Shown here piece by piece: positions 1 to 37,695 of a DNA stretch of 37,695 nucleotides; position 1 is the first letter of the stretch, and each line of letters starts with the position of its first letter. The stretch is from a virus. The stretch lies in the IMG/VR virus record IMGVR_UViG_3300048834_000292, positions 1-37,695 of that record; one strand, written 5' to 3'. A program made the translations under genes and the position numbers. The notes under the pieces are model-generated. The model was not told the origin of the DNA. It ran no database searches and saw nothing but the letters and a program-made list of their open reading frames with translations.

Positions 1-617
1 GAGGCGGTGTATTTTTCAATTACGGCCCGCTCCTGCGCTTGTAGGAACTTCTGCGTTCTTTCGTGGATCGCTTTGTAAGCCTGCTCCATATGGGTAAGAT
101 CTTTGATCTTCCCGTTGGCGTAGGCCAGTTCAAGCTCCGATTTATAAAGCTGAGCAAGCTCCGGAGAGACGTTGTTCGCCTTATTAAGAGACTCAAACTT
201 CGATACCGCGCTATTCGCAAACTGCTGGCGCTCGAACTGTTCCAGCCGCTGCTCAAGAGCTTCGGCCTTCGCTGCGCGAGTGCTGAGACCCTTCACGTAA
301 TCCGCAAACTCAGGGTCAATACCCTTGAGCCGGTCATACATCGGGTCTTTTGGTTCTTCCTTCGGTTTCTGAGCTTCCATGAACTGCTTCTGCATTTCGT
401 ACAGACGCTGTTCAAGTTGCTGGGAACGCTGGCGTTCAGCATTCCTTTCTTCCATGATTTCCTTCCAACGTGGATGTTCATGAAAGGGCACTTCTTTTTC
501 CTGAGCCGGGGCCGCATTCTGCTGCGCCGGTTGAGCATCGTTTTGACTCTCTGACGAGGAGTCGGAAGTTACGTCAGACTGCGTAGACTCGATCTCGCTA
601 CCTTCATTTTCAAACAT
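1..617 (-). CDS. scaffold-like virion assembly protein (partial, C-terminus beyond window)
   Basis: The minus-strand frame opens at ATG (617) after an AAGGA ribosome site and stays open to base 1, giving 205 residues without a stop. The first 45 residues are Ser/Glu/Gln/Ala-rich and probably disordered. The rest is highly charged and helical, with heptad-like Glu/Gln/Leu stretches, typical of phage scaffolding or capsid-assembly proteins. It lies downstream of portal and a glycosyltransferase in the packaging/head operon, where a scaffold before the major capsid gene is expected. No enzymatic motif is visible. The scaffold role is inferred from composition and position; the coding call itself is firm. 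Confidence 0.75.
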   Translation of the reverse strand, partial: MFENEGSEIESTQSDVTSDSSSESQNDAQPAQQNAAPAQEKEVPFHEHPRWKEIMEERNAERQRSQQLEQRLYEMQKQFMEAQKPKEEPKDPMYDRLKGIDPEFADYVKGLSTRAAKAEALEQRLEQFERQQFANSAVSKFESLNKANNVSPELAQLYKSELELAYANGKIKDLTHMEQAYKAIHERTQKFLQAQERAVIEKYTA

Positions 618-727
618 AGGTTCCTTTTACGTCCGATGGCGGGGACGAACCGTGGGCAAACCTAAACCCAACGCGGTTGCTATAAGCTGGAATACTCGGT
701 TCGCGTAACCCGAATACTGGCTTTGCG

Positions 728-751
728 GTCTGCGAGCGCAATTACGCAGAC
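728..751 (-). other. intergenic hairpin between glycosyltransferase and scaffold-like gene
   Basis: A perfect 7-bp inverted repeat (GTCTGCG / CGCAGAC, 10-nt loop) begins at the stop codon of the upstream gene. A second weaker stem (about 696-713, CGGTT / AACCCG) follows. No U-run follows either, so these look like mRNA-stability or processing hairpins rather than terminators. The remaining 618-750 gap holds no gene that I can see. Confidence 0.4.
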
Positions 752-1620
752 TAACGAAAATTAAGGCCCTTTGGAGGGGCAGAGACTCGGCGAACCATAT
801 GGCCCTGAGCCTCAGTCAAAAGTTGTTTAAGCCGTTTGTTCTCGGCTTTGAGCTTGTCCCATTTCGCCTGAAGCTGGCCTGCTTGCTCTTCAATAAGACG
901 GCGCTGGTAGTCGACGGACTTTTGTGCGTAGGCCATGGCATAGTTGTTCATTTCAAGAAGATCGATATTATTCTTGAAGTGCTTACACACCATGGAGAAG
1001 TCGATAAAAAACTTAATCCCAAGCATGTGAAGCTTGCGGCAGAACCCGATGTCCTCGCCCTCAATCGGCATCCTGGTAATCGGGTCGTACTTAAACTCAA
1101 AGTACGGACGCTCAAGCTTCTCAAATACTTCGCGCTTAACGAACAAGCAACCCGTTGCGATACCGTCAATAAACGCCGTACCCTCGTTCGGAACTTCGCA
1201 GGGGGCGAGGCGGGGCTGTTTAGTCACCGGGTGTGGATCAATTGCCTTATACACCGTAAACACGATCTGGCGTTGACCTTCTCCGGGCTGGGCCATGAAT
1301 ACGGGGTACGGGGCGCCTGCGGCTTGCCATTTATCGCCGTGGGTAGTGATTAGGTCTAGTACATGGCGCGATGGGCAAATGTCGGAATCTAAGAACCAAA
1401 GGATATCGCAACCAGAATCTAGGAAGTCTTGAACAACGCCCTCACGAGCCGCGTCGTGGAAAATACGTTGGCAGAGGGCCTCTGGGTAGACAAGCTCTAC
1501 TTCGTCTTTATAGCGGTCTTGTAGGTCACGTAGAACGTAACCTTGGAAATCGGACACCGAGCCGTTGCTCGGCAGACCCATGTAAACACGCCAACGCTTC
1601 CCCGTCTTAGGATTCAACAT
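751..1620 (-). CDS. GT-A fold glycosyltransferase-like protein
   Basis: This 289-residue protein looks like a family 2-type (GT-A) nucleotide-sugar transferase. An acidic DSD motif at residues 78-80 follows a hydrophobic strand, as in the metal/nucleotide-binding DxD. A GEDIGFC segment near residue 190 resembles the downstream (E)D motif in front of the acceptor helix. The last 60 residues form a charged coiled coil. It overlaps the portal stop by TAATG, so it is cotranslated with head genes. A glycosyltransferase between portal and scaffold is unusual; it might decorate virion proteins or be a structural protein with a recruited fold. Substrate is unknown. Confidence 0.7.
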   Translation of the reverse strand: MLNPKTGKRWRVYMGLPSNGSVSDFQGYVLRDLQDRYKDEVELVYPEALCQRIFHDAAREGVVQDFLDSGCDILWFLDSDICPSRHVLDLITTHGDKWQAAGAPYPVFMAQPGEGQRQIVFTVYKAIDPHPVTKQPRLAPCEVPNEGTAFIDGIATGCLFVKREVFEKLERPYFEFKYDPITRMPIEGEDIGFCRKLHMLGIKFFIDFSMVCKHFKNNIDLLEMNNYAMAYAQKSVDYQRRLIEEQAGQLQAKWDKLKAENKRLKQLLTEAQGHMVRRVSAPPKGLNFR

Positions 1621-3887
1621 TATCTAGGCTCACTCCCTGGGGGAACATCCCCCGCTGTTGCAGCTTTCTGCATTGATTCAGGAGCGCCCTTGCCATGGCT
1701 CTGAGCTGGAGTTTTATCGCCTGCGGAGCCGGAAGGGCCCGGGTCTTGCCCCATCGCCATTGCCTGCATCGCCTGCATTTGTTGTTTTTGTTGTAGGGAC
1801 GTGTTGTGCTCTTCAACGTGCTGCATGTAAGCTTGCTGCACCTGGGGGTCGAGTTCCATCCAAGACGGCTCTTTCATCCGACGCTCGTGCGTCGAGATGT
1901 GAACTTGATCGTCATCACATTGAAGGACAACCGGTTTCTTGTCCGGAGTCGTAAGAATATTATCGAGGCAATCGTTTTCCCATAGCGCGCGTTTAGCGTC
2001 TGGGCCGACATCGTTATCGAAGCCCACAATACCCATCTGCCGCTGGTATTCCATGCGGTTAATAGGTTGAGTAAGGTCGATCGCGCCGGTTTGCGCAGCT
2101 TCTTGGAGCCGCATTTGCTTCATGGCTTCGAGCTTTGGAACGTTGGAGCCCGCTTCCACGACAACGTTACAGTTGTCGAGAAGATCGGCCCCGAGAAATG
2201 CTTCGATATCGCTCTCAGAAAGCTCTTTGTTGTGCTTCTTAAGGAGCGCGATATACTGCGGGCGCGGCTCCTTATACATCTTCGCAATGAGGTGAAGTTC
2301 TTTTTTCTGGTCGCTCTCGACGAAACGCTTCCAGCGGTCGAGGACCGGGAAAAGTTTGCCGGTGCCGACTTCGTAAAGGAGCGCAAGAGCGGAGGCCGCG
2401 TTAACTCCAGGGGGGCGGTCGCCCTTCAAGATGTCGATCGCACCCGTAATCGTTTTCATGTCCTGAACGCACTGTTCCCGCTCTTTGAAAACCTGAGAGT
2501 CAACGCCCTCAGCCTTTACGGTAGATGGAACGCCGACATCGGGGCGGTAGGAAAGCTGCTGTCCGGGACGACCCGTCCACTGACCCGGCTCAATACCACA
2601 GCCCGCAGGAACGAGTTTTTGCGGGATGGCTTGCGTCTTACGCACAAGCATGATCGTGGCGTCAATCGAGTTGATGCGCTTCTGGAGCTCGCACGCGGCG
2701 TCAAGCGGAGATTTACCCTCAAAGCGACCTGGGACGATTTCCCAGCGGCACTCGGAATAGGGGTGCCAGTCGCCTACATCAGGCCCGGAATAAGGTGAGT
2801 CACCAGCGTAAAGAGTAACCCCGTTAGCAACGACCACCAAACGACCGTTAGGGAAGTTAGCACTAGGTCTTTCATAGTATTCCTTAACGACCGCGGCGTT
2901 AGTTAGCGCGGAGGTTCCCCCGTCTTGCATCCCGCCGACCCCTTCAAGGGCAGCGGCATTTTTAACACCGGAAGAATTTTTAAGCTGGTAGAAGCGGCGC
3001 ATCGAAGCAGAGAGTTGTGTCTCCTGCTTAACTTCGTCAACGCGACCCGTGTAGCCCGGCTCAGATTTACCATACGCTTCGCGAATCCAGTCGAGAGGCT
3101 GAATCGCAAATTCCATGATCCAACGAGCGGAATGCAGATCCGGAGCCAAAGGGTCAAGTGCCATGCAGTATGGCTCTTTGACGACTGTGCTAACATCCCC
3201 AAGCGAAATAGTTTGGGGCGCGGCCTCTTCACCCGGGATTTGGGCGGCACTCGGCTCGCCAGTTCCTGGGTCAACTTCTGGAAGAAGCTGGTCTCCGGGG
3301 AGGGCTTGAGCATTCGCATCAACCGGAGAAGGGGGGAGTCCGGGTACTTCAATCGATCCTCCAGCAGACGTATCCCAGTAAGTTTTTTTGTAGACCGTGC
3401 CGTAGGTAATTAGAACAGACGCGGCATATTCGTAGTTTTCTTGGTCCTTAAGCCGCTCGTAATTAGCCTCAATACAAAGCTCAGCAACCTTGGCGGCAGC
3501 TTTGTCTTGGTAGGTTTGGGTGTTAGGCTTAACAGAGGAGCGGGGCTTGGTCTTGGTGAGGTAGGACTTAAGCGTCTGGTAGCAATCAAAAAGGTAGTTC
3601 GTTACCGGACGGGGGATATACTCGTTGGCCTTAGAGACCTGGAGGGTATTCCACTGGTACATGGAATTTCCGCCGTTACCCCCAAAGACGAGCCACTGGT
3701 CGCCGTCGAGCATGCGCATATTTCTCTCCCAATGATAGGAGAGGCGCGCCTTTTTAGTGCCGTCTTGTTTGTAGAAGCTCTCAATAGCGTTGGCGAGCTT
3801 ATCCGGCTCGTCATTGCTAATTTTACTTAAGTCTAGTTCGTTTCCGCTTGCGCTAATGGCGCCGGAACTAGTATCGTTACTCGCCAC
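1620..3887 (-). CDS. portal (head-tail connector) protein
   Basis: This 755-residue protein has the size and layout of podovirus portals of the P22/N4 kind. The N-terminal third contains the aromatic WxVFGGN-type start region and an IPRPVTNYLF segment. Middle sections contain the wing/stem, and the C-terminus is Gln/Met-rich. It would form the dodecameric ring at the packaging vertex and is the docking site for terminase. Its position four genes downstream of the large terminase in the same operon supports the call. It abuts its neighbours: its ATG shares bases with the preceding stop, and its own stop overlaps the glycosyltransferase start. Confidence 0.85.
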   Translation of the reverse strand: MASNDTSSGAISASGNELDLSKISNDEPDKLANAIESFYKQDGTKKARLSYHWERNMRMLDGDQWLVFGGNGGNSMYQWNTLQVSKANEYIPRPVTNYLFDCYQTLKSYLTKTKPRSSVKPNTQTYQDKAAAKVAELCIEANYERLKDQENYEYAASVLITYGTVYKKTYWDTSAGGSIEVPGLPPSPVDANAQALPGDQLLPEVDPGTGEPSAAQIPGEEAAPQTISLGDVSTVVKEPYCMALDPLAPDLHSARWIMEFAIQPLDWIREAYGKSEPGYTGRVDEVKQETQLSASMRRFYQLKNSSGVKNAAALEGVGGMQDGGTSALTNAAVVKEYYERPSANFPNGRLVVVANGVTLYAGDSPYSGPDVGDWHPYSECRWEIVPGRFEGKSPLDAACELQKRINSIDATIMLVRKTQAIPQKLVPAGCGIEPGQWTGRPGQQLSYRPDVGVPSTVKAEGVDSQVFKEREQCVQDMKTITGAIDILKGDRPPGVNAASALALLYEVGTGKLFPVLDRWKRFVESDQKKELHLIAKMYKEPRPQYIALLKKHNKELSESDIEAFLGADLLDNCNVVVEAGSNVPKLEAMKQMRLQEAAQTGAIDLTQPINRMEYQRQMGIVGFDNDVGPDAKRALWENDCLDNILTTPDKKPVVLQCDDDQVHISTHERRMKEPSWMELDPQVQQAYMQHVEEHNTSLQQKQQMQAMQAMAMGQDPGPSGSAGDKTPAQSHGKGAPESMQKAATAGDVPPGSEPR

Positions 3888-4138
3888 TAATAACTCCCAT
3901 TGAGGATGGCGTCGCGCTCAGCTAAGATCGCGGCATCTTCTTCGCTCAAGACTTCTTGGCGGGTTTGAATTTCGATTTGATCCTGTTGTCCGCTGAGGAG
4001 CCCGTCGGCTTCATACTCAACGGAAACAGCATTACGGATTTCGGGCCGCGCGATTTGCTTACGAAGAAACGTGACCTCGTCCCGAAGGACGGCCAGCGTT
4101 TTATCCTTCTCTAAACAAACCTTGCACGGCCCGAACAT
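3887..4138 (-). CDS. small CxxC protein of the head operon, unknown
   Basis: An 83-residue acidic protein beginning MFGPCKVCLEKD. The CxxC at residues 5-8 is followed by a predicted coiled coil, then an acidic tail. It sits between a 100-residue gene and portal, with start and stop overlapping both neighbours. Small coiled-coil proteins here are often head-joining or assembly factors, but nothing in the sequence identifies a family. A lone CxxC could bind metal in a dimer. Confidence 0.7.
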   Translation of the reverse strand: MFGPCKVCLEKDKTLAVLRDEVTFLRKQIARPEIRNAVSVEYEADGLLSGQQDQIEIQTRQEVLSEEDAAILAERDAILNGSY

Positions 4139-4440
4139 TACTTTGCTTCTCCGTAAAACTTAGCGCGAGCCCGGGCCACTGCATTGAGCTTATCCTGCAG
4201 CGACGGATTAGCCAGGTTAGCTGCCTGCTGTGCGGCAACGCCTTCGTCAGTAGGATAATCACCACGCATGGCCTTAAGCTTAGCTTCTGAGACCTCCGGG
4301 GCGGGCTCCGGCTTTGGGGCGGGGGCCGGGGCAACCAGCGAACCGGACTGGGTCGCGCCGCGTTGAAGGGCTTCCATGTCTTGCTGGTGCTGACTCTTTC
4401 GAGCCTTGCCCACCATGCGGTTAAGCGCTTCGCCAGCCAT
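4138..4440 (-). CDS. hypothetical head-operon protein, Ala/Pro-rich
   Basis: A 100-residue protein with a basic N-terminus (residues 1-20), a Pro/Ala/Glu-rich linker around 35-50 and a helical C-terminus. It overlaps the preceding gene by TAATG and the next by 1 base, so it is part of the cotranslated packaging/head operon. I recognise no domain. Composition suggests a flexible linker protein. Confidence 0.65.
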   Translation of the reverse strand: MAGEALNRMVGKARKSQHQQDMEALQRGATQSGSLVAPAPAPKPEPAPEVSEAKLKAMRGDYPTDEGVAAQQAANLANPSLQDKLNAVARARAKFYGEAK

Positions 4441-4703
4441 TAGATTCCAAGTCCGATCACAGTCGTAACGTAGTCCGTGGCCTGGGCGTTAAGGGCAAGC
4501 GTAGCCCCGTTACCCGAAAGGGTTGCGGCGGCGGATTGCGAAACACCGTTGACGATAACGGCGCGGACCTGCGCAAGCGAATCAAACGTTACAACACCGG
4601 AGGTGTCAGTAGAGAGCGCGGTGATTTGAACCACCTGCTGCTTGATGGGACCAATAGACCAGGCGCGAGGTTCGGCAGTAAGATTTACATAGGTAAGGGC
4701 CAT
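4440..4703 (-). CDS. putative small virion protein, beta-rich
   Basis: The ATG at 4703 follows AAGGAG with a 6-nt spacer, which fixes the start downstream of an upstream in-frame ATG. The 87-residue product is rich in Thr, Val, Ala and Ser in alternating patterns typical of small beta-structured phage virion proteins such as decoration or head-fibre-like proteins. It is the first gene after the promoter-like repeat at 4850-4871 and so probably the first cistron of a head transcript. Function is inferred only from composition and position. Confidence 0.65.
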   Translation of the reverse strand: MALTYVNLTAEPRAWSIGPIKQQVVQITALSTDTSGVVTFDSLAQVRAVIVNGVSQSAAATLSGNGATLALNAQATDYVTTVIGLGI

Positions 4704-4771
4704 AGGGAACTCCTTATGCACGTAGTTTTTAAGAGAGCCGCTCTAAGGGCCTACCTGCGCCCTAACGGTGT

Positions 4772-4801
4772 GGGCGGGGGATCAAAAGACCAGCCCCGCC
4801 C
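4772..4801 (-). other. strong GC hairpin in the 5' leader of the head transcript
   Basis: GGGCGGGG (4772-4779) and CCCCGCCC (4794-4801) form a perfect 8-bp stem with a 14-nt loop, between the promoter-like repeat at 4850 and the first gene at 4703. No U-run follows on the minus strand, so a leader-stabilising hairpin is more likely than a terminator for terminase mRNA, though read-through attenuation cannot be excluded. Confidence 0.45.
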
Positions 4802-4849
4802 TACTTGGTGGTTACACGTTGTTTCATTGGGTGTGTTGCTCCCAACTAT

Positions 4850-4871
4850 ATACTGTTAAGTTTGGCCAACA
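4850..4871 (-). promoter_or_regulatory. candidate phage late promoter or activator site, copy 1
   Basis: On the minus strand this reads TGTTGGCCAA, 3 variable bases, TAACAGTAT. The same 22-bp element with 19 identities is found at 7139-7160, and both copies lie directly upstream of minus-strand late gene blocks. An A/T-rich stretch (TATATAGT) follows, suggesting a melting region. The TTGGCC to TATATA spacing is too short for a canonical sigma-70 promoter, so a phage polymerase, alternative sigma or activator is a better guess. Confidence 0.5.
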
Positions 4872-4888
4872 CTACTCGCAAGTGCCTG

Positions 4889-6346
4889 TTAATAATCCCC
4901 AAACGGGTCTTTTTCTTTCGGCTTGCGGATGCTTTCAAGCTCTTTTTGAATCGAGGATTCCATAGAGGGAAAGCTTTTATCGTGTTTGATAAGCTTCGCG
5001 GGGTCGGGGCGGCTCATGATCAGATAGCGTAAGGCGTCACACGCGTGATCGTTGTACTTACGGGGCTCTTCTTTGCGGTTCTTAGAGCCCTCCTGCGAAG
5101 CGCTAAGTTCGGCCCAGCGATATTCCCCGATCTCTTCGATCAAGTTCGTACAGGTCGAGAAAATCGTGAGGCGCGGCTTCTTAGTCTTTGGGTTTACACG
5201 TAAAAACGACTTAACCCGATCGATACCTGAAGACACGTCATTGTTAGCGAGGACGAGCGCCACATGGTTGGGAAGATGCTCCAAATATGTTGAGAAATCC
5301 GAGACTCCGGTCTGCCCTCTAGTAGCCTTGGTACTTGGGTCAATGTAAATTGCGTCAACTCGGGGCTCTTTCGTTATAAACTTGTTAATGCCGGGCTCAC
5401 CGGACTTGCCGTGGCAGATATCCTTGATAATCCACTCACTTTTATAGAACTCGTGGTAAATCACGATGTTTCCGTCGTGGTCTACAGCACCAAATAGGAA
5501 GGCGGCGGGGTTCGTAAACCCGTGGTCGGCCCCTACAATGCGGGTCCAGCCCGAAGGGATGTCAAAAGGCTCGACAACATGGATTTGACGCGAAAAGTCG
5601 TCGTAAATCATACCCTCGAACGAGTCGAAAGAGCCCATAACATATCGCTGAATACGTTCCTTGGAGTACGAACTCAGCATATTTTCGATATAATCGGCGG
5701 CAAGGTGAATATTCTCGGTAGAGGGCGCCACAATCATCTTGTAGTTGGCCTTGGCCTCCTCAAGCGTGCGGGTAGGTGTAGCCTTTTGCTCGACCTTAGA
5801 TACGAAATATCTGTAAACATGGTCTCGACCCTTGGGGTTTCCAACCAGAAGGCCTTTACGGAGCCCCTTGGGGTTACGGAGGCGCCCCTGGAGCTTCAAA
5901 AACGCCTCCTGTGTGGTCTGGGACGCCTCGTCGATTGCGAACCCCGAGAGGTTCATAGAGTCGATTTTGCCGGGCTCATCGAGACCGATGAAGTAAACTA
6001 CCGCGATTCCGTTAGTTGACTTTAGGTGTACCTCTGCGTCGGCTACCCGTACCTCGGAAATCAGCTCCTTGGGGCACATTTCAAGGAAAGTTTTCATCGT
6101 CGTGCGCCGAAGCTCGGGCATAAAATGCCGCGAGATAAGATAGTCGCCGCCATACAACACGGCCTGGGTAATAATGGCCGTACAAAGCACTACGGATTTA
6201 CCCGACCCAAACCCCCCGTAGTAGGCTACGAACTGGGGGCCTTTGGGGTCCAGGGCGTATTTAAGGAATTCCTGCTGTTTTGGGAGTGGGGCGCGGGAGC
6301 CGTCGGCCGCGGCGGGAAAGAGCCTACGTAAATCAACAGTCGCCAC
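4889..6346 (-). CDS. terL: terminase large subunit (packaging ATPase-nuclease)
   Basis: This 485-residue protein carries the two TerL modules. The N-terminal ATPase has Walker A GGFGSGKS (44-51) and Walker B FAIDE (136-140), followed by a coupling-type GNPKG segment. The C-terminal RNase H-like nuclease has an acidic strand GADHGFTNPAAF (about 270) and a terminal NDHACDALRYL motif. It cuts concatemeric DNA and pumps it through the portal. The start is GTG at 6346, inside the preceding gene, with a weak ribosome site, implying coupling. The only small-terminase candidate lies far away at 16300-16752. Confidence 0.93.
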   Translation of the reverse strand: MATVDLRRLFPAAADGSRAPLPKQQEFLKYALDPKGPQFVAYYGGFGSGKSVVLCTAIITQAVLYGGDYLISRHFMPELRRTTMKTFLEMCPKELISEVRVADAEVHLKSTNGIAVVYFIGLDEPGKIDSMNLSGFAIDEASQTTQEAFLKLQGRLRNPKGLRKGLLVGNPKGRDHVYRYFVSKVEQKATPTRTLEEAKANYKMIVAPSTENIHLAADYIENMLSSYSKERIQRYVMGSFDSFEGMIYDDFSRQIHVVEPFDIPSGWTRIVGADHGFTNPAAFLFGAVDHDGNIVIYHEFYKSEWIIKDICHGKSGEPGINKFITKEPRVDAIYIDPSTKATRGQTGVSDFSTYLEHLPNHVALVLANNDVSSGIDRVKSFLRVNPKTKKPRLTIFSTCTNLIEEIGEYRWAELSASQEGSKNRKEEPRKYNDHACDALRYLIMSRPDPAKLIKHDKSFPSMESSIQKELESIRKPKEKDPFGDY

Positions 6347-6548
6347 TAGAGATCACGTCTTTCCACAGGTCTTGTTTAACGTGCCACGGACCTTCGCTCA
6401 GGTGGACTTCGACAATGCCGCAGGATTCCCAACAAGGGGACTTTTTTTTAAGTGCCTCGATCGAGGAATACAACGGCTGCTTACCGTCTAGGTCCGGCGC
6501 CTCCCCAATCTCGTGCTGCCAGTCAACACCACAGGCGTAAAGTTTCAT
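6333..6548 (-). CDS. small conserved-looking phage protein upstream of terL
   Basis: A 71-residue protein, Cys- and Trp-containing, starting MKLYACGVDWQHEIGEAPD. It starts in an ATGA overlap with the previous gene and its 3' end overlaps the terminase GTG by 14 nt. I have a vague recollection of similar short proteins next to phage packaging genes but cannot name the family. Its position suggests a packaging accessory role, which is inference only. Confidence 0.65.
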   Translation of the reverse strand: MKLYACGVDWQHEIGEAPDLDGKQPLYSSIEALKKKSPCWESCGIVEVHLSEGPWHVKQDLWKDVISSGDC

Positions 6549-6754
6549 CCGAAAAATCCGTTCTTTTTGACAGCGCGCTCAAGGGCCTTAGCCTCTCTCT
6601 GCTTCTTGTTAACCTCGTCGCGCTTTTCGGTGTTTTTACCAATCGTAATGCCCCGCTTCTTAAGGCGTTTACGCCAAAGCGCAATTTGACCGTCAACTTC
6701 GATGAATTCTCGGCCGCGAAGCTTCTTACGATATTTCTTAATGTTTTGGGGCAC
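6545..6754 (-). CDS. small basic protein, start of packaging operon
   Basis: A 69-residue, very Lys/Arg-rich protein. GTG at 6754 is preferred because AGGAG lies 5 nt upstream; the upstream in-frame GTG at 6760 would collide with that site. The start overlaps the TAG of the preceding small gene. Charge suggests nucleic-acid binding, and proximity to terL would allow a terminase-accessory or small-terminase-like role, but no HTH is evident. Confidence 0.6.
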   Translation of the reverse strand: MPQNIKKYRKKLRGREFIEVDGQIALWRKRLKKRGITIGKNTEKRDEVNKKQREAKALERAVKKNGFFG

Positions 6755-6894
6755 TACCACTCCTGATTTACAAAAAATAAAAACCCCGCGTAAGGGGCGC
6801 CCCAGGCTCGGTACTTCCACGCCAGGTAGTCTGCTACCTCGTCTTTAGTCGCCGGGGACCCGTCCAAATGCTTAAAATACTGATAAAATTTCAT
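6754..6894 (-). CDS. 46-residue protein, first cistron after the late leader
   Basis: ATG at 6894 opens a 46-residue frame beginning MKFYQYFKHLDG and rich in aromatic residues. Its stop overlaps the start of the next gene, and its last codons encode that gene's AGGAG site. Its own ribosome site is weak. It may be a coupling cistron comparable to the micro-ORFs of the early region, although it lacks the Met-x-Gln start. Confidence 0.45.
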   Translation of the reverse strand: MKFYQYFKHLDGSPATKDEVADYLAWKYRAWGAPYAGFLFFVNQEW

Positions 6895-7138
6895 ATTCTA
6901 TAGGCACCCCGGCCCGACTTTACTCGTAGACCGGGGCACTTCCCACACTGCGTAGGGGCCAACGCCTGCCAAGCAGGGATTCTGACAATAGGGGTAAGGA
7001 AACCGTACCAGTATCTTTCCCTATTTAGTGGGTGTCTCGTCTCCCCTGGTGCCGGTACGACCTCTGGTCGCCGAGCACACCCTGTATTCGTCCTTCGTCG
7101 CTCAGGTAGTTCCTACCCTCTCTCCTCAGTACATATTA
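6895..7138 (-). ncRNA. structured 5' leader of the late packaging transcript (candidate)
   Basis: This 244-bp GC-rich stretch has no credible ORF but many inverted repeats: CCCCGG/CCGGGG (about 6907-6936), CCTGC/GCAGG (about 6966-6978), AATAGGG/CCCTATT (about 6988-7025), and a long imperfect stem around a CGACC-TCT-GGTCG hairpin near 7070. It lies between the promoter-like repeat at 7139-7160 and the first late gene. A highly folded untranslated leader or an independent small RNA are both possible. Confidence 0.4.
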
Positions 7139-7160
7139 ATACTGTTACAATTGGCCAACA
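7139..7160 (-). promoter_or_regulatory. candidate phage late promoter or activator site, copy 2
   Basis: Second copy of the 22-bp element at 4850-4871; minus strand TGTTGGCCAA, 3 variable bases, TAACAGTAT, then TAATATG. It sits upstream of the terminase operon leader. A 10-bp palindrome TAAGTACTTA lies just beyond it on the distal side (about 7168-7177) and could be a regulator site. Confidence 0.5.
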
Positions 7161-7444
7161 TCTAAGTTAAGTACTTAGTAATTGTTCAAGAAGAAAATTC
7201 TACATAATTTCTTAACTCTTTAAGGAGCGAGGTAACAAGGGTTACCGAGCGACAAAACGTACCATTCATCTCGTTAACTAAAACACAACCTAAGCTCGAC
7301 TCATGGTACGTCATTAGACGCACACAATTGACCTATACGCGGTCTTTTATCCCTATTAAGCTACCCTACTAGCTTAGCCTTGGGTTTAGAGGCTAAAAAT
7401 TATGTGCGCAAAAGCATGCAATCACCACACCACTATCAATTTTT

Positions 7445-7466
7445 CCCACCCCCTACCCCTACACCC
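7445..7466 (-). other. G-quadruplex motif
   Basis: On the minus strand four G-runs of 3, 4, 5 and 3 are separated by loops of 4, 2 and 1 bases, satisfying the usual G3+ N1-7 rule. It lies in the non-coding region between divergent late and early blocks, where it could act in replication or transcription control. Confidence 0.5.
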
Positions 7467-7642
7467 ACCTAGCATACTCTTTGCTAGTGCAAGCTCTATA
7501 CCATAAGTCTAACTAATGAGTGGCATGGGAATTGTAGTAGCAATGTTTATGTTGGGGGAACAGCACATCATACCCACCATCACTCCCTGCTCTCACACCA
7601 CACATCACCCAATACTTACGCACATCTTACACTTAGTACTAT

Positions 7643-7746
7643 CGTCACTTCTTCCTAGTCGTTCCTCATCGTCACACTGACAATATCTGTTACTTCTTAG
7701 ACGTTATTCGTCACATGACTAAAAGATCACATACCGTTTACGTCAC
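7643..7746 (+). repeat. four CGTCAC hexamer repeats (iteron-like)
   Basis: CGTCAC occurs at 7643, 7670, 7709 and 7741, spaced 27, 39 and 32 bp, mostly in (T/A)TCGTCAC context and all on the plus strand. The cluster lies just upstream of the first plus-strand small genes. It could be an initiator or regulator binding array; hexamers are short, so chance clustering is possible. Confidence 0.35.
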
Positions 7747-7774
7747 TCGCTCTGAATATCATGGGGAAATACCT

Positions 7775-7807
7775 ATGGCATACGCTGTGCAGTATAGTCC
7801 TGTATGA
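7775..7807 (+). CDS. 10-residue leader peptide (candidate)
   Basis: ATG at 7775 follows GGGGAAAT and encodes MAYAVQYSPV, ending in a TGA that overlaps the ATG of the next small gene (ATGA). It could provide translation for the following cistron, which has no ribosome site of its own. Too short to be certain. Confidence 0.3.
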   Translation: MAYAVQYSPV

Positions 7808-7905
7808 AACGTTACATTGCACGTATGAAGCTCTTCATCGGAATCAAAGGCATTCGTCATCGTGACAGAATGTACAAGCTCTGCGCTGAGCTCAACCTGA
7901 ACTAA
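7804..7905 (+). CDS. 33-residue basic peptide
   Basis: The frame from ATG 7804 encodes a Lys/Arg-rich 33-residue peptide beginning MKRYIARMKLF. It overlaps the 10-codon leader by 4 nt and is followed by AAGGAG for the next gene. The peptide is very basic and may bind nucleic acid or membranes. It is part of a short terminated plus-strand unit (7775-8073). Confidence 0.4.
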   Translation: MKRYIARMKLFIGIKGIRHRDRMYKLCAELNLN

Positions 7906-7914
7906 GGAGTCCCC

Positions 7915-8001
7915 ATGTTGTCCTATACCTTCGTTATGTCCTGCTACATGTTCTCTATGTTCCTTCTTCTAGTTCACGCTTACGTTACTGCTCGCGAATA
8001 G
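7915..8001 (+). CDS. 28-residue hydrophobic peptide (single membrane segment)
   Basis: ATG at 7915 has a near-ideal AAGGAG site with 5-nt spacer. The 28-residue product is Met/Phe/Leu/Tyr-rich with a membrane-spanning core and a short polar C-terminus (TARE). It is the last cistron before the terminator at 8042-8073. Early phage transmembrane micro-proteins often act on the host envelope, but no function can be assigned. Confidence 0.5.
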   Translation: MLSYTFVMSCYMFSMFLLLVHAYVTARE

Positions 8002-8041
8002 TCTCTCATAGGCGCCTAGCACACTCCAGCGCCTCTCTCAG

Positions 8042-8073
8042 CAAAGCCCTGGGCCTAACCGCCCGGGGTTTTG
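8042..8073 (+). terminator. rho-independent terminator
   Basis: CAAAGCCCTGGGC (8042-8054) pairs with GCCCGGGGTTTTG (8061-8073) in a 13-bp stem including two G-U pairs, loop CTAACC, followed by TGTTTTG. An extra hairpin AGGCGC/GCGCCT (about 8010-8034) precedes it. It ends the 7775-8001 peptide cassette and insulates it from the main early operon. Confidence 0.8.
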
Positions 8074-8203
8074 TGTTTTGTAAGACTTAACAAATTGCCC
8101 AAGAACGTTACACTGTGTAATAATTATACGCCATTTTGTGTTACTTTCGTCTTAAGAATCGAATAAAATCAACGTTGGCACCTCGGTTGCAATACCTAGT
8201 ACC

Positions 8204-8270
8204 GTAAGCGGTTGGCAAGGACCGGAAACATCTCCTTGTAGCGATAACAGTCGTCAAGCTAACCGCTTAC
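8204..8270 (+). promoter_or_regulatory. structured 5' leader hairpin of the main early operon
   Basis: GTAAGCGGTTGGC (8204-8216) and GCTAACCGCTTAC (8258-8270) form a 13-bp stem (one G-U pair) enclosing 41 nt that contain an inner AAGGA/TCCTT hairpin. The stem ends 6 nt before the AAAGGA ribosome site of the first gene (ATG 8288). It resembles a leader that protects the 5' end or controls translation. A weak TTGGCA-N16-TAGTAC promoter may lie just upstream (about 8175-8202). Confidence 0.5.
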
Positions 8271-8287
8271 ACCACAAAGGACTAAAT

Positions 8288-8395
8288 ATGATTCTCGGCA
8301 TTATTCTCTTCTTCCTGGTAATCGGTGTAATTGAAACGGTTTACGACGGGCATATCCGGGTTTCGCAGCACAAGCAAGGAAAGGGCAGCAAATGA
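8288..8395 (+). CDS. 35-residue membrane peptide
   Basis: ATG at 8288 follows AAAGGACTAAAT. The product starts with a 17-residue hydrophobic segment (MILGIILFFLVIGVIE) and ends in a basic tail (HKQGKGSK), consistent with a single-pass inner-membrane micro-protein. It overlaps the next gene by 4 nt and opens the early operon after the structured leader. No family recognised. Confidence 0.6.
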   Translation: MILGIILFFLVIGVIETVYDGHIRVSQHKQGKGSK

Positions 8396-8568
8396 AGTAC
8401 TATAAAATCCGAGTCATCCGGTTCACGGCACCAAACGCATACCACGTAACTTGTACTAACGACAACATCACGCACAGTATGTGGCCTAGCTATGAAGAGG
8501 CCCTCAAAGTGATGAGAGATCTTAACGCTTTTGAGCGCCGAAAGGCTAAAGAAAGGAAAGTAGCATGA
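8392..8568 (+). CDS. 58-residue hypothetical protein
   Basis: Starts in an ATGA overlap and encodes a 58-residue protein beginning MKYYKIRVIRFTAPNAYHV with a Lys/Arg-rich C-terminus. The early part looks like a short beta hairpin followed by a helix (about 33-55). It overlaps the following lipoprotein by 4 nt. Function unknown. Confidence 0.6.
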   Translation: MKYYKIRVIRFTAPNAYHVTCTNDNITHSMWPSYEEALKVMRDLNAFERRKAKERKVA

Positions 8569-9023
8569 AAATTGTTTATTACGCATTTGCATTCTGGTTT
8601 TATAGCTTCCTGATGTACGGTTGTGGCTCTGCTGGGCAGTCCTCACCTAAGCAACTAGCGGGAGGCCCGACCTCTTCTCCGGTTATCGCAGTACAGCTTA
8701 ATGACATGTGGAATCAAGTATTCCCCAGTGAGTCGGTTGAGCTTACGGATGCCCGGTACTTCACTCCCCCTAGCGCTATTACCGCAGTTGGCGGGAGCTA
8801 TGGCGGATCTAATCCAGGACAATACCTCCATGCTCGTATTGTAATCGGCTCGGAGCAATGTGAATACCAAGCCAACGGTATTAACGAGACCGTGTTTAGT
8901 CTTCAGTTCTGTAGCGGTGGGGTGGGTAGCAATACCTATCTTCCAGCCGGAACGCAGATTGAACTTGTAAACTACGACGCCCCGGGTATTCTAATCGAGG
9001 CGCATTTTAATCTAACCCGATGA
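8565..9023 (+). CDS. secreted lipoprotein, unknown function
   Basis: A 152-residue protein with a hydrophobic signal peptide and a lipobox-like MYGC, so the mature N-terminus would be lipidated Cys20. The mature part is Gly/Ser/Thr-rich with two Cys residues that may form a disulfide. It starts by ATGA overlap and ends in the ATGA of a Met-x-Gln micro-ORF. A phage-encoded lipoprotein early in infection may alter the host surface, for example superinfection exclusion; this is inference. Confidence 0.7.
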   Translation: MKIVYYAFAFWFYSFLMYGCGSAGQSSPKQLAGGPTSSPVIAVQLNDMWNQVFPSESVELTDARYFTPPSAITAVGGSYGGSNPGQYLHARIVIGSEQCEYQANGINETVFSLQFCSGGVGSNTYLPAGTQIELVNYDAPGILIEAHFNLTR

Positions 9024-9175
9024 ACCAGTTTTTAGTGCTAAGACGTCGGGGTTTCTGGCTTCTCAATATTCGTCCTATGTTCGAAGAGGTTGGAACAAGC
9101 CACATTGCGGCTAAGTACTGGGATTCGGCATGGCTTCACGGAGTAATTAACCCGCTTTACGAATACTACGAATAG
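9020..9175 (+). CDS. Met-x-Gln-Phe micro-protein, member 1
   Basis: A 51-residue protein starting MNQF and ending EYYE. It begins in a 4-nt overlap with the lipoprotein stop. Its stop is followed by TAGGTGATTTATG, where the stop bases contribute to the AGGTG ribosome site of the next micro-ORF. The body is Arg- and aromatic-rich, without a known domain. Its conserved ends place it in the 17-member junction family described in the findings. Confidence 0.65.
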   Translation: MNQFLVLRRRGFWLLNIRPMFEEVGTSHIAAKYWDSAWLHGVINPLYEYYE

Positions 9176-9182
9176 GTGATTT

Positions 9183-9368
9183 ATGGAGCAATTAACGATT
9201 GAACGTAAAGCTAAAGCGTTAATGGACGGTGCCAGATACCAAGGGGTGCCGTACTGCGACACCGCTCGGATTATGTCACAGGTTATGGAGCTTAAAACCC
9301 GGCTCCATAGAAACCGATTCCCTTCGCTTTTGTCAACAGTGTTTTGTCTTTTAGAGTACTACGCGTAG
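9183..9368 (+). CDS. Met-x-Gln-Leu micro-protein, member 2
   Basis: A 61-residue helical, basic protein starting MEQL and ending LEYYA. It directly follows member 1, with the same junction after its stop (TAGGTG, then TTTTATG). Synonymous and conservative changes relative to other members (CAA for Gln, Leu for Phe) argue for selection on the peptide. No known fold recognised. Confidence 0.65.
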   Translation: MEQLTIERKAKALMDGARYQGVPYCDTARIMSQVMELKTRLHRNRFPSLLSTVFCLLEYYA

Positions 9369-9375
9369 GTGTTTT

Positions 9376-9507
9376 ATGATAAAACCTGGGTTTAAAAGCG
9401 AAGTCGTAGTTTGCGGGTATCCACCGGGCAGCTTTCCAATCGTATATCTTGGCCCAAATAGTTGGCGGACTCGATTTGTAGTTTGGCTTGCTAAGTTTAC
9501 AGCATAG
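9376..9507 (+). CDS. 43-residue hypothetical protein
   Basis: ATG at 9376 is preceded by AGGTG. The product is Gly/Pro/aromatic-rich, beginning MIKPGFKSEVVV and ending KFTA. It has the size and junction context of the micro-ORF family but lacks the Gln at position 3, so it may be a divergent member or a separate small gene. GGGG of its downstream junction serves as ribosome site for the next gene. Confidence 0.5.
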   Translation: MIKPGFKSEVVVCGYPPGSFPIVYLGPNSWRTRFVVWLAKFTA

Positions 9508-9515
9508 GGGATTTT

Positions 9516-9683
9516 ATGGACGACGTAATTAAGCAACACGAAGCAGAGATTAGAGACATCATGCAGCGTTCTCTCAATGGTGAGATGAACGAAGCGGATG
9601 CAGCTCGGACCATAATCCTGCTTCAAAGGGCTTTAATTGCTGAACTAGCCAAGGATGGCCAAGAGGAAAGGAAAGCAGCATGA
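9516..9683 (+). CDS. 55-residue helical protein
   Basis: ATG at 9516 follows AGGGG. The acidic/basic helical protein begins MDDVIKQHEAEIRD and ends in a basic ERKAA tail; its stop overlaps the next start by 4 nt. Composition suggests a short coiled coil. Unknown function. Confidence 0.6.
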   Translation: MDDVIKQHEAEIRDIMQRSLNGEMNEADAARTIILLQRALIAELAKDGQEERKAA

Positions 9684-9859
9684 CCGTTAATTTCGACGAC
9701 CTGATTAAGAACCAAGAAGAAACTCAATACAACATTCCAAGAAGCACTACGAGAACCCAGCGCGACAAGCTTCGGGCGTTGAGAGATGAGTTCGGATTTC
9801 AAAAGACGGAACCAAAGAAAGAAGCCGATGACTCAGTTAATGTTGATGAAACAGAGTAG
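9680..9859 (+). CDS. 59-residue charged protein
   Basis: Starts by ATGA overlap and encodes a polar, charged protein with Thr/Arg/Gln-rich centre and acidic C-terminus. It overlaps the next small ORF by 14 nt. Probably helical and partly disordered; no family recognised. Confidence 0.55.
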   Translation: MTVNFDDLIKNQEETQYNIPRSTTRTQRDKLRALRDEFGFQKTEPKKEADDSVNVDETE

Positions 9860-9962
9860 AGAAACGTTCAAGCAGCGCTTTGACTGGCCCCCAGAGCTTA
9901 GAGAGCACTGGTCCGAACTAACGTCCATGATTTCAGGTTTCATAAACGACTACTACAATTAA
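9846..9962 (+). CDS. Met-x-Gln micro-protein, member 3
   Basis: A 38-residue protein starting MKQS and ending INDYYN. The C-terminal aromatic pair fits the family although position 4 is Ser, so the assignment is weaker. It overlaps the previous gene by 14 nt and its stop lies next to AAGGAG, the ribosome site of the gene at 9972. Confidence 0.5.
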   Translation: MKQSRETFKQRFDWPPELREHWSELTSMISGFINDYYN

Positions 9963-9971
9963 GGAGTAAAT

Positions 9972-10601
9972 ATGAGTAAGCAAATTGACAAACTGACCAA
10001 AGAACAAGAAGCAAAGATCCCGGCTTATCTCGAAAAGTACATGAAAATCGGGCTCTCGAATGAGCGTTGCGACCGCGCTAAGGCCGAGGATGCAATTCGC
10101 CGCCTCTATAAGCAAATGGAATACGGCGATATCAAGCATTTCTACTGGCTCGACAACCCGCTCGCTGGCTGCGAACTTGCGGCGCAGTTTGCTAAAAAGG
10201 AGATGCTCGACTACCAAGGTAATGCTCTCCAAGCGGCCCAAGCCTTCCCGGTAACCCGTGCTGAACTTGCCGAACAGGCAAGTAAAGCGTCTTACGGCTC
10301 TTTCGAAGCGTACTGGGTAGCGTTCTACGATTTCGTACAATCTGAGCTTCCAGTCCCACCGCACCCTCTCGTCGATATCTGTAAGGATATCGTCCTTGAT
10401 TGCGGAGTGTTCTGGACTTTCAAAGAGCACGTAATCATTACGGAGAAGCCTAAGAAAGTCCGAGTAAAAGATAACAAGCTTCATAGCGTGGATGATCTCC
10501 CGGCTATCGAGTACTACGATGGTACCTGCATTTACGCCGAAGAAGGCAAGGTCTACTCCTCTCTCATGGAAATGAAGATGGCGGAGAAAACCGGCGCATG
10601 A
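9972..10601 (+). CDS. DUF6745-like protein
   Basis: A 209-residue protein with AAGGAG upstream of its ATG. The C-terminal segment (LHSVDDLPAIEYYDGTCIY) resembles the LHn.dGPAveY.DG..vY pattern I associate with DUF6745, and the middle part (YWVAFYDFV) is aromatic-rich as in that family. The biochemical role of the family is unknown to me. It precedes a micro-ORF and the MoxR ATPase in the early operon. Confidence 0.6.
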   Translation: MSKQIDKLTKEQEAKIPAYLEKYMKIGLSNERCDRAKAEDAIRRLYKQMEYGDIKHFYWLDNPLAGCELAAQFAKKEMLDYQGNALQAAQAFPVTRAELAEQASKASYGSFEAYWVAFYDFVQSELPVPPHPLVDICKDIVLDCGVFWTFKEHVIITEKPKKVRVKDNKLHSVDDLPAIEYYDGTCIYAEEGKVYSSLMEMKMAEKTGA

Positions 10602-10732
10602 TTCAACATACCGCGCTAGAACGAAACTTAGCATTAAACATATGGGTCGGTTGCCCACTAGTGCTGTATACTGCGCACCCAAGCCGAGCCCTACTCTGCC
10701 ATTTAAATTGGAGCCCTAACAATGAACGTTAA
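10598..10732 (+). CDS. Met-x-Gln micro-protein, member 4 (divergent)
   Basis: A 44-residue ORF starting MIQH in a 4-nt overlap with the preceding stop and running 11 nt into the MoxR gene, with that gene's ATG inside its AAT-G codon pair. The junction geometry is that of the family, but position 4 is His and the C-terminus (NNER) lacks the aromatic pair. It probably serves coupling to the ATPase gene. Confidence 0.45.
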   Translation: MIQHTALERNLALNIWVGCPLVLYTAHPSRALLCHLNWSPNNER

Positions 10733-11798
10733 TCAATTGAAGCAAGCAGTCCCAGTAATGACTAAGCACAACGTCGTGCCTTTTATCTGGGGAATGCAGG
10801 GAATCGGTAAGACGCAAACGCTAAAGCAAATCGCCGCAGAAATGGGCTACAAAGAAGACGAGGAATCGTGGACTAGCTTCGGTTTTGTGCATCTACACCT
10901 CGCCACACAGGAAGTTGGCGACCTGGTGGGGCTCCTTAAACATAACAAGGACGGTACTGTAAGCCACGCGAGGCCAGAGTGGTTTCCTAAATCACAGCCC
11001 CGAGGAATTTTGTTCCTCGATGAGTTGAACCGGGCTCACCCTGACGTTATTCAAGCCTGCTTCTCTCTTATCACTTCGCGAACAATCCACACCCACCGCC
11101 TCCCGGCAGGATGGAAAATCGTCGCAGCGGGTAACTACCAAACCGACGAATTCACTGTAACGGATACTTCGGACAGCGCTTGGATGTCTCGCTTCTGTCA
11201 CATCCACTTTGAGCCCACTGCTTCGGAATTCATCGCTTTCGCTGAATCTCGTAAAGCCTTTACCGTTGCAGACTTCATCGCGGAGCACCCCGAACTTCTC
11301 GAAAAGAAAGGAAAGCGGCCCGATATCAACATTACACCAGACCGTCGCGCTTGGCTTGAAATGATTGCACCTCTCGAAAAGGAGAACCTCGACGAGGAAA
11401 CTCGGATGGAAATCTATTCCGGGATCGTCGGTCAGGTCGCCGCTTCCCGGTTTATGAATTTCAAGAACTCGAAAGAACGGCGCATCAGACTTCGGGATAT
11501 CATGCGAGACTATTCCGCAGTTCGGGAGCAAGTCCTATCCTGTAACAGAGACAAAGATACGCGCTACGACGCGCTCAACGCGCCGATTTCAGAACTTGAA
11601 ACGAAGCTCGATCAAGGACATAAGTTTTCTACCGAGGAGCTTATGAATCTTAAAGAGTACTTACTCGATATTCCCAAAGAGCTTCTTTCCCAGACCTTCA
11701 AGAAGTTAGGAAGAGGAGGGGCCAAAAGCAAAGTGGATACCGAATTCATGAACACCGTGTTTAACGACCCGGCTTTTGCGAAGAGGTTCTTTAAGTAA
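10722..11798 (+). CDS. MoxR-type AAA+ ATPase
   Basis: A 358-residue AAA+ protein with Walker A GMQGIGKT (24-31), Walker B ILFLDE (about 95-100) and an Asn-Arg sensor region just after it. MoxR/RavA-type ATPases act as chaperone-like remodelers with a VWA-domain partner; the partner is encoded right after (11847-12950), with one micro-ORF between. Similar ATPase/VWA pairs are known in N4-like phages (gp24/gp25), which supports a conserved phage role of unknown substrate. Confidence 0.85.
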   Translation: MNVNQLKQAVPVMTKHNVVPFIWGMQGIGKTQTLKQIAAEMGYKEDEESWTSFGFVHLHLATQEVGDLVGLLKHNKDGTVSHARPEWFPKSQPRGILFLDELNRAHPDVIQACFSLITSRTIHTHRLPAGWKIVAAGNYQTDEFTVTDTSDSAWMSRFCHIHFEPTASEFIAFAESRKAFTVADFIAEHPELLEKKGKRPDINITPDRRAWLEMIAPLEKENLDEETRMEIYSGIVGQVAASRFMNFKNSKERRIRLRDIMRDYSAVREQVLSCNRDKDTRYDALNAPISELETKLDQGHKFSTEELMNLKEYLLDIPKELLSQTFKKLGRGGAKSKVDTEFMNTVFNDPAFAKRFFK

Positions 11799-11857
11799 TG
11801 GCGCAGCTTAGCCCTATGACAATTCTGGCGCTAAGGACTTACTATAATGAAACCTAG
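11798..11857 (+). CDS. Met-x-Gln-Leu micro-protein, member 5 (19 residues)
   Basis: The shortest member: MAQL start in a TAATG overlap with the ATPase stop, TYYNET end 11 nt inside the VWA gene. It contains little more than the family's two terminal motifs, which makes it useful for separating a coupling role from a protein role. The TATAAT around the next start is part of the Tyr-Asn codons and is unlikely to be a promoter, since no -35 fits. Confidence 0.5.
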   Translation: MAQLSPMTILALRTYYNET

Positions 11858-12950
11858 AATTCAAAACGCGATTTATTTCCTGCTTAAAACGGAGCCGTAC
11901 TACGCACACTTCATCATGGAATCTCGTATTCTGTTTGACGTGTACAAAGTGCCTACCGCAGCCGTAGCAGTCGTGAACGGAACTCCTACGATCATCTTCA
12001 ATTCGGAGTGGATCGATCGGTGGAGTGACGAGCAAATCTGCGGCGTTTTAAAGCACGAGATCCTGCACCTCGTTTTAGATCATATCACAACGACTAAGGA
12101 CGAGAAACGAGACCCCTATATCTCGAACATCGCCCAGGATTGCGCGATTAACCAGTACATCTCGACTATCCCACCGGGTTGTGTAACGCTCGATAACCTG
12201 TCGAAGATCGTGGGGAAGAAGCTCCTCCCTAACGAAACGTCAGACTACTACTACGAACACTTAATGCAAAAGAAGAAAGAATTGGAGAAAGCCGGTACAT
12301 CAACTCTCGACGAACACGGCGTGGCGGTTCCTGGCGCCGACAGTCCGGAAGTGGCCCGGGGTGCGATTAAGCGTGTGGCACAAAAAGCTATTCAAAAATC
12401 GGCAGGAAATGTGGCTGAGCACATTCTATCGGCTGTAGAAAAGCTCGGAGACGCCAAGCTTCCCTGGAAGATGCTCCTTCGTAACGCGATTATGTCTCAG
12501 ATTTCCCGCGAAACCCAGGCGACTACGAAGAAGATCAACCGGCGTTTTAAGCTCCCGGTGCCAGGTAAGAAATACAAGCGCACTATGACGTTAGGAGTTT
12601 GCGTCGACGAATCGGGCTCTGTTTCAGAAGAGCAGCACGCCGCTTTCATGTCAGAGATTAAGTCAATTGCAAAGCTGGTTAGCAAGACTTACTTAGTGCA
12701 CGCTGATTGCGAAGTTGCTGGTGTTGAAGACCTTTCTAAGGTAAAATTCAATGCGACCCGTAAAGCAGGGGGCGGAACGGCTTACCAACCCGCTATTACG
12801 AAATGTAAAGAGCTTAAGTGTAACATGATCGTTTACTTTGGGGATTTTGATACTGCAGATACCCCTACGAATCCCGGAGTACCATTCCTCTGGGTCGGGG
12901 TCGGGAATAGCCCGGCGCCTGCGAATTTCGGAAAGGTGATTCGGTTATGA
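11847..12950 (+). CDS. VWA-like protein with HExxH metallopeptidase-like domain (MoxR partner)
   Basis: A 367-residue protein of the DUF2201 type. The N-terminal domain has HEILHLVLDH (about 70-79), a zinc-peptidase-like helix. The C-terminal VWA domain has a MIDAS: DESGS (about 254), a GGGT loop (about 306) and GDFDT (about 331). It pairs with the upstream AAA+ ATPase, as in RavA-ViaA-like systems and N4 gp24/gp25. The likely start is the ATG at 11847, reached through the 19-codon micro-ORF and an AAGGA site. Confidence 0.85.
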   Translation: MKPRIQNAIYFLLKTEPYYAHFIMESRILFDVYKVPTAAVAVVNGTPTIIFNSEWIDRWSDEQICGVLKHEILHLVLDHITTTKDEKRDPYISNIAQDCAINQYISTIPPGCVTLDNLSKIVGKKLLPNETSDYYYEHLMQKKKELEKAGTSTLDEHGVAVPGADSPEVARGAIKRVAQKAIQKSAGNVAEHILSAVEKLGDAKLPWKMLLRNAIMSQISRETQATTKKINRRFKLPVPGKKYKRTMTLGVCVDESGSVSEEQHAAFMSEIKSIAKLVSKTYLVHADCEVAGVEDLSKVKFNATRKAGGGTAYQPAITKCKELKCNMIVYFGDFDTADTPTNPGVPFLWVGVGNSPAPANFGKVIRL

Positions 12951-13126
12951 CACAGTATGAAATCTTGGTTAGAGACGACTACATCAAACCGGGATGCATG
13001 CCGAGCCGCCAACTTTACAATGACCTAATTGTTACCTGCGCTGAAAAGGCCGAAATTCTAGAGACCGCGACCGGGACCGGACTATCTAAATGGATTGAGG
13101 AGTTTTATGAAGATTCTAATCGTTGA
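12947..13126 (+). CDS. Met-x-Gln-Tyr micro-protein, member 6
   Basis: A 59-residue protein starting MTQY in a 4-nt overlap and ending EEFYEDSNR, 20 nt inside the glycosyltransferase gene. The GAG GAG TTT TAT codons near its end are the ribosome site, spacer and start of the next gene read in another frame. This shows how the recurrent Glu-Phe-Tyr ending can arise from an overlapped initiation site. Confidence 0.6.
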   Translation: MTQYEILVRDDYIKPGCMPSRQLYNDLIVTCAEKAEILETATGTGLSKWIEEFYEDSNR

Positions 13127-14111
13127 CGCAGTTTGTCCGAAGCCCTACGACCCACAGGTATTCGCTAACGAAGCTCTCGGAGGTACGGAAGGTACCGTAA
13201 TCCGAGTGGCGGAGGGGCTAGCAGCCCAAGGTATCGAAGTAAGAGTTACGCAGCATAATCGTAAGGAAGAGGGCCGTTATGGAGCAGTTTACACCCAGTT
13301 TGGGGCTAATAATGACTACCGTGCAACACACGTCATTGTATTACGGGCCCCTCTCGTACTTCGGACAGCTAGAAAACAATATCCCAACGCTAAGCTCTTT
13401 TTATGGTGCCATGACCTATTTAGCGCTGACGGCTGGAATGAAGGGTTTCGTGCCGTAGTAGAAACCCAGACCATTCCCGTAGTCGTCTCGGACTTCCACA
13501 AAACGCAGATGTACGACGTTCTCCGGGCTATTAAGTTCGAGGGGCAAATCCCATCTCGTAGGATTTATAACCCGATTGATGAAGACCTGCGACCTGACGG
13601 AACTCCGGTTGACAAGAACAAGCTCGTATTTTTTTCGTCACCGCACAAGGGGCTAGAGCACACTCTTAAGGTTTTTGAACAATTTCAGAACTTCAAAGAA
13701 TTAAAGGACATGAAGCTTTATGTTGCAAATCCCGGATATTTTCCTAACGGAGATGTTAATGTCGGCCACCAGGCCCTTGTTAAAAACCTCGGCCCAAGAA
13801 CTCACAGTAACGTTATTTCGGAAGTCAGGTCGGCCCTTTGTGTTCTGCATCTCAACAACGTATTCCCAGAGACTATGGGGTTGGTTCACGCTGAATGCAA
13901 TGCGATGGGTACACCGTTTTTATCAAGCCGATTAGGTGCTACTCCAGAACTCGCGGATCACCCCGGAGAGCTTATCGACGTAATGGATAACAAAGCGGTA
14001 ATCGAGCGGATTATCCAGTGGAAGACGATCGATCGGCCTAGAGTTAGGGGGGCGGCGCATTTGCGCCTGAGCCGTATCTTGCGCGAGTGGAAAGAGTTGT
14101 TATCGCTATGA
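13107..14111 (+). CDS. GT4-family glycosyltransferase
   Basis: A 334-residue GT-B protein. The N-terminus (KILIVDAVCPKPYDP, then GGTEGTVIRVAEGLA) matches GT4 retaining transferases. The C-terminal domain has the acceptor/nucleotide region with FPETMGLVHAECNAMGTP, where E-x7-E is expected. ATG at 13107 is chosen because GAGGAG lies 5 nt upstream. It would transfer a sugar from an activated nucleotide donor, perhaps to LPS or to modified phage components. Confidence 0.85.
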   Translation: MKILIVDAVCPKPYDPQVFANEALGGTEGTVIRVAEGLAAQGIEVRVTQHNRKEEGRYGAVYTQFGANNDYRATHVIVLRAPLVLRTARKQYPNAKLFLWCHDLFSADGWNEGFRAVVETQTIPVVVSDFHKTQMYDVLRAIKFEGQIPSRRIYNPIDEDLRPDGTPVDKNKLVFFSSPHKGLEHTLKVFEQFQNFKELKDMKLYVANPGYFPNGDVNVGHQALVKNLGPRTHSNVISEVRSALCVLHLNNVFPETMGLVHAECNAMGTPFLSSRLGATPELADHPGELIDVMDNKAVIERIIQWKTIDRPRVRGAAHLRLSRILREWKELLSL

Positions 14112-14263
14112 AGCAGTTTTTTGAACTCTTCAAGAACCGCAACGTGGTGGCTTTTCCTATCGGAAGCTGGAACTATGGTGAATTAATCTATTGTAGCTTC
14201 GAACCGCCGGGTTTTAAAAATGACGACGATCTGCTGTTCCCCAGGTTCTACTATGTCGAATGA
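14108..14263 (+). CDS. Met-x-Gln-Phe micro-protein, member 7
   Basis: A 51-residue protein starting MKQF in a 4-nt overlap with the glycosyltransferase stop and ending RFYYVE, 11 nt inside the next gene. The body is rich in Phe, Pro, Gly and Asn. A typical family member. Confidence 0.65.
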   Translation: MKQFFELFKNRNVVAFPIGSWNYGELIYCSFEPPGFKNDDDLLFPRFYYVE

Positions 14264-14462
14264 AATCTACCAGAAGTACCTCGCTAAGATGCGCTTTGGA
14301 TGTGAACAACTTCATTTCGTAATCAAAGCACTTTCCCAAACCAGTCAAGTAAACACTAAGGAGGACATCGATGCAAGAATCGAGGCAGCAACTAGAGCTA
14401 TTTCCTATCTCCAAGACATCAGACGAAACATGCTTTACTTCAAGAACCGAATGGGCGGATAA
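14253..14462 (+). CDS. 69-residue helical protein
   Basis: Starts at ATG 14253 within the end of micro-ORF 7. The product begins MSNEIYQKYLAKMRFG and is strongly helical and basic. Its last 92 nt overlap another gene that starts in a different frame at 14371. No known domain. Confidence 0.6.
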   Translation: MSNEIYQKYLAKMRFGCEQLHFVIKALSQTSQVNTKEDIDARIEAATRAISYLQDIRRNMLYFKNRMGG

Positions 14463-14574
14463 TACGTTTTGTAGGGGTGGCTGCGATGAGATTGAGCGTC
14501 TAGAAGACGCTTGCCAAGCCTGTAAAATTGAGTATCATGAATATTGGAATGAAAGGAACAAAGACAATGAATAA
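14371..14574 (+). CDS. Cys-rich protein overlapping the previous gene
   Basis: ATG at 14371 has a perfect GGAGG site with a 6-nt spacer inside the preceding gene. The 67-residue product has a Cys cluster (CRGGC then CQAC) that could bind zinc, followed by an aromatic/charged tail. The 92-nt out-of-frame overlap means both reading frames are probably used. Function unknown. Confidence 0.6.
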   Translation: MQESRQQLELFPISKTSDETCFTSRTEWADNTFCRGGCDEIERLEDACQACKIEYHEYWNERNKDNE

Positions 14575-14932
14575 GTACACTGTGTCTGCTATCTTGATTG
14601 CGTTAACGTTTGTCGGGTGCGGTCGTGGGCCTGCGGGACCGGCGGGTCCGAAAGGTGATACCGGGGAACAGGGGCCGCAAGGCGCTATTGGAGTGCCCGG
14701 TACTGACGGCCAAGACGCCACGCCAGTTACGGTGGTGAAACTCTGCCCGGGGACTACGGTCTATCCGAGTAAGTTTGTGGAAATTGCCTTTTGTATTGGA
14801 GGTAAGCTCTACGGAACGTATTCTCAAAACGGCGGGTTTTCTACTGAACTCCCGCCGGGCACCTACGGCTCAAACGGGATCAACGCAAGCTGTAACTTCG
14901 TAATCCTTCCGAATTGTCAGATTCAGAACTAG
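14567..14932 (+). CDS. collagen-like lipoprotein
   Basis: A 121-residue protein with signal peptide and lipobox TFVGC (lipidated Cys18), then ten Gly-X-Y triplets (residues 21-50), then a compact Cys-containing C-terminal domain (about 54-121). It would be anchored in the outer membrane with a short triple-helical stalk. The C-terminal domain resembles lipoproteins I associate with Bdellovibrio relatives, from memory. AAAGGA precedes ATG 14567; an upstream in-frame extension lacks such a site. Followed by a terminator. Confidence 0.75.
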   Translation: MNKYTVSAILIALTFVGCGRGPAGPAGPKGDTGEQGPQGAIGVPGTDGQDATPVTVVKLCPGTTVYPSKFVEIAFCIGGKLYGTYSQNGGFSTELPPGTYGSNGINASCNFVILPNCQIQN

Positions 14933-14959
14933 TTTTTCTTTGTATTTGAGCTAGTTCTG
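14924..14959 (+). other. 9-bp inverted repeat at the end of the early operon
   Basis: CAGAACTAG (14924-14932) and CTAGTTCTG (14951-14959) pair perfectly around an 18-nt T-rich loop, immediately before the terminator stem. Being symmetric, it can act on transcripts from either side at the junction with the minus-strand operon. Confidence 0.5.
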
Positions 14960-14962
14960 GAG

Positions 14963-14993
14963 CCCCTGGGGAGAAATCTCCGGGGGTTTTTTA
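14963..14993 (+). terminator. rho-independent terminator of the first early operon
   Basis: CCCC-TGG-GGAGA pairs with TCTCC-GGGGG around a very short loop, followed by TTTTTTATTTT. It ends transcription after the collagen-like lipoprotein and abuts the stop codon of the convergent gene at 14991. Confidence 0.8.
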
Positions 14994-15296
14994 TTTTGGG
15001 AAAAGCTTATCAGAATTGGCGCAGAAGAAATCGAACAGCGCCTCTTCGTATTGGTAAATAGCTTCGTGGGGGATTTTAATAGAGTATTCAAATTCCATGG
15101 CGTGAAGGAGTTCGTGGAGTAGGGTTTTTAACGTCTCGTCAGAGGACATGCCGGACTTGATGAGGATCTCGCGCCGAGCCTCGTCGCATAGACCCACAAT
15201 AGCCCCTTTTCCAGACTTTCTACACCCCCGAATGCTCTTAACAAACCGAATCCGGTAATTATGGTCGCCGATTTTGAGTTTGTCGGGATAGCTCAT
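14991..15296 (-). CDS. HExxH zinc metallopeptidase-like protein
   Basis: A 101-residue protein containing HELLHAMEF, an HExxH zinc-binding helix, with downstream Glu residues (YEEALFDFF) that may supply the third ligand. The compact size and layout resemble ImmA/IrrE- or SprT-like minimal peptidase domains found in phages. ATG at 15296 shares its A with the preceding stop (TAATG). It is the last gene of the minus-strand operon that starts at 18252. Substrate unknown. Confidence 0.7.
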   Translation of the reverse strand: MSYPDKLKIGDHNYRIRFVKSIRGCRKSGKGAIVGLCDEARREILIKSGMSSDETLKTLLHELLHAMEFEYSIKIPHEAIYQYEEALFDFFCANSDKLFPK

Positions 15297-15430
15297 TACG
15301 TATAATAGTCGCAGCGTAGCCAAGTTGCACCGCAGAGGTGGGCCGGTGCACCCATAAAAAAATCAAGAAGTAGGGGACTAGGCCCCTCTTTTAAACAAGA
15401 CCAATGAGCAGAACCGCCAAACTGTGTCAC
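15296..15430 (-). CDS. Met-x-Gln-Phe micro-protein, member 13
   Basis: A 44-residue frame with GTG start in a GTGA overlap encodes MTQF at the start and CDYYT at the end, stopping at the next gene's start. A GTG rather than ATG start together with the ACA CAG TTT codons shows that the motif recurs despite nucleotide changes. Confidence 0.6.
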   Translation of the reverse strand: MTQFGGSAHWSCLKEGPSPLLLDFFMGAPAHLCGATWLRCDYYT

Positions 15431-15627
15431 GAGTCGAGCCCCTCTTTTGGGTAATCCCACTCCTCGGGCAGCATTCCAAATCGCGCGGTAAGCATATCAG
15501 CTACAGCATCTAAGATAATTTGAGGTGAAAGTTCTTTACCTTCGACAGACTGGATCTCGATAAGAACCTGATCACCTTGTTCGGTAATGTCGAGGGATGC
15601 GGAAATCTCTAGCGGCTTTTTAGACAT
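15427..15627 (-). CDS. 66-residue hypothetical protein
   Basis: ATG at 15627 lies after GGGGAG with a 7-nt spacer and inside the end of micro-ORF 14. The product begins MSKKPLEISASLDI and has alternating hydrophobic residues followed by a helix and an acidic C-terminus. No family recognised. Lies between micro-ORFs 13 and 14 in the lysis/chaperone operon. Confidence 0.6.
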   Translation of the reverse strand: MSKKPLEISASLDITEQGDQVLIEIQSVEGKELSPQIILDAVADMLTARFGMLPEEWDYPKEGLDS

Positions 15628-15778
15628 AATAAAACTCCCCAACAAACCCCCCGCCAGTTGCGAAGCAGCGCCAAAAATCCGCAGAATCAAACCCAAGTTC
15701 CAACATTAGCCCAGATTGGCCAGCTTCGTAGCCGTCTGACCGATAATAAGCCTCAACAAGATCTAAAAACTGATTCAT
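15620..15778 (-). CDS. Met-x-Gln-Phe micro-protein, member 14
   Basis: A 52-residue protein starting MNQF in an ATGA overlap with the M15 peptidase stop and ending GEFYYV, 8 nt inside the next gene. The GGG GAG TTT TAT TAT codons double as the next gene's ribosome site and start. The body is acidic and aromatic. Confidence 0.65.
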   Translation of the reverse strand: MNQFLDLVEAYYRSDGYEAGQSGLMLELGFDSADFWRCFATGGGFVGEFYYV

Positions 15779-16161
15779 ATCGTAAACGTCCTGTTTTTAG
15801 TGGGCCGATTTTGAAGATGAACCCAGCCCTTAGTTCTCGCCGGATCTTCCCGGTAAAGGTCGTGCTTTTCGAGCAGAGCGTCGGTAATCAACGCATTCAG
15901 CTTTCCTTCAGGATCGAAAATGTCAGCGGCCCGGCCCTCAAGGTGAGCAGAGCGAGGAGAACCCCCCGCCGCAGCGTTGGCGGCTAAGGTACGAAATCCG
16001 GAGTTAATCTGGGGATCGTTCCAACCAACCTCACGGAGCAAAGCGCTAACCTGAGCTGCGAGCTGCCTGGCGTACAGCCGAACCGCAAAAGTACACTCTG
16101 GGCTAGATTCCCGGTCTAGGTATCTCCCGCCGCTAGTCAGGATGTCGTGCTCAGTCAGCAT
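15775..16161 (-). CDS. M15-family peptidase, probable endolysin
   Basis: A 128-residue single-domain protein with the M15 zinc motifs: SAHLEGRAAD (His73, Asp80) and WVHLQ (His115). Small M15 domains in phages are L-alanyl-D-glutamate or D-Ala-D-Ala endopeptidases that cut peptidoglycan cross-links at lysis. No signal peptide is present, so it would depend on a holin. Its start lies within the end of micro-ORF 15. A second muralytic gene lies at 24795. Confidence 0.85.
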   Translation of the reverse strand: MLTEHDILTSGGRYLDRESSPECTFAVRLYARQLAAQVSALLREVGWNDPQINSGFRTLAANAAAGGSPRSAHLEGRAADIFDPEGKLNALITDALLEKHDLYREDPARTKGWVHLQNRPTKNRTFTI

Positions 16162-16303
16162 AGTAACTCGCTAAAGAAACACAGATAATCCTAGTATCAT
16201 TGCCTTTACCGAAACTGACCCTAGGAAAGGCTAGCCCGTACCAGAGCAGGCCAAGGGGCTCAAAAACGTAATTCAATTGATTTGGCGCTAATAGTTGCGT
16301 CAT
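16151..16303 (-). CDS. Met-x-Gln-Leu micro-protein, member 15
   Basis: A 50-residue protein starting MTQL (ACG CAA CTA codons) in an ATGA overlap and ending SYYAD, 11 nt inside the M15 gene. It uses CAA and Leu where most members use CAG and Phe, supporting protein-level conservation. Confidence 0.65.
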   Translation of the reverse strand: MTQLLAPNQLNYVFEPLGLLWYGLAFPRVSFGKGNDTRIICVSLASYYAD

Positions 16304-16752
16304 TTCTCAGCCTCAAAGGTTACCACGTCTTTCCCACCGGGCAACACCACCGTGATTGTAGCGTCCTGCTGCCGTCCCTCGTCCTTGTCGGCACCCATCG
16401 CACGAGTTACAGACTGCGCGACAGTTACAGCGTCCCGAGCGCCGGATTTCCCGGCCAGGTAGTCATCCATGACTTTCTCGTAGACTTTAACGGCCTTCGT
16501 AGCCATTCCAGAAAGCGCCATTTTCATCTTCATGACCTCGAAGTTGAGGTCGCGCTCCCCGATACCCTTAAGGAGTGCCTTGTAGTCGTCGCGCTTCTGA
16601 ATCGCCTCGATCGTAGCGGGGGTCTGACCAAGCTCTTCGGCAATCTTACGAGAAGACTTCCCACCCATAGCGAGGATAGCAACCTGGCGCGTAAACACCT
16701 CAGAGACTACGGTCGGATCGAGCTGTGCAAGCGGAGTTTTCTTTTCACTCAT
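16300..16752 (-). CDS. HTH protein, candidate terminase small subunit
   Basis: A 150-residue protein with an N-terminal helix-turn-helix (about 28-55, GGKSSRKIAEELGQTPATI), a central helical region and a beta-rich C-terminal tail. This is the layout of many phage small terminase subunits, which bind pac/cos DNA and stimulate TerL. However, it lies in the minus-strand lysis/chaperone operon, far from terL (4889-6346). A transcription regulator is the alternative. Confidence 0.6.
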   Translation of the reverse strand: MSEKKTPLAQLDPTVVSEVFTRQVAILAMGGKSSRKIAEELGQTPATIEAIQKRDDYKALLKGIGERDLNFEVMKMKMALSGMATKAVKVYEKVMDDYLAGKSGARDAVTVAQSVTRAMGADKDEGRQQDATITVVLPGGKDVVTFEAEK

Positions 16753-16921
16753 TGTAAAATCCCATTAACTCGACACGAAGGGCGCCGCGGCCTACGCACC
16801 TAAACCCCAAACGCTCGGCCCAGACGTGGGAATTACCGTAGACGAGAAGACTTCCCGGATAGCGGTAATCCCAAAGAGGCCGGTCTAGCCCGCACCGTGG
16901 CTCCAAACTGAACTGCTTCAC
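16745..16921 (-). CDS. Met-x-Gln-Phe micro-protein, member 16
   Basis: A 58-residue protein, GTG start in a GTGA overlap with the GroES stop, beginning MKQF (AAG CAG TTC) and ending GFYNE, 8 nt inside the HTH gene. The body is Arg-, Gly- and Trp-containing. A typical family member. Confidence 0.65.
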
Positions 16922-17226
16922 CGGATAATCCCCAGAATATCCTCTTCACGCATCATGAGGAATTCCGTATTGTTTACCTTAACGTCAGTACCGGCGTACT
17001 TCCCGAAGAGTACCTTATCCCCGGGTTTTACACAAAGAGGGGTAACTCCGCCGTCTTCCCGGAGCCTACCATGACCAGCAGAGACTACATACCCGATAGA
17101 GGGCTTCTCCTTAGCGCTATCGGGAATGTACAAACCGCCCGGGGTCTCGACCTGAGCTTCGACACGTTCTACGAGAACGCGGTCGTAAAGCGGTACAAAT
17201 TCGAACTTTTCAATATTAATCTCCAT
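16918..17226 (-). CDS. groES: GroES-like co-chaperonin
   Basis: A 102-residue protein covering the whole GroES fold: [13 protein letters not shown] at residues 11-23, a mobile-loop region (about 26-38), [25 protein letters not shown] equivalents, and a C-terminal EEDILGII strand. GroES caps GroEL; phage versions such as T4 gp31 adapt the host chaperonin to fold the capsid protein. AGAGGGA lies 4 nt before ATG, inside micro-ORF 17. No GroEL gene is present, so host GroEL would be used. Confidence 0.92.
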
Positions 17227-17395
17227 AAAATCCCTCTAAAATCTTGCCGTTAAAATTCCACGTCACGGCCCCCTCTATGGAATCAAACATGTCTATGATA
17301 AGCCCATTAGGCCACCCAAAATAAAAATCAAAGGGCTCATTTGGTGTCCACTGACCCCACTGACCCCACGGCTTTATAGGCTTAATCTGTTCCAT
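17216..17395 (-). CDS. Met-x-Gln-Ile micro-protein, member 17
   Basis: A 59-residue protein starting MEQI and ending GFYGD, 11 nt inside groES. ATG 17395 is preferred over an upstream GTG because GGGG lies 5 nt upstream. The body is Trp/Pro/Phe-rich with a WGQWGQW repeat. Position 4 is Ile, a conservative change. The upstream overlap is 14 nt. Confidence 0.6.
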
Positions 17396-17609
17396 AATCA
17401 CCCCAAGGCAGCTCTTCCGCCTTTTCCTCGTCGTAGTAAAGGTTACCTGACTCCGGCATTTCCTTCAACTTAAACTTATCGTGATTGCACTTTTTACAGC
17501 GCTTCGTAGCAAGTTCCCAAGACGATAACGTATCGCAGATATCGTCTACACCACAGTAGGTACAACGATACCGTGTTTTATTGGGCAAGTATTTCCCGAA
17601 CGTAGTCAA
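17382..17609 (-). CDS. zinc-ribbon protein
   Basis: A 75-residue protein with CTYC and CKKC pairs (residues 16-19 and 38-41), an arrangement typical of a zinc ribbon. The only plausible start is TTG at 17609, 32 nt inside the protease gene, giving MTTF; a ribosome site is not obvious, so the start is uncertain. The C-terminus (GDYGTD) overlaps the next start in the same way as the micro-ORFs, and it may be a larger relative. Function unknown. Confidence 0.6.
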   Translation of the reverse strand: MTTFGKYLPNKTRYRCTYCGVDDICDTLSSWELATKRCKKCNHDKFKLKEMPESGNLYYDEEKAEELPWGDYGTD

Positions 17610-18252
17610 GAGGGATAAACATTCCCCGGTTATCTTGCTTAGCGGAGTTAATTACACCAATGACTCTACCGTCTTCATTTAAGACGGGCGATCCGGAGTT
17701 ACCCGGGTAAATCGCAAGGGTCGTAAGCCCAAGCTCTTCGGATCGCTTACAAACAGACGCGATACCGAAAAAGGTCTCGACCTGAATAAGCGCCGCGCCC
17801 TCTGAACACTCATTTCCTTTTTCTCCAGTAGGCTCTTCGTAAAACGGGGTAATGGCGGTGCCGATAAACAAACCCTCCGCCGGAGTAACGGGATTTAAAA
17901 GCGGATGCCCCACAGTGGATAATTTATCAAAGCGGGCGGGAACTTTTTTTGCTAGGCTAAGCGCCGGAGCGTCAATACCTTCAATCAAGCACAGATCCCG
18001 CTGAGTAGATTGTTTTAATATTTTCTTAACAAAGGAAATCCCGGTCGGCCCATCAATTCGTACATAACCCGCAGAACCAACAGCGCAGACATGTGCGTTA
18101 GACACAATTACCTTACCGCTAGGTGTATTAGCAACCCAACCGGTACCCCCACCAGTACCCTCTGCATTTAAAACCTTCACAACCGACTCTTCTGGTTTAA
18201 AACCGCTCTTACAACCAACAAGCGCGAAACACAATACCAATAAATATTTCAT
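17578..18252 (-). CDS. trypsin-like serine protease, lipoprotein
   Basis: A 224-residue chymotrypsin-fold protease. The signal peptide ends in lipobox LVGC (Cys14). The catalytic triad is visible as His54 (SNAHVC), Asp86 (QRDLCLI) and Ser186 (PGNSGSP). It would be membrane-anchored and act outside the cytoplasm. AGGAG lies 6 nt before ATG and a promoter at 18270-18298 precedes it, so it is the first gene of the minus operon. Secreted proteases are rare in phages; digestion of host surface or prey proteins is possible. Confidence 0.85.
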   Translation of the reverse strand: MKYLLVLCFALVGCKSGFKPEESVVKVLNAEGTGGGTGWVANTPSGKVIVSNAHVCAVGSAGYVRIDGPTGISFVKKILKQSTQRDLCLIEGIDAPALSLAKKVPARFDKLSTVGHPLLNPVTPAEGLFIGTAITPFYEEPTGEKGNECSEGAALIQVETFFGIASVCKRSEELGLTTLAIYPGNSGSPVLNEDGRVIGVINSAKQDNRGMFIPLDYVREILAQ

Positions 18253-18269
18253 TCATTACTCCTATACAC

Positions 18270-18298
18270 AGCCTATCAAATCTATTATTATATGTCAA
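18270..18298 (-). promoter_or_regulatory. sigma-70-like promoter of the minus-strand operon
   Basis: On the minus strand TTGACA (18293-18298) is separated by 17 bp from TAGGCT (18270-18275); a TATAAT also lies immediately after the TTGACA (18287-18292). The -35 is perfect and the -10 imperfect. It stands directly upstream of the protease ribosome site (18259-18263), so the leader would be very short. Confidence 0.6.
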
Positions 18299-18308
18299 CT
18301 ATTCTTTA

Positions 18309-18326
18309 GTAACGCGAGAGCGTTAC
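18309..18326. promoter_or_regulatory. perfect inverted repeat in the divergent control region
   Basis: GTAACGC and GCGTTAC (7 bp each) flank GAGA. In DNA this is a possible operator just behind the minus-strand promoter; in RNA it would form a stem capped by a GNRA tetraloop. It lies between the divergent operons starting at 18252 and 18348. Confidence 0.5.
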
Positions 18327-18347
18327 CTACGTCTTGACCCCATATTT

Positions 18348-18497
18348 ATGGAACCAGATGTATTCCTAGGCCAGCATCCAAGAATACATACACTTGTAAT
18401 AGCATATTTTATGCCGAAAGTAAAACAAGAAATTAAGCTTTACAACGCTGGGCTTAAAAGGTATTGTGTCTGTAATGATCCAGCTCACACAATTTAA
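18348..18497 (+). CDS. 49-residue hypothetical protein (uncertain)
   Basis: A plus-strand frame from ATG 18348 encodes a Lys/Ile-rich 49-residue peptide with a CVC near its end. There is no clear ribosome site, so the start is doubtful and an internal ATG (18411) is possible. Its last 23 nt overlap micro-ORF 8 in the frame relation seen at other junctions, which supports translation. Confidence 0.35.
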   Translation: MEPDVFLGQHPRIHTLVIAYFMPKVKQEIKLYNAGLKRYCVCNDPAHTI

Positions 18498-18654
18498 TCA
18501 TACAGACGGATCTGGGATGGGCTCTGGCATTTTATGGTGTGAAGCCGGGATTAACCCCTCTAGTAACTGGAGTGCTATGGGTGAGCTAGGGTTCTCCTAC
18601 GGCCTCCCCCCAGGGAATCAAAATCAATGGCTTAGGGGCTTTTACGATGAGTAA
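18475..18654 (+). CDS. Met-x-Gln-Leu micro-protein, member 8
   Basis: A 59-residue protein starting MIQLTQF and ending GFYDE, 8 nt inside the methyltransferase gene; AGGGG in its last codons is that gene's ribosome site. The body is Gly/Ser/Asn/Trp-rich. An in-frame GTG at 18466 would add three residues, but the ATG restores the family start. Confidence 0.6.
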   Translation: MIQLTQFNHTDGSGMGSGILWCEAGINPSSNWSAMGELGFSYGLPPGNQNQWLRGFYDE

Positions 18655-19411
18655 TGATTACCGCGACTCCGACAAGTCTTATTACCAAAACTATTACGCG
18701 GATAAAGGCGCTAACGCTTATCTCGGAGAATCTCAAAAGCACAGTTCCCGTATGCTGGTATTCTGTGAATGGCTCAGGGCAGAGCTGAAACCCGGCGCGA
18801 AAGTTCTCGATATCGGCTGCGGAGACGCGATCTTTGCGGAGCTTATGCCAGAGTTCGAGTGGTACGGCATCGACATCAATACGGAACGCGCCACGAAGCG
18901 CCTTACGAATTGCTACCCAACGCGCCTTGTTGACGGCGATCTTATGAAGCCGCCTTACCCGTGGCCAGCGGGCTATTTCGACGCCGTGATCTCTTCCGAG
19001 GTACTAGAGCATCTCTGGGATCTCCGAGTAGTACACCGGGAAGCTAAGCGCCTCCTGAAGCGCGAGGGCCTTTACGTAATCTCTACACCGAATTTCGACT
19101 GGATTACGAACCACTTGGAGCATCACCGGAAGATCATGCAAACCCCGGAGGCGCACTGGAGTTTCGAGCACATTCGGCATTATAATTACGACACCCACAA
19201 GCGGTTTCTTAATGACTGCGGATTTGTGATCGAGAAGCACACGGGGACATGCGCCCATTATTGCCCCATATTTAGCAACGCGTGTCGGGCAATTCAGGCC
19301 GGACTCCGAGCCCAAGGTGTAGAAGTTGCCGAAAACATGCTACATAAATGGGTTGGCGAAGGCGTTCCATTTTATCAGCACACCATCGTTCTTTCTTGTC
19401 GCAAAGCATGA
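18647..19411 (+). CDS. class I SAM-dependent methyltransferase
   Basis: A 254-residue Rossmann-fold methyltransferase. Motif I VLDIGCGDA at residues 53-61 binds SAM; acidic GIDI follows strand 2 (about 74); AVISSEVLEHL (about 112-122) is motif IV/post-IV as in UbiE/small-molecule enzymes. The sequence lacks DNA methyltransferase signatures such as DPPY, so a small-molecule, sugar or lipid substrate is more likely. It overlaps the next gene by 4 nt. Confidence 0.8.
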   Translation: MSNDYRDSDKSYYQNYYADKGANAYLGESQKHSSRMLVFCEWLRAELKPGAKVLDIGCGDAIFAELMPEFEWYGIDINTERATKRLTNCYPTRLVDGDLMKPPYPWPAGYFDAVISSEVLEHLWDLRVVHREAKRLLKREGLYVISTPNFDWITNHLEHHRKIMQTPEAHWSFEHIRHYNYDTHKRFLNDCGFVIEKHTGTCAHYCPIFSNACRAIQAGLRAQGVEVAENMLHKWVGEGVPFYQHTIVLSCRKA

Positions 19412-20166
19412 ATACCCCATTCACATACTCAAACTACAGTGCCCTACGAAAATGCGGCCAATATTTCAAACTCGCCGTTATCGACCGGCTACCCCAGCCC
19501 CCCGCCGTCGCGCTAGAGTTCGGCTCCGCAATTCACGCCGCTATTAACGCCTCCCTCACCGGTAGCAGTACCGAAGAGGCGCAAGACGTTTTCGAAGCGT
19601 TCTGGGACAGCGTAACTACTAAGCTTGACTTTTCGGAAGAGCGGTACAAAGCGGAGGAAATGCGCCAGATAGGCATTAAGTTCGTCGGTAATTTCGCTAA
19701 ACGCTACGGTGCGAAGATGAAGCTTATCGTGGGCGAACAACGTATGAAGTCGGAGTTAAAGCGCTATAGCGACTATTATGGTGAACAGGTAATCCAACCT
19801 CATATCGAAGGCACCCCAGACACTCTGGTAGAGTACCTCGGTAAAAACGTACTCCTCGACTTCAAGACGTCAGCTTACAACTACGATCCCCTGAAAACCG
19901 ATATCTCGCTTCAGCTTAACCTCTACGCCTGGCTTTTAGAGCAGAACGGGTATAAGGTAGATGCTCTCTGCTACGTCGTTTTTAACAAGGGAACGGGATC
20001 TATCCAAACTCCGCACATTATCCCTTACGATAGAAAAAAAGCGCTTGCAATGATCGAAGAGGCTGTGCAATACTGGAAACGTGAGCAAGGACATTACGAA
20101 AAGAACGGTAACGCTTGCGTGATGGGGAAGCATTTTTGCCCTTATGTTGGGGAATGTTGGAAATGA
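19408..20166 (+). CDS. Cas4/RecB-like PD-(D/E)XK exonuclease with Fe-S cysteines
   Basis: A 252-residue nuclease. The order is GSAIHAAI (motif I), an acidic GTPDTLVEY strand, LLDFKTS (DxK, about 150-152) and QLNLYAWLLE (motif with Gln and Tyr). Cys16 and C-terminal Cys237, 244 and 250 match the four-cysteine iron-sulfur cluster of Cas4/AddB-type nucleases. It would resect DNA ends for the Rad52-like annealer downstream. ATG 19408 in an ATGA overlap is chosen over longer in-frame starts. Confidence 0.85.
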   Translation: MNTPFTYSNYSALRKCGQYFKLAVIDRLPQPPAVALEFGSAIHAAINASLTGSSTEEAQDVFEAFWDSVTTKLDFSEERYKAEEMRQIGIKFVGNFAKRYGAKMKLIVGEQRMKSELKRYSDYYGEQVIQPHIEGTPDTLVEYLGKNVLLDFKTSAYNYDPLKTDISLQLNLYAWLLEQNGYKVDALCYVVFNKGTGSIQTPHIIPYDRKKALAMIEEAVQYWKREQGHYEKNGNACVMGKHFCPYVGECWK

Positions 20167-20345
20167 TGCAGTTTGCTTCTCATTACCTCCACGGTTTTCA
20201 GACGGGCGGGATTACTGGAACAGTGTATAATTTCTACGCTAATCTAAATGGGTTAGCATTTAGTCCATCTTTGCAGGCTAGAGAGTGGAAGTTTATCCCA
20301 AGCGACCCGCTTACCAAAAGCATGAAAGAGTACTGTGGCGAGTAG
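20163..20345 (+). CDS. Met-x-Gln-Phe micro-protein, member 9
   Basis: A 60-residue protein starting MMQF in an ATGA overlap and ending KEYCGE, 11 nt inside the next gene, whose start is GTG. Because the downstream start is GTG, the second Tyr codon becomes Cys (TGT-G), which shows how the C-terminal pattern depends on the overlapped start codon. An alternative ATG lies one codon later. Confidence 0.6.
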   Translation: MMQFASHYLHGFQTGGITGTVYNFYANLNGLAFSPSLQAREWKFIPSDPLTKSMKEYCGE

Positions 20346-20607
20346 AAACCAATCTCTTAACAAACCCTACTGGAAACGCTTTCGACGCCAAGCCCCCGCT
20401 ATGGTCCGGGAATTCGCCTACCACGATAACGGCAGGCCGGCTTACGACGAACAGGGTGTTCCAATTTACCGAGACCGCCCAAACCGGGCAATGAAACGTA
20501 AGATGTACGCCGAGATTAGACGGGAGACTAAGTATGAACAAAACAATCGAGGAAGTGACGAAACTGCTCAACGAGAAGATCCCTCGGGACGCGGTAGCGA
20601 CACGTAG
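20335..20607 (+). CDS. 90-residue basic protein upstream of the Rad52-like gene
   Basis: GTG at 20335, within the end of micro-ORF 9, opens a 90-residue Arg/Lys-rich frame (MASRNQSLNKPYWKRF start). Its last 74 nt overlap the Rad52-like gene in another frame; the tail is Asp/Gly/Arg-rich and may be less constrained. Basic character suggests nucleic-acid binding. No family recognised. Confidence 0.55.
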   Translation: MASRNQSLNKPYWKRFRRQAPAMVREFAYHDNGRPAYDEQGVPIYRDRPNRAMKRKMYAEIRRETKYEQNNRGSDETAQREDPSGRGSDT

Positions 20608-21316
20608 CGGAGGCGGCTCTAAAGCCCTTTCGTATCTCGAAACCTGGTACGTCATCGATCGCCTTAACGCGGTGTTTGGTAACACCGGCTGGGATAGCGA
20701 GACGGTCGAAATGCGCCTTGTTTCGGAACCGGGCGCCCTTCCTGCCTACTGCGCCCGAGTTAGAATCACGGCCTGCGTTTCCACCGGAGACGGCGGTTAC
20801 ATGAAAATCGTGAAAGAGGGTACTGGTTGGGGCTCTGACAAATCAAAGCTCAACCCGCACGAAATGGCGTCCAAGGAAGCGGAATCGGACGCCCTGAAGC
20901 GCGCAGCGATGAAATTCGGAAGGTCGCTTGGACTCGCGCTTTACGATAAATCTCAAGAATTTGTCGAGAATGAGATGCCTAAGCAGCTTCAGGAGGCCAA
21001 GGGCCGCTTCGACGCCGCCTTTCCTAACGCCGGTAAGACTCTCGAAATGTTAACGGAGCACCAAGCAGATGCGGTAAACAAGCGACAAGCCTCACAGTAC
21101 CCGGAGCCTTCTCGTGATACTATCAATAAGAAGATCACCGCAATGAGTAAAGTAGTCCTTAGTAAAGCAGGCCCGGAGAACTCTGAGCCGCGTATCGCGA
21201 AAGCAAAGCTTCTAAAAGAGATCATTGCTGAATACGGCGCGGGGTCTAAAGAAGCACTAAACGACGGGCAGGCTAAAGAGCTGCTCGCTAGACTGGAGAA
21301 AATGGCAAATGGTTGA
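20534..21316 (+). CDS. Rad52-family single-strand annealing protein
   Basis: A 260-residue protein. The N-terminal 150 residues match the Rad52/Rad22 annealing domain: an LSYLETWYVIDRLNAVFG helix, a beta sheet, a GTGWG loop, and the KEAESDALKRAAMKFGRSLG helix typical of this family. The C-terminal part is a charged linker and helix. It would bind ssDNA made by the Cas4-like nuclease and anneal homologous strands during replication-linked recombination. GGGAGA precedes ATG 20534. Confidence 0.88.
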   Translation: MNKTIEEVTKLLNEKIPRDAVATRSGGGSKALSYLETWYVIDRLNAVFGNTGWDSETVEMRLVSEPGALPAYCARVRITACVSTGDGGYMKIVKEGTGWGSDKSKLNPHEMASKEAESDALKRAAMKFGRSLGLALYDKSQEFVENEMPKQLQEAKGRFDAAFPNAGKTLEMLTEHQADAVNKRQASQYPEPSRDTINKKITAMSKVVLSKAGPENSEPRIAKAKLLKEIIAEYGAGSKEALNDGQAKELLARLEKMANG

Positions 21317-21383
21317 GGTGCTCATGGTGTATGTTGCGTTTATCTTAACCGGAATTTTAATTTATATGCCTAAGGGGAAATAA
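21309..21383 (+). CDS. 24-residue membrane peptide (candidate)
   Basis: A short frame from ATG 21309 (or ATG 21324 after GAGGTG) encodes a hydrophobic peptide (core VYVAFILTGILIYM) ending PKGK. It fills the gap between the Rad52-like gene and the gene at 21385, and its last codons supply that gene's AAGGGG site. It could be a filler coupling ORF or a tiny membrane protein. Confidence 0.4.
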   Translation: MVEVLMVYVAFILTGILIYMPKGK

Positions 21384-21384
21384 T

Positions 21385-21690
21385 ATGACCAATAAACAAC
21401 GTACCTATCCTAACACCGTCGCAGGACTTTACCAAAACACCCGCTCGGAGTACATTAACGCACAGTCTATGCCGCTTGACCAAGAGCAAGCGGATCAGAT
21501 TTGCGCTACGATTCAGAAAGCAGTCGGGGGTCGCCTTATAGTTAAGGCTACCAAAGGTGGCTTGAATAAGAACGGTAAGAAGATGCCCGATTTCTTCCTA
21601 GAAGCCACTACTGCTGAGATTGAAGCGGAACGTAAGGCTTTCGGAGAGGCGCAAAAGGCTGCGCAGAATGCCGGAGACGGGGCGCTTTAG
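21385..21690 (+). CDS. 101-residue hypothetical protein
   Basis: AAGGGG precedes ATG 21385. The product has a mixed alpha/beta appearance with a central GGRLIVKATKGGLNKNGKKMPDF stretch (split around two Lys-rich loops) and a Glu/Ala-rich helical C-terminus. Its position after Rad52 and before the polymerase would suit an accessory replication or ssDNA-binding protein, but nothing identifies it. Confidence 0.65.
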   Translation: MTNKQRTYPNTVAGLYQNTRSEYINAQSMPLDQEQADQICATIQKAVGGRLIVKATKGGLNKNGKKMPDFFLEATTAEIEAERKAFGEAQKAAQNAGDGAL

Positions 21691-22036
21691 TTTACTGGGT
21701 GTCTGTCGTATCTCGCCAGCCGAGAGGGTGGACAGAGTAAGTGGTACTTGCAAACAGCCCGTAAGTTTGGCGAAGGCGGGGAAAGAAGACCCGCTACAGG
21801 CTTGGCCAGCCCGATACAGCGTATGTCGGTAAGCTAACAAGTCAGGGGCTCCAACGCTAGGAGCAGTTTGGGCGAAATTCCCGACTCGCCAATTCATTAA
21901 GAGCGCCCTTGCCGGTAGCTCAACGTTAAGCAGAATTAGCTGCTTAACGATTCGTTAAGGTAACGATTCTACCTTAACGCCAGGGCCTCGTAGCGTAAGG
22001 GACGACGTTACGGGGCCCTTCCATAAAGGGGATACT
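21691..22036 (+). ncRNA. candidate structured non-coding RNA or replication element
   Basis: A 346-bp gap without a credible ORF inside an otherwise tightly packed operon. The proximal part contains hairpins CTGTC/GACAG, GCGGG/CCCGC (about 21776-21794) and GCTCC/GGAGC (about 21847-21863). The distal part has three strong stems (separate entry). No tRNA, tmRNA or RNase P signature fits. It may be a phage small RNA, a long regulatory 5' region of the PagL-like gene, or an origin. Confidence 0.5.
21924..22019 (+). repeat. three tandem hairpins with repeated CGTTAAG/CTTAACG arms
   Basis: Stem 1: CGTTAAGCAG (21924-21933)/CTGCTTAACG (21940-21949). Stem 2: CGTTAAGGTA (21953-21962)/TACCTTAACG (21970-21979). 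Both are perfect 10-bp stems sharing their outer 7 bp, so arms can swap partners. Stem 3: 15 bp (21982-21996 / 22005-22019) with two G-U pairs. G-U pairing favours an RNA role; swapped pairing suggests a conformational switch. The last stem ends 18 nt before ATG 22037. Confidence 0.7.
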
Positions 22037-22537
22037 ATGCGACTCTTAGTTTTTCTATACACGATTCTGCTTACCACACTTTGCATCCTAGGTGCGCATA
22101 ACGCGCTGTCCGCCGATTACAGTGTGCGATTCGGACCGGGGCTTCGCGATGGACGCCCAACCGGGGAAACTAAAATGTTCGGTCTTCGCCGGGAAGCCTA
22201 CTCCCTTTACGGGGTTTACCTTGCTCAAGAAGTGGGAGGTTACGTCGATAACAGCGGAGAGGGGCGTAAAGGAGCTGCTTTTGCGAAGCTTCAAATCGGC
22301 GCCGCACCGGGACCCGAAATAGGGGTTTTTGCAAAAGCCTTTGTCGGGCCTTGCCTGATCAGCTCAAAAGACGTGCTGCTCGGCGGCTACGGACAGTTTT
22401 GCTCGGATTTAGGGATCGGGATTCGGGACCGCACCAGCTTCGTCGCGATCGGGTATAGTCACATTTCTAGTGCGGGATTAGCTCGCCCGAATAAGGGTAG
22501 GGATTATCTTTTGGGAGAAGTCGGCCTGAGGTTTTAA
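22037..22537 (+). CDS. PagL-like lipid A deacylase / outer membrane beta-barrel
   Basis: A 166-residue protein with a signal peptide cleaved near LSA-DYS (about 26) and alternating beta-barrel-like strands ending in a terminal Phe. Near the C-terminus, HISSAGLARPNKGRD matches the PagL pattern H-x-S...PN-x-G: His142 and Ser144 would be the catalytic pair, Asp156 standing about where PagL has Glu. PagL removes the 3-O acyl chain of lipid A in the outer membrane. AAGGGG precedes ATG. The DNA polymerase gene follows without a gap. Confidence 0.65.
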   Translation: MRLLVFLYTILLTTLCILGAHNALSADYSVRFGPGLRDGRPTGETKMFGLRREAYSLYGVYLAQEVGGYVDNSGEGRKGAAFAKLQIGAAPGPEIGVFAKAFVGPCLISSKDVLLGGYGQFCSDLGIGIRDRTSFVAIGYSHISSAGLARPNKGRDYLLGEVGLRF

Positions 22538-24325
22538 ATGCTCAGGATTACACACCTGGTAAAACCCGGAGAGCTTAGGGAGTGGCTTGAGGATACGGCC
22601 AAGGAAGGCCAAGACACAGTAGCCCTAGACATAGAAACTACGGGCCTTTCCCGCACGGATAAAATTATTAGCGCGGCGGTCACTGGACCGACTGCGAACG
22701 ACGTGGCCTTTTTCGGGCCGGAGATGCTGCATGAACTACTTAGCGCTCCTAGCGGACTTACTTTTGTTTTCCATAATGCTTCTTTCGATTTGCGCCATCT
22801 GGCTTGGAGTGGCGCAGTTTTGCATCGAGACTTTTCGTACACGGACACGCTCATCCTGTCTCACCTGCTCGACGAAAACGGAGAACACGGGCTCGGATCG
22901 CTAGTACTGAGGTATTTCAATGACAACTACAAAGAAGAGTTCTGGACCAAGTACAAGAAAGCGGAAGACGCGCCGAAAGACGAACTCGCGCAGTACAACG
23001 CAAAAGACGTATCTTATACCCTCCGACTTTATCACACCCTTGTGGAATCCTTACGTGAGGACGGCATCCCCGGAAGTCTTCTACAACACGTACATGCATT
23101 ACAAAGAAGTCTTCTCGAAACCGAAATCGCAGGAATTGCCGTCGATCGAGACTACCTCCTCGCGAAAGGCGTGGAGCTTAAGACGCGCATTGAGAGCCTT
23201 CTTCCTCGGATGCGCCAGAGCGTTGCGGACGAGATCGCCATCATCGAGTGCGACGAGTGGGTCCGAGAAATTGAAAAGCGCAAGTCAAGCACTGGTCGCG
23301 CTAGAGTCCCTCGACCATCCTTCTCTTTTGACTCATCGAAACAACTACAGACGTTACTTTATGCGGAGCTTCGACTCCCTGAGCAACGAAATGAAAAAAC
23401 CAAGAACGTAACGGTGGACTGGGATGCCCTGGAAAAGCTCAAGGACCGGCACCCGGTCATTCCCCTGATCCAAGAGTACCGCGAGGCGCAGAAAATTTAT
23501 GGAACATACATTGAGGGCACTCTGGAGAGAATGGTTGAAGGAAGAATTTACCCTTCTTTCAACGTTACCGGAACCGCGACTGGACGAATTAGTCACAGCA
23601 ATCCAAACATGGGCAACATGCCTAGTGATGGTGGAATACGCGGTATATTTATGCCCGATCCCGGGTTTGTCTTCGTGTCAGCCGACTTTTCACAGCTCGA
23701 AGTGTGCCTATCCGCTCACTTTACCCGAGATGCGAGCCTCCTTCGAATCGTTAATGAGGGAGCTTCCCAACATGACATTACAGCTGAATCGCTTGGAATT
23801 GCGCGAAGTCTTGCTAAGACCGTGAACTTCGGGATGCAGTACGGCTGCTCCCACTATAAGGTTGCGAAAGTCCTCGGTGTAAGCGAGGCGGAAGGAAAGA
23901 AAGCGTATGACAAATACTGGGAAACGTACTCGGGGCAAAAACGTGTCATGGACGAGTGCGCAGCGAAAGTCGACAGAGGAGAGCCTATTATCAGCCCTTT
24001 TGGCCGTCGCAGACGTTTTGAACAGAGGAAGCGCGCTGCCTGGGATTCTGCTTACCGCCAAGCCTGGAACGCCCTCGTTCAGGGCACAGGCTCGGACTGT
24101 ACTTCGAGAGCTTTCTACCTTGCCGGAAGTGCTCTTGAGGCTAGAGGCATCGGCAGGGCTTTATTTACAGTCCACGACGAAATCGTCATCCAAGCGAAAA
24201 CCGAGCACGCGGAAGAAGCAGAAAAAATCCTCATCGAAACGATGATTAGTGTTGGAAAAGAGATCGGGCTTACGGTAGATTTAAAGGCAGAAAGTAGTGG
24301 TCCGATGGAGAGGTGGGAAGATTGA
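22538..24325 (+). CDS. polA: family A DNA polymerase with 3'-5' exonuclease
   Basis: A 595-residue replicative polymerase. The exonuclease domain has DIETTGL (31-37), NASFDL and YNAKDVSYT. The polymerase domain has motif A DFSQLE (about 383-388), motif B with R-x3-K-x3-F-x3-YG (about 422-436) and motif C VHDE (about 545). The 5' nuclease domain is absent, as in most phage polymerases. The motif B position equivalent to E. coli 762 is Phe. It would copy the genome with the helicase and primase downstream. Confidence 0.95.
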   Translation: MLRITHLVKPGELREWLEDTAKEGQDTVALDIETTGLSRTDKIISAAVTGPTANDVAFFGPEMLHELLSAPSGLTFVFHNASFDLRHLAWSGAVLHRDFSYTDTLILSHLLDENGEHGLGSLVLRYFNDNYKEEFWTKYKKAEDAPKDELAQYNAKDVSYTLRLYHTLVESLREDGIPGSLLQHVHALQRSLLETEIAGIAVDRDYLLAKGVELKTRIESLLPRMRQSVADEIAIIECDEWVREIEKRKSSTGRARVPRPSFSFDSSKQLQTLLYAELRLPEQRNEKTKNVTVDWDALEKLKDRHPVIPLIQEYREAQKIYGTYIEGTLERMVEGRIYPSFNVTGTATGRISHSNPNMGNMPSDGGIRGIFMPDPGFVFVSADFSQLEVCLSAHFTRDASLLRIVNEGASQHDITAESLGIARSLAKTVNFGMQYGCSHYKVAKVLGVSEAEGKKAYDKYWETYSGQKRVMDECAAKVDRGEPIISPFGRRRRFEQRKRAAWDSAYRQAWNALVQGTGSDCTSRAFYLAGSALEARGIGRALFTVHDEIVIQAKTEHAEEAEKILIETMISVGKEIGLTVDLKAESSGPMERWED

Positions 24326-24468
24326 CGCAGTTTGACGACCTATACTTACTGCGTTCCGACCGGCTATACGGGAATGCGCCGTGGCCGCTAAGAATGCATT
24401 TATTTGATGAAGTGGGCGGTTCTTTGTTACAAACCAGCTTTATACACAATTTTTATGCCAATTCATGA
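24322..24468 (+). CDS. Met-x-Gln-Phe micro-protein, member 10
   Basis: A 48-residue frame with TTG start in a TTGA overlap with the polymerase stop, giving MTQF, and ending NFYANS 14 nt inside the zinc-ribbon gene. Use of TTG shows the start codon varies while codons 2-4 (ACG CAG TTT) are kept. Confidence 0.55.
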   Translation: MTQFDDLYLLRSDRLYGNAPWPLRMHLFDEVGGSLLQTSFIHNFYANS

Positions 24469-24658
24469 GTACAAATGCCTTAAATGCGGTTTCCAAAACG
24501 ACGAGCTAATCCGCTCCTCTGCTGACGAGCCGACTCAGTGCCCCTCTTGCGGATCAGAGCAGTACGAGCGCCAGGTCTCGGCCCACGGAGGCTATAGTTT
24601 CGAATCAGGCCCCGCTAGCGTGCAGCCCAAGGCTGCGGGAAGTTTTCGGCGCAAATGA
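24455..24658 (+). CDS. FmdB-type zinc-ribbon protein
   Basis: A 67-residue protein beginning MPIHEYKCLKCG with a second pair CPSC (Cys8, 11, 29, 32), the FmdB regulatory-type zinc ribbon; the C-terminus is Ser/Ala/Lys-rich. Such small ribbons may bind nucleic acid or other proteins. ATG 24455 lies in the end of micro-ORF 10, without its own clear ribosome site, so translation probably depends on it. Confidence 0.8.
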   Translation: MPIHEYKCLKCGFQNDELIRSSADEPTQCPSCGSEQYERQVSAHGGYSFESGPASVQPKAAGSFRRK

Positions 24659-24798
24659 CTCAGTTTTACTTCAGAAAGCGCGGGCATTGTGTTCCTCCAA
24701 AGCTACGTCCCGCGTGGCAACCCAGCGTCCGCCGCGATCTTCCGGACTACTATAACGAAAGCCCCTTGATAATGGCTTTTTATTCCTACTACGAATGA
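24655..24798 (+). CDS. Met-x-Gln-Phe micro-protein, member 11
   Basis: A 47-residue, basic, Pro-rich protein starting MTQFYF in an ATGA overlap and ending FYSYYE. It also contains an internal DYYNES, resembling the ending of member 5, as if two tails were joined. It overlaps the transglycosylase start by only 4 nt, so the terminal Tyr-Tyr here is not explained by an overlapped start codon. Confidence 0.65.
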   Translation: MTQFYFRKRGHCVPPKLRPAWQPSVRRDLPDYYNESPLIMAFYSYYE

Positions 24799-25277
24799 AC
24801 TCCCTAGCGCTGTTAGCCATTATCGCTAATTCGGAGATTGAGCACGGGGTACCTCCGGGTCTCCTCCAGGCGCTTTGTACCGTAGAATCGAACTTAAACC
24901 CTTACGCACACGTGGAAGTTGATGGAAAAGGTGGAAGAAGTAGTATCGGATTGTGCCAAGTACAGCTCAGGACAGCCTCTCACTTTTACCCAGGCATTAG
25001 CGCTAAGGAACTCGCTGGGCCGGGTCCTAACGCATACGCTGCTGGGGCGTACCTTGCCTTTCAGTTTAAGCGTTACGGTTCCTGGGATAGGGCCGTTGTC
25101 GCTTACAATCGGGGTAGCTCAACCGGAGGCTCCACACAGTACTCAAGAAAGGTCTTAGAACTTTATGGCAGAAGTAAAAGACATCAAAGAGGCACTTATC
25201 AAGCAAGTTCGGGAAGGAGGGACAACTCCGGAGCAAGCATACGCTTCCTTCGAGAAGATCTCACCTACGCAGATTAG
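24795..25277 (+). CDS. lytic transglycosylase (SLT/lysozyme-like)
   Basis: A 160-residue protein whose first about 125 residues form an SLT domain: catalytic Glu31 in CTVESNLNP, GLCQVQ (about 92-ish region), and a closing AVVAYNRGSS motif. It cleaves the glycan backbone of peptidoglycan. There is no signal peptide. The last 37 codons (basic, low-complexity) overlap the helicase gene out of frame by 113 nt. It may serve lysis or be virion-borne for entry. Confidence 0.8.
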   Translation: MNSLALLAIIANSEIEHGVPPGLLQALCTVESNLNPYAHVEVDGKGGRSSIGLCQVQLRTASHFYPGISAKELAGPGPNAYAAGAYLAFQFKRYGSWDRAVVAYNRGSSTGGSTQYSRKVLELYGRSKRHQRGTYQASSGRRDNSGASIRFLREDLTYAD

Positions 25278-26133
25278 AACGGGCCGGATTTACGAGCAGA
25301 AGGACCAAAATGGAAGAATTTCCCAGTATCGCGATTCTAGGGCCATTCGGCGCGCAATCCGTGCTAACCGGGTCCCGTTCATATCGAAGACCTTTTTGCC
25401 AGGACTGTGGCTTTCCCAGGGCCTGGCTTTGGTTGGCGCCAAATCCGGGCGCGCTAAGTCTACAACCGCTTCCAACGTGTTGGCGGGATTTCTCAGAGCC
25501 GTGCCCAACCGAAGCGCTATCGTGGTATCCAACGAAGAAGCGACTGACGCAATTTACGAACGTACTGCGTGTATTCTACTCGGAATGAACTATATCCACC
25601 TAGCCCGTGGTGAGCTTTCCCCTAAAGAAGAGCGCGAAATCGAAGAGTGCATTATAAAGCACATTATCCCGAGGGTCGAGGTCGTAGAAGATGGAAAATT
25701 CAACATGTCCTATATCGAGGACGTACAGTCGGTCCTTGAGACTGCGGCTTCTGACAAAGTGGGTCTGGTTGTTGTCGATTATTTACAGTGCATTACGCAA
25801 TCTCGAATCCACCCCGAAATGGAAGCGTTCCAGGTTTCTAAGAAGCTTGGTCTCTATTTTAAAGAGTATGGTAAGCAGTACGGCGTTCCGGTCGTTTGCT
25901 TTGCTCAGCTCTCTGACGGGGCATCTGGCGCGGACTTCGCCGGACGCGTTCAGAACGATAAAACAATCTACAACCACGCGTTCCTAGCAATTGAAATTGA
26001 GCCCGACTTTGATACCTGTACCGCTAAGTTTAGAGTTCACAAGGATCGATTTTTCGGCCATACTGGGAAAGAGGTTGTGATGGATTTTAAGGGCGGAGCT
26101 TACGAGATGCAGGGCGGGGGAGACGCGCTATGA
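25165..26133 (+). CDS. DnaB-like replicative helicase (RecA-fold)
   Basis: A 322-residue protein with a RecA/DnaB ATPase core. The P-loop GAKSGRAKST (about 90-99) aligns with the DnaB type but has Ala where Gly precedes the Lys. Walker B/motif 2 VVVDYLQC (about 200-207) is very DnaB-like. The N-terminal primase-binding domain of DnaB is missing, as in short phage helicases. It would unwind DNA ahead of PolA. ATG 25165 has only a distant AAAGG, so the start is somewhat uncertain. Confidence 0.85.
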   Translation: MAEVKDIKEALIKQVREGGTTPEQAYASFEKISPTQIRTGRIYEQKDQNGRISQYRDSRAIRRAIRANRVPFISKTFLPGLWLSQGLALVGAKSGRAKSTTASNVLAGFLRAVPNRSAIVVSNEEATDAIYERTACILLGMNYIHLARGELSPKEEREIEECIIKHIIPRVEVVEDGKFNMSYIEDVQSVLETAASDKVGLVVVDYLQCITQSRIHPEMEAFQVSKKLGLYFKEYGKQYGVPVVCFAQLSDGASGADFAGRVQNDKTIYNHAFLAIEIEPDFDTCTAKFRVHKDRFFGHTGKEVVMDFKGGAYEMQGGGDAL

Positions 26134-26519
26134 GGCCGTATGCAGCAGGTCTTCCTATGGAACCAACTCTTGTTTGTAAACACTGTGGAATCGAGCGGCG
26201 GCGGGTCCCGGACGGTAAAATCGGGGGTCAAACTGCGTTTAAAGACGAGACCGGTCGGCGGTGGTCTAGACGAAAATGCCCGGAATGTTATTCTAAACAT
26301 CAGTACCAAAAAAGAAAGAAAGTCGAGCAGGGTAAAAAAGCCCCACGCCTTTTGGTTTGGGGTAGTGTTTCGGTATTCCCCGCGCCAGGAGCAAAGATCC
26401 GGCCCTGCCGAGGGTGCTCAACCAACACCGTTAACTATTATTTTTGCCATACCTGTTACACTAAGAAAAGAAATCAGAATTCCCAGGCGCTTGCGGAAGC
26501 GGAGTTTTTTTATGGGTAG
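26130..26519 (+). CDS. zinc-binding protein with two Cys clusters
   Basis: A 129-residue basic protein with CKHC/CPEC (first half) and CRGC/CHTC (second half), i.e. two four-cysteine zinc modules of the HNH/recombination-endonuclease or ribbon kind; I do not see a clear HNH core. It overlaps the helicase stop by 4 nt. Its ending EFFYG overlaps the next gene's GGAG-TTTTTTT-ATG, like the micro-ORFs. Probably binds nucleic acid. Confidence 0.65.
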   Translation: MRPYAAGLPMEPTLVCKHCGIERRRVPDGKIGGQTAFKDETGRRWSRRKCPECYSKHQYQKRKKVEQGKKAPRLLVWGSVSVFPAPGAKIRPCRGCSTNTVNYYFCHTCYTKKRNQNSQALAEAEFFYG

Positions 26520-26976
26520 GGCTTCACGCGCAAAGGGGGCACGGGGGGAACGGATGCTCAGGGACGAGCTTCGCCGTTACGGCTGGGAAGACGTTTCTAG
26601 GGAAGGTTGGAAACAGGTTCGGGCCGGTCAGCAAGAAAGCGATGACGTAGTGGGTAGGCCCCCCGGATTTGGGCGAGAAATCGCGCTAGAGAGCAAGCTT
26701 CGAAAGACCGGATTTGAGGCAATTTACAAACTCCTTCCTAAGGAGACTTCACAACACGCGGTACTTCTCGAGGGCGGGGATTGCATCGTACTAGCCCTAA
26801 ACCCGAACACCGTGCTTGAGAGCACAACACATATCCCGATTTCTGAGTTTCAGAATGATTACCAGAAAGTTTTTCGTAGCGTGGGGAAAAAATGTCGGGA
26901 ATGGATTGGGAACTCTCAAATCCTCGCCCTAAAACAAGATCGGCACCCATGGATTTACGTAAGGTACCGGAAATGA
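26512..26976 (+). CDS. Holliday-junction-resolvase-like PD-(D/E)XK nuclease
   Basis: A 154-residue protein starting MGRASRAKGARGERMLRDEL, matching the N-terminal G-x-x-x-E-x-x-L helix of Hjc-like resolvases, then acidic DDVVG and ALESKLRK (E-x-K), the core PD-(D/E)XK pair (about 45-63). Such enzymes cut branched recombination or replication intermediates before packaging. ATG 26512 is preceded by GGAG inside the previous gene. Confidence 0.75.
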   Translation: MGRASRAKGARGERMLRDELRRYGWEDVSREGWKQVRAGQQESDDVVGRPPGFGREIALESKLRKTGFEAIYKLLPKETSQHAVLLEGGDCIVLALNPNTVLESTTHIPISEFQNDYQKVFRSVGKKCREWIGNSQILALKQDRHPWIYVRYRK

Positions 26977-27125
26977 CGCAGTTTTATTTAAAGCCCGGCC
27001 CGTCGATATGGGCTCCGGTAGTGTTAATGGACGTCTTTGGGCTGAAATGGGACCTTTTGTATCCGTCTTACACGCGTATGGTTGGTTACGAAATATCAAC
27101 CGGGCTTTCTGAATATTATGCGTAA
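26973..27125 (+). CDS. Met-x-Gln-Phe micro-protein, member 12
   Basis: A 50-residue protein starting MTQFYL in an ATGA overlap and ending LSEYYA, 8 nt inside the primase gene. The body is aromatic/hydrophobic (Trp, Leu, Tyr, Val). It resembles member 11 in its first five residues. The primase start has no recognisable ribosome site, so coupling to this ORF is likely. Confidence 0.65.
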   Translation: MTQFYLKPGPSIWAPVVLMDVFGLKWDLLYPSYTRMVGYEISTGLSEYYA

Positions 27126-27840
27126 TCGGTACCTCTGCCCCAGACACAAAGAATCAACCCCGTCTTGCGTAGTCTACGGAGACGGGTTCTATTGTTTTGG
27201 CTGCGGGGCAAGGGGTCCCGTAACGGAAATCGGACTAGAACCCGGAGAACGAATCGAGTATACCTATGTCGAGGATATTGCAGCTTCAATCGCTTATATC
27301 GAGAGCCTTCCACGTAAGCTTATTCGTGGTTTTATGCTGCCTTACAACGATAAAGGCTATTTTCTCGTCTATCCTAGTCGGGATTACTATAAGCTGCGTA
27401 TTGCTAGCGGACTTGATGTTAAGTCTAAGTATCGCGGTCCGGCGGGCCATAAGAAACCGCGTTTCGTAGCGCACACTACCGGAAAATACGACCAGATTAC
27501 ACTAGTTGAGGGTGAATTTAACGCCCTCTCCCTTGCTGCCTTGGAACCCGAAGGGGATGTGATCAGTCCGGGAGCAGCAGGGGATTTCTTTTCTAAATCG
27601 CGAGCACAGGACTTGCAAGAGTACGCAAAGTACGCTAGGATTGATCTTGTAGTAGATGACGACAGCGCGGGACTACAGGCCGCAATAGAGTGCAGCGCCG
27701 CGCTAAAAGCCCTTGGCGCAGAAGCCGTCAAGGCACATTTCGTGAAAGTTGATTTTAATGACCTATTCCAAGAAGGAAAAGAAAGGCTCGCTGCCGAAGC
27801 TCACAGAATGGGCTTGCCGGTTCGGGTGCAACGTGAGTAG
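27118..27840 (+). CDS. DNA primase (CHC2 zinc finger plus Toprim)
   Basis: A 240-residue primase. The zinc finger is Cys7, His10, Cys26, Cys29 (CPRH ... CFGC). The Toprim domain has VEGEFNAL (about 130-137) and VVDDDSAG (about 177-184), carrying the catalytic acidic residues. It makes RNA primers for PolA and would associate with the separate helicase. The short form lacks a fused helicase, unlike T7 gp4. Start ATG 27118 is within micro-ORF 12. Confidence 0.9.
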   Translation: MRNRYLCPRHKESTPSCVVYGDGFYCFGCGARGPVTEIGLEPGERIEYTYVEDIAASIAYIESLPRKLIRGFMLPYNDKGYFLVYPSRDYYKLRIASGLDVKSKYRGPAGHKKPRFVAHTTGKYDQITLVEGEFNALSLAALEPEGDVISPGAAGDFFSKSRAQDLQEYAKYARIDLVVDDDSAGLQAAIECSAALKALGAEAVKAHFVKVDFNDLFQEGKERLAAEAHRMGLPVRVQRE

Positions 27841-28177
27841 GAAACCCTGCCAACACCTGGAGCGACATCTTCCCCAGATGTGGGACGGGGACTCCCCGGC
27901 GCTTATGTCACCGGAACGCGCAGCTAACGCGACGGTCAACATCTTTACTGTAATGCAGCCCACCTTCTCCCGTAAAGTATTTATCGAGTCAATGCGGGGA
28001 ATGGGGTTTGTGGACGAGTGGGACCTCTCTCTTCTAGAGGCTAAATACTACTATGGAATGAGCGCCAAACGTATCGCCGACGAACAGCATTACGTCAGTC
28101 GCAGAACGGTGTCACGCCGATTAGAGCAACTCCGCGCCCTTCTCAGAGAACGCGGATACAAGCGGAGTAAAAAATGA
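27833..28177 (+). CDS. HTH protein
   Basis: A 114-residue basic protein from GTG 27833 (GTGAGTAG overlap with the primase stop). The C-terminal half has a helix-turn-helix of sigma-region-4 or resolvase type (GMSAKRIADEQHYVSRRTVS, about 76-95) followed by a basic helix. The N-terminus has a possible metal-binding CQH.H. It may regulate phage transcription; its place after the primase is compatible with a middle/late switch regulator, which is speculation. Confidence 0.7.
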   Translation: MSRKPCQHLERHLPQMWDGDSPALMSPERAANATVNIFTVMQPTFSRKVFIESMRGMGFVDEWDLSLLEAKYYYGMSAKRIADEQHYVSRRTVSRRLEQLRALLRERGYKRSKK

Positions 28178-28950
28178 GAAAGCCTCGAATACTTGCCTTA
28201 GACATCGAGACGTTCTACATGGAACTTTCAGGCTGGCAGCTTTACGACGCCAACTTTTCGGTAGGTGATATCGAGCAAGACTGGACGCTGGCCTCTTGGG
28301 CCGCGAAATGGGTCGGCGAAAAGACCGTGTTTTACCAAGGTCTTAAAAAGTCAAAGAATAAACGGGCCGAACACAAATTACTTCCTGGGATTTGGCGTCT
28401 TATCAACGAAGCCGACGTACTCCTTACCCAAAATGGTAAATCGTTCGATCTCCCGAAGCTTAACGCTAAATTTATTGAGCACGGGCTTCCTCCCCTTGAC
28501 GAGAAAGAGCACATTGACACTAAGAGACTCGCTAAAGGCCGGTTTAAATTTACCTCTAACTCACTCGAGTACCTCTGTAAAGTACTTAAGACTAAACATC
28601 AGAAGCTCAAACATAAGCGCTTCCCCGGGAAAGAGCTCTGGAAAGAGTGTTTGCTTGGAAATCCGCTTGCCTGGGCTGACATGAAGAAGTATAATATCCA
28701 TGACGTACTTTGTTTAGAAGACGTTTACCTTAAGCTTCGACCTTGGGGAATTAACGTAAACCTGGCAAAGTATACGAAAACCAAGGACGTTTCTTGTACG
28801 GTTTGTGCCGGAAACAACCTGACTAAATACGGGTTTGCTTTTAAGGGTCAGGGGAAATTTCAGCGCTACCGCTGCGAGGACTGCGGGGCGCGAGTTCGTG
28901 GTAAACAAAACCTTCTGTCTAAGAAGAAAAAGACGGCTTTGAAAGGATAG
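28174..28950 (+). CDS. DnaQ/RNase H-like 3'-5' exonuclease with C-terminal zinc ribbon
   Basis: A 258-residue protein of the predicted RNase H-like exonuclease group. ExoI: LALDIETF (Asp10, Glu12). ExoII: LTQNGKSFDLPKL (about 86-98). ExoIII-like: YNIHDVLCLEDVY (about 173-185). The last 55 residues hold CTVC and CEDC, a zinc ribbon. It could process RNA primers or DNA ends. It starts in an ATGA overlap. Confidence 0.8.
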   Translation: MRKPRILALDIETFYMELSGWQLYDANFSVGDIEQDWTLASWAAKWVGEKTVFYQGLKKSKNKRAEHKLLPGIWRLINEADVLLTQNGKSFDLPKLNAKFIEHGLPPLDEKEHIDTKRLAKGRFKFTSNSLEYLCKVLKTKHQKLKHKRFPGKELWKECLLGNPLAWADMKKYNIHDVLCLEDVYLKLRPWGINVNLAKYTKTKDVSCTVCAGNNLTKYGFAFKGQGKFQRYRCEDCGARVRGKQNLLSKKKKTALKG

Positions 28951-28951
28951 T

Positions 28952-29113
28952 ATGCAACGCTTCTTTTTTGTAACAAATAGTATCTTCGGGGTAGCCAACA
29001 TCGGGTTTGGGGTTTATGAGGCAACTCAGGGCGCCTACGATAGTGCCGCGGTTAGCCTCTTGATCGGCCTCCTCTGCACCTTTGCGGCGTACATCAATGT
29101 TAAAACGAATTAA
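28952..29113 (+). CDS. candidate holin (two membrane segments)
   Basis: A 53-residue protein with a segment about 9-24 and a stronger one about 32-48, ending in a short basic tail (NVKTN). Size and topology fit class II holins, and it precedes spanin-like genes. Its end overlaps the next gene by 17 nt. Holin function is inferred from size, topology and context. Confidence 0.55.
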   Translation: MQRFFFVTNSIFGVANIGFGVYEATQGAYDSAAVSLLIGLLCTFAAYINVKTN

Positions 29114-29327
29114 ACAGTTTGGAGGATACCTCTACGGCCTTCTCATTCTTCTCCTCGTAGCGCTGTACTCTAGGCAGAAGAAAAAGACCGAAGAAGCGGA
29201 GTCCGAATTAGCCCACGAAAAAGCACAAGGGGAGATTAAACTCAATGAACAAGCTCGTGAAGCGGCTCGCGCTAACGCTGATTCTCTCGTTGACGAGTAC
29301 CACAAGCTTCGCGGCGACGACCGATGA
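29097..29327 (+). CDS. inner-membrane spanin-like protein (Rz-like)
   Basis: A 76-residue protein with an N-terminal membrane anchor (about 12-26) and a long charged coiled-coil periplasmic part, the layout of Rz-type i-spanins that fuse inner and outer membranes at lysis. ATG 29097 lies in the end of the holin-like gene. It overlaps the following gene out of frame by 83 nt, as Rz/Rz1 pairs often do. Confidence 0.6.
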   Translation: MLKRIKQFGGYLYGLLILLLVALYSRQKKKTEEAESELAHEKAQGEIKLNEQAREAARANADSLVDEYHKLRGDDR

Positions 29328-29544
29328 GGTTTTAGCCGCTTGCGACAAGGCCCTTAACGCGAAGATCAACGAGGCGAACCTGTGCAATCTCGGGGTACAG
29401 CTTCGTAGTAACGAAATTGACCGCCTCGCAAAAGAAAACGCCGAACTCCGGTCAAGGAACTCGGCGTGGTATAATAGCGCTGCTTTGTGGGCTGCTGTAG
29501 GGGTTATTGTAGGGGTTTATGCGGGTGCGAGAGCTGCGCGATGA
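29245..29544 (+). CDS. secreted protein with C-terminal membrane segment, possible spanin partner
   Basis: A 99-residue protein with a signal peptide (cleavage near SFA-ATT), a coiled coil (about 48-68) and a C-terminal transmembrane segment (about 78-95). It starts inside the Rz-like gene after GGGGAG. It lacks the lipobox expected for Rz1 or for a unimolecular spanin, so the spanin assignment rests on nesting and topology. Confidence 0.55.
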   Translation: MNKLVKRLALTLILSLTSTTSFAATTDEVLAACDKALNAKINEANLCNLGVQLRSNEIDRLAKENAELRSRNSAWYNSAALWAAVGVIVGVYAGARAAR

Positions 29545-29741
29545 GGGACTATATCAACAAGCTTCTTGCTGATTGCGCAGAAGAGGTCCGAACCGAGCAT
29601 CTATTGCTTAAACCAGATAGAATGCTAATGTTATTTGGTAGGCTTCTTGACGCCGAAATGGTTCGACAATCAGACGAAAAGCAGCTTAGCGGCCCAAGCA
29701 AGAACAGCAAGGATTCCGCTGCCGACAAGGGCTCCGAGTAG
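29541..29741 (+). CDS. 66-residue hypothetical protein, end of the plus-strand unit
   Basis: ATG 29541 in an ATGA overlap opens a helical, charged 66-residue frame beginning MRDYINKLLADCAEE. The last 72 nt lie antisense to the end of the convergent gene at 29670-29897; the tail is Ser/Lys/Asp-rich and probably disordered. No terminator is visible between the converging units. Confidence 0.55.
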   Translation: MRDYINKLLADCAEEVRTEHLLLKPDRMLMLFGRLLDAEMVRQSDEKQLSGPSKNSKDSAADKGSE

Positions 29742-29897
29742 CTTTAGCGCCCAGTCTTCTAGTTTCTCAATTCGACGTTCTGCTGCGTCGGTACGGCGAA
29801 CATGGTGCACAAGACTCTCGGTATTGACTGCTAGAGTGGTCTTAATGTCTGCGACATCGCTTCGGATCGCTTTAATATCGTCCTTGATATTGTCCAT
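29670..29897 (-). CDS. XhlA/holin-accessory-like membrane protein
   Basis: A 75-residue protein with an amphipathic N-terminal coiled coil (MDNIKDDIKAIRSDVADIKT) and a C-terminal membrane segment (about 52-72), the pattern of XhlA-type hemolysin/holin-accessory proteins. ATG 29897 sits just after the TAG of the preceding virion gene. It is the last gene of the minus-strand virion operon, so a lysis role at the end of infection is plausible. Confidence 0.6.
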   Translation of the reverse strand: MDNIKDDIKAIRSDVADIKTTLAVNTESLVHHVRRTDAAERRIEKLEDWALKLLGALVGSGILAVLAWAAKLLFV

Positions 29898-29898
29898 A

Positions 29899-31014
29899 CT
29901 ATTTCTCGGTTCGGTTGACGGCGGCTTGGCGTAAAAGTGGGGCAAGCCATTCAGCAAGCTTTCCGCCCTTAACGGCGCCCTGGGAAACGGCGCTAGTAGC
30001 AAGCGCACCGCCTGGAATGTTTTTAGGCCCCGCCGAGAGAAGCCCCATAAGGGACTTCGGAAGCGCAGGCTCCTCGCCGAGAGACTTTTCGGCCTTCTTA
30101 AGCGCAGCGTAGGTAGCGTCGACCGGCACCATGCGGGGGTCGGCGGCTTTTAAGGCCTGGGAGTACTTCTGCTGCTCAAGCTTAGAGGCCTGAGCAAGTG
30201 GGGAGAGTTTGGGGTCGGCAGTCTTTGCGGAATACGCAGAGGCGCCGGCAGCCTTACGCCGAGCGAGGGCCTGAGCGCCGGTTTCCTGGCCCCGAGATGC
30301 GATATCGTCTGCAAAGGCCCGCATGTCGTTAACGGTACCGACGTCGCGAGCAGAGGGCCTAATAGCGCCCTGGCCGGTAAGAGGTCCGGTCAGCTCCCCA
30401 CTCATCTCGTTACCGATAGCGCGGGCGTCGATCTCAGGGATCTCAGAGGCAATGCGCTGCATTTCTTCGCCGGTAACACCGAGCCGATTAGCGACCTGCT
30501 TTTGCATACCGCGCTGGGTACCCATGATGCCTTGATCAGCAAGCTCAGTACCGACACCGGGAGTGTACTTTTTACGCCCCACGGCAACCTGCATTCCGAC
30601 GTCACCCGCTTTACCTAGAAGCTTAGCAAGCGCAGAGCCGCCGCCTTGAACAGCACCACCAAGGGCCGCGCCAGTGCCGCGCTCACCCGGTTTAGCCTGG
30701 GCAGCTCCGGAAAGGGCACCCTCAGCAGCAGAACCTAAAATTCCGGCGGCCTTGGGAACCGCGCGAGCAAGGCCCCCACCCGTCATTACACCAAGCGCGT
30801 TGTTCATCGCGGCGGCATAGTCAGTGTTGTCGATTTGTTGGTTAATCTCCGACATAATGCGGGAGCGTCTAGCTTCCGGAGACTCCTGGGAAGCGGTGGC
30901 GTGTTGCGCCTCAAGGCTGGCCATTTCCTCATCAGAAAGTGGGCGGGGCTTTTGCTGCTCTGAGTGGGCTGCTTCTAGTTGCGCCATCTCGGCGTCTGAA
31001 AGAGGGCGCGCCAT
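29899..31014 (-). CDS. virion-associated protein with N-terminal tandem repeat
   Basis: A 371-residue Ala/Gly/Lys-rich protein. Two copies of RPLSDxEMAxLEAxH occur at about 3-16 and 24-37. A Gly/Ala-rich region around 75-135 could insert into or cross membranes. It is stacked with other Ala/Gln-rich genes, resembling podovirus internal (ejection) proteins. The assignment is from composition and location. Confidence 0.6.
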   Translation of the reverse strand: MARPLSDAEMAQLEAAHSEQQKPRPLSDEEMASLEAQHATASQESPEARRSRIMSEINQQIDNTDYAAAMNNALGVMTGGGLARAVPKAAGILGSAAEGALSGAAQAKPGERGTGAALGGAVQGGGSALAKLLGKAGDVGMQVAVGRKKYTPGVGTELADQGIMGTQRGMQKQVANRLGVTGEEMQRIASEIPEIDARAIGNEMSGELTGPLTGQGAIRPSARDVGTVNDMRAFADDIASRGQETGAQALARRKAAGASAYSAKTADPKLSPLAQASKLEQQKYSQALKAADPRMVPVDATYAALKKAEKSLGEEPALPKSLMGLLSAGPKNIPGGALATSAVSQGAVKGGKLAEWLAPLLRQAAVNRTEK

Positions 31015-31865
31015 TATTGCGGAACCCAGCCTTCTGGGGTGCGGACGTAAGTTTTGCCGTTGACTTGTTTAGTTTGCGGCTGGGATTGAGAAGCTGGAGT
31101 CCCTGCACCCCCGGCAGCGCCGATACCTCGAATAGAGCCGGTGCGCTCGAATTGCTGTGCAGACTGCATCTTACGTTGAATCTGGGCTTTAATCGCTGCG
31201 ATTTCTGGGCGTAGCTTTTCAAGGTTTTGTGCCGCAGAGAGTCGGGGATCGTAAGACCGCTTCATTAGCTCTTCCCCCTCTTTAGCGGTGAACTGTGGGC
31301 CGAGGGTTTGTCTAAGAGAGCTTTGAACTGCCGTGCGCACCGCGTCTTCTTCAGCTTTGATTTTAGGGGTAAGGGCGGTACGCAACCAGTCCGGACCATA
31401 CTGAACACCGCGCTCCAGCAAATTCGGAGCCTCATTGCCGCGAGCGGTGAGGTTTTTCTCCACATTTTCAAGAAGGCTTAGGTTTTTGTTGGCCGTTTCG
31501 CTTCCACCGCCCGCGACGTAATCAGAGTACTCCTTACCAAACGCCACGTCGGCGGATTTTTGACCCGGAGTTAGTAATTCAGCAAGAGTTCTCGGCGCGC
31601 GGGGGTCGAACGAGTAGCCGCCTTCCGAAACACTCGTGGAGTAGGTTCCGGGTTTAAGGCCTTGCGCCTGGGCCTGGGCGTTGGCCGCCTCTTGGTTTTT
31701 GGTAATCGCCTCTTGTTTAAGTGCACTGCCTTTGATAAGCTGTGCAAGCTTAGCGTCGCGCTCTTTTTGTTGCTGAACCGCATCGGCACCCAACTGGGCG
31801 CCCCGGATTGAGTTAGCTGTAATCTGTCCGATTAGACCAGAATCGAGATCGGCCTGAGTCACCAT
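31014..31865 (-). CDS. virion-associated, internal-protein-like
   Basis: A 283-residue Ala/Gln/Lys-rich helical protein with a Pro/Gly-containing centre and a C-terminal KTYVRTPEGWVPQ segment resembling a short beta module found at the ends of phage structural proteins. Start and stop overlap neighbours by one base each. Probably an internal or ejection protein; no enzyme motif seen. Confidence 0.6.
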   Translation of the reverse strand: MVTQADLDSGLIGQITANSIRGAQLGADAVQQQKERDAKLAQLIKGSALKQEAITKNQEAANAQAQAQGLKPGTYSTSVSEGGYSFDPRAPRTLAELLTPGQKSADVAFGKEYSDYVAGGGSETANKNLSLLENVEKNLTARGNEAPNLLERGVQYGPDWLRTALTPKIKAEEDAVRTAVQSSLRQTLGPQFTAKEGEELMKRSYDPRLSAAQNLEKLRPEIAAIKAQIQRKMQSAQQFERTGSIRGIGAAGGAGTPASQSQPQTKQVNGKTYVRTPEGWVPQ

Positions 31866-32137
31866 TAAGCAATACCTCGGTTGTACATACCGGCAATTTT
31901 GTTAAGCTTGTCCTGTGCGCTAAGGGGTTTAGTCACGTCCTCTGCGGGAGGGGCTGCTAGATCCAGCGCTCCCGGCTTTTGGCCAATGTCCGCCATAGGG
32001 GCCGGAGCAAGCTCCAGGGCCGCAGGGCCTTTAGGCGCGGCGTTTTGATCCGCAATCTTCCCGGAACCCCCGCTTTTGGCGTCCTTGGCCCGGGCTTGAA
32101 TTCCTGCGATAGTATCCATGTCGTTTGCGGTAACCAT
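31865..32137 (-). CDS. 90-residue Ala/Pro-rich virion-operon protein
   Basis: A low-complexity, Ala/Pro/Asp-rich protein, likely disordered apart from a short C-terminal helix (DKLNKIAGMYNRG). It sits between two internal-virion-like genes with one-base overlaps. Unknown function. Confidence 0.55.
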   Translation of the reverse strand: MVTANDMDTIAGIQARAKDAKSGGSGKIADQNAAPKGPAALELAPAPMADIGQKPGALDLAAPPAEDVTKPLSAQDKLNKIAGMYNRGIA

Positions 32138-33426
32138 TAGCGACTTCCTTCTAACATCTTAAGGCGGTTGTTTAAATTTCCAAGACCCGCAGCAAGGGCG
32201 CCAAAACCTTTACCGTAGTCGACGGCTTTACCGTCTGGTGTCTCCTCTACCATCGAGGCGCCAACGGGGGTTTCTTCAAGCTCCTGGGCCATAGGCGAGG
32301 TGAACTCACCCTCCCCACCAAGCAAAGAGGCTTTCATTTCGGGTTTATACTCGTAGGTGTGGGGTTGAAGAGAGTCAAGAAATCCTTGGATATCTTTCGA
32401 GCCATCCCTAACATTTTCTTTACAATCTTCGTCGGAAGCCATCATACCAGAGCCCATTGCACTTCCGCCAGCCCCGGCCATACCAGAGACGAACGTGCCG
32501 GGAGCGGCCCCGATTTGTTGAGAAGACGAAAAGAGGCCCTGCCCAAAGCCCTCAAGAAGAGTCTTTCCCTTAGCGCCGCGCTTGTCTTGCATAGAAGCGA
32601 GGTTTGCGCTATTAGCATTCGCATTGGCGGAGTTTTGAATCTGCGCCGCGTTAAGGACGTTTTGCTGCCGATTCTGCGCACCGGAAAGCTGGCGTTGGTA
32701 CTGGTTTTGCTGTAGCGACCCGCCGAGTTGGCCGAGCTGGGTCTGCATTTGCTGATTGGCGAGAAGGCGTTGCTGGGTATCCGCCATACGCTTTTGGGCA
32801 ATGTCGGTTTGAGCACGGGCAAGCTGCTCATTTTTAGAGCCTTGGAGTCCAGAGAACATGGCGCCCGCAGCACCGGAACTACCGGAGGCTAGGCCTCGGC
32901 GAGCAAGCGCCTGCGTACCGGCCTGCTCTTGTTGACCATAAAGCCGGGCAATATCCCCGGCTGCTTGGCCGTAAGCTTCTCGGTCTTGTGGTTGAAGCGA
33001 GAATCCGCGAGAAGAGAGGTCCTTACCTTGGGCGGCAAGTTGAGACTGAAGCCCATCTCCACCAAACAGCGAGGAGTATAGCGGGTTGTTTTGTACTTCA
33101 TTCGCAGCAACCCGGGAGCCGCTAACCCCCTGGGTGTTAAAGTCTTCTAGCTGAGCGCCCTTAAGATCTTTTTGCGCACCGGCTAGATCTAACTTCCCAG
33201 ACTGGAGATCGGAAAGGCGCTGTTGGTATCCTTTGTCAGTAAGGGCCGCGTTTTCCGCGTTAAGCTGCTCAAGACCCGCGTTGGCGGTCTGTGGGTTGAA
33301 ATATTCACCCTGTTCGCCCGAGAGCCCAAGCGCTCGCGTAATAGGGTTAGAGCCCGTAAGCGCCGAAAACCCGCCAGTACTAGCCCCTAAAAATCCTTTT
33401 CCGATTCCGCCAATAGCCTTGCCCAT
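32137..33426 (-). CDS. virion protein with C-terminal S74-like intramolecular chaperone domain
   Basis: A 429-residue protein. The N-terminal 330 residues are Gly/Ala/Gln/Leu-rich and helical. The last about 100 residues follow the peptidase S74 (endosialidase chaperone) pattern: SDEDCKENV, FLDSLQPHTYEYK, MAQELEETPVG, TPDGKAVDYGK and a final helix. S74 domains trimerise the protein and often cleave themselves off at the Ser of SD. The N-terminal part resembles podovirus internal/tail proteins rather than a fibre. Confidence 0.7.
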   Translation of the reverse strand: MGKAIGGIGKGFLGASTGGFSALTGSNPITRALGLSGEQGEYFNPQTANAGLEQLNAENAALTDKGYQQRLSDLQSGKLDLAGAQKDLKGAQLEDFNTQGVSGSRVAANEVQNNPLYSSLFGGDGLQSQLAAQGKDLSSRGFSLQPQDREAYGQAAGDIARLYGQQEQAGTQALARRGLASGSSGAAGAMFSGLQGSKNEQLARAQTDIAQKRMADTQQRLLANQQMQTQLGQLGGSLQQNQYQRQLSGAQNRQQNVLNAAQIQNSANANANSANLASMQDKRGAKGKTLLEGFGQGLFSSSQQIGAAPGTFVSGMAGAGGSAMGSGMMASDEDCKENVRDGSKDIQGFLDSLQPHTYEYKPEMKASLLGGEGEFTSPMAQELEETPVGASMVEETPDGKAVDYGKGFGALAAGLGNLNNRLKMLEGSR

Positions 33427-33773
33427 TATGTAATCTCTTTTACGTAGTAGGCGACGTTGTCGCCGATCGAGTATAGTTTCATTCCGTACGCCACAAGCAC
33501 CTTTGCGCTTCTGTCAGGATCTTTAGATGTTCCGCAAACCGACCCGAAAAGCATTCTGATTCCAGCTTTTTTCGCAATCCCAGCAGCCCGGTCTGCTAAA
33601 GACGCCGCAACGTGGTTTTGTCGGTGTTCTGGGGCTACCCACAGATCTTGGATGTAACAGTGGGGGAAGTCTACGCCGGGAATACAATTAAAGCCGTAGG
33701 TTAAAAAGCCCCGATTTTCGGAGTCTTCCAAGGTCTCTAGTCCGAGCGTTTCTCGTAGGTAACGGGCGTACAT
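33426..33773 (-). CDS. GNAT-family N-acetyltransferase-like protein
   Basis: A 115-residue protein with the GNAT core: a beta strand before VAPEHRQNHVAASLADRA, which matches the acetyl-CoA pyrophosphate loop (Q/R-x-x-G/A) and following helix, and a C-terminal AYGMKLYSIG strand. The glycine of the loop is replaced by His/Val, so activity is uncertain. It lies in the virion operon, as GNAT-like proteins do in some podoviruses. Confidence 0.7.
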   Translation of the reverse strand: MYARYLRETLGLETLEDSENRGFLTYGFNCIPGVDFPHCYIQDLWVAPEHRQNHVAASLADRAAGIAKKAGIRMLFGSVCGTSKDPDRSAKVLVAYGMKLYSIGDNVAYYVKEIT

Positions 33774-34268
33774 CTAAATCTTAGCTACCTGGGTTATTCG
33801 AAACGACTGCGCCTGACCACCCACCTGGTTAACGGTATTTGAAGAAAACAAACCGCCCGGGGTTTGAACTCTGATTTTATCACCAGCCCTAAAAAAGCTT
33901 ATGCCGGTTACCGATATCGGAACCCCAGAAGGAGATCCTGTCGCAATTAGCACGTCATCTAGGCTAGGGGCGGCGTTAAGAGTTCTAGAGTTTCTAGTAA
34001 TAGACACAGAGGACGCAGCAGCGGCGTTGTAATCTGATCCGTAGCTATAGGCGTAAATCCCATCCTCGTTCACCAGCACGTAAGTGGAGTAATCCACGTC
34101 AAACACGCCGATGGCGCTGAGCGCCGACCCGACGCTTTTTCGTAGGGCAGTAAAAAGCTTAACTGACGTATTGATATTGCCCTGCCCGTTGGGGCTATCC
34201 AACACAACTTCGCTGATCTGCTGTGATTTGCTGGGAAACCCTAGCAGGTTATTTACATCTAGCGCCAT
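33774..34268 (-). CDS. virion structural protein, beta-rich
   Basis: A 164-residue protein starting at ATG 34268, which overlaps the previous stop (TAATG). Rich in Ser, Val, Ala and Thr with regular alternation, ending with a small barrel-like segment (RAGDKIRVQTPGG). Likely tail or capsid accessory protein. Family not recognised. Confidence 0.6.
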   Translation of the reverse strand: MALDVNNLLGFPSKSQQISEVVLDSPNGQGNINTSVKLFTALRKSVGSALSAIGVFDVDYSTYVLVNEDGIYAYSYGSDYNAAAASSVSITRNSRTLNAAPSLDDVLIATGSPSGVPISVTGISFFRAGDKIRVQTPGGLFSSNTVNQVGGQAQSFRITQVAKI

Positions 34269-34675
34269 TAAAATTCTCCGTACTCCACGGAAACACAAAT
34301 TCCGTTAGTGACAGCAGTATTGGCGACGGTCGCTCGAAGGACCGCGTTGGCGGGGAGAACGAGGTTTGCCGCCCAACTGACCGGTACTAGTCCAGCGACA
34401 GTGGTGGAGGTAGTGGCGGGAATAGTCACATCATACAGCAGCCGGTTATTGACCCCACCGGATCCAACCGTATCGATAAAAATTCTAGCGGAGGTGGCCG
34501 CATTCGTTCCAGTGGGCGTAAAATAAATGGTGTCTACTCGGCCCCCAGTTACCCCCATAGTCAGGACAGTTGCTACCGTGGTCGGGTTTTGGTACGCCGG
34601 GTCCCCGGCGCTGGTCGCGTTAAGAATAGCGCTTGCAAATTTAGGGGTGCTAGTAAAAGAAGGTGATGCGGCCAT
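34268..34675 (-). CDS. virion structural protein, Thr/Ala-rich
   Basis: A 135-residue beta-rich protein of low charge (Thr, Ala, Val, Asn). AAGGA lies 6 nt before ATG. Composition and operon position suggest a head decoration or tail-sheath-like accessory protein. Confidence 0.6.
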   Translation of the reverse strand: MAASPSFTSTPKFASAILNATSAGDPAYQNPTTVATVLTMGVTGGRVDTIYFTPTGTNAATSARIFIDTVGSGGVNNRLLYDVTIPATTSTTVAGLVPVSWAANLVLPANAVLRATVANTAVTNGICVSVEYGEF

Positions 34676-34684
34676 GTTTAGTCC

Positions 34685-35068
34685 TTATCCAAAACGATAG
34701 AAGTTATAGATTAAAAGCCCGGGTCCGGAGGGCACAGCGTCAAACGTTAGGCCGGTTCCAGTAGAGTTCACTTGTAAAACCTCGCCTATATCTAGTGTGG
34801 TTGCTGCGAACGTGAATCCAAAACCGCCTTGCGCCGCCGTGATAAACGGCGCAACGGTAAGTTGTCCAAGCGTGTCAGTAACGGCTACCTGGAGCGAAGT
34901 CTGCGTCGTAAGCCGGTCCCACGAAAGCCCGTTTTGTTGGATGTTGACCGAGTTGAGTTTAGTTGTGTTAAGAAGCGTAGCAATGGCGTTAAACTTACCA
35001 TTAACTTCGCTCGATAGAATTTTAGTAAACGGCTGGAAGTCCCCAGTCGGATAAACTAGCGTAGGAAT
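34685..35068 (-). CDS. virion protein with AUU start or +1 frameshift product
   Basis: A 127-codon open frame (35068 to the TAA at 34685) with clear protein-like composition: mixed polar/aromatic start (PTLVYPTGDFQPFTK), beta-rich body. It contains no ATG, GTG or TTG in the first 99 codons. ATT at 35068 has a perfect AGGAGG site with a 6-nt spacer, which would allow initiation at AUU as in infC. Alternatively the preceding gene shifts +1 at its GTG-TAG end. A sequence error is the third possibility. Confidence 0.7.
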   Translation of the reverse strand: MPTLVYPTGDFQPFTKILSSEVNGKFNAIATLLNTTKLNSVNIQQNGLSWDRLTTQTSLQVAVTDTLGQLTVAPFITAAQGGFGFTFAATTLDIGEVLQVNSTGTGLTFDAVPSGPGLLIYNFYRFG

Positions 35069-35069
35069 G

Positions 35070-35378
35070 CTACACCTCCTGCACGACTACTGAACTAAAG
35101 TCGGCGGTCGCGGTTGCCGGGATATTTCCCGTATAGTTAAAGATGCGTTGTGGGTCGGTCCCGATTGAGGGGTACATAACCGTAAAGATGACCGAGATGC
35201 TTTGTTGAAGCGTCAGGGTGAAGTTTCCGCTAGAGTCAGTTTGAACGCTGACTTGAAGCGGGGTAACCAGTTCCGTACTAGAAAACACGGGTTGGTTAAC
35301 GCGGGCGATAATCGACACACTCGAAATCGCAGTGCCGGACGGATCAATGACGTTACCAGAAACAGCGCAGGTAGCCAT
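35070..35378 (-). CDS. tail-associated protein with Ig-like/carboxypeptidase-regulatory-like fold
   Basis: A 102-residue protein starting MATCAVSGNVIDPSGTAIS, the G-x-V-xDxxGxAIxxxxV pattern of carboxypeptidase-regulatory-like (transthyretin-like) beta domains, then DSSGNFTLTL. Such domains occur on tail fibres and adhesins. Its last codons GAG GTG TAG contain the Shine-Dalgarno of the next gene. Confidence 0.65.
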   Translation of the reverse strand: MATCAVSGNVIDPSGTAISSVSIIARVNQPVFSSTELVTPLQVSVQTDSSGNFTLTLQQSISVIFTVMYPSIGTDPQRIFNYTGNIPATATADFSSVVVQEV

Positions 35379-37444
35379 TACTTATTGAGCCCGCCTTCCA
35401 TTGAGAAAATTGAGTAGCCGTAAATCGTAACGGGCTGATCGATTCCACTGTTACGGAAATTGAGGCGGATACAATCCCCCTCGTTATTTCCCTGGTCGTT
35501 GTTGAGGTTGAACACAACGCCAGTCAAGGATTGGGTGTAGTCGTCCCAAGAAGCCGCATCCCAGTAAGCAACATCCCAGAGCGCCGTAGCGTTTGTAGCC
35601 GCCGTCGTGATGGGGGCTTGAAGGGTAGACTTTTGCGACAGCGCGGCACGGAACCCAGCCCAATAGTCAAGCTTAAGGTCCCAGTTACCGAGCGCATCGA
35701 CCCAAGCGATCACCTTGACAAACCGCTTGGATTTGTTAGGTGTCGAAAGCATATAAAACGGGGTGGTGTATTGAAAATCAATTGCCGATCCCGCATCACT
35801 AAACTGCTGGTACGCCTTATAAACAAATCCCGCATTATCGCCAATGAGCATAATCTCGTCGCTGGACGAAGACGGGAGATAGGCTTTGGCAGAGTAGATT
35901 TGCTGCGCCGACGTATCAGTGACAAACACGCCGTCCATGATCCGGGAGTTAAGGGTACTCGTCACGCCGGGGAGCGTAAGGCGCAGGTCCATTTTGAATA
36001 CGAACTTCTGCGTCCCGTGAACCTTGGAGGAGACGTACCAGTAAATCATGTTACGGTTACGGAAGTACTGCCCGTAGCCGTAAATAAGCTGGGATTTGTC
36101 TAGGTCTCCGTCGATTGCGAAGTAGGGCTCAATGGGCCGGGACACATAGATTGGTTTTCCGGAGCCGTCCCAGAGATAGATCCCACGATAGTCGATCCAT
36201 GCAAGGAAGCCGTTAGCGAGAACAATGAGGGATTGGTTTGCGCAGCCAACAGTGTCGATGAAGGATAGAGTGACGTCAGTATAGTCATTTCCTCTGACCA
36301 ACCACAGCTCCCGCTCCTTGAAGACAGCCAGATATTCATCATTACCGAAATCCGTGTTAAAAGAGATTACCGCAAGTCCTGTAATTGGCCCACCAGACGG
36401 CACGTCGATCGTATTGACAGTAGGCCAAGACTCGGGGGCGTTAAGCTCCGAGAACCGAAGCGTCGTTCCGGTAGCGGTAACAAGCCTTCGCTTCCAGGTA
36501 CAAAGGACGTTGTAAGTCCCGGCAGGAAGCGTAGAGTTGTCGAGCAGAACGTTATTGGGGCGAGGAACGTTTTGGGTATCGAGAATGGAGGTACCGGTAT
36601 CGGTATAGCTCGTAACGGGGAGCGTAAGGGTCGCGATAAGGTCCCCGACCGTAAAACCCGAAACCGCAAGAGGGCCGGAGGTCGAAACGGCGGAGCGGTA
36701 GATCTGCATCCGGTCATAGGTCTGGGTATCGACCGAAGTAAGCCCGGAAAACGTAAGAACTACAGAATCCGTAACTGAAGCAACAGTCGCGTAAACATCA
36801 ACCGTAACGCCAAGCGAAAGGGTAGCAGAGCCCGAATAGGCGTTGCTCTCGGCTCCCGTAGAGCGTTTTAAATAACTAACGCCGTAGGCGAAGGTTCCGG
36901 TAGTCTGCCAAACTCCACCACCCGCTGTAGTCGTAGCAGTAAACGTTCCGGTGGGGGCTGCGGCACCGTTCTTAGTGTACTTTGCGTCAGAGTAAACTGC
37001 GTAGACACCGTCGGTAGCGCCCGCAAAGTTGAGAAGCGAAACCGAAGCCGTATTGAATGGAGCAAAGACGGTAGGTGTTACGTTAGACGAGGAAAATACG
37101 TCGGTCGTAGCGGCGGTAGTGTCTTGCGAAAGATTTGTAAAGAGCGGAGTGTCAATGTCGAGATTCTGGATCTTCGTACCGGCAGCGCGGATCGGGGTTT
37201 TAACTCCAAGCGTAGTGACGAAGATTTCAAGTCCGCGTGTAGTTAATTGGGTATCAGCAGTAGTGTTAACGGCAGCCGCGCCCCTGCGCTTCTGAATTCC
37301 ACCCGTCTGGGTGTACTCAAAGTTATTCCCATCCGTCGCCTGAGTATCCTTGACGCGGAAAGGGGAATCAGAGATGTTTAAACCGCCAATGTTATCGAAA
37401 AACTGAGTTTCGAGTAGTTGGCCGTTTGGGGAACTTTGCGCCAT
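35378..37444 (-). CDS. tail tube/hub protein (P22 gp10-like or tubular protein B-like)
   Basis: A 688-residue protein, beta-rich throughout, with internal WD/YW-containing repeats (for example LWLVRGNDYTDVTL, IYLWDGSGKPIYVS) suggestive of a beta-propeller. The N-terminus (GGLNISDSPFRVKDTQATDGNN) resembles tail-stabilisation and tubular B-type proteins. It would form the distal part of a short tail. It starts in a TAATG overlap with the partial gene at the right edge. Confidence 0.7.
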   Translation of the reverse strand: MAQSSPNGQLLETQFFDNIGGLNISDSPFRVKDTQATDGNNFEYTQTGGIQKRRGAAAVNTTADTQLTTRGLEIFVTTLGVKTPIRAAGTKIQNLDIDTPLFTNLSQDTTAATTDVFSSSNVTPTVFAPFNTASVSLLNFAGATDGVYAVYSDAKYTKNGAAAPTGTFTATTTAGGGVWQTTGTFAYGVSYLKRSTGAESNAYSGSATLSLGVTVDVYATVASVTDSVVLTFSGLTSVDTQTYDRMQIYRSAVSTSGPLAVSGFTVGDLIATLTLPVTSYTDTGTSILDTQNVPRPNNVLLDNSTLPAGTYNVLCTWKRRLVTATGTTLRFSELNAPESWPTVNTIDVPSGGPITGLAVISFNTDFGNDEYLAVFKERELWLVRGNDYTDVTLSFIDTVGCANQSLIVLANGFLAWIDYRGIYLWDGSGKPIYVSRPIEPYFAIDGDLDKSQLIYGYGQYFRNRNMIYWYVSSKVHGTQKFVFKMDLRLTLPGVTSTLNSRIMDGVFVTDTSAQQIYSAKAYLPSSSSDEIMLIGDNAGFVYKAYQQFSDAGSAIDFQYTTPFYMLSTPNKSKRFVKVIAWVDALGNWDLKLDYWAGFRAALSQKSTLQAPITTAATNATALWDVAYWDAASWDDYTQSLTGVVFNLNNDQGNNEGDCIRLNFRNSGIDQPVTIYGYSIFSMEGGLNK

Positions 37445-37695
37445 TAAATCGTTGCGGTGATGATGGTGGCGGTAGACCCGGCGCCAGAGACGACTGCGAT
37501 TACGCCGTTATTGAACGCGATACCGGAACCGGAAATAGACGCCGTAACACTGCCTCCCGCCGCTGCCCCTGCGAGGGAGATCCGGGCGGTAGCCCCGACC
37601 GTAGTCGCAACGCCTTGGGTTATCGGCGAGACTGCGAGGGCCGCAGGATCGTACAGAGTGACGGTACAGCTTGCGGCGGCTGGGGTAAGGATAAG
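37444..37695 (-). CDS. virion protein (partial, N-terminus beyond window)
   Basis: The frame is open from 37695 to the TAA at 37444, giving the C-terminal 83 residues. Very rich in Ala, Thr, Gly, Ser and Val, resembling a beta-sandwich adhesion or decoration domain. It precedes the tail hub gene, which starts within its stop codon. The start and full size are not visible. Confidence 0.65.
   Translation of the reverse strand, partial: LILTPAAASCTVTLYDPAALAVSPITQGVATTVGATARISLAGAAAGGSVTASISGSGIAFNNGVIAVVSGAGSTATIITATI

Follow-up and report, generated by a model that had tools for sequence, protein, structure and literature searches.

A 127-amino-acid protein in the structural gene block of an uncultured phage is very probably translated as a separate product from an AUU start codon at position 35068, which is the account best supported by the sequence comparisons below. 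The window analyzed here is the whole stretch of 37,695 nucleotides of IMG/VR virus record IMGVR_UViG_3300048834_000292 (positions 1-37,695). The gene, which encodes a probable virion (fibre-like) protein, occupies 34685..35068 on the minus strand, with ATT at 35066..35068. On the minus strand the frame stays open between 35086 and its stop codon (34687-34685), ATT opens 127 codons of it, and the first in-frame ATG, GTG or TTG after ATT is codon 100, i.e., 99 codons later. The upstream 102-aa gene (35070..35378, minus strand, ATG start) ends with GTG CAG GAG GTG TAG, the stop lying at 35072-35070, followed by C and then by ATT. The start codon is thus located 1 nt past the upstream stop, and in the window its frame is +1 relative to that stop. 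The extended Shine-Dalgarno (SD) sequence AGGAGGUG (35073..35080, minus strand) lies inside the 3′ end of the upstream gene, and its AGGAGG (35080-35075) ends 6 nt before ATT. A 135-aa gene with an ATG start is found downstream (34268..34675, minus strand), and the same block contains a conserved 688-aa gene (35378..37444, minus strand) that was used as the phylogenetic yardstick. The initial annotation had described the 127-codon frame lacking ATG, GTG and TTG for 99 codons, the upstream ending GAG GTG TAG C ATT with AGGAGG 6 nt away, and the +1 offset of the downstream frame, all of which are confirmed in the window; its extent of 34685-35075 cuts into the SD sequence, and the element spans 35080-34685. 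A run of 99 codons without ATG, GTG or TTG has a chance of about 2% at the in-gene frequency of 3.7% in the other genes of the window. The missing canonical start is therefore mildly unlikely and by itself weak evidence; it is the comparison with relatives that decides.

The protein matches seven IMG/VR records at 50-69% identity, and these records represent six distinct sequences. The comparative sample thus comprises six distinct relatives, or eight records including the window (G001 = L008, G002 = L010, G003 = L009, G004 = L012, G005 = L011, G006 = L013 and G007 = L007). In all seven related records the protein begins at the identical residue, reading x-Pro-x-Leu, where x is the first codon, and the window and its relatives share the N-terminal pattern x-P-x-L-x-[YF]-P...F-x-PFTKILSSEVNGKF. 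As first codon, G007 and G001 have ATG, G005 and G006 have GTG, G004 has TTG, and G002 and G003 have ATT. The last two records come from different metagenomes and are 100% identical over their shared 5,934 bp; their protein is 59% identical to that of the window, their ATT is likewise preceded by AGGAGG, and theirs is the only other sequence without ATG, GTG or TTG at the start position. In the alignment, the start of the AUU gene therefore coincides both with the canonical start codons of relatives and with a second ATT, as expected of a near-cognate start position. Relatives with a normal start had been named in the initial annotation as evidence against its proposal, and some relatives do have such starts, but these fall exactly on the ATT position, and this coincidence supports ATT as the start. 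ATG opens both flanking genes, upstream and downstream, in each of the eight records, and the weak starts are therefore a property of the AUU gene. No other conserved gene lacking a canonical start was found in these records.

It is also evident that protein conservation starts exactly at the ATT codon, and that the residues before it are unrelated among the relatives. In the same frame ahead of the start there is no conservation except in G005-G007, in which the frame continues backwards, past the stop, into the upstream gene. For codons 2-50, comparisons of the window with each relative give pS values of 0.71-0.92 and pN values of 0.12-0.24. As pN is well below pS from codon 2 on, the region ahead of any canonical start is under purifying selection and, by this evidence, is translated as protein. 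Starting at codon 100, the next canonical codon in the window, would lose the most strongly conserved region, and starting at the TTG at codon 18 in G002 would lose the conserved N-terminus of that protein.

Near-cognate initiation calls for a strong and well-spaced SD sequence, and AGGAGGUG, at 6 nt, provides a predicted pairing energy of −14.2 kcal/mol, the strongest among 30 gene starts compared within the window (the next being −9.9 kcal/mol). All duplex energies refer to an E. coli-type 16S tail, on the assumption that the anti-SD of the host is of this type. The octamer AGGAGGTG is a perfect complement of this tail and occurs only once in the window. Among the relatives, the pairing energies at the start are −11.4 kcal/mol for ATT in G002, −10.2 for TTG, −10.7 and −6.0 for ATG, and −6.2 for GTG; at best, there is a partial inverse relation between SD strength and start strength, drawn from few points. 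Other SD-preceded ATH or CTG codons with long downstream frames in the window either fall within other genes or, again as far as checked, are found on the other strand. A predicted hairpin with AUU in its loop was not significant (z = −1.07) and was not common to the relatives.

An SD-like sequence beside a stop codon, followed by a frame that is +1 in the window, is also the layout of the programmed +1 frameshift of prfB (RF2), and the initial annotation had alternatively suggested that such a shift at GUG-UAG-C fuses the upstream gene and the AUU frame into a protein of about 230 residues. The offset of the start relative to the upstream stop is, however, 0 in G007, G005 and G006, +2 in G001, G002/G003 and G004, and +1 in no relative; in the three records with offset 0, the upstream stop stands in the same frame as the downstream ATG or GTG. 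Stimulation of RF2-type frameshifting requires 3 nt between the SD sequence and the shift codon (PMC5009743), whereas here AGGAGG overlaps the P-site GUG instead of lying 3 nt upstream. In addition, GUG is not slippery, as a Val-tRNA shifted from GUG to UGU would form no pairs, and the upstream and downstream proteins are conserved as separate units. The phage site thus differs from prfB in SD spacing, shift codon and conservation of the offset, and on these grounds RF2-type frameshifting is rejected as a conserved mechanism and is extremely improbable as the source of the product. Of the two readings that had been proposed, it is initiation at AUU that agrees with a start position shared by all seven related records and with a second ATT sequence carrying AGGAGG.

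Alternatively, ATT may have replaced a canonical start, either by a recent mutation that was inactivating or through an error in sequencing or assembly. The window represents a single uncultured record, and G001, its closest relative on the 688-aa neighbor, has ATG. Against this, the distinct lineage of G002/G003 has ATT at the same place, no other start examined in the window has an SD sequence as strong, and the frame is both uninterrupted and conserved. Since the second ATT sequence occurs identically in two metagenomes, an assembly error is unlikely, and we consider error or recent mutation improbable as a whole, although a sequencing error at this base of the window itself is conceivable. 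Even less probable, with hardly any weight in our view, is that the protein is made from another near-cognate codon or internal start, or that only a short C-terminal piece is made from codon 100. GTG is present at codons 100 and 112, but no comparable SD sequence is found there, the whole conserved part would be lost, purifying selection spans codons 2-50, and no other near-cognate codon is as well placed as AUU.

For initiation at AUU, the 30S subunit would be positioned by the 8-base anti-SD match within the terminal codons of the upstream gene, and ribosomes terminating one base upstream of AUU would probably help. The stop-to-start spacing in all eight records, from a 1-nt overlap to an 8-nt gap, falls in the range for translational coupling (PMC10666635) and is compatible with termination-reinitiation (PMC10666635, PMC5009743). 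Initiator fMet-tRNA would read AUU with a third-position mismatch to give fMet-Pro-Thr-Leu..., from which Met would probably be removed, and the weak start would keep the 127-aa protein below its neighbors. Non-canonical starts are repressed by IF3 (PMC5472188), and re-initiation is also affected by IF3 (PMC2268962); supposing that IF3 of the host behaves like that of E. coli, the AUU gene may be subject to the same control. The start position, the coding selection, the SD sequence and the lack of better alternatives are read from the sequence itself, and we infer AUU initiation, coupling, fMet use, IF3 sensitivity and low output relative to the neighbors.

The two trees place the ATT sequences differently. 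In the tree of the 688-aa neighbor, the window groups with G001 (ATG; support 100/100) and G002/G003 group with G007 (ATG; 100/99). In the tree of the AUU gene, the window groups weakly with G007 (ATG; 85/86) and G002/G003 group with G004 (TTG; 96/97). As the ATT lineages are not sisters in either tree, ATT was probably either gained twice or lost several times, which suggests recurrent use of ATT at this gene. The discordance in the closest relative of the window (G001 versus G007) suggests recombination within the block at 34685-37444. It is conceivable, if rather doubtful, that weak starts (AUU, UUG and GUG) have been repeatedly selected at this gene in this phage lineage, the weakest being offset by strong SD sequences; the fibre-like protein would then be kept at a constant, low proportion relative to its neighbors, possibly with an output responsive to host IF3, and the two ATT sequences would be of independent origin.

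To our knowledge, few natural AUU starts are well supported, and most of them are in host genes. AUU initiation is thus a rare but known kind of initiation, seen in infC and cvfC1, to which the phage gene adds. Similar to the phage gene, infC of E. coli (encoding IF3) starts with AUU, and discrimination by IF3 lowers its output (PMC5472188). It differs in being a host gene under autoregulation, whereas the gene described here is of a phage structural type and is not known to be subject to feedback. The S. aureus genes cvfC1 (AUU) and ccpN (AUA) likewise combine a weak ATN start with an extended SD sequence, and in reporters in poor medium their non-canonical starts gave about 10% of AUG output (PMC13009471). 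These are different genes from the phage AUU gene, with no homology claimed, and their weak start is conserved among relatives, whereas in the phage gene the codon varies (ATT, TTG, GTG or ATG) and the position is fixed. In Streptomyces, the GTC start of sigR, which IF3 controls, determines the proportion of its product to that of a partner transcribed together with it (PMC5472188). Although sigR also has a non-canonical start, its codon, gene and organism differ, and the regulatory role shown for sigR would be an extrapolation for the phage gene. Our literature search found no phage gene with an AUU start, which is not proof of absence. Notable here is the comparative support for an AUU start within a phage structural block, recurring in a second lineage. 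The gene is absent from an open reading frame list built on ATG, GTG and TTG starts with a 60-aa minimum; since gene callers restricted to these codons would miss it, similar genes may go unnoticed in phage genomes.

G001 (IMGVR_UViG_3300045974_000152, 43 kb) is related to the window across much of the genome (window positions 751-6346, 22538-24325 and 35378-37444), with identities of 71-74% for the terminase, 82% for a 755-aa gene and 76% for a 595-aa gene. GenBank phages among the matches listed reach 32% or less for the terminase, and no GenBank phage matched the 127-aa protein (tblastn), the 3.3-kb region (blastn) or the 688-aa neighbor (tblastn). With G001 close and the listed GenBank phages distant, the window apparently belongs to an undescribed phage lineage. 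No relative of the 127-aa protein or of the terminase was found in bacterial genome contigs, hence these give no clue to the host.

The 127-aa protein itself has no PHROG or Pfam match and matches PDB profiles only at E above 0.1, and its AlphaFold model is poor (pLDDT 45). Its designation as a virion gene in the initial annotation is plausible from genomic context, as the 688-aa gene matches phrog_511 ("internal virion protein") over part of its protein (E = 1.2e-14). The upstream 102-aa gene shows weak similarity to carboxypeptidase-regulatory and Ig-like domains, and the block also holds weak S74 chaperone and BclA-C matches; the former is near the C-terminus of a 429-aa protein (32137-33426), which matches the endosialidase chaperone domain (Peptidase_S74) just under the Pfam cut-off. 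Between G005 and G006, the end of the upstream protein is the same and the N-terminal half of the AUU-gene protein is nearly identical, but the C-termini of the latter differ sharply. This divergence suggests modular exchange of a fibre-like tip, and such an abruptly varying C-terminus would suit a fibre or tip component. An acetyltransferase-like gene (33426-33773; phrog_1249, E = 0.00027), which is conserved in the relatives, is also located among the virion genes.
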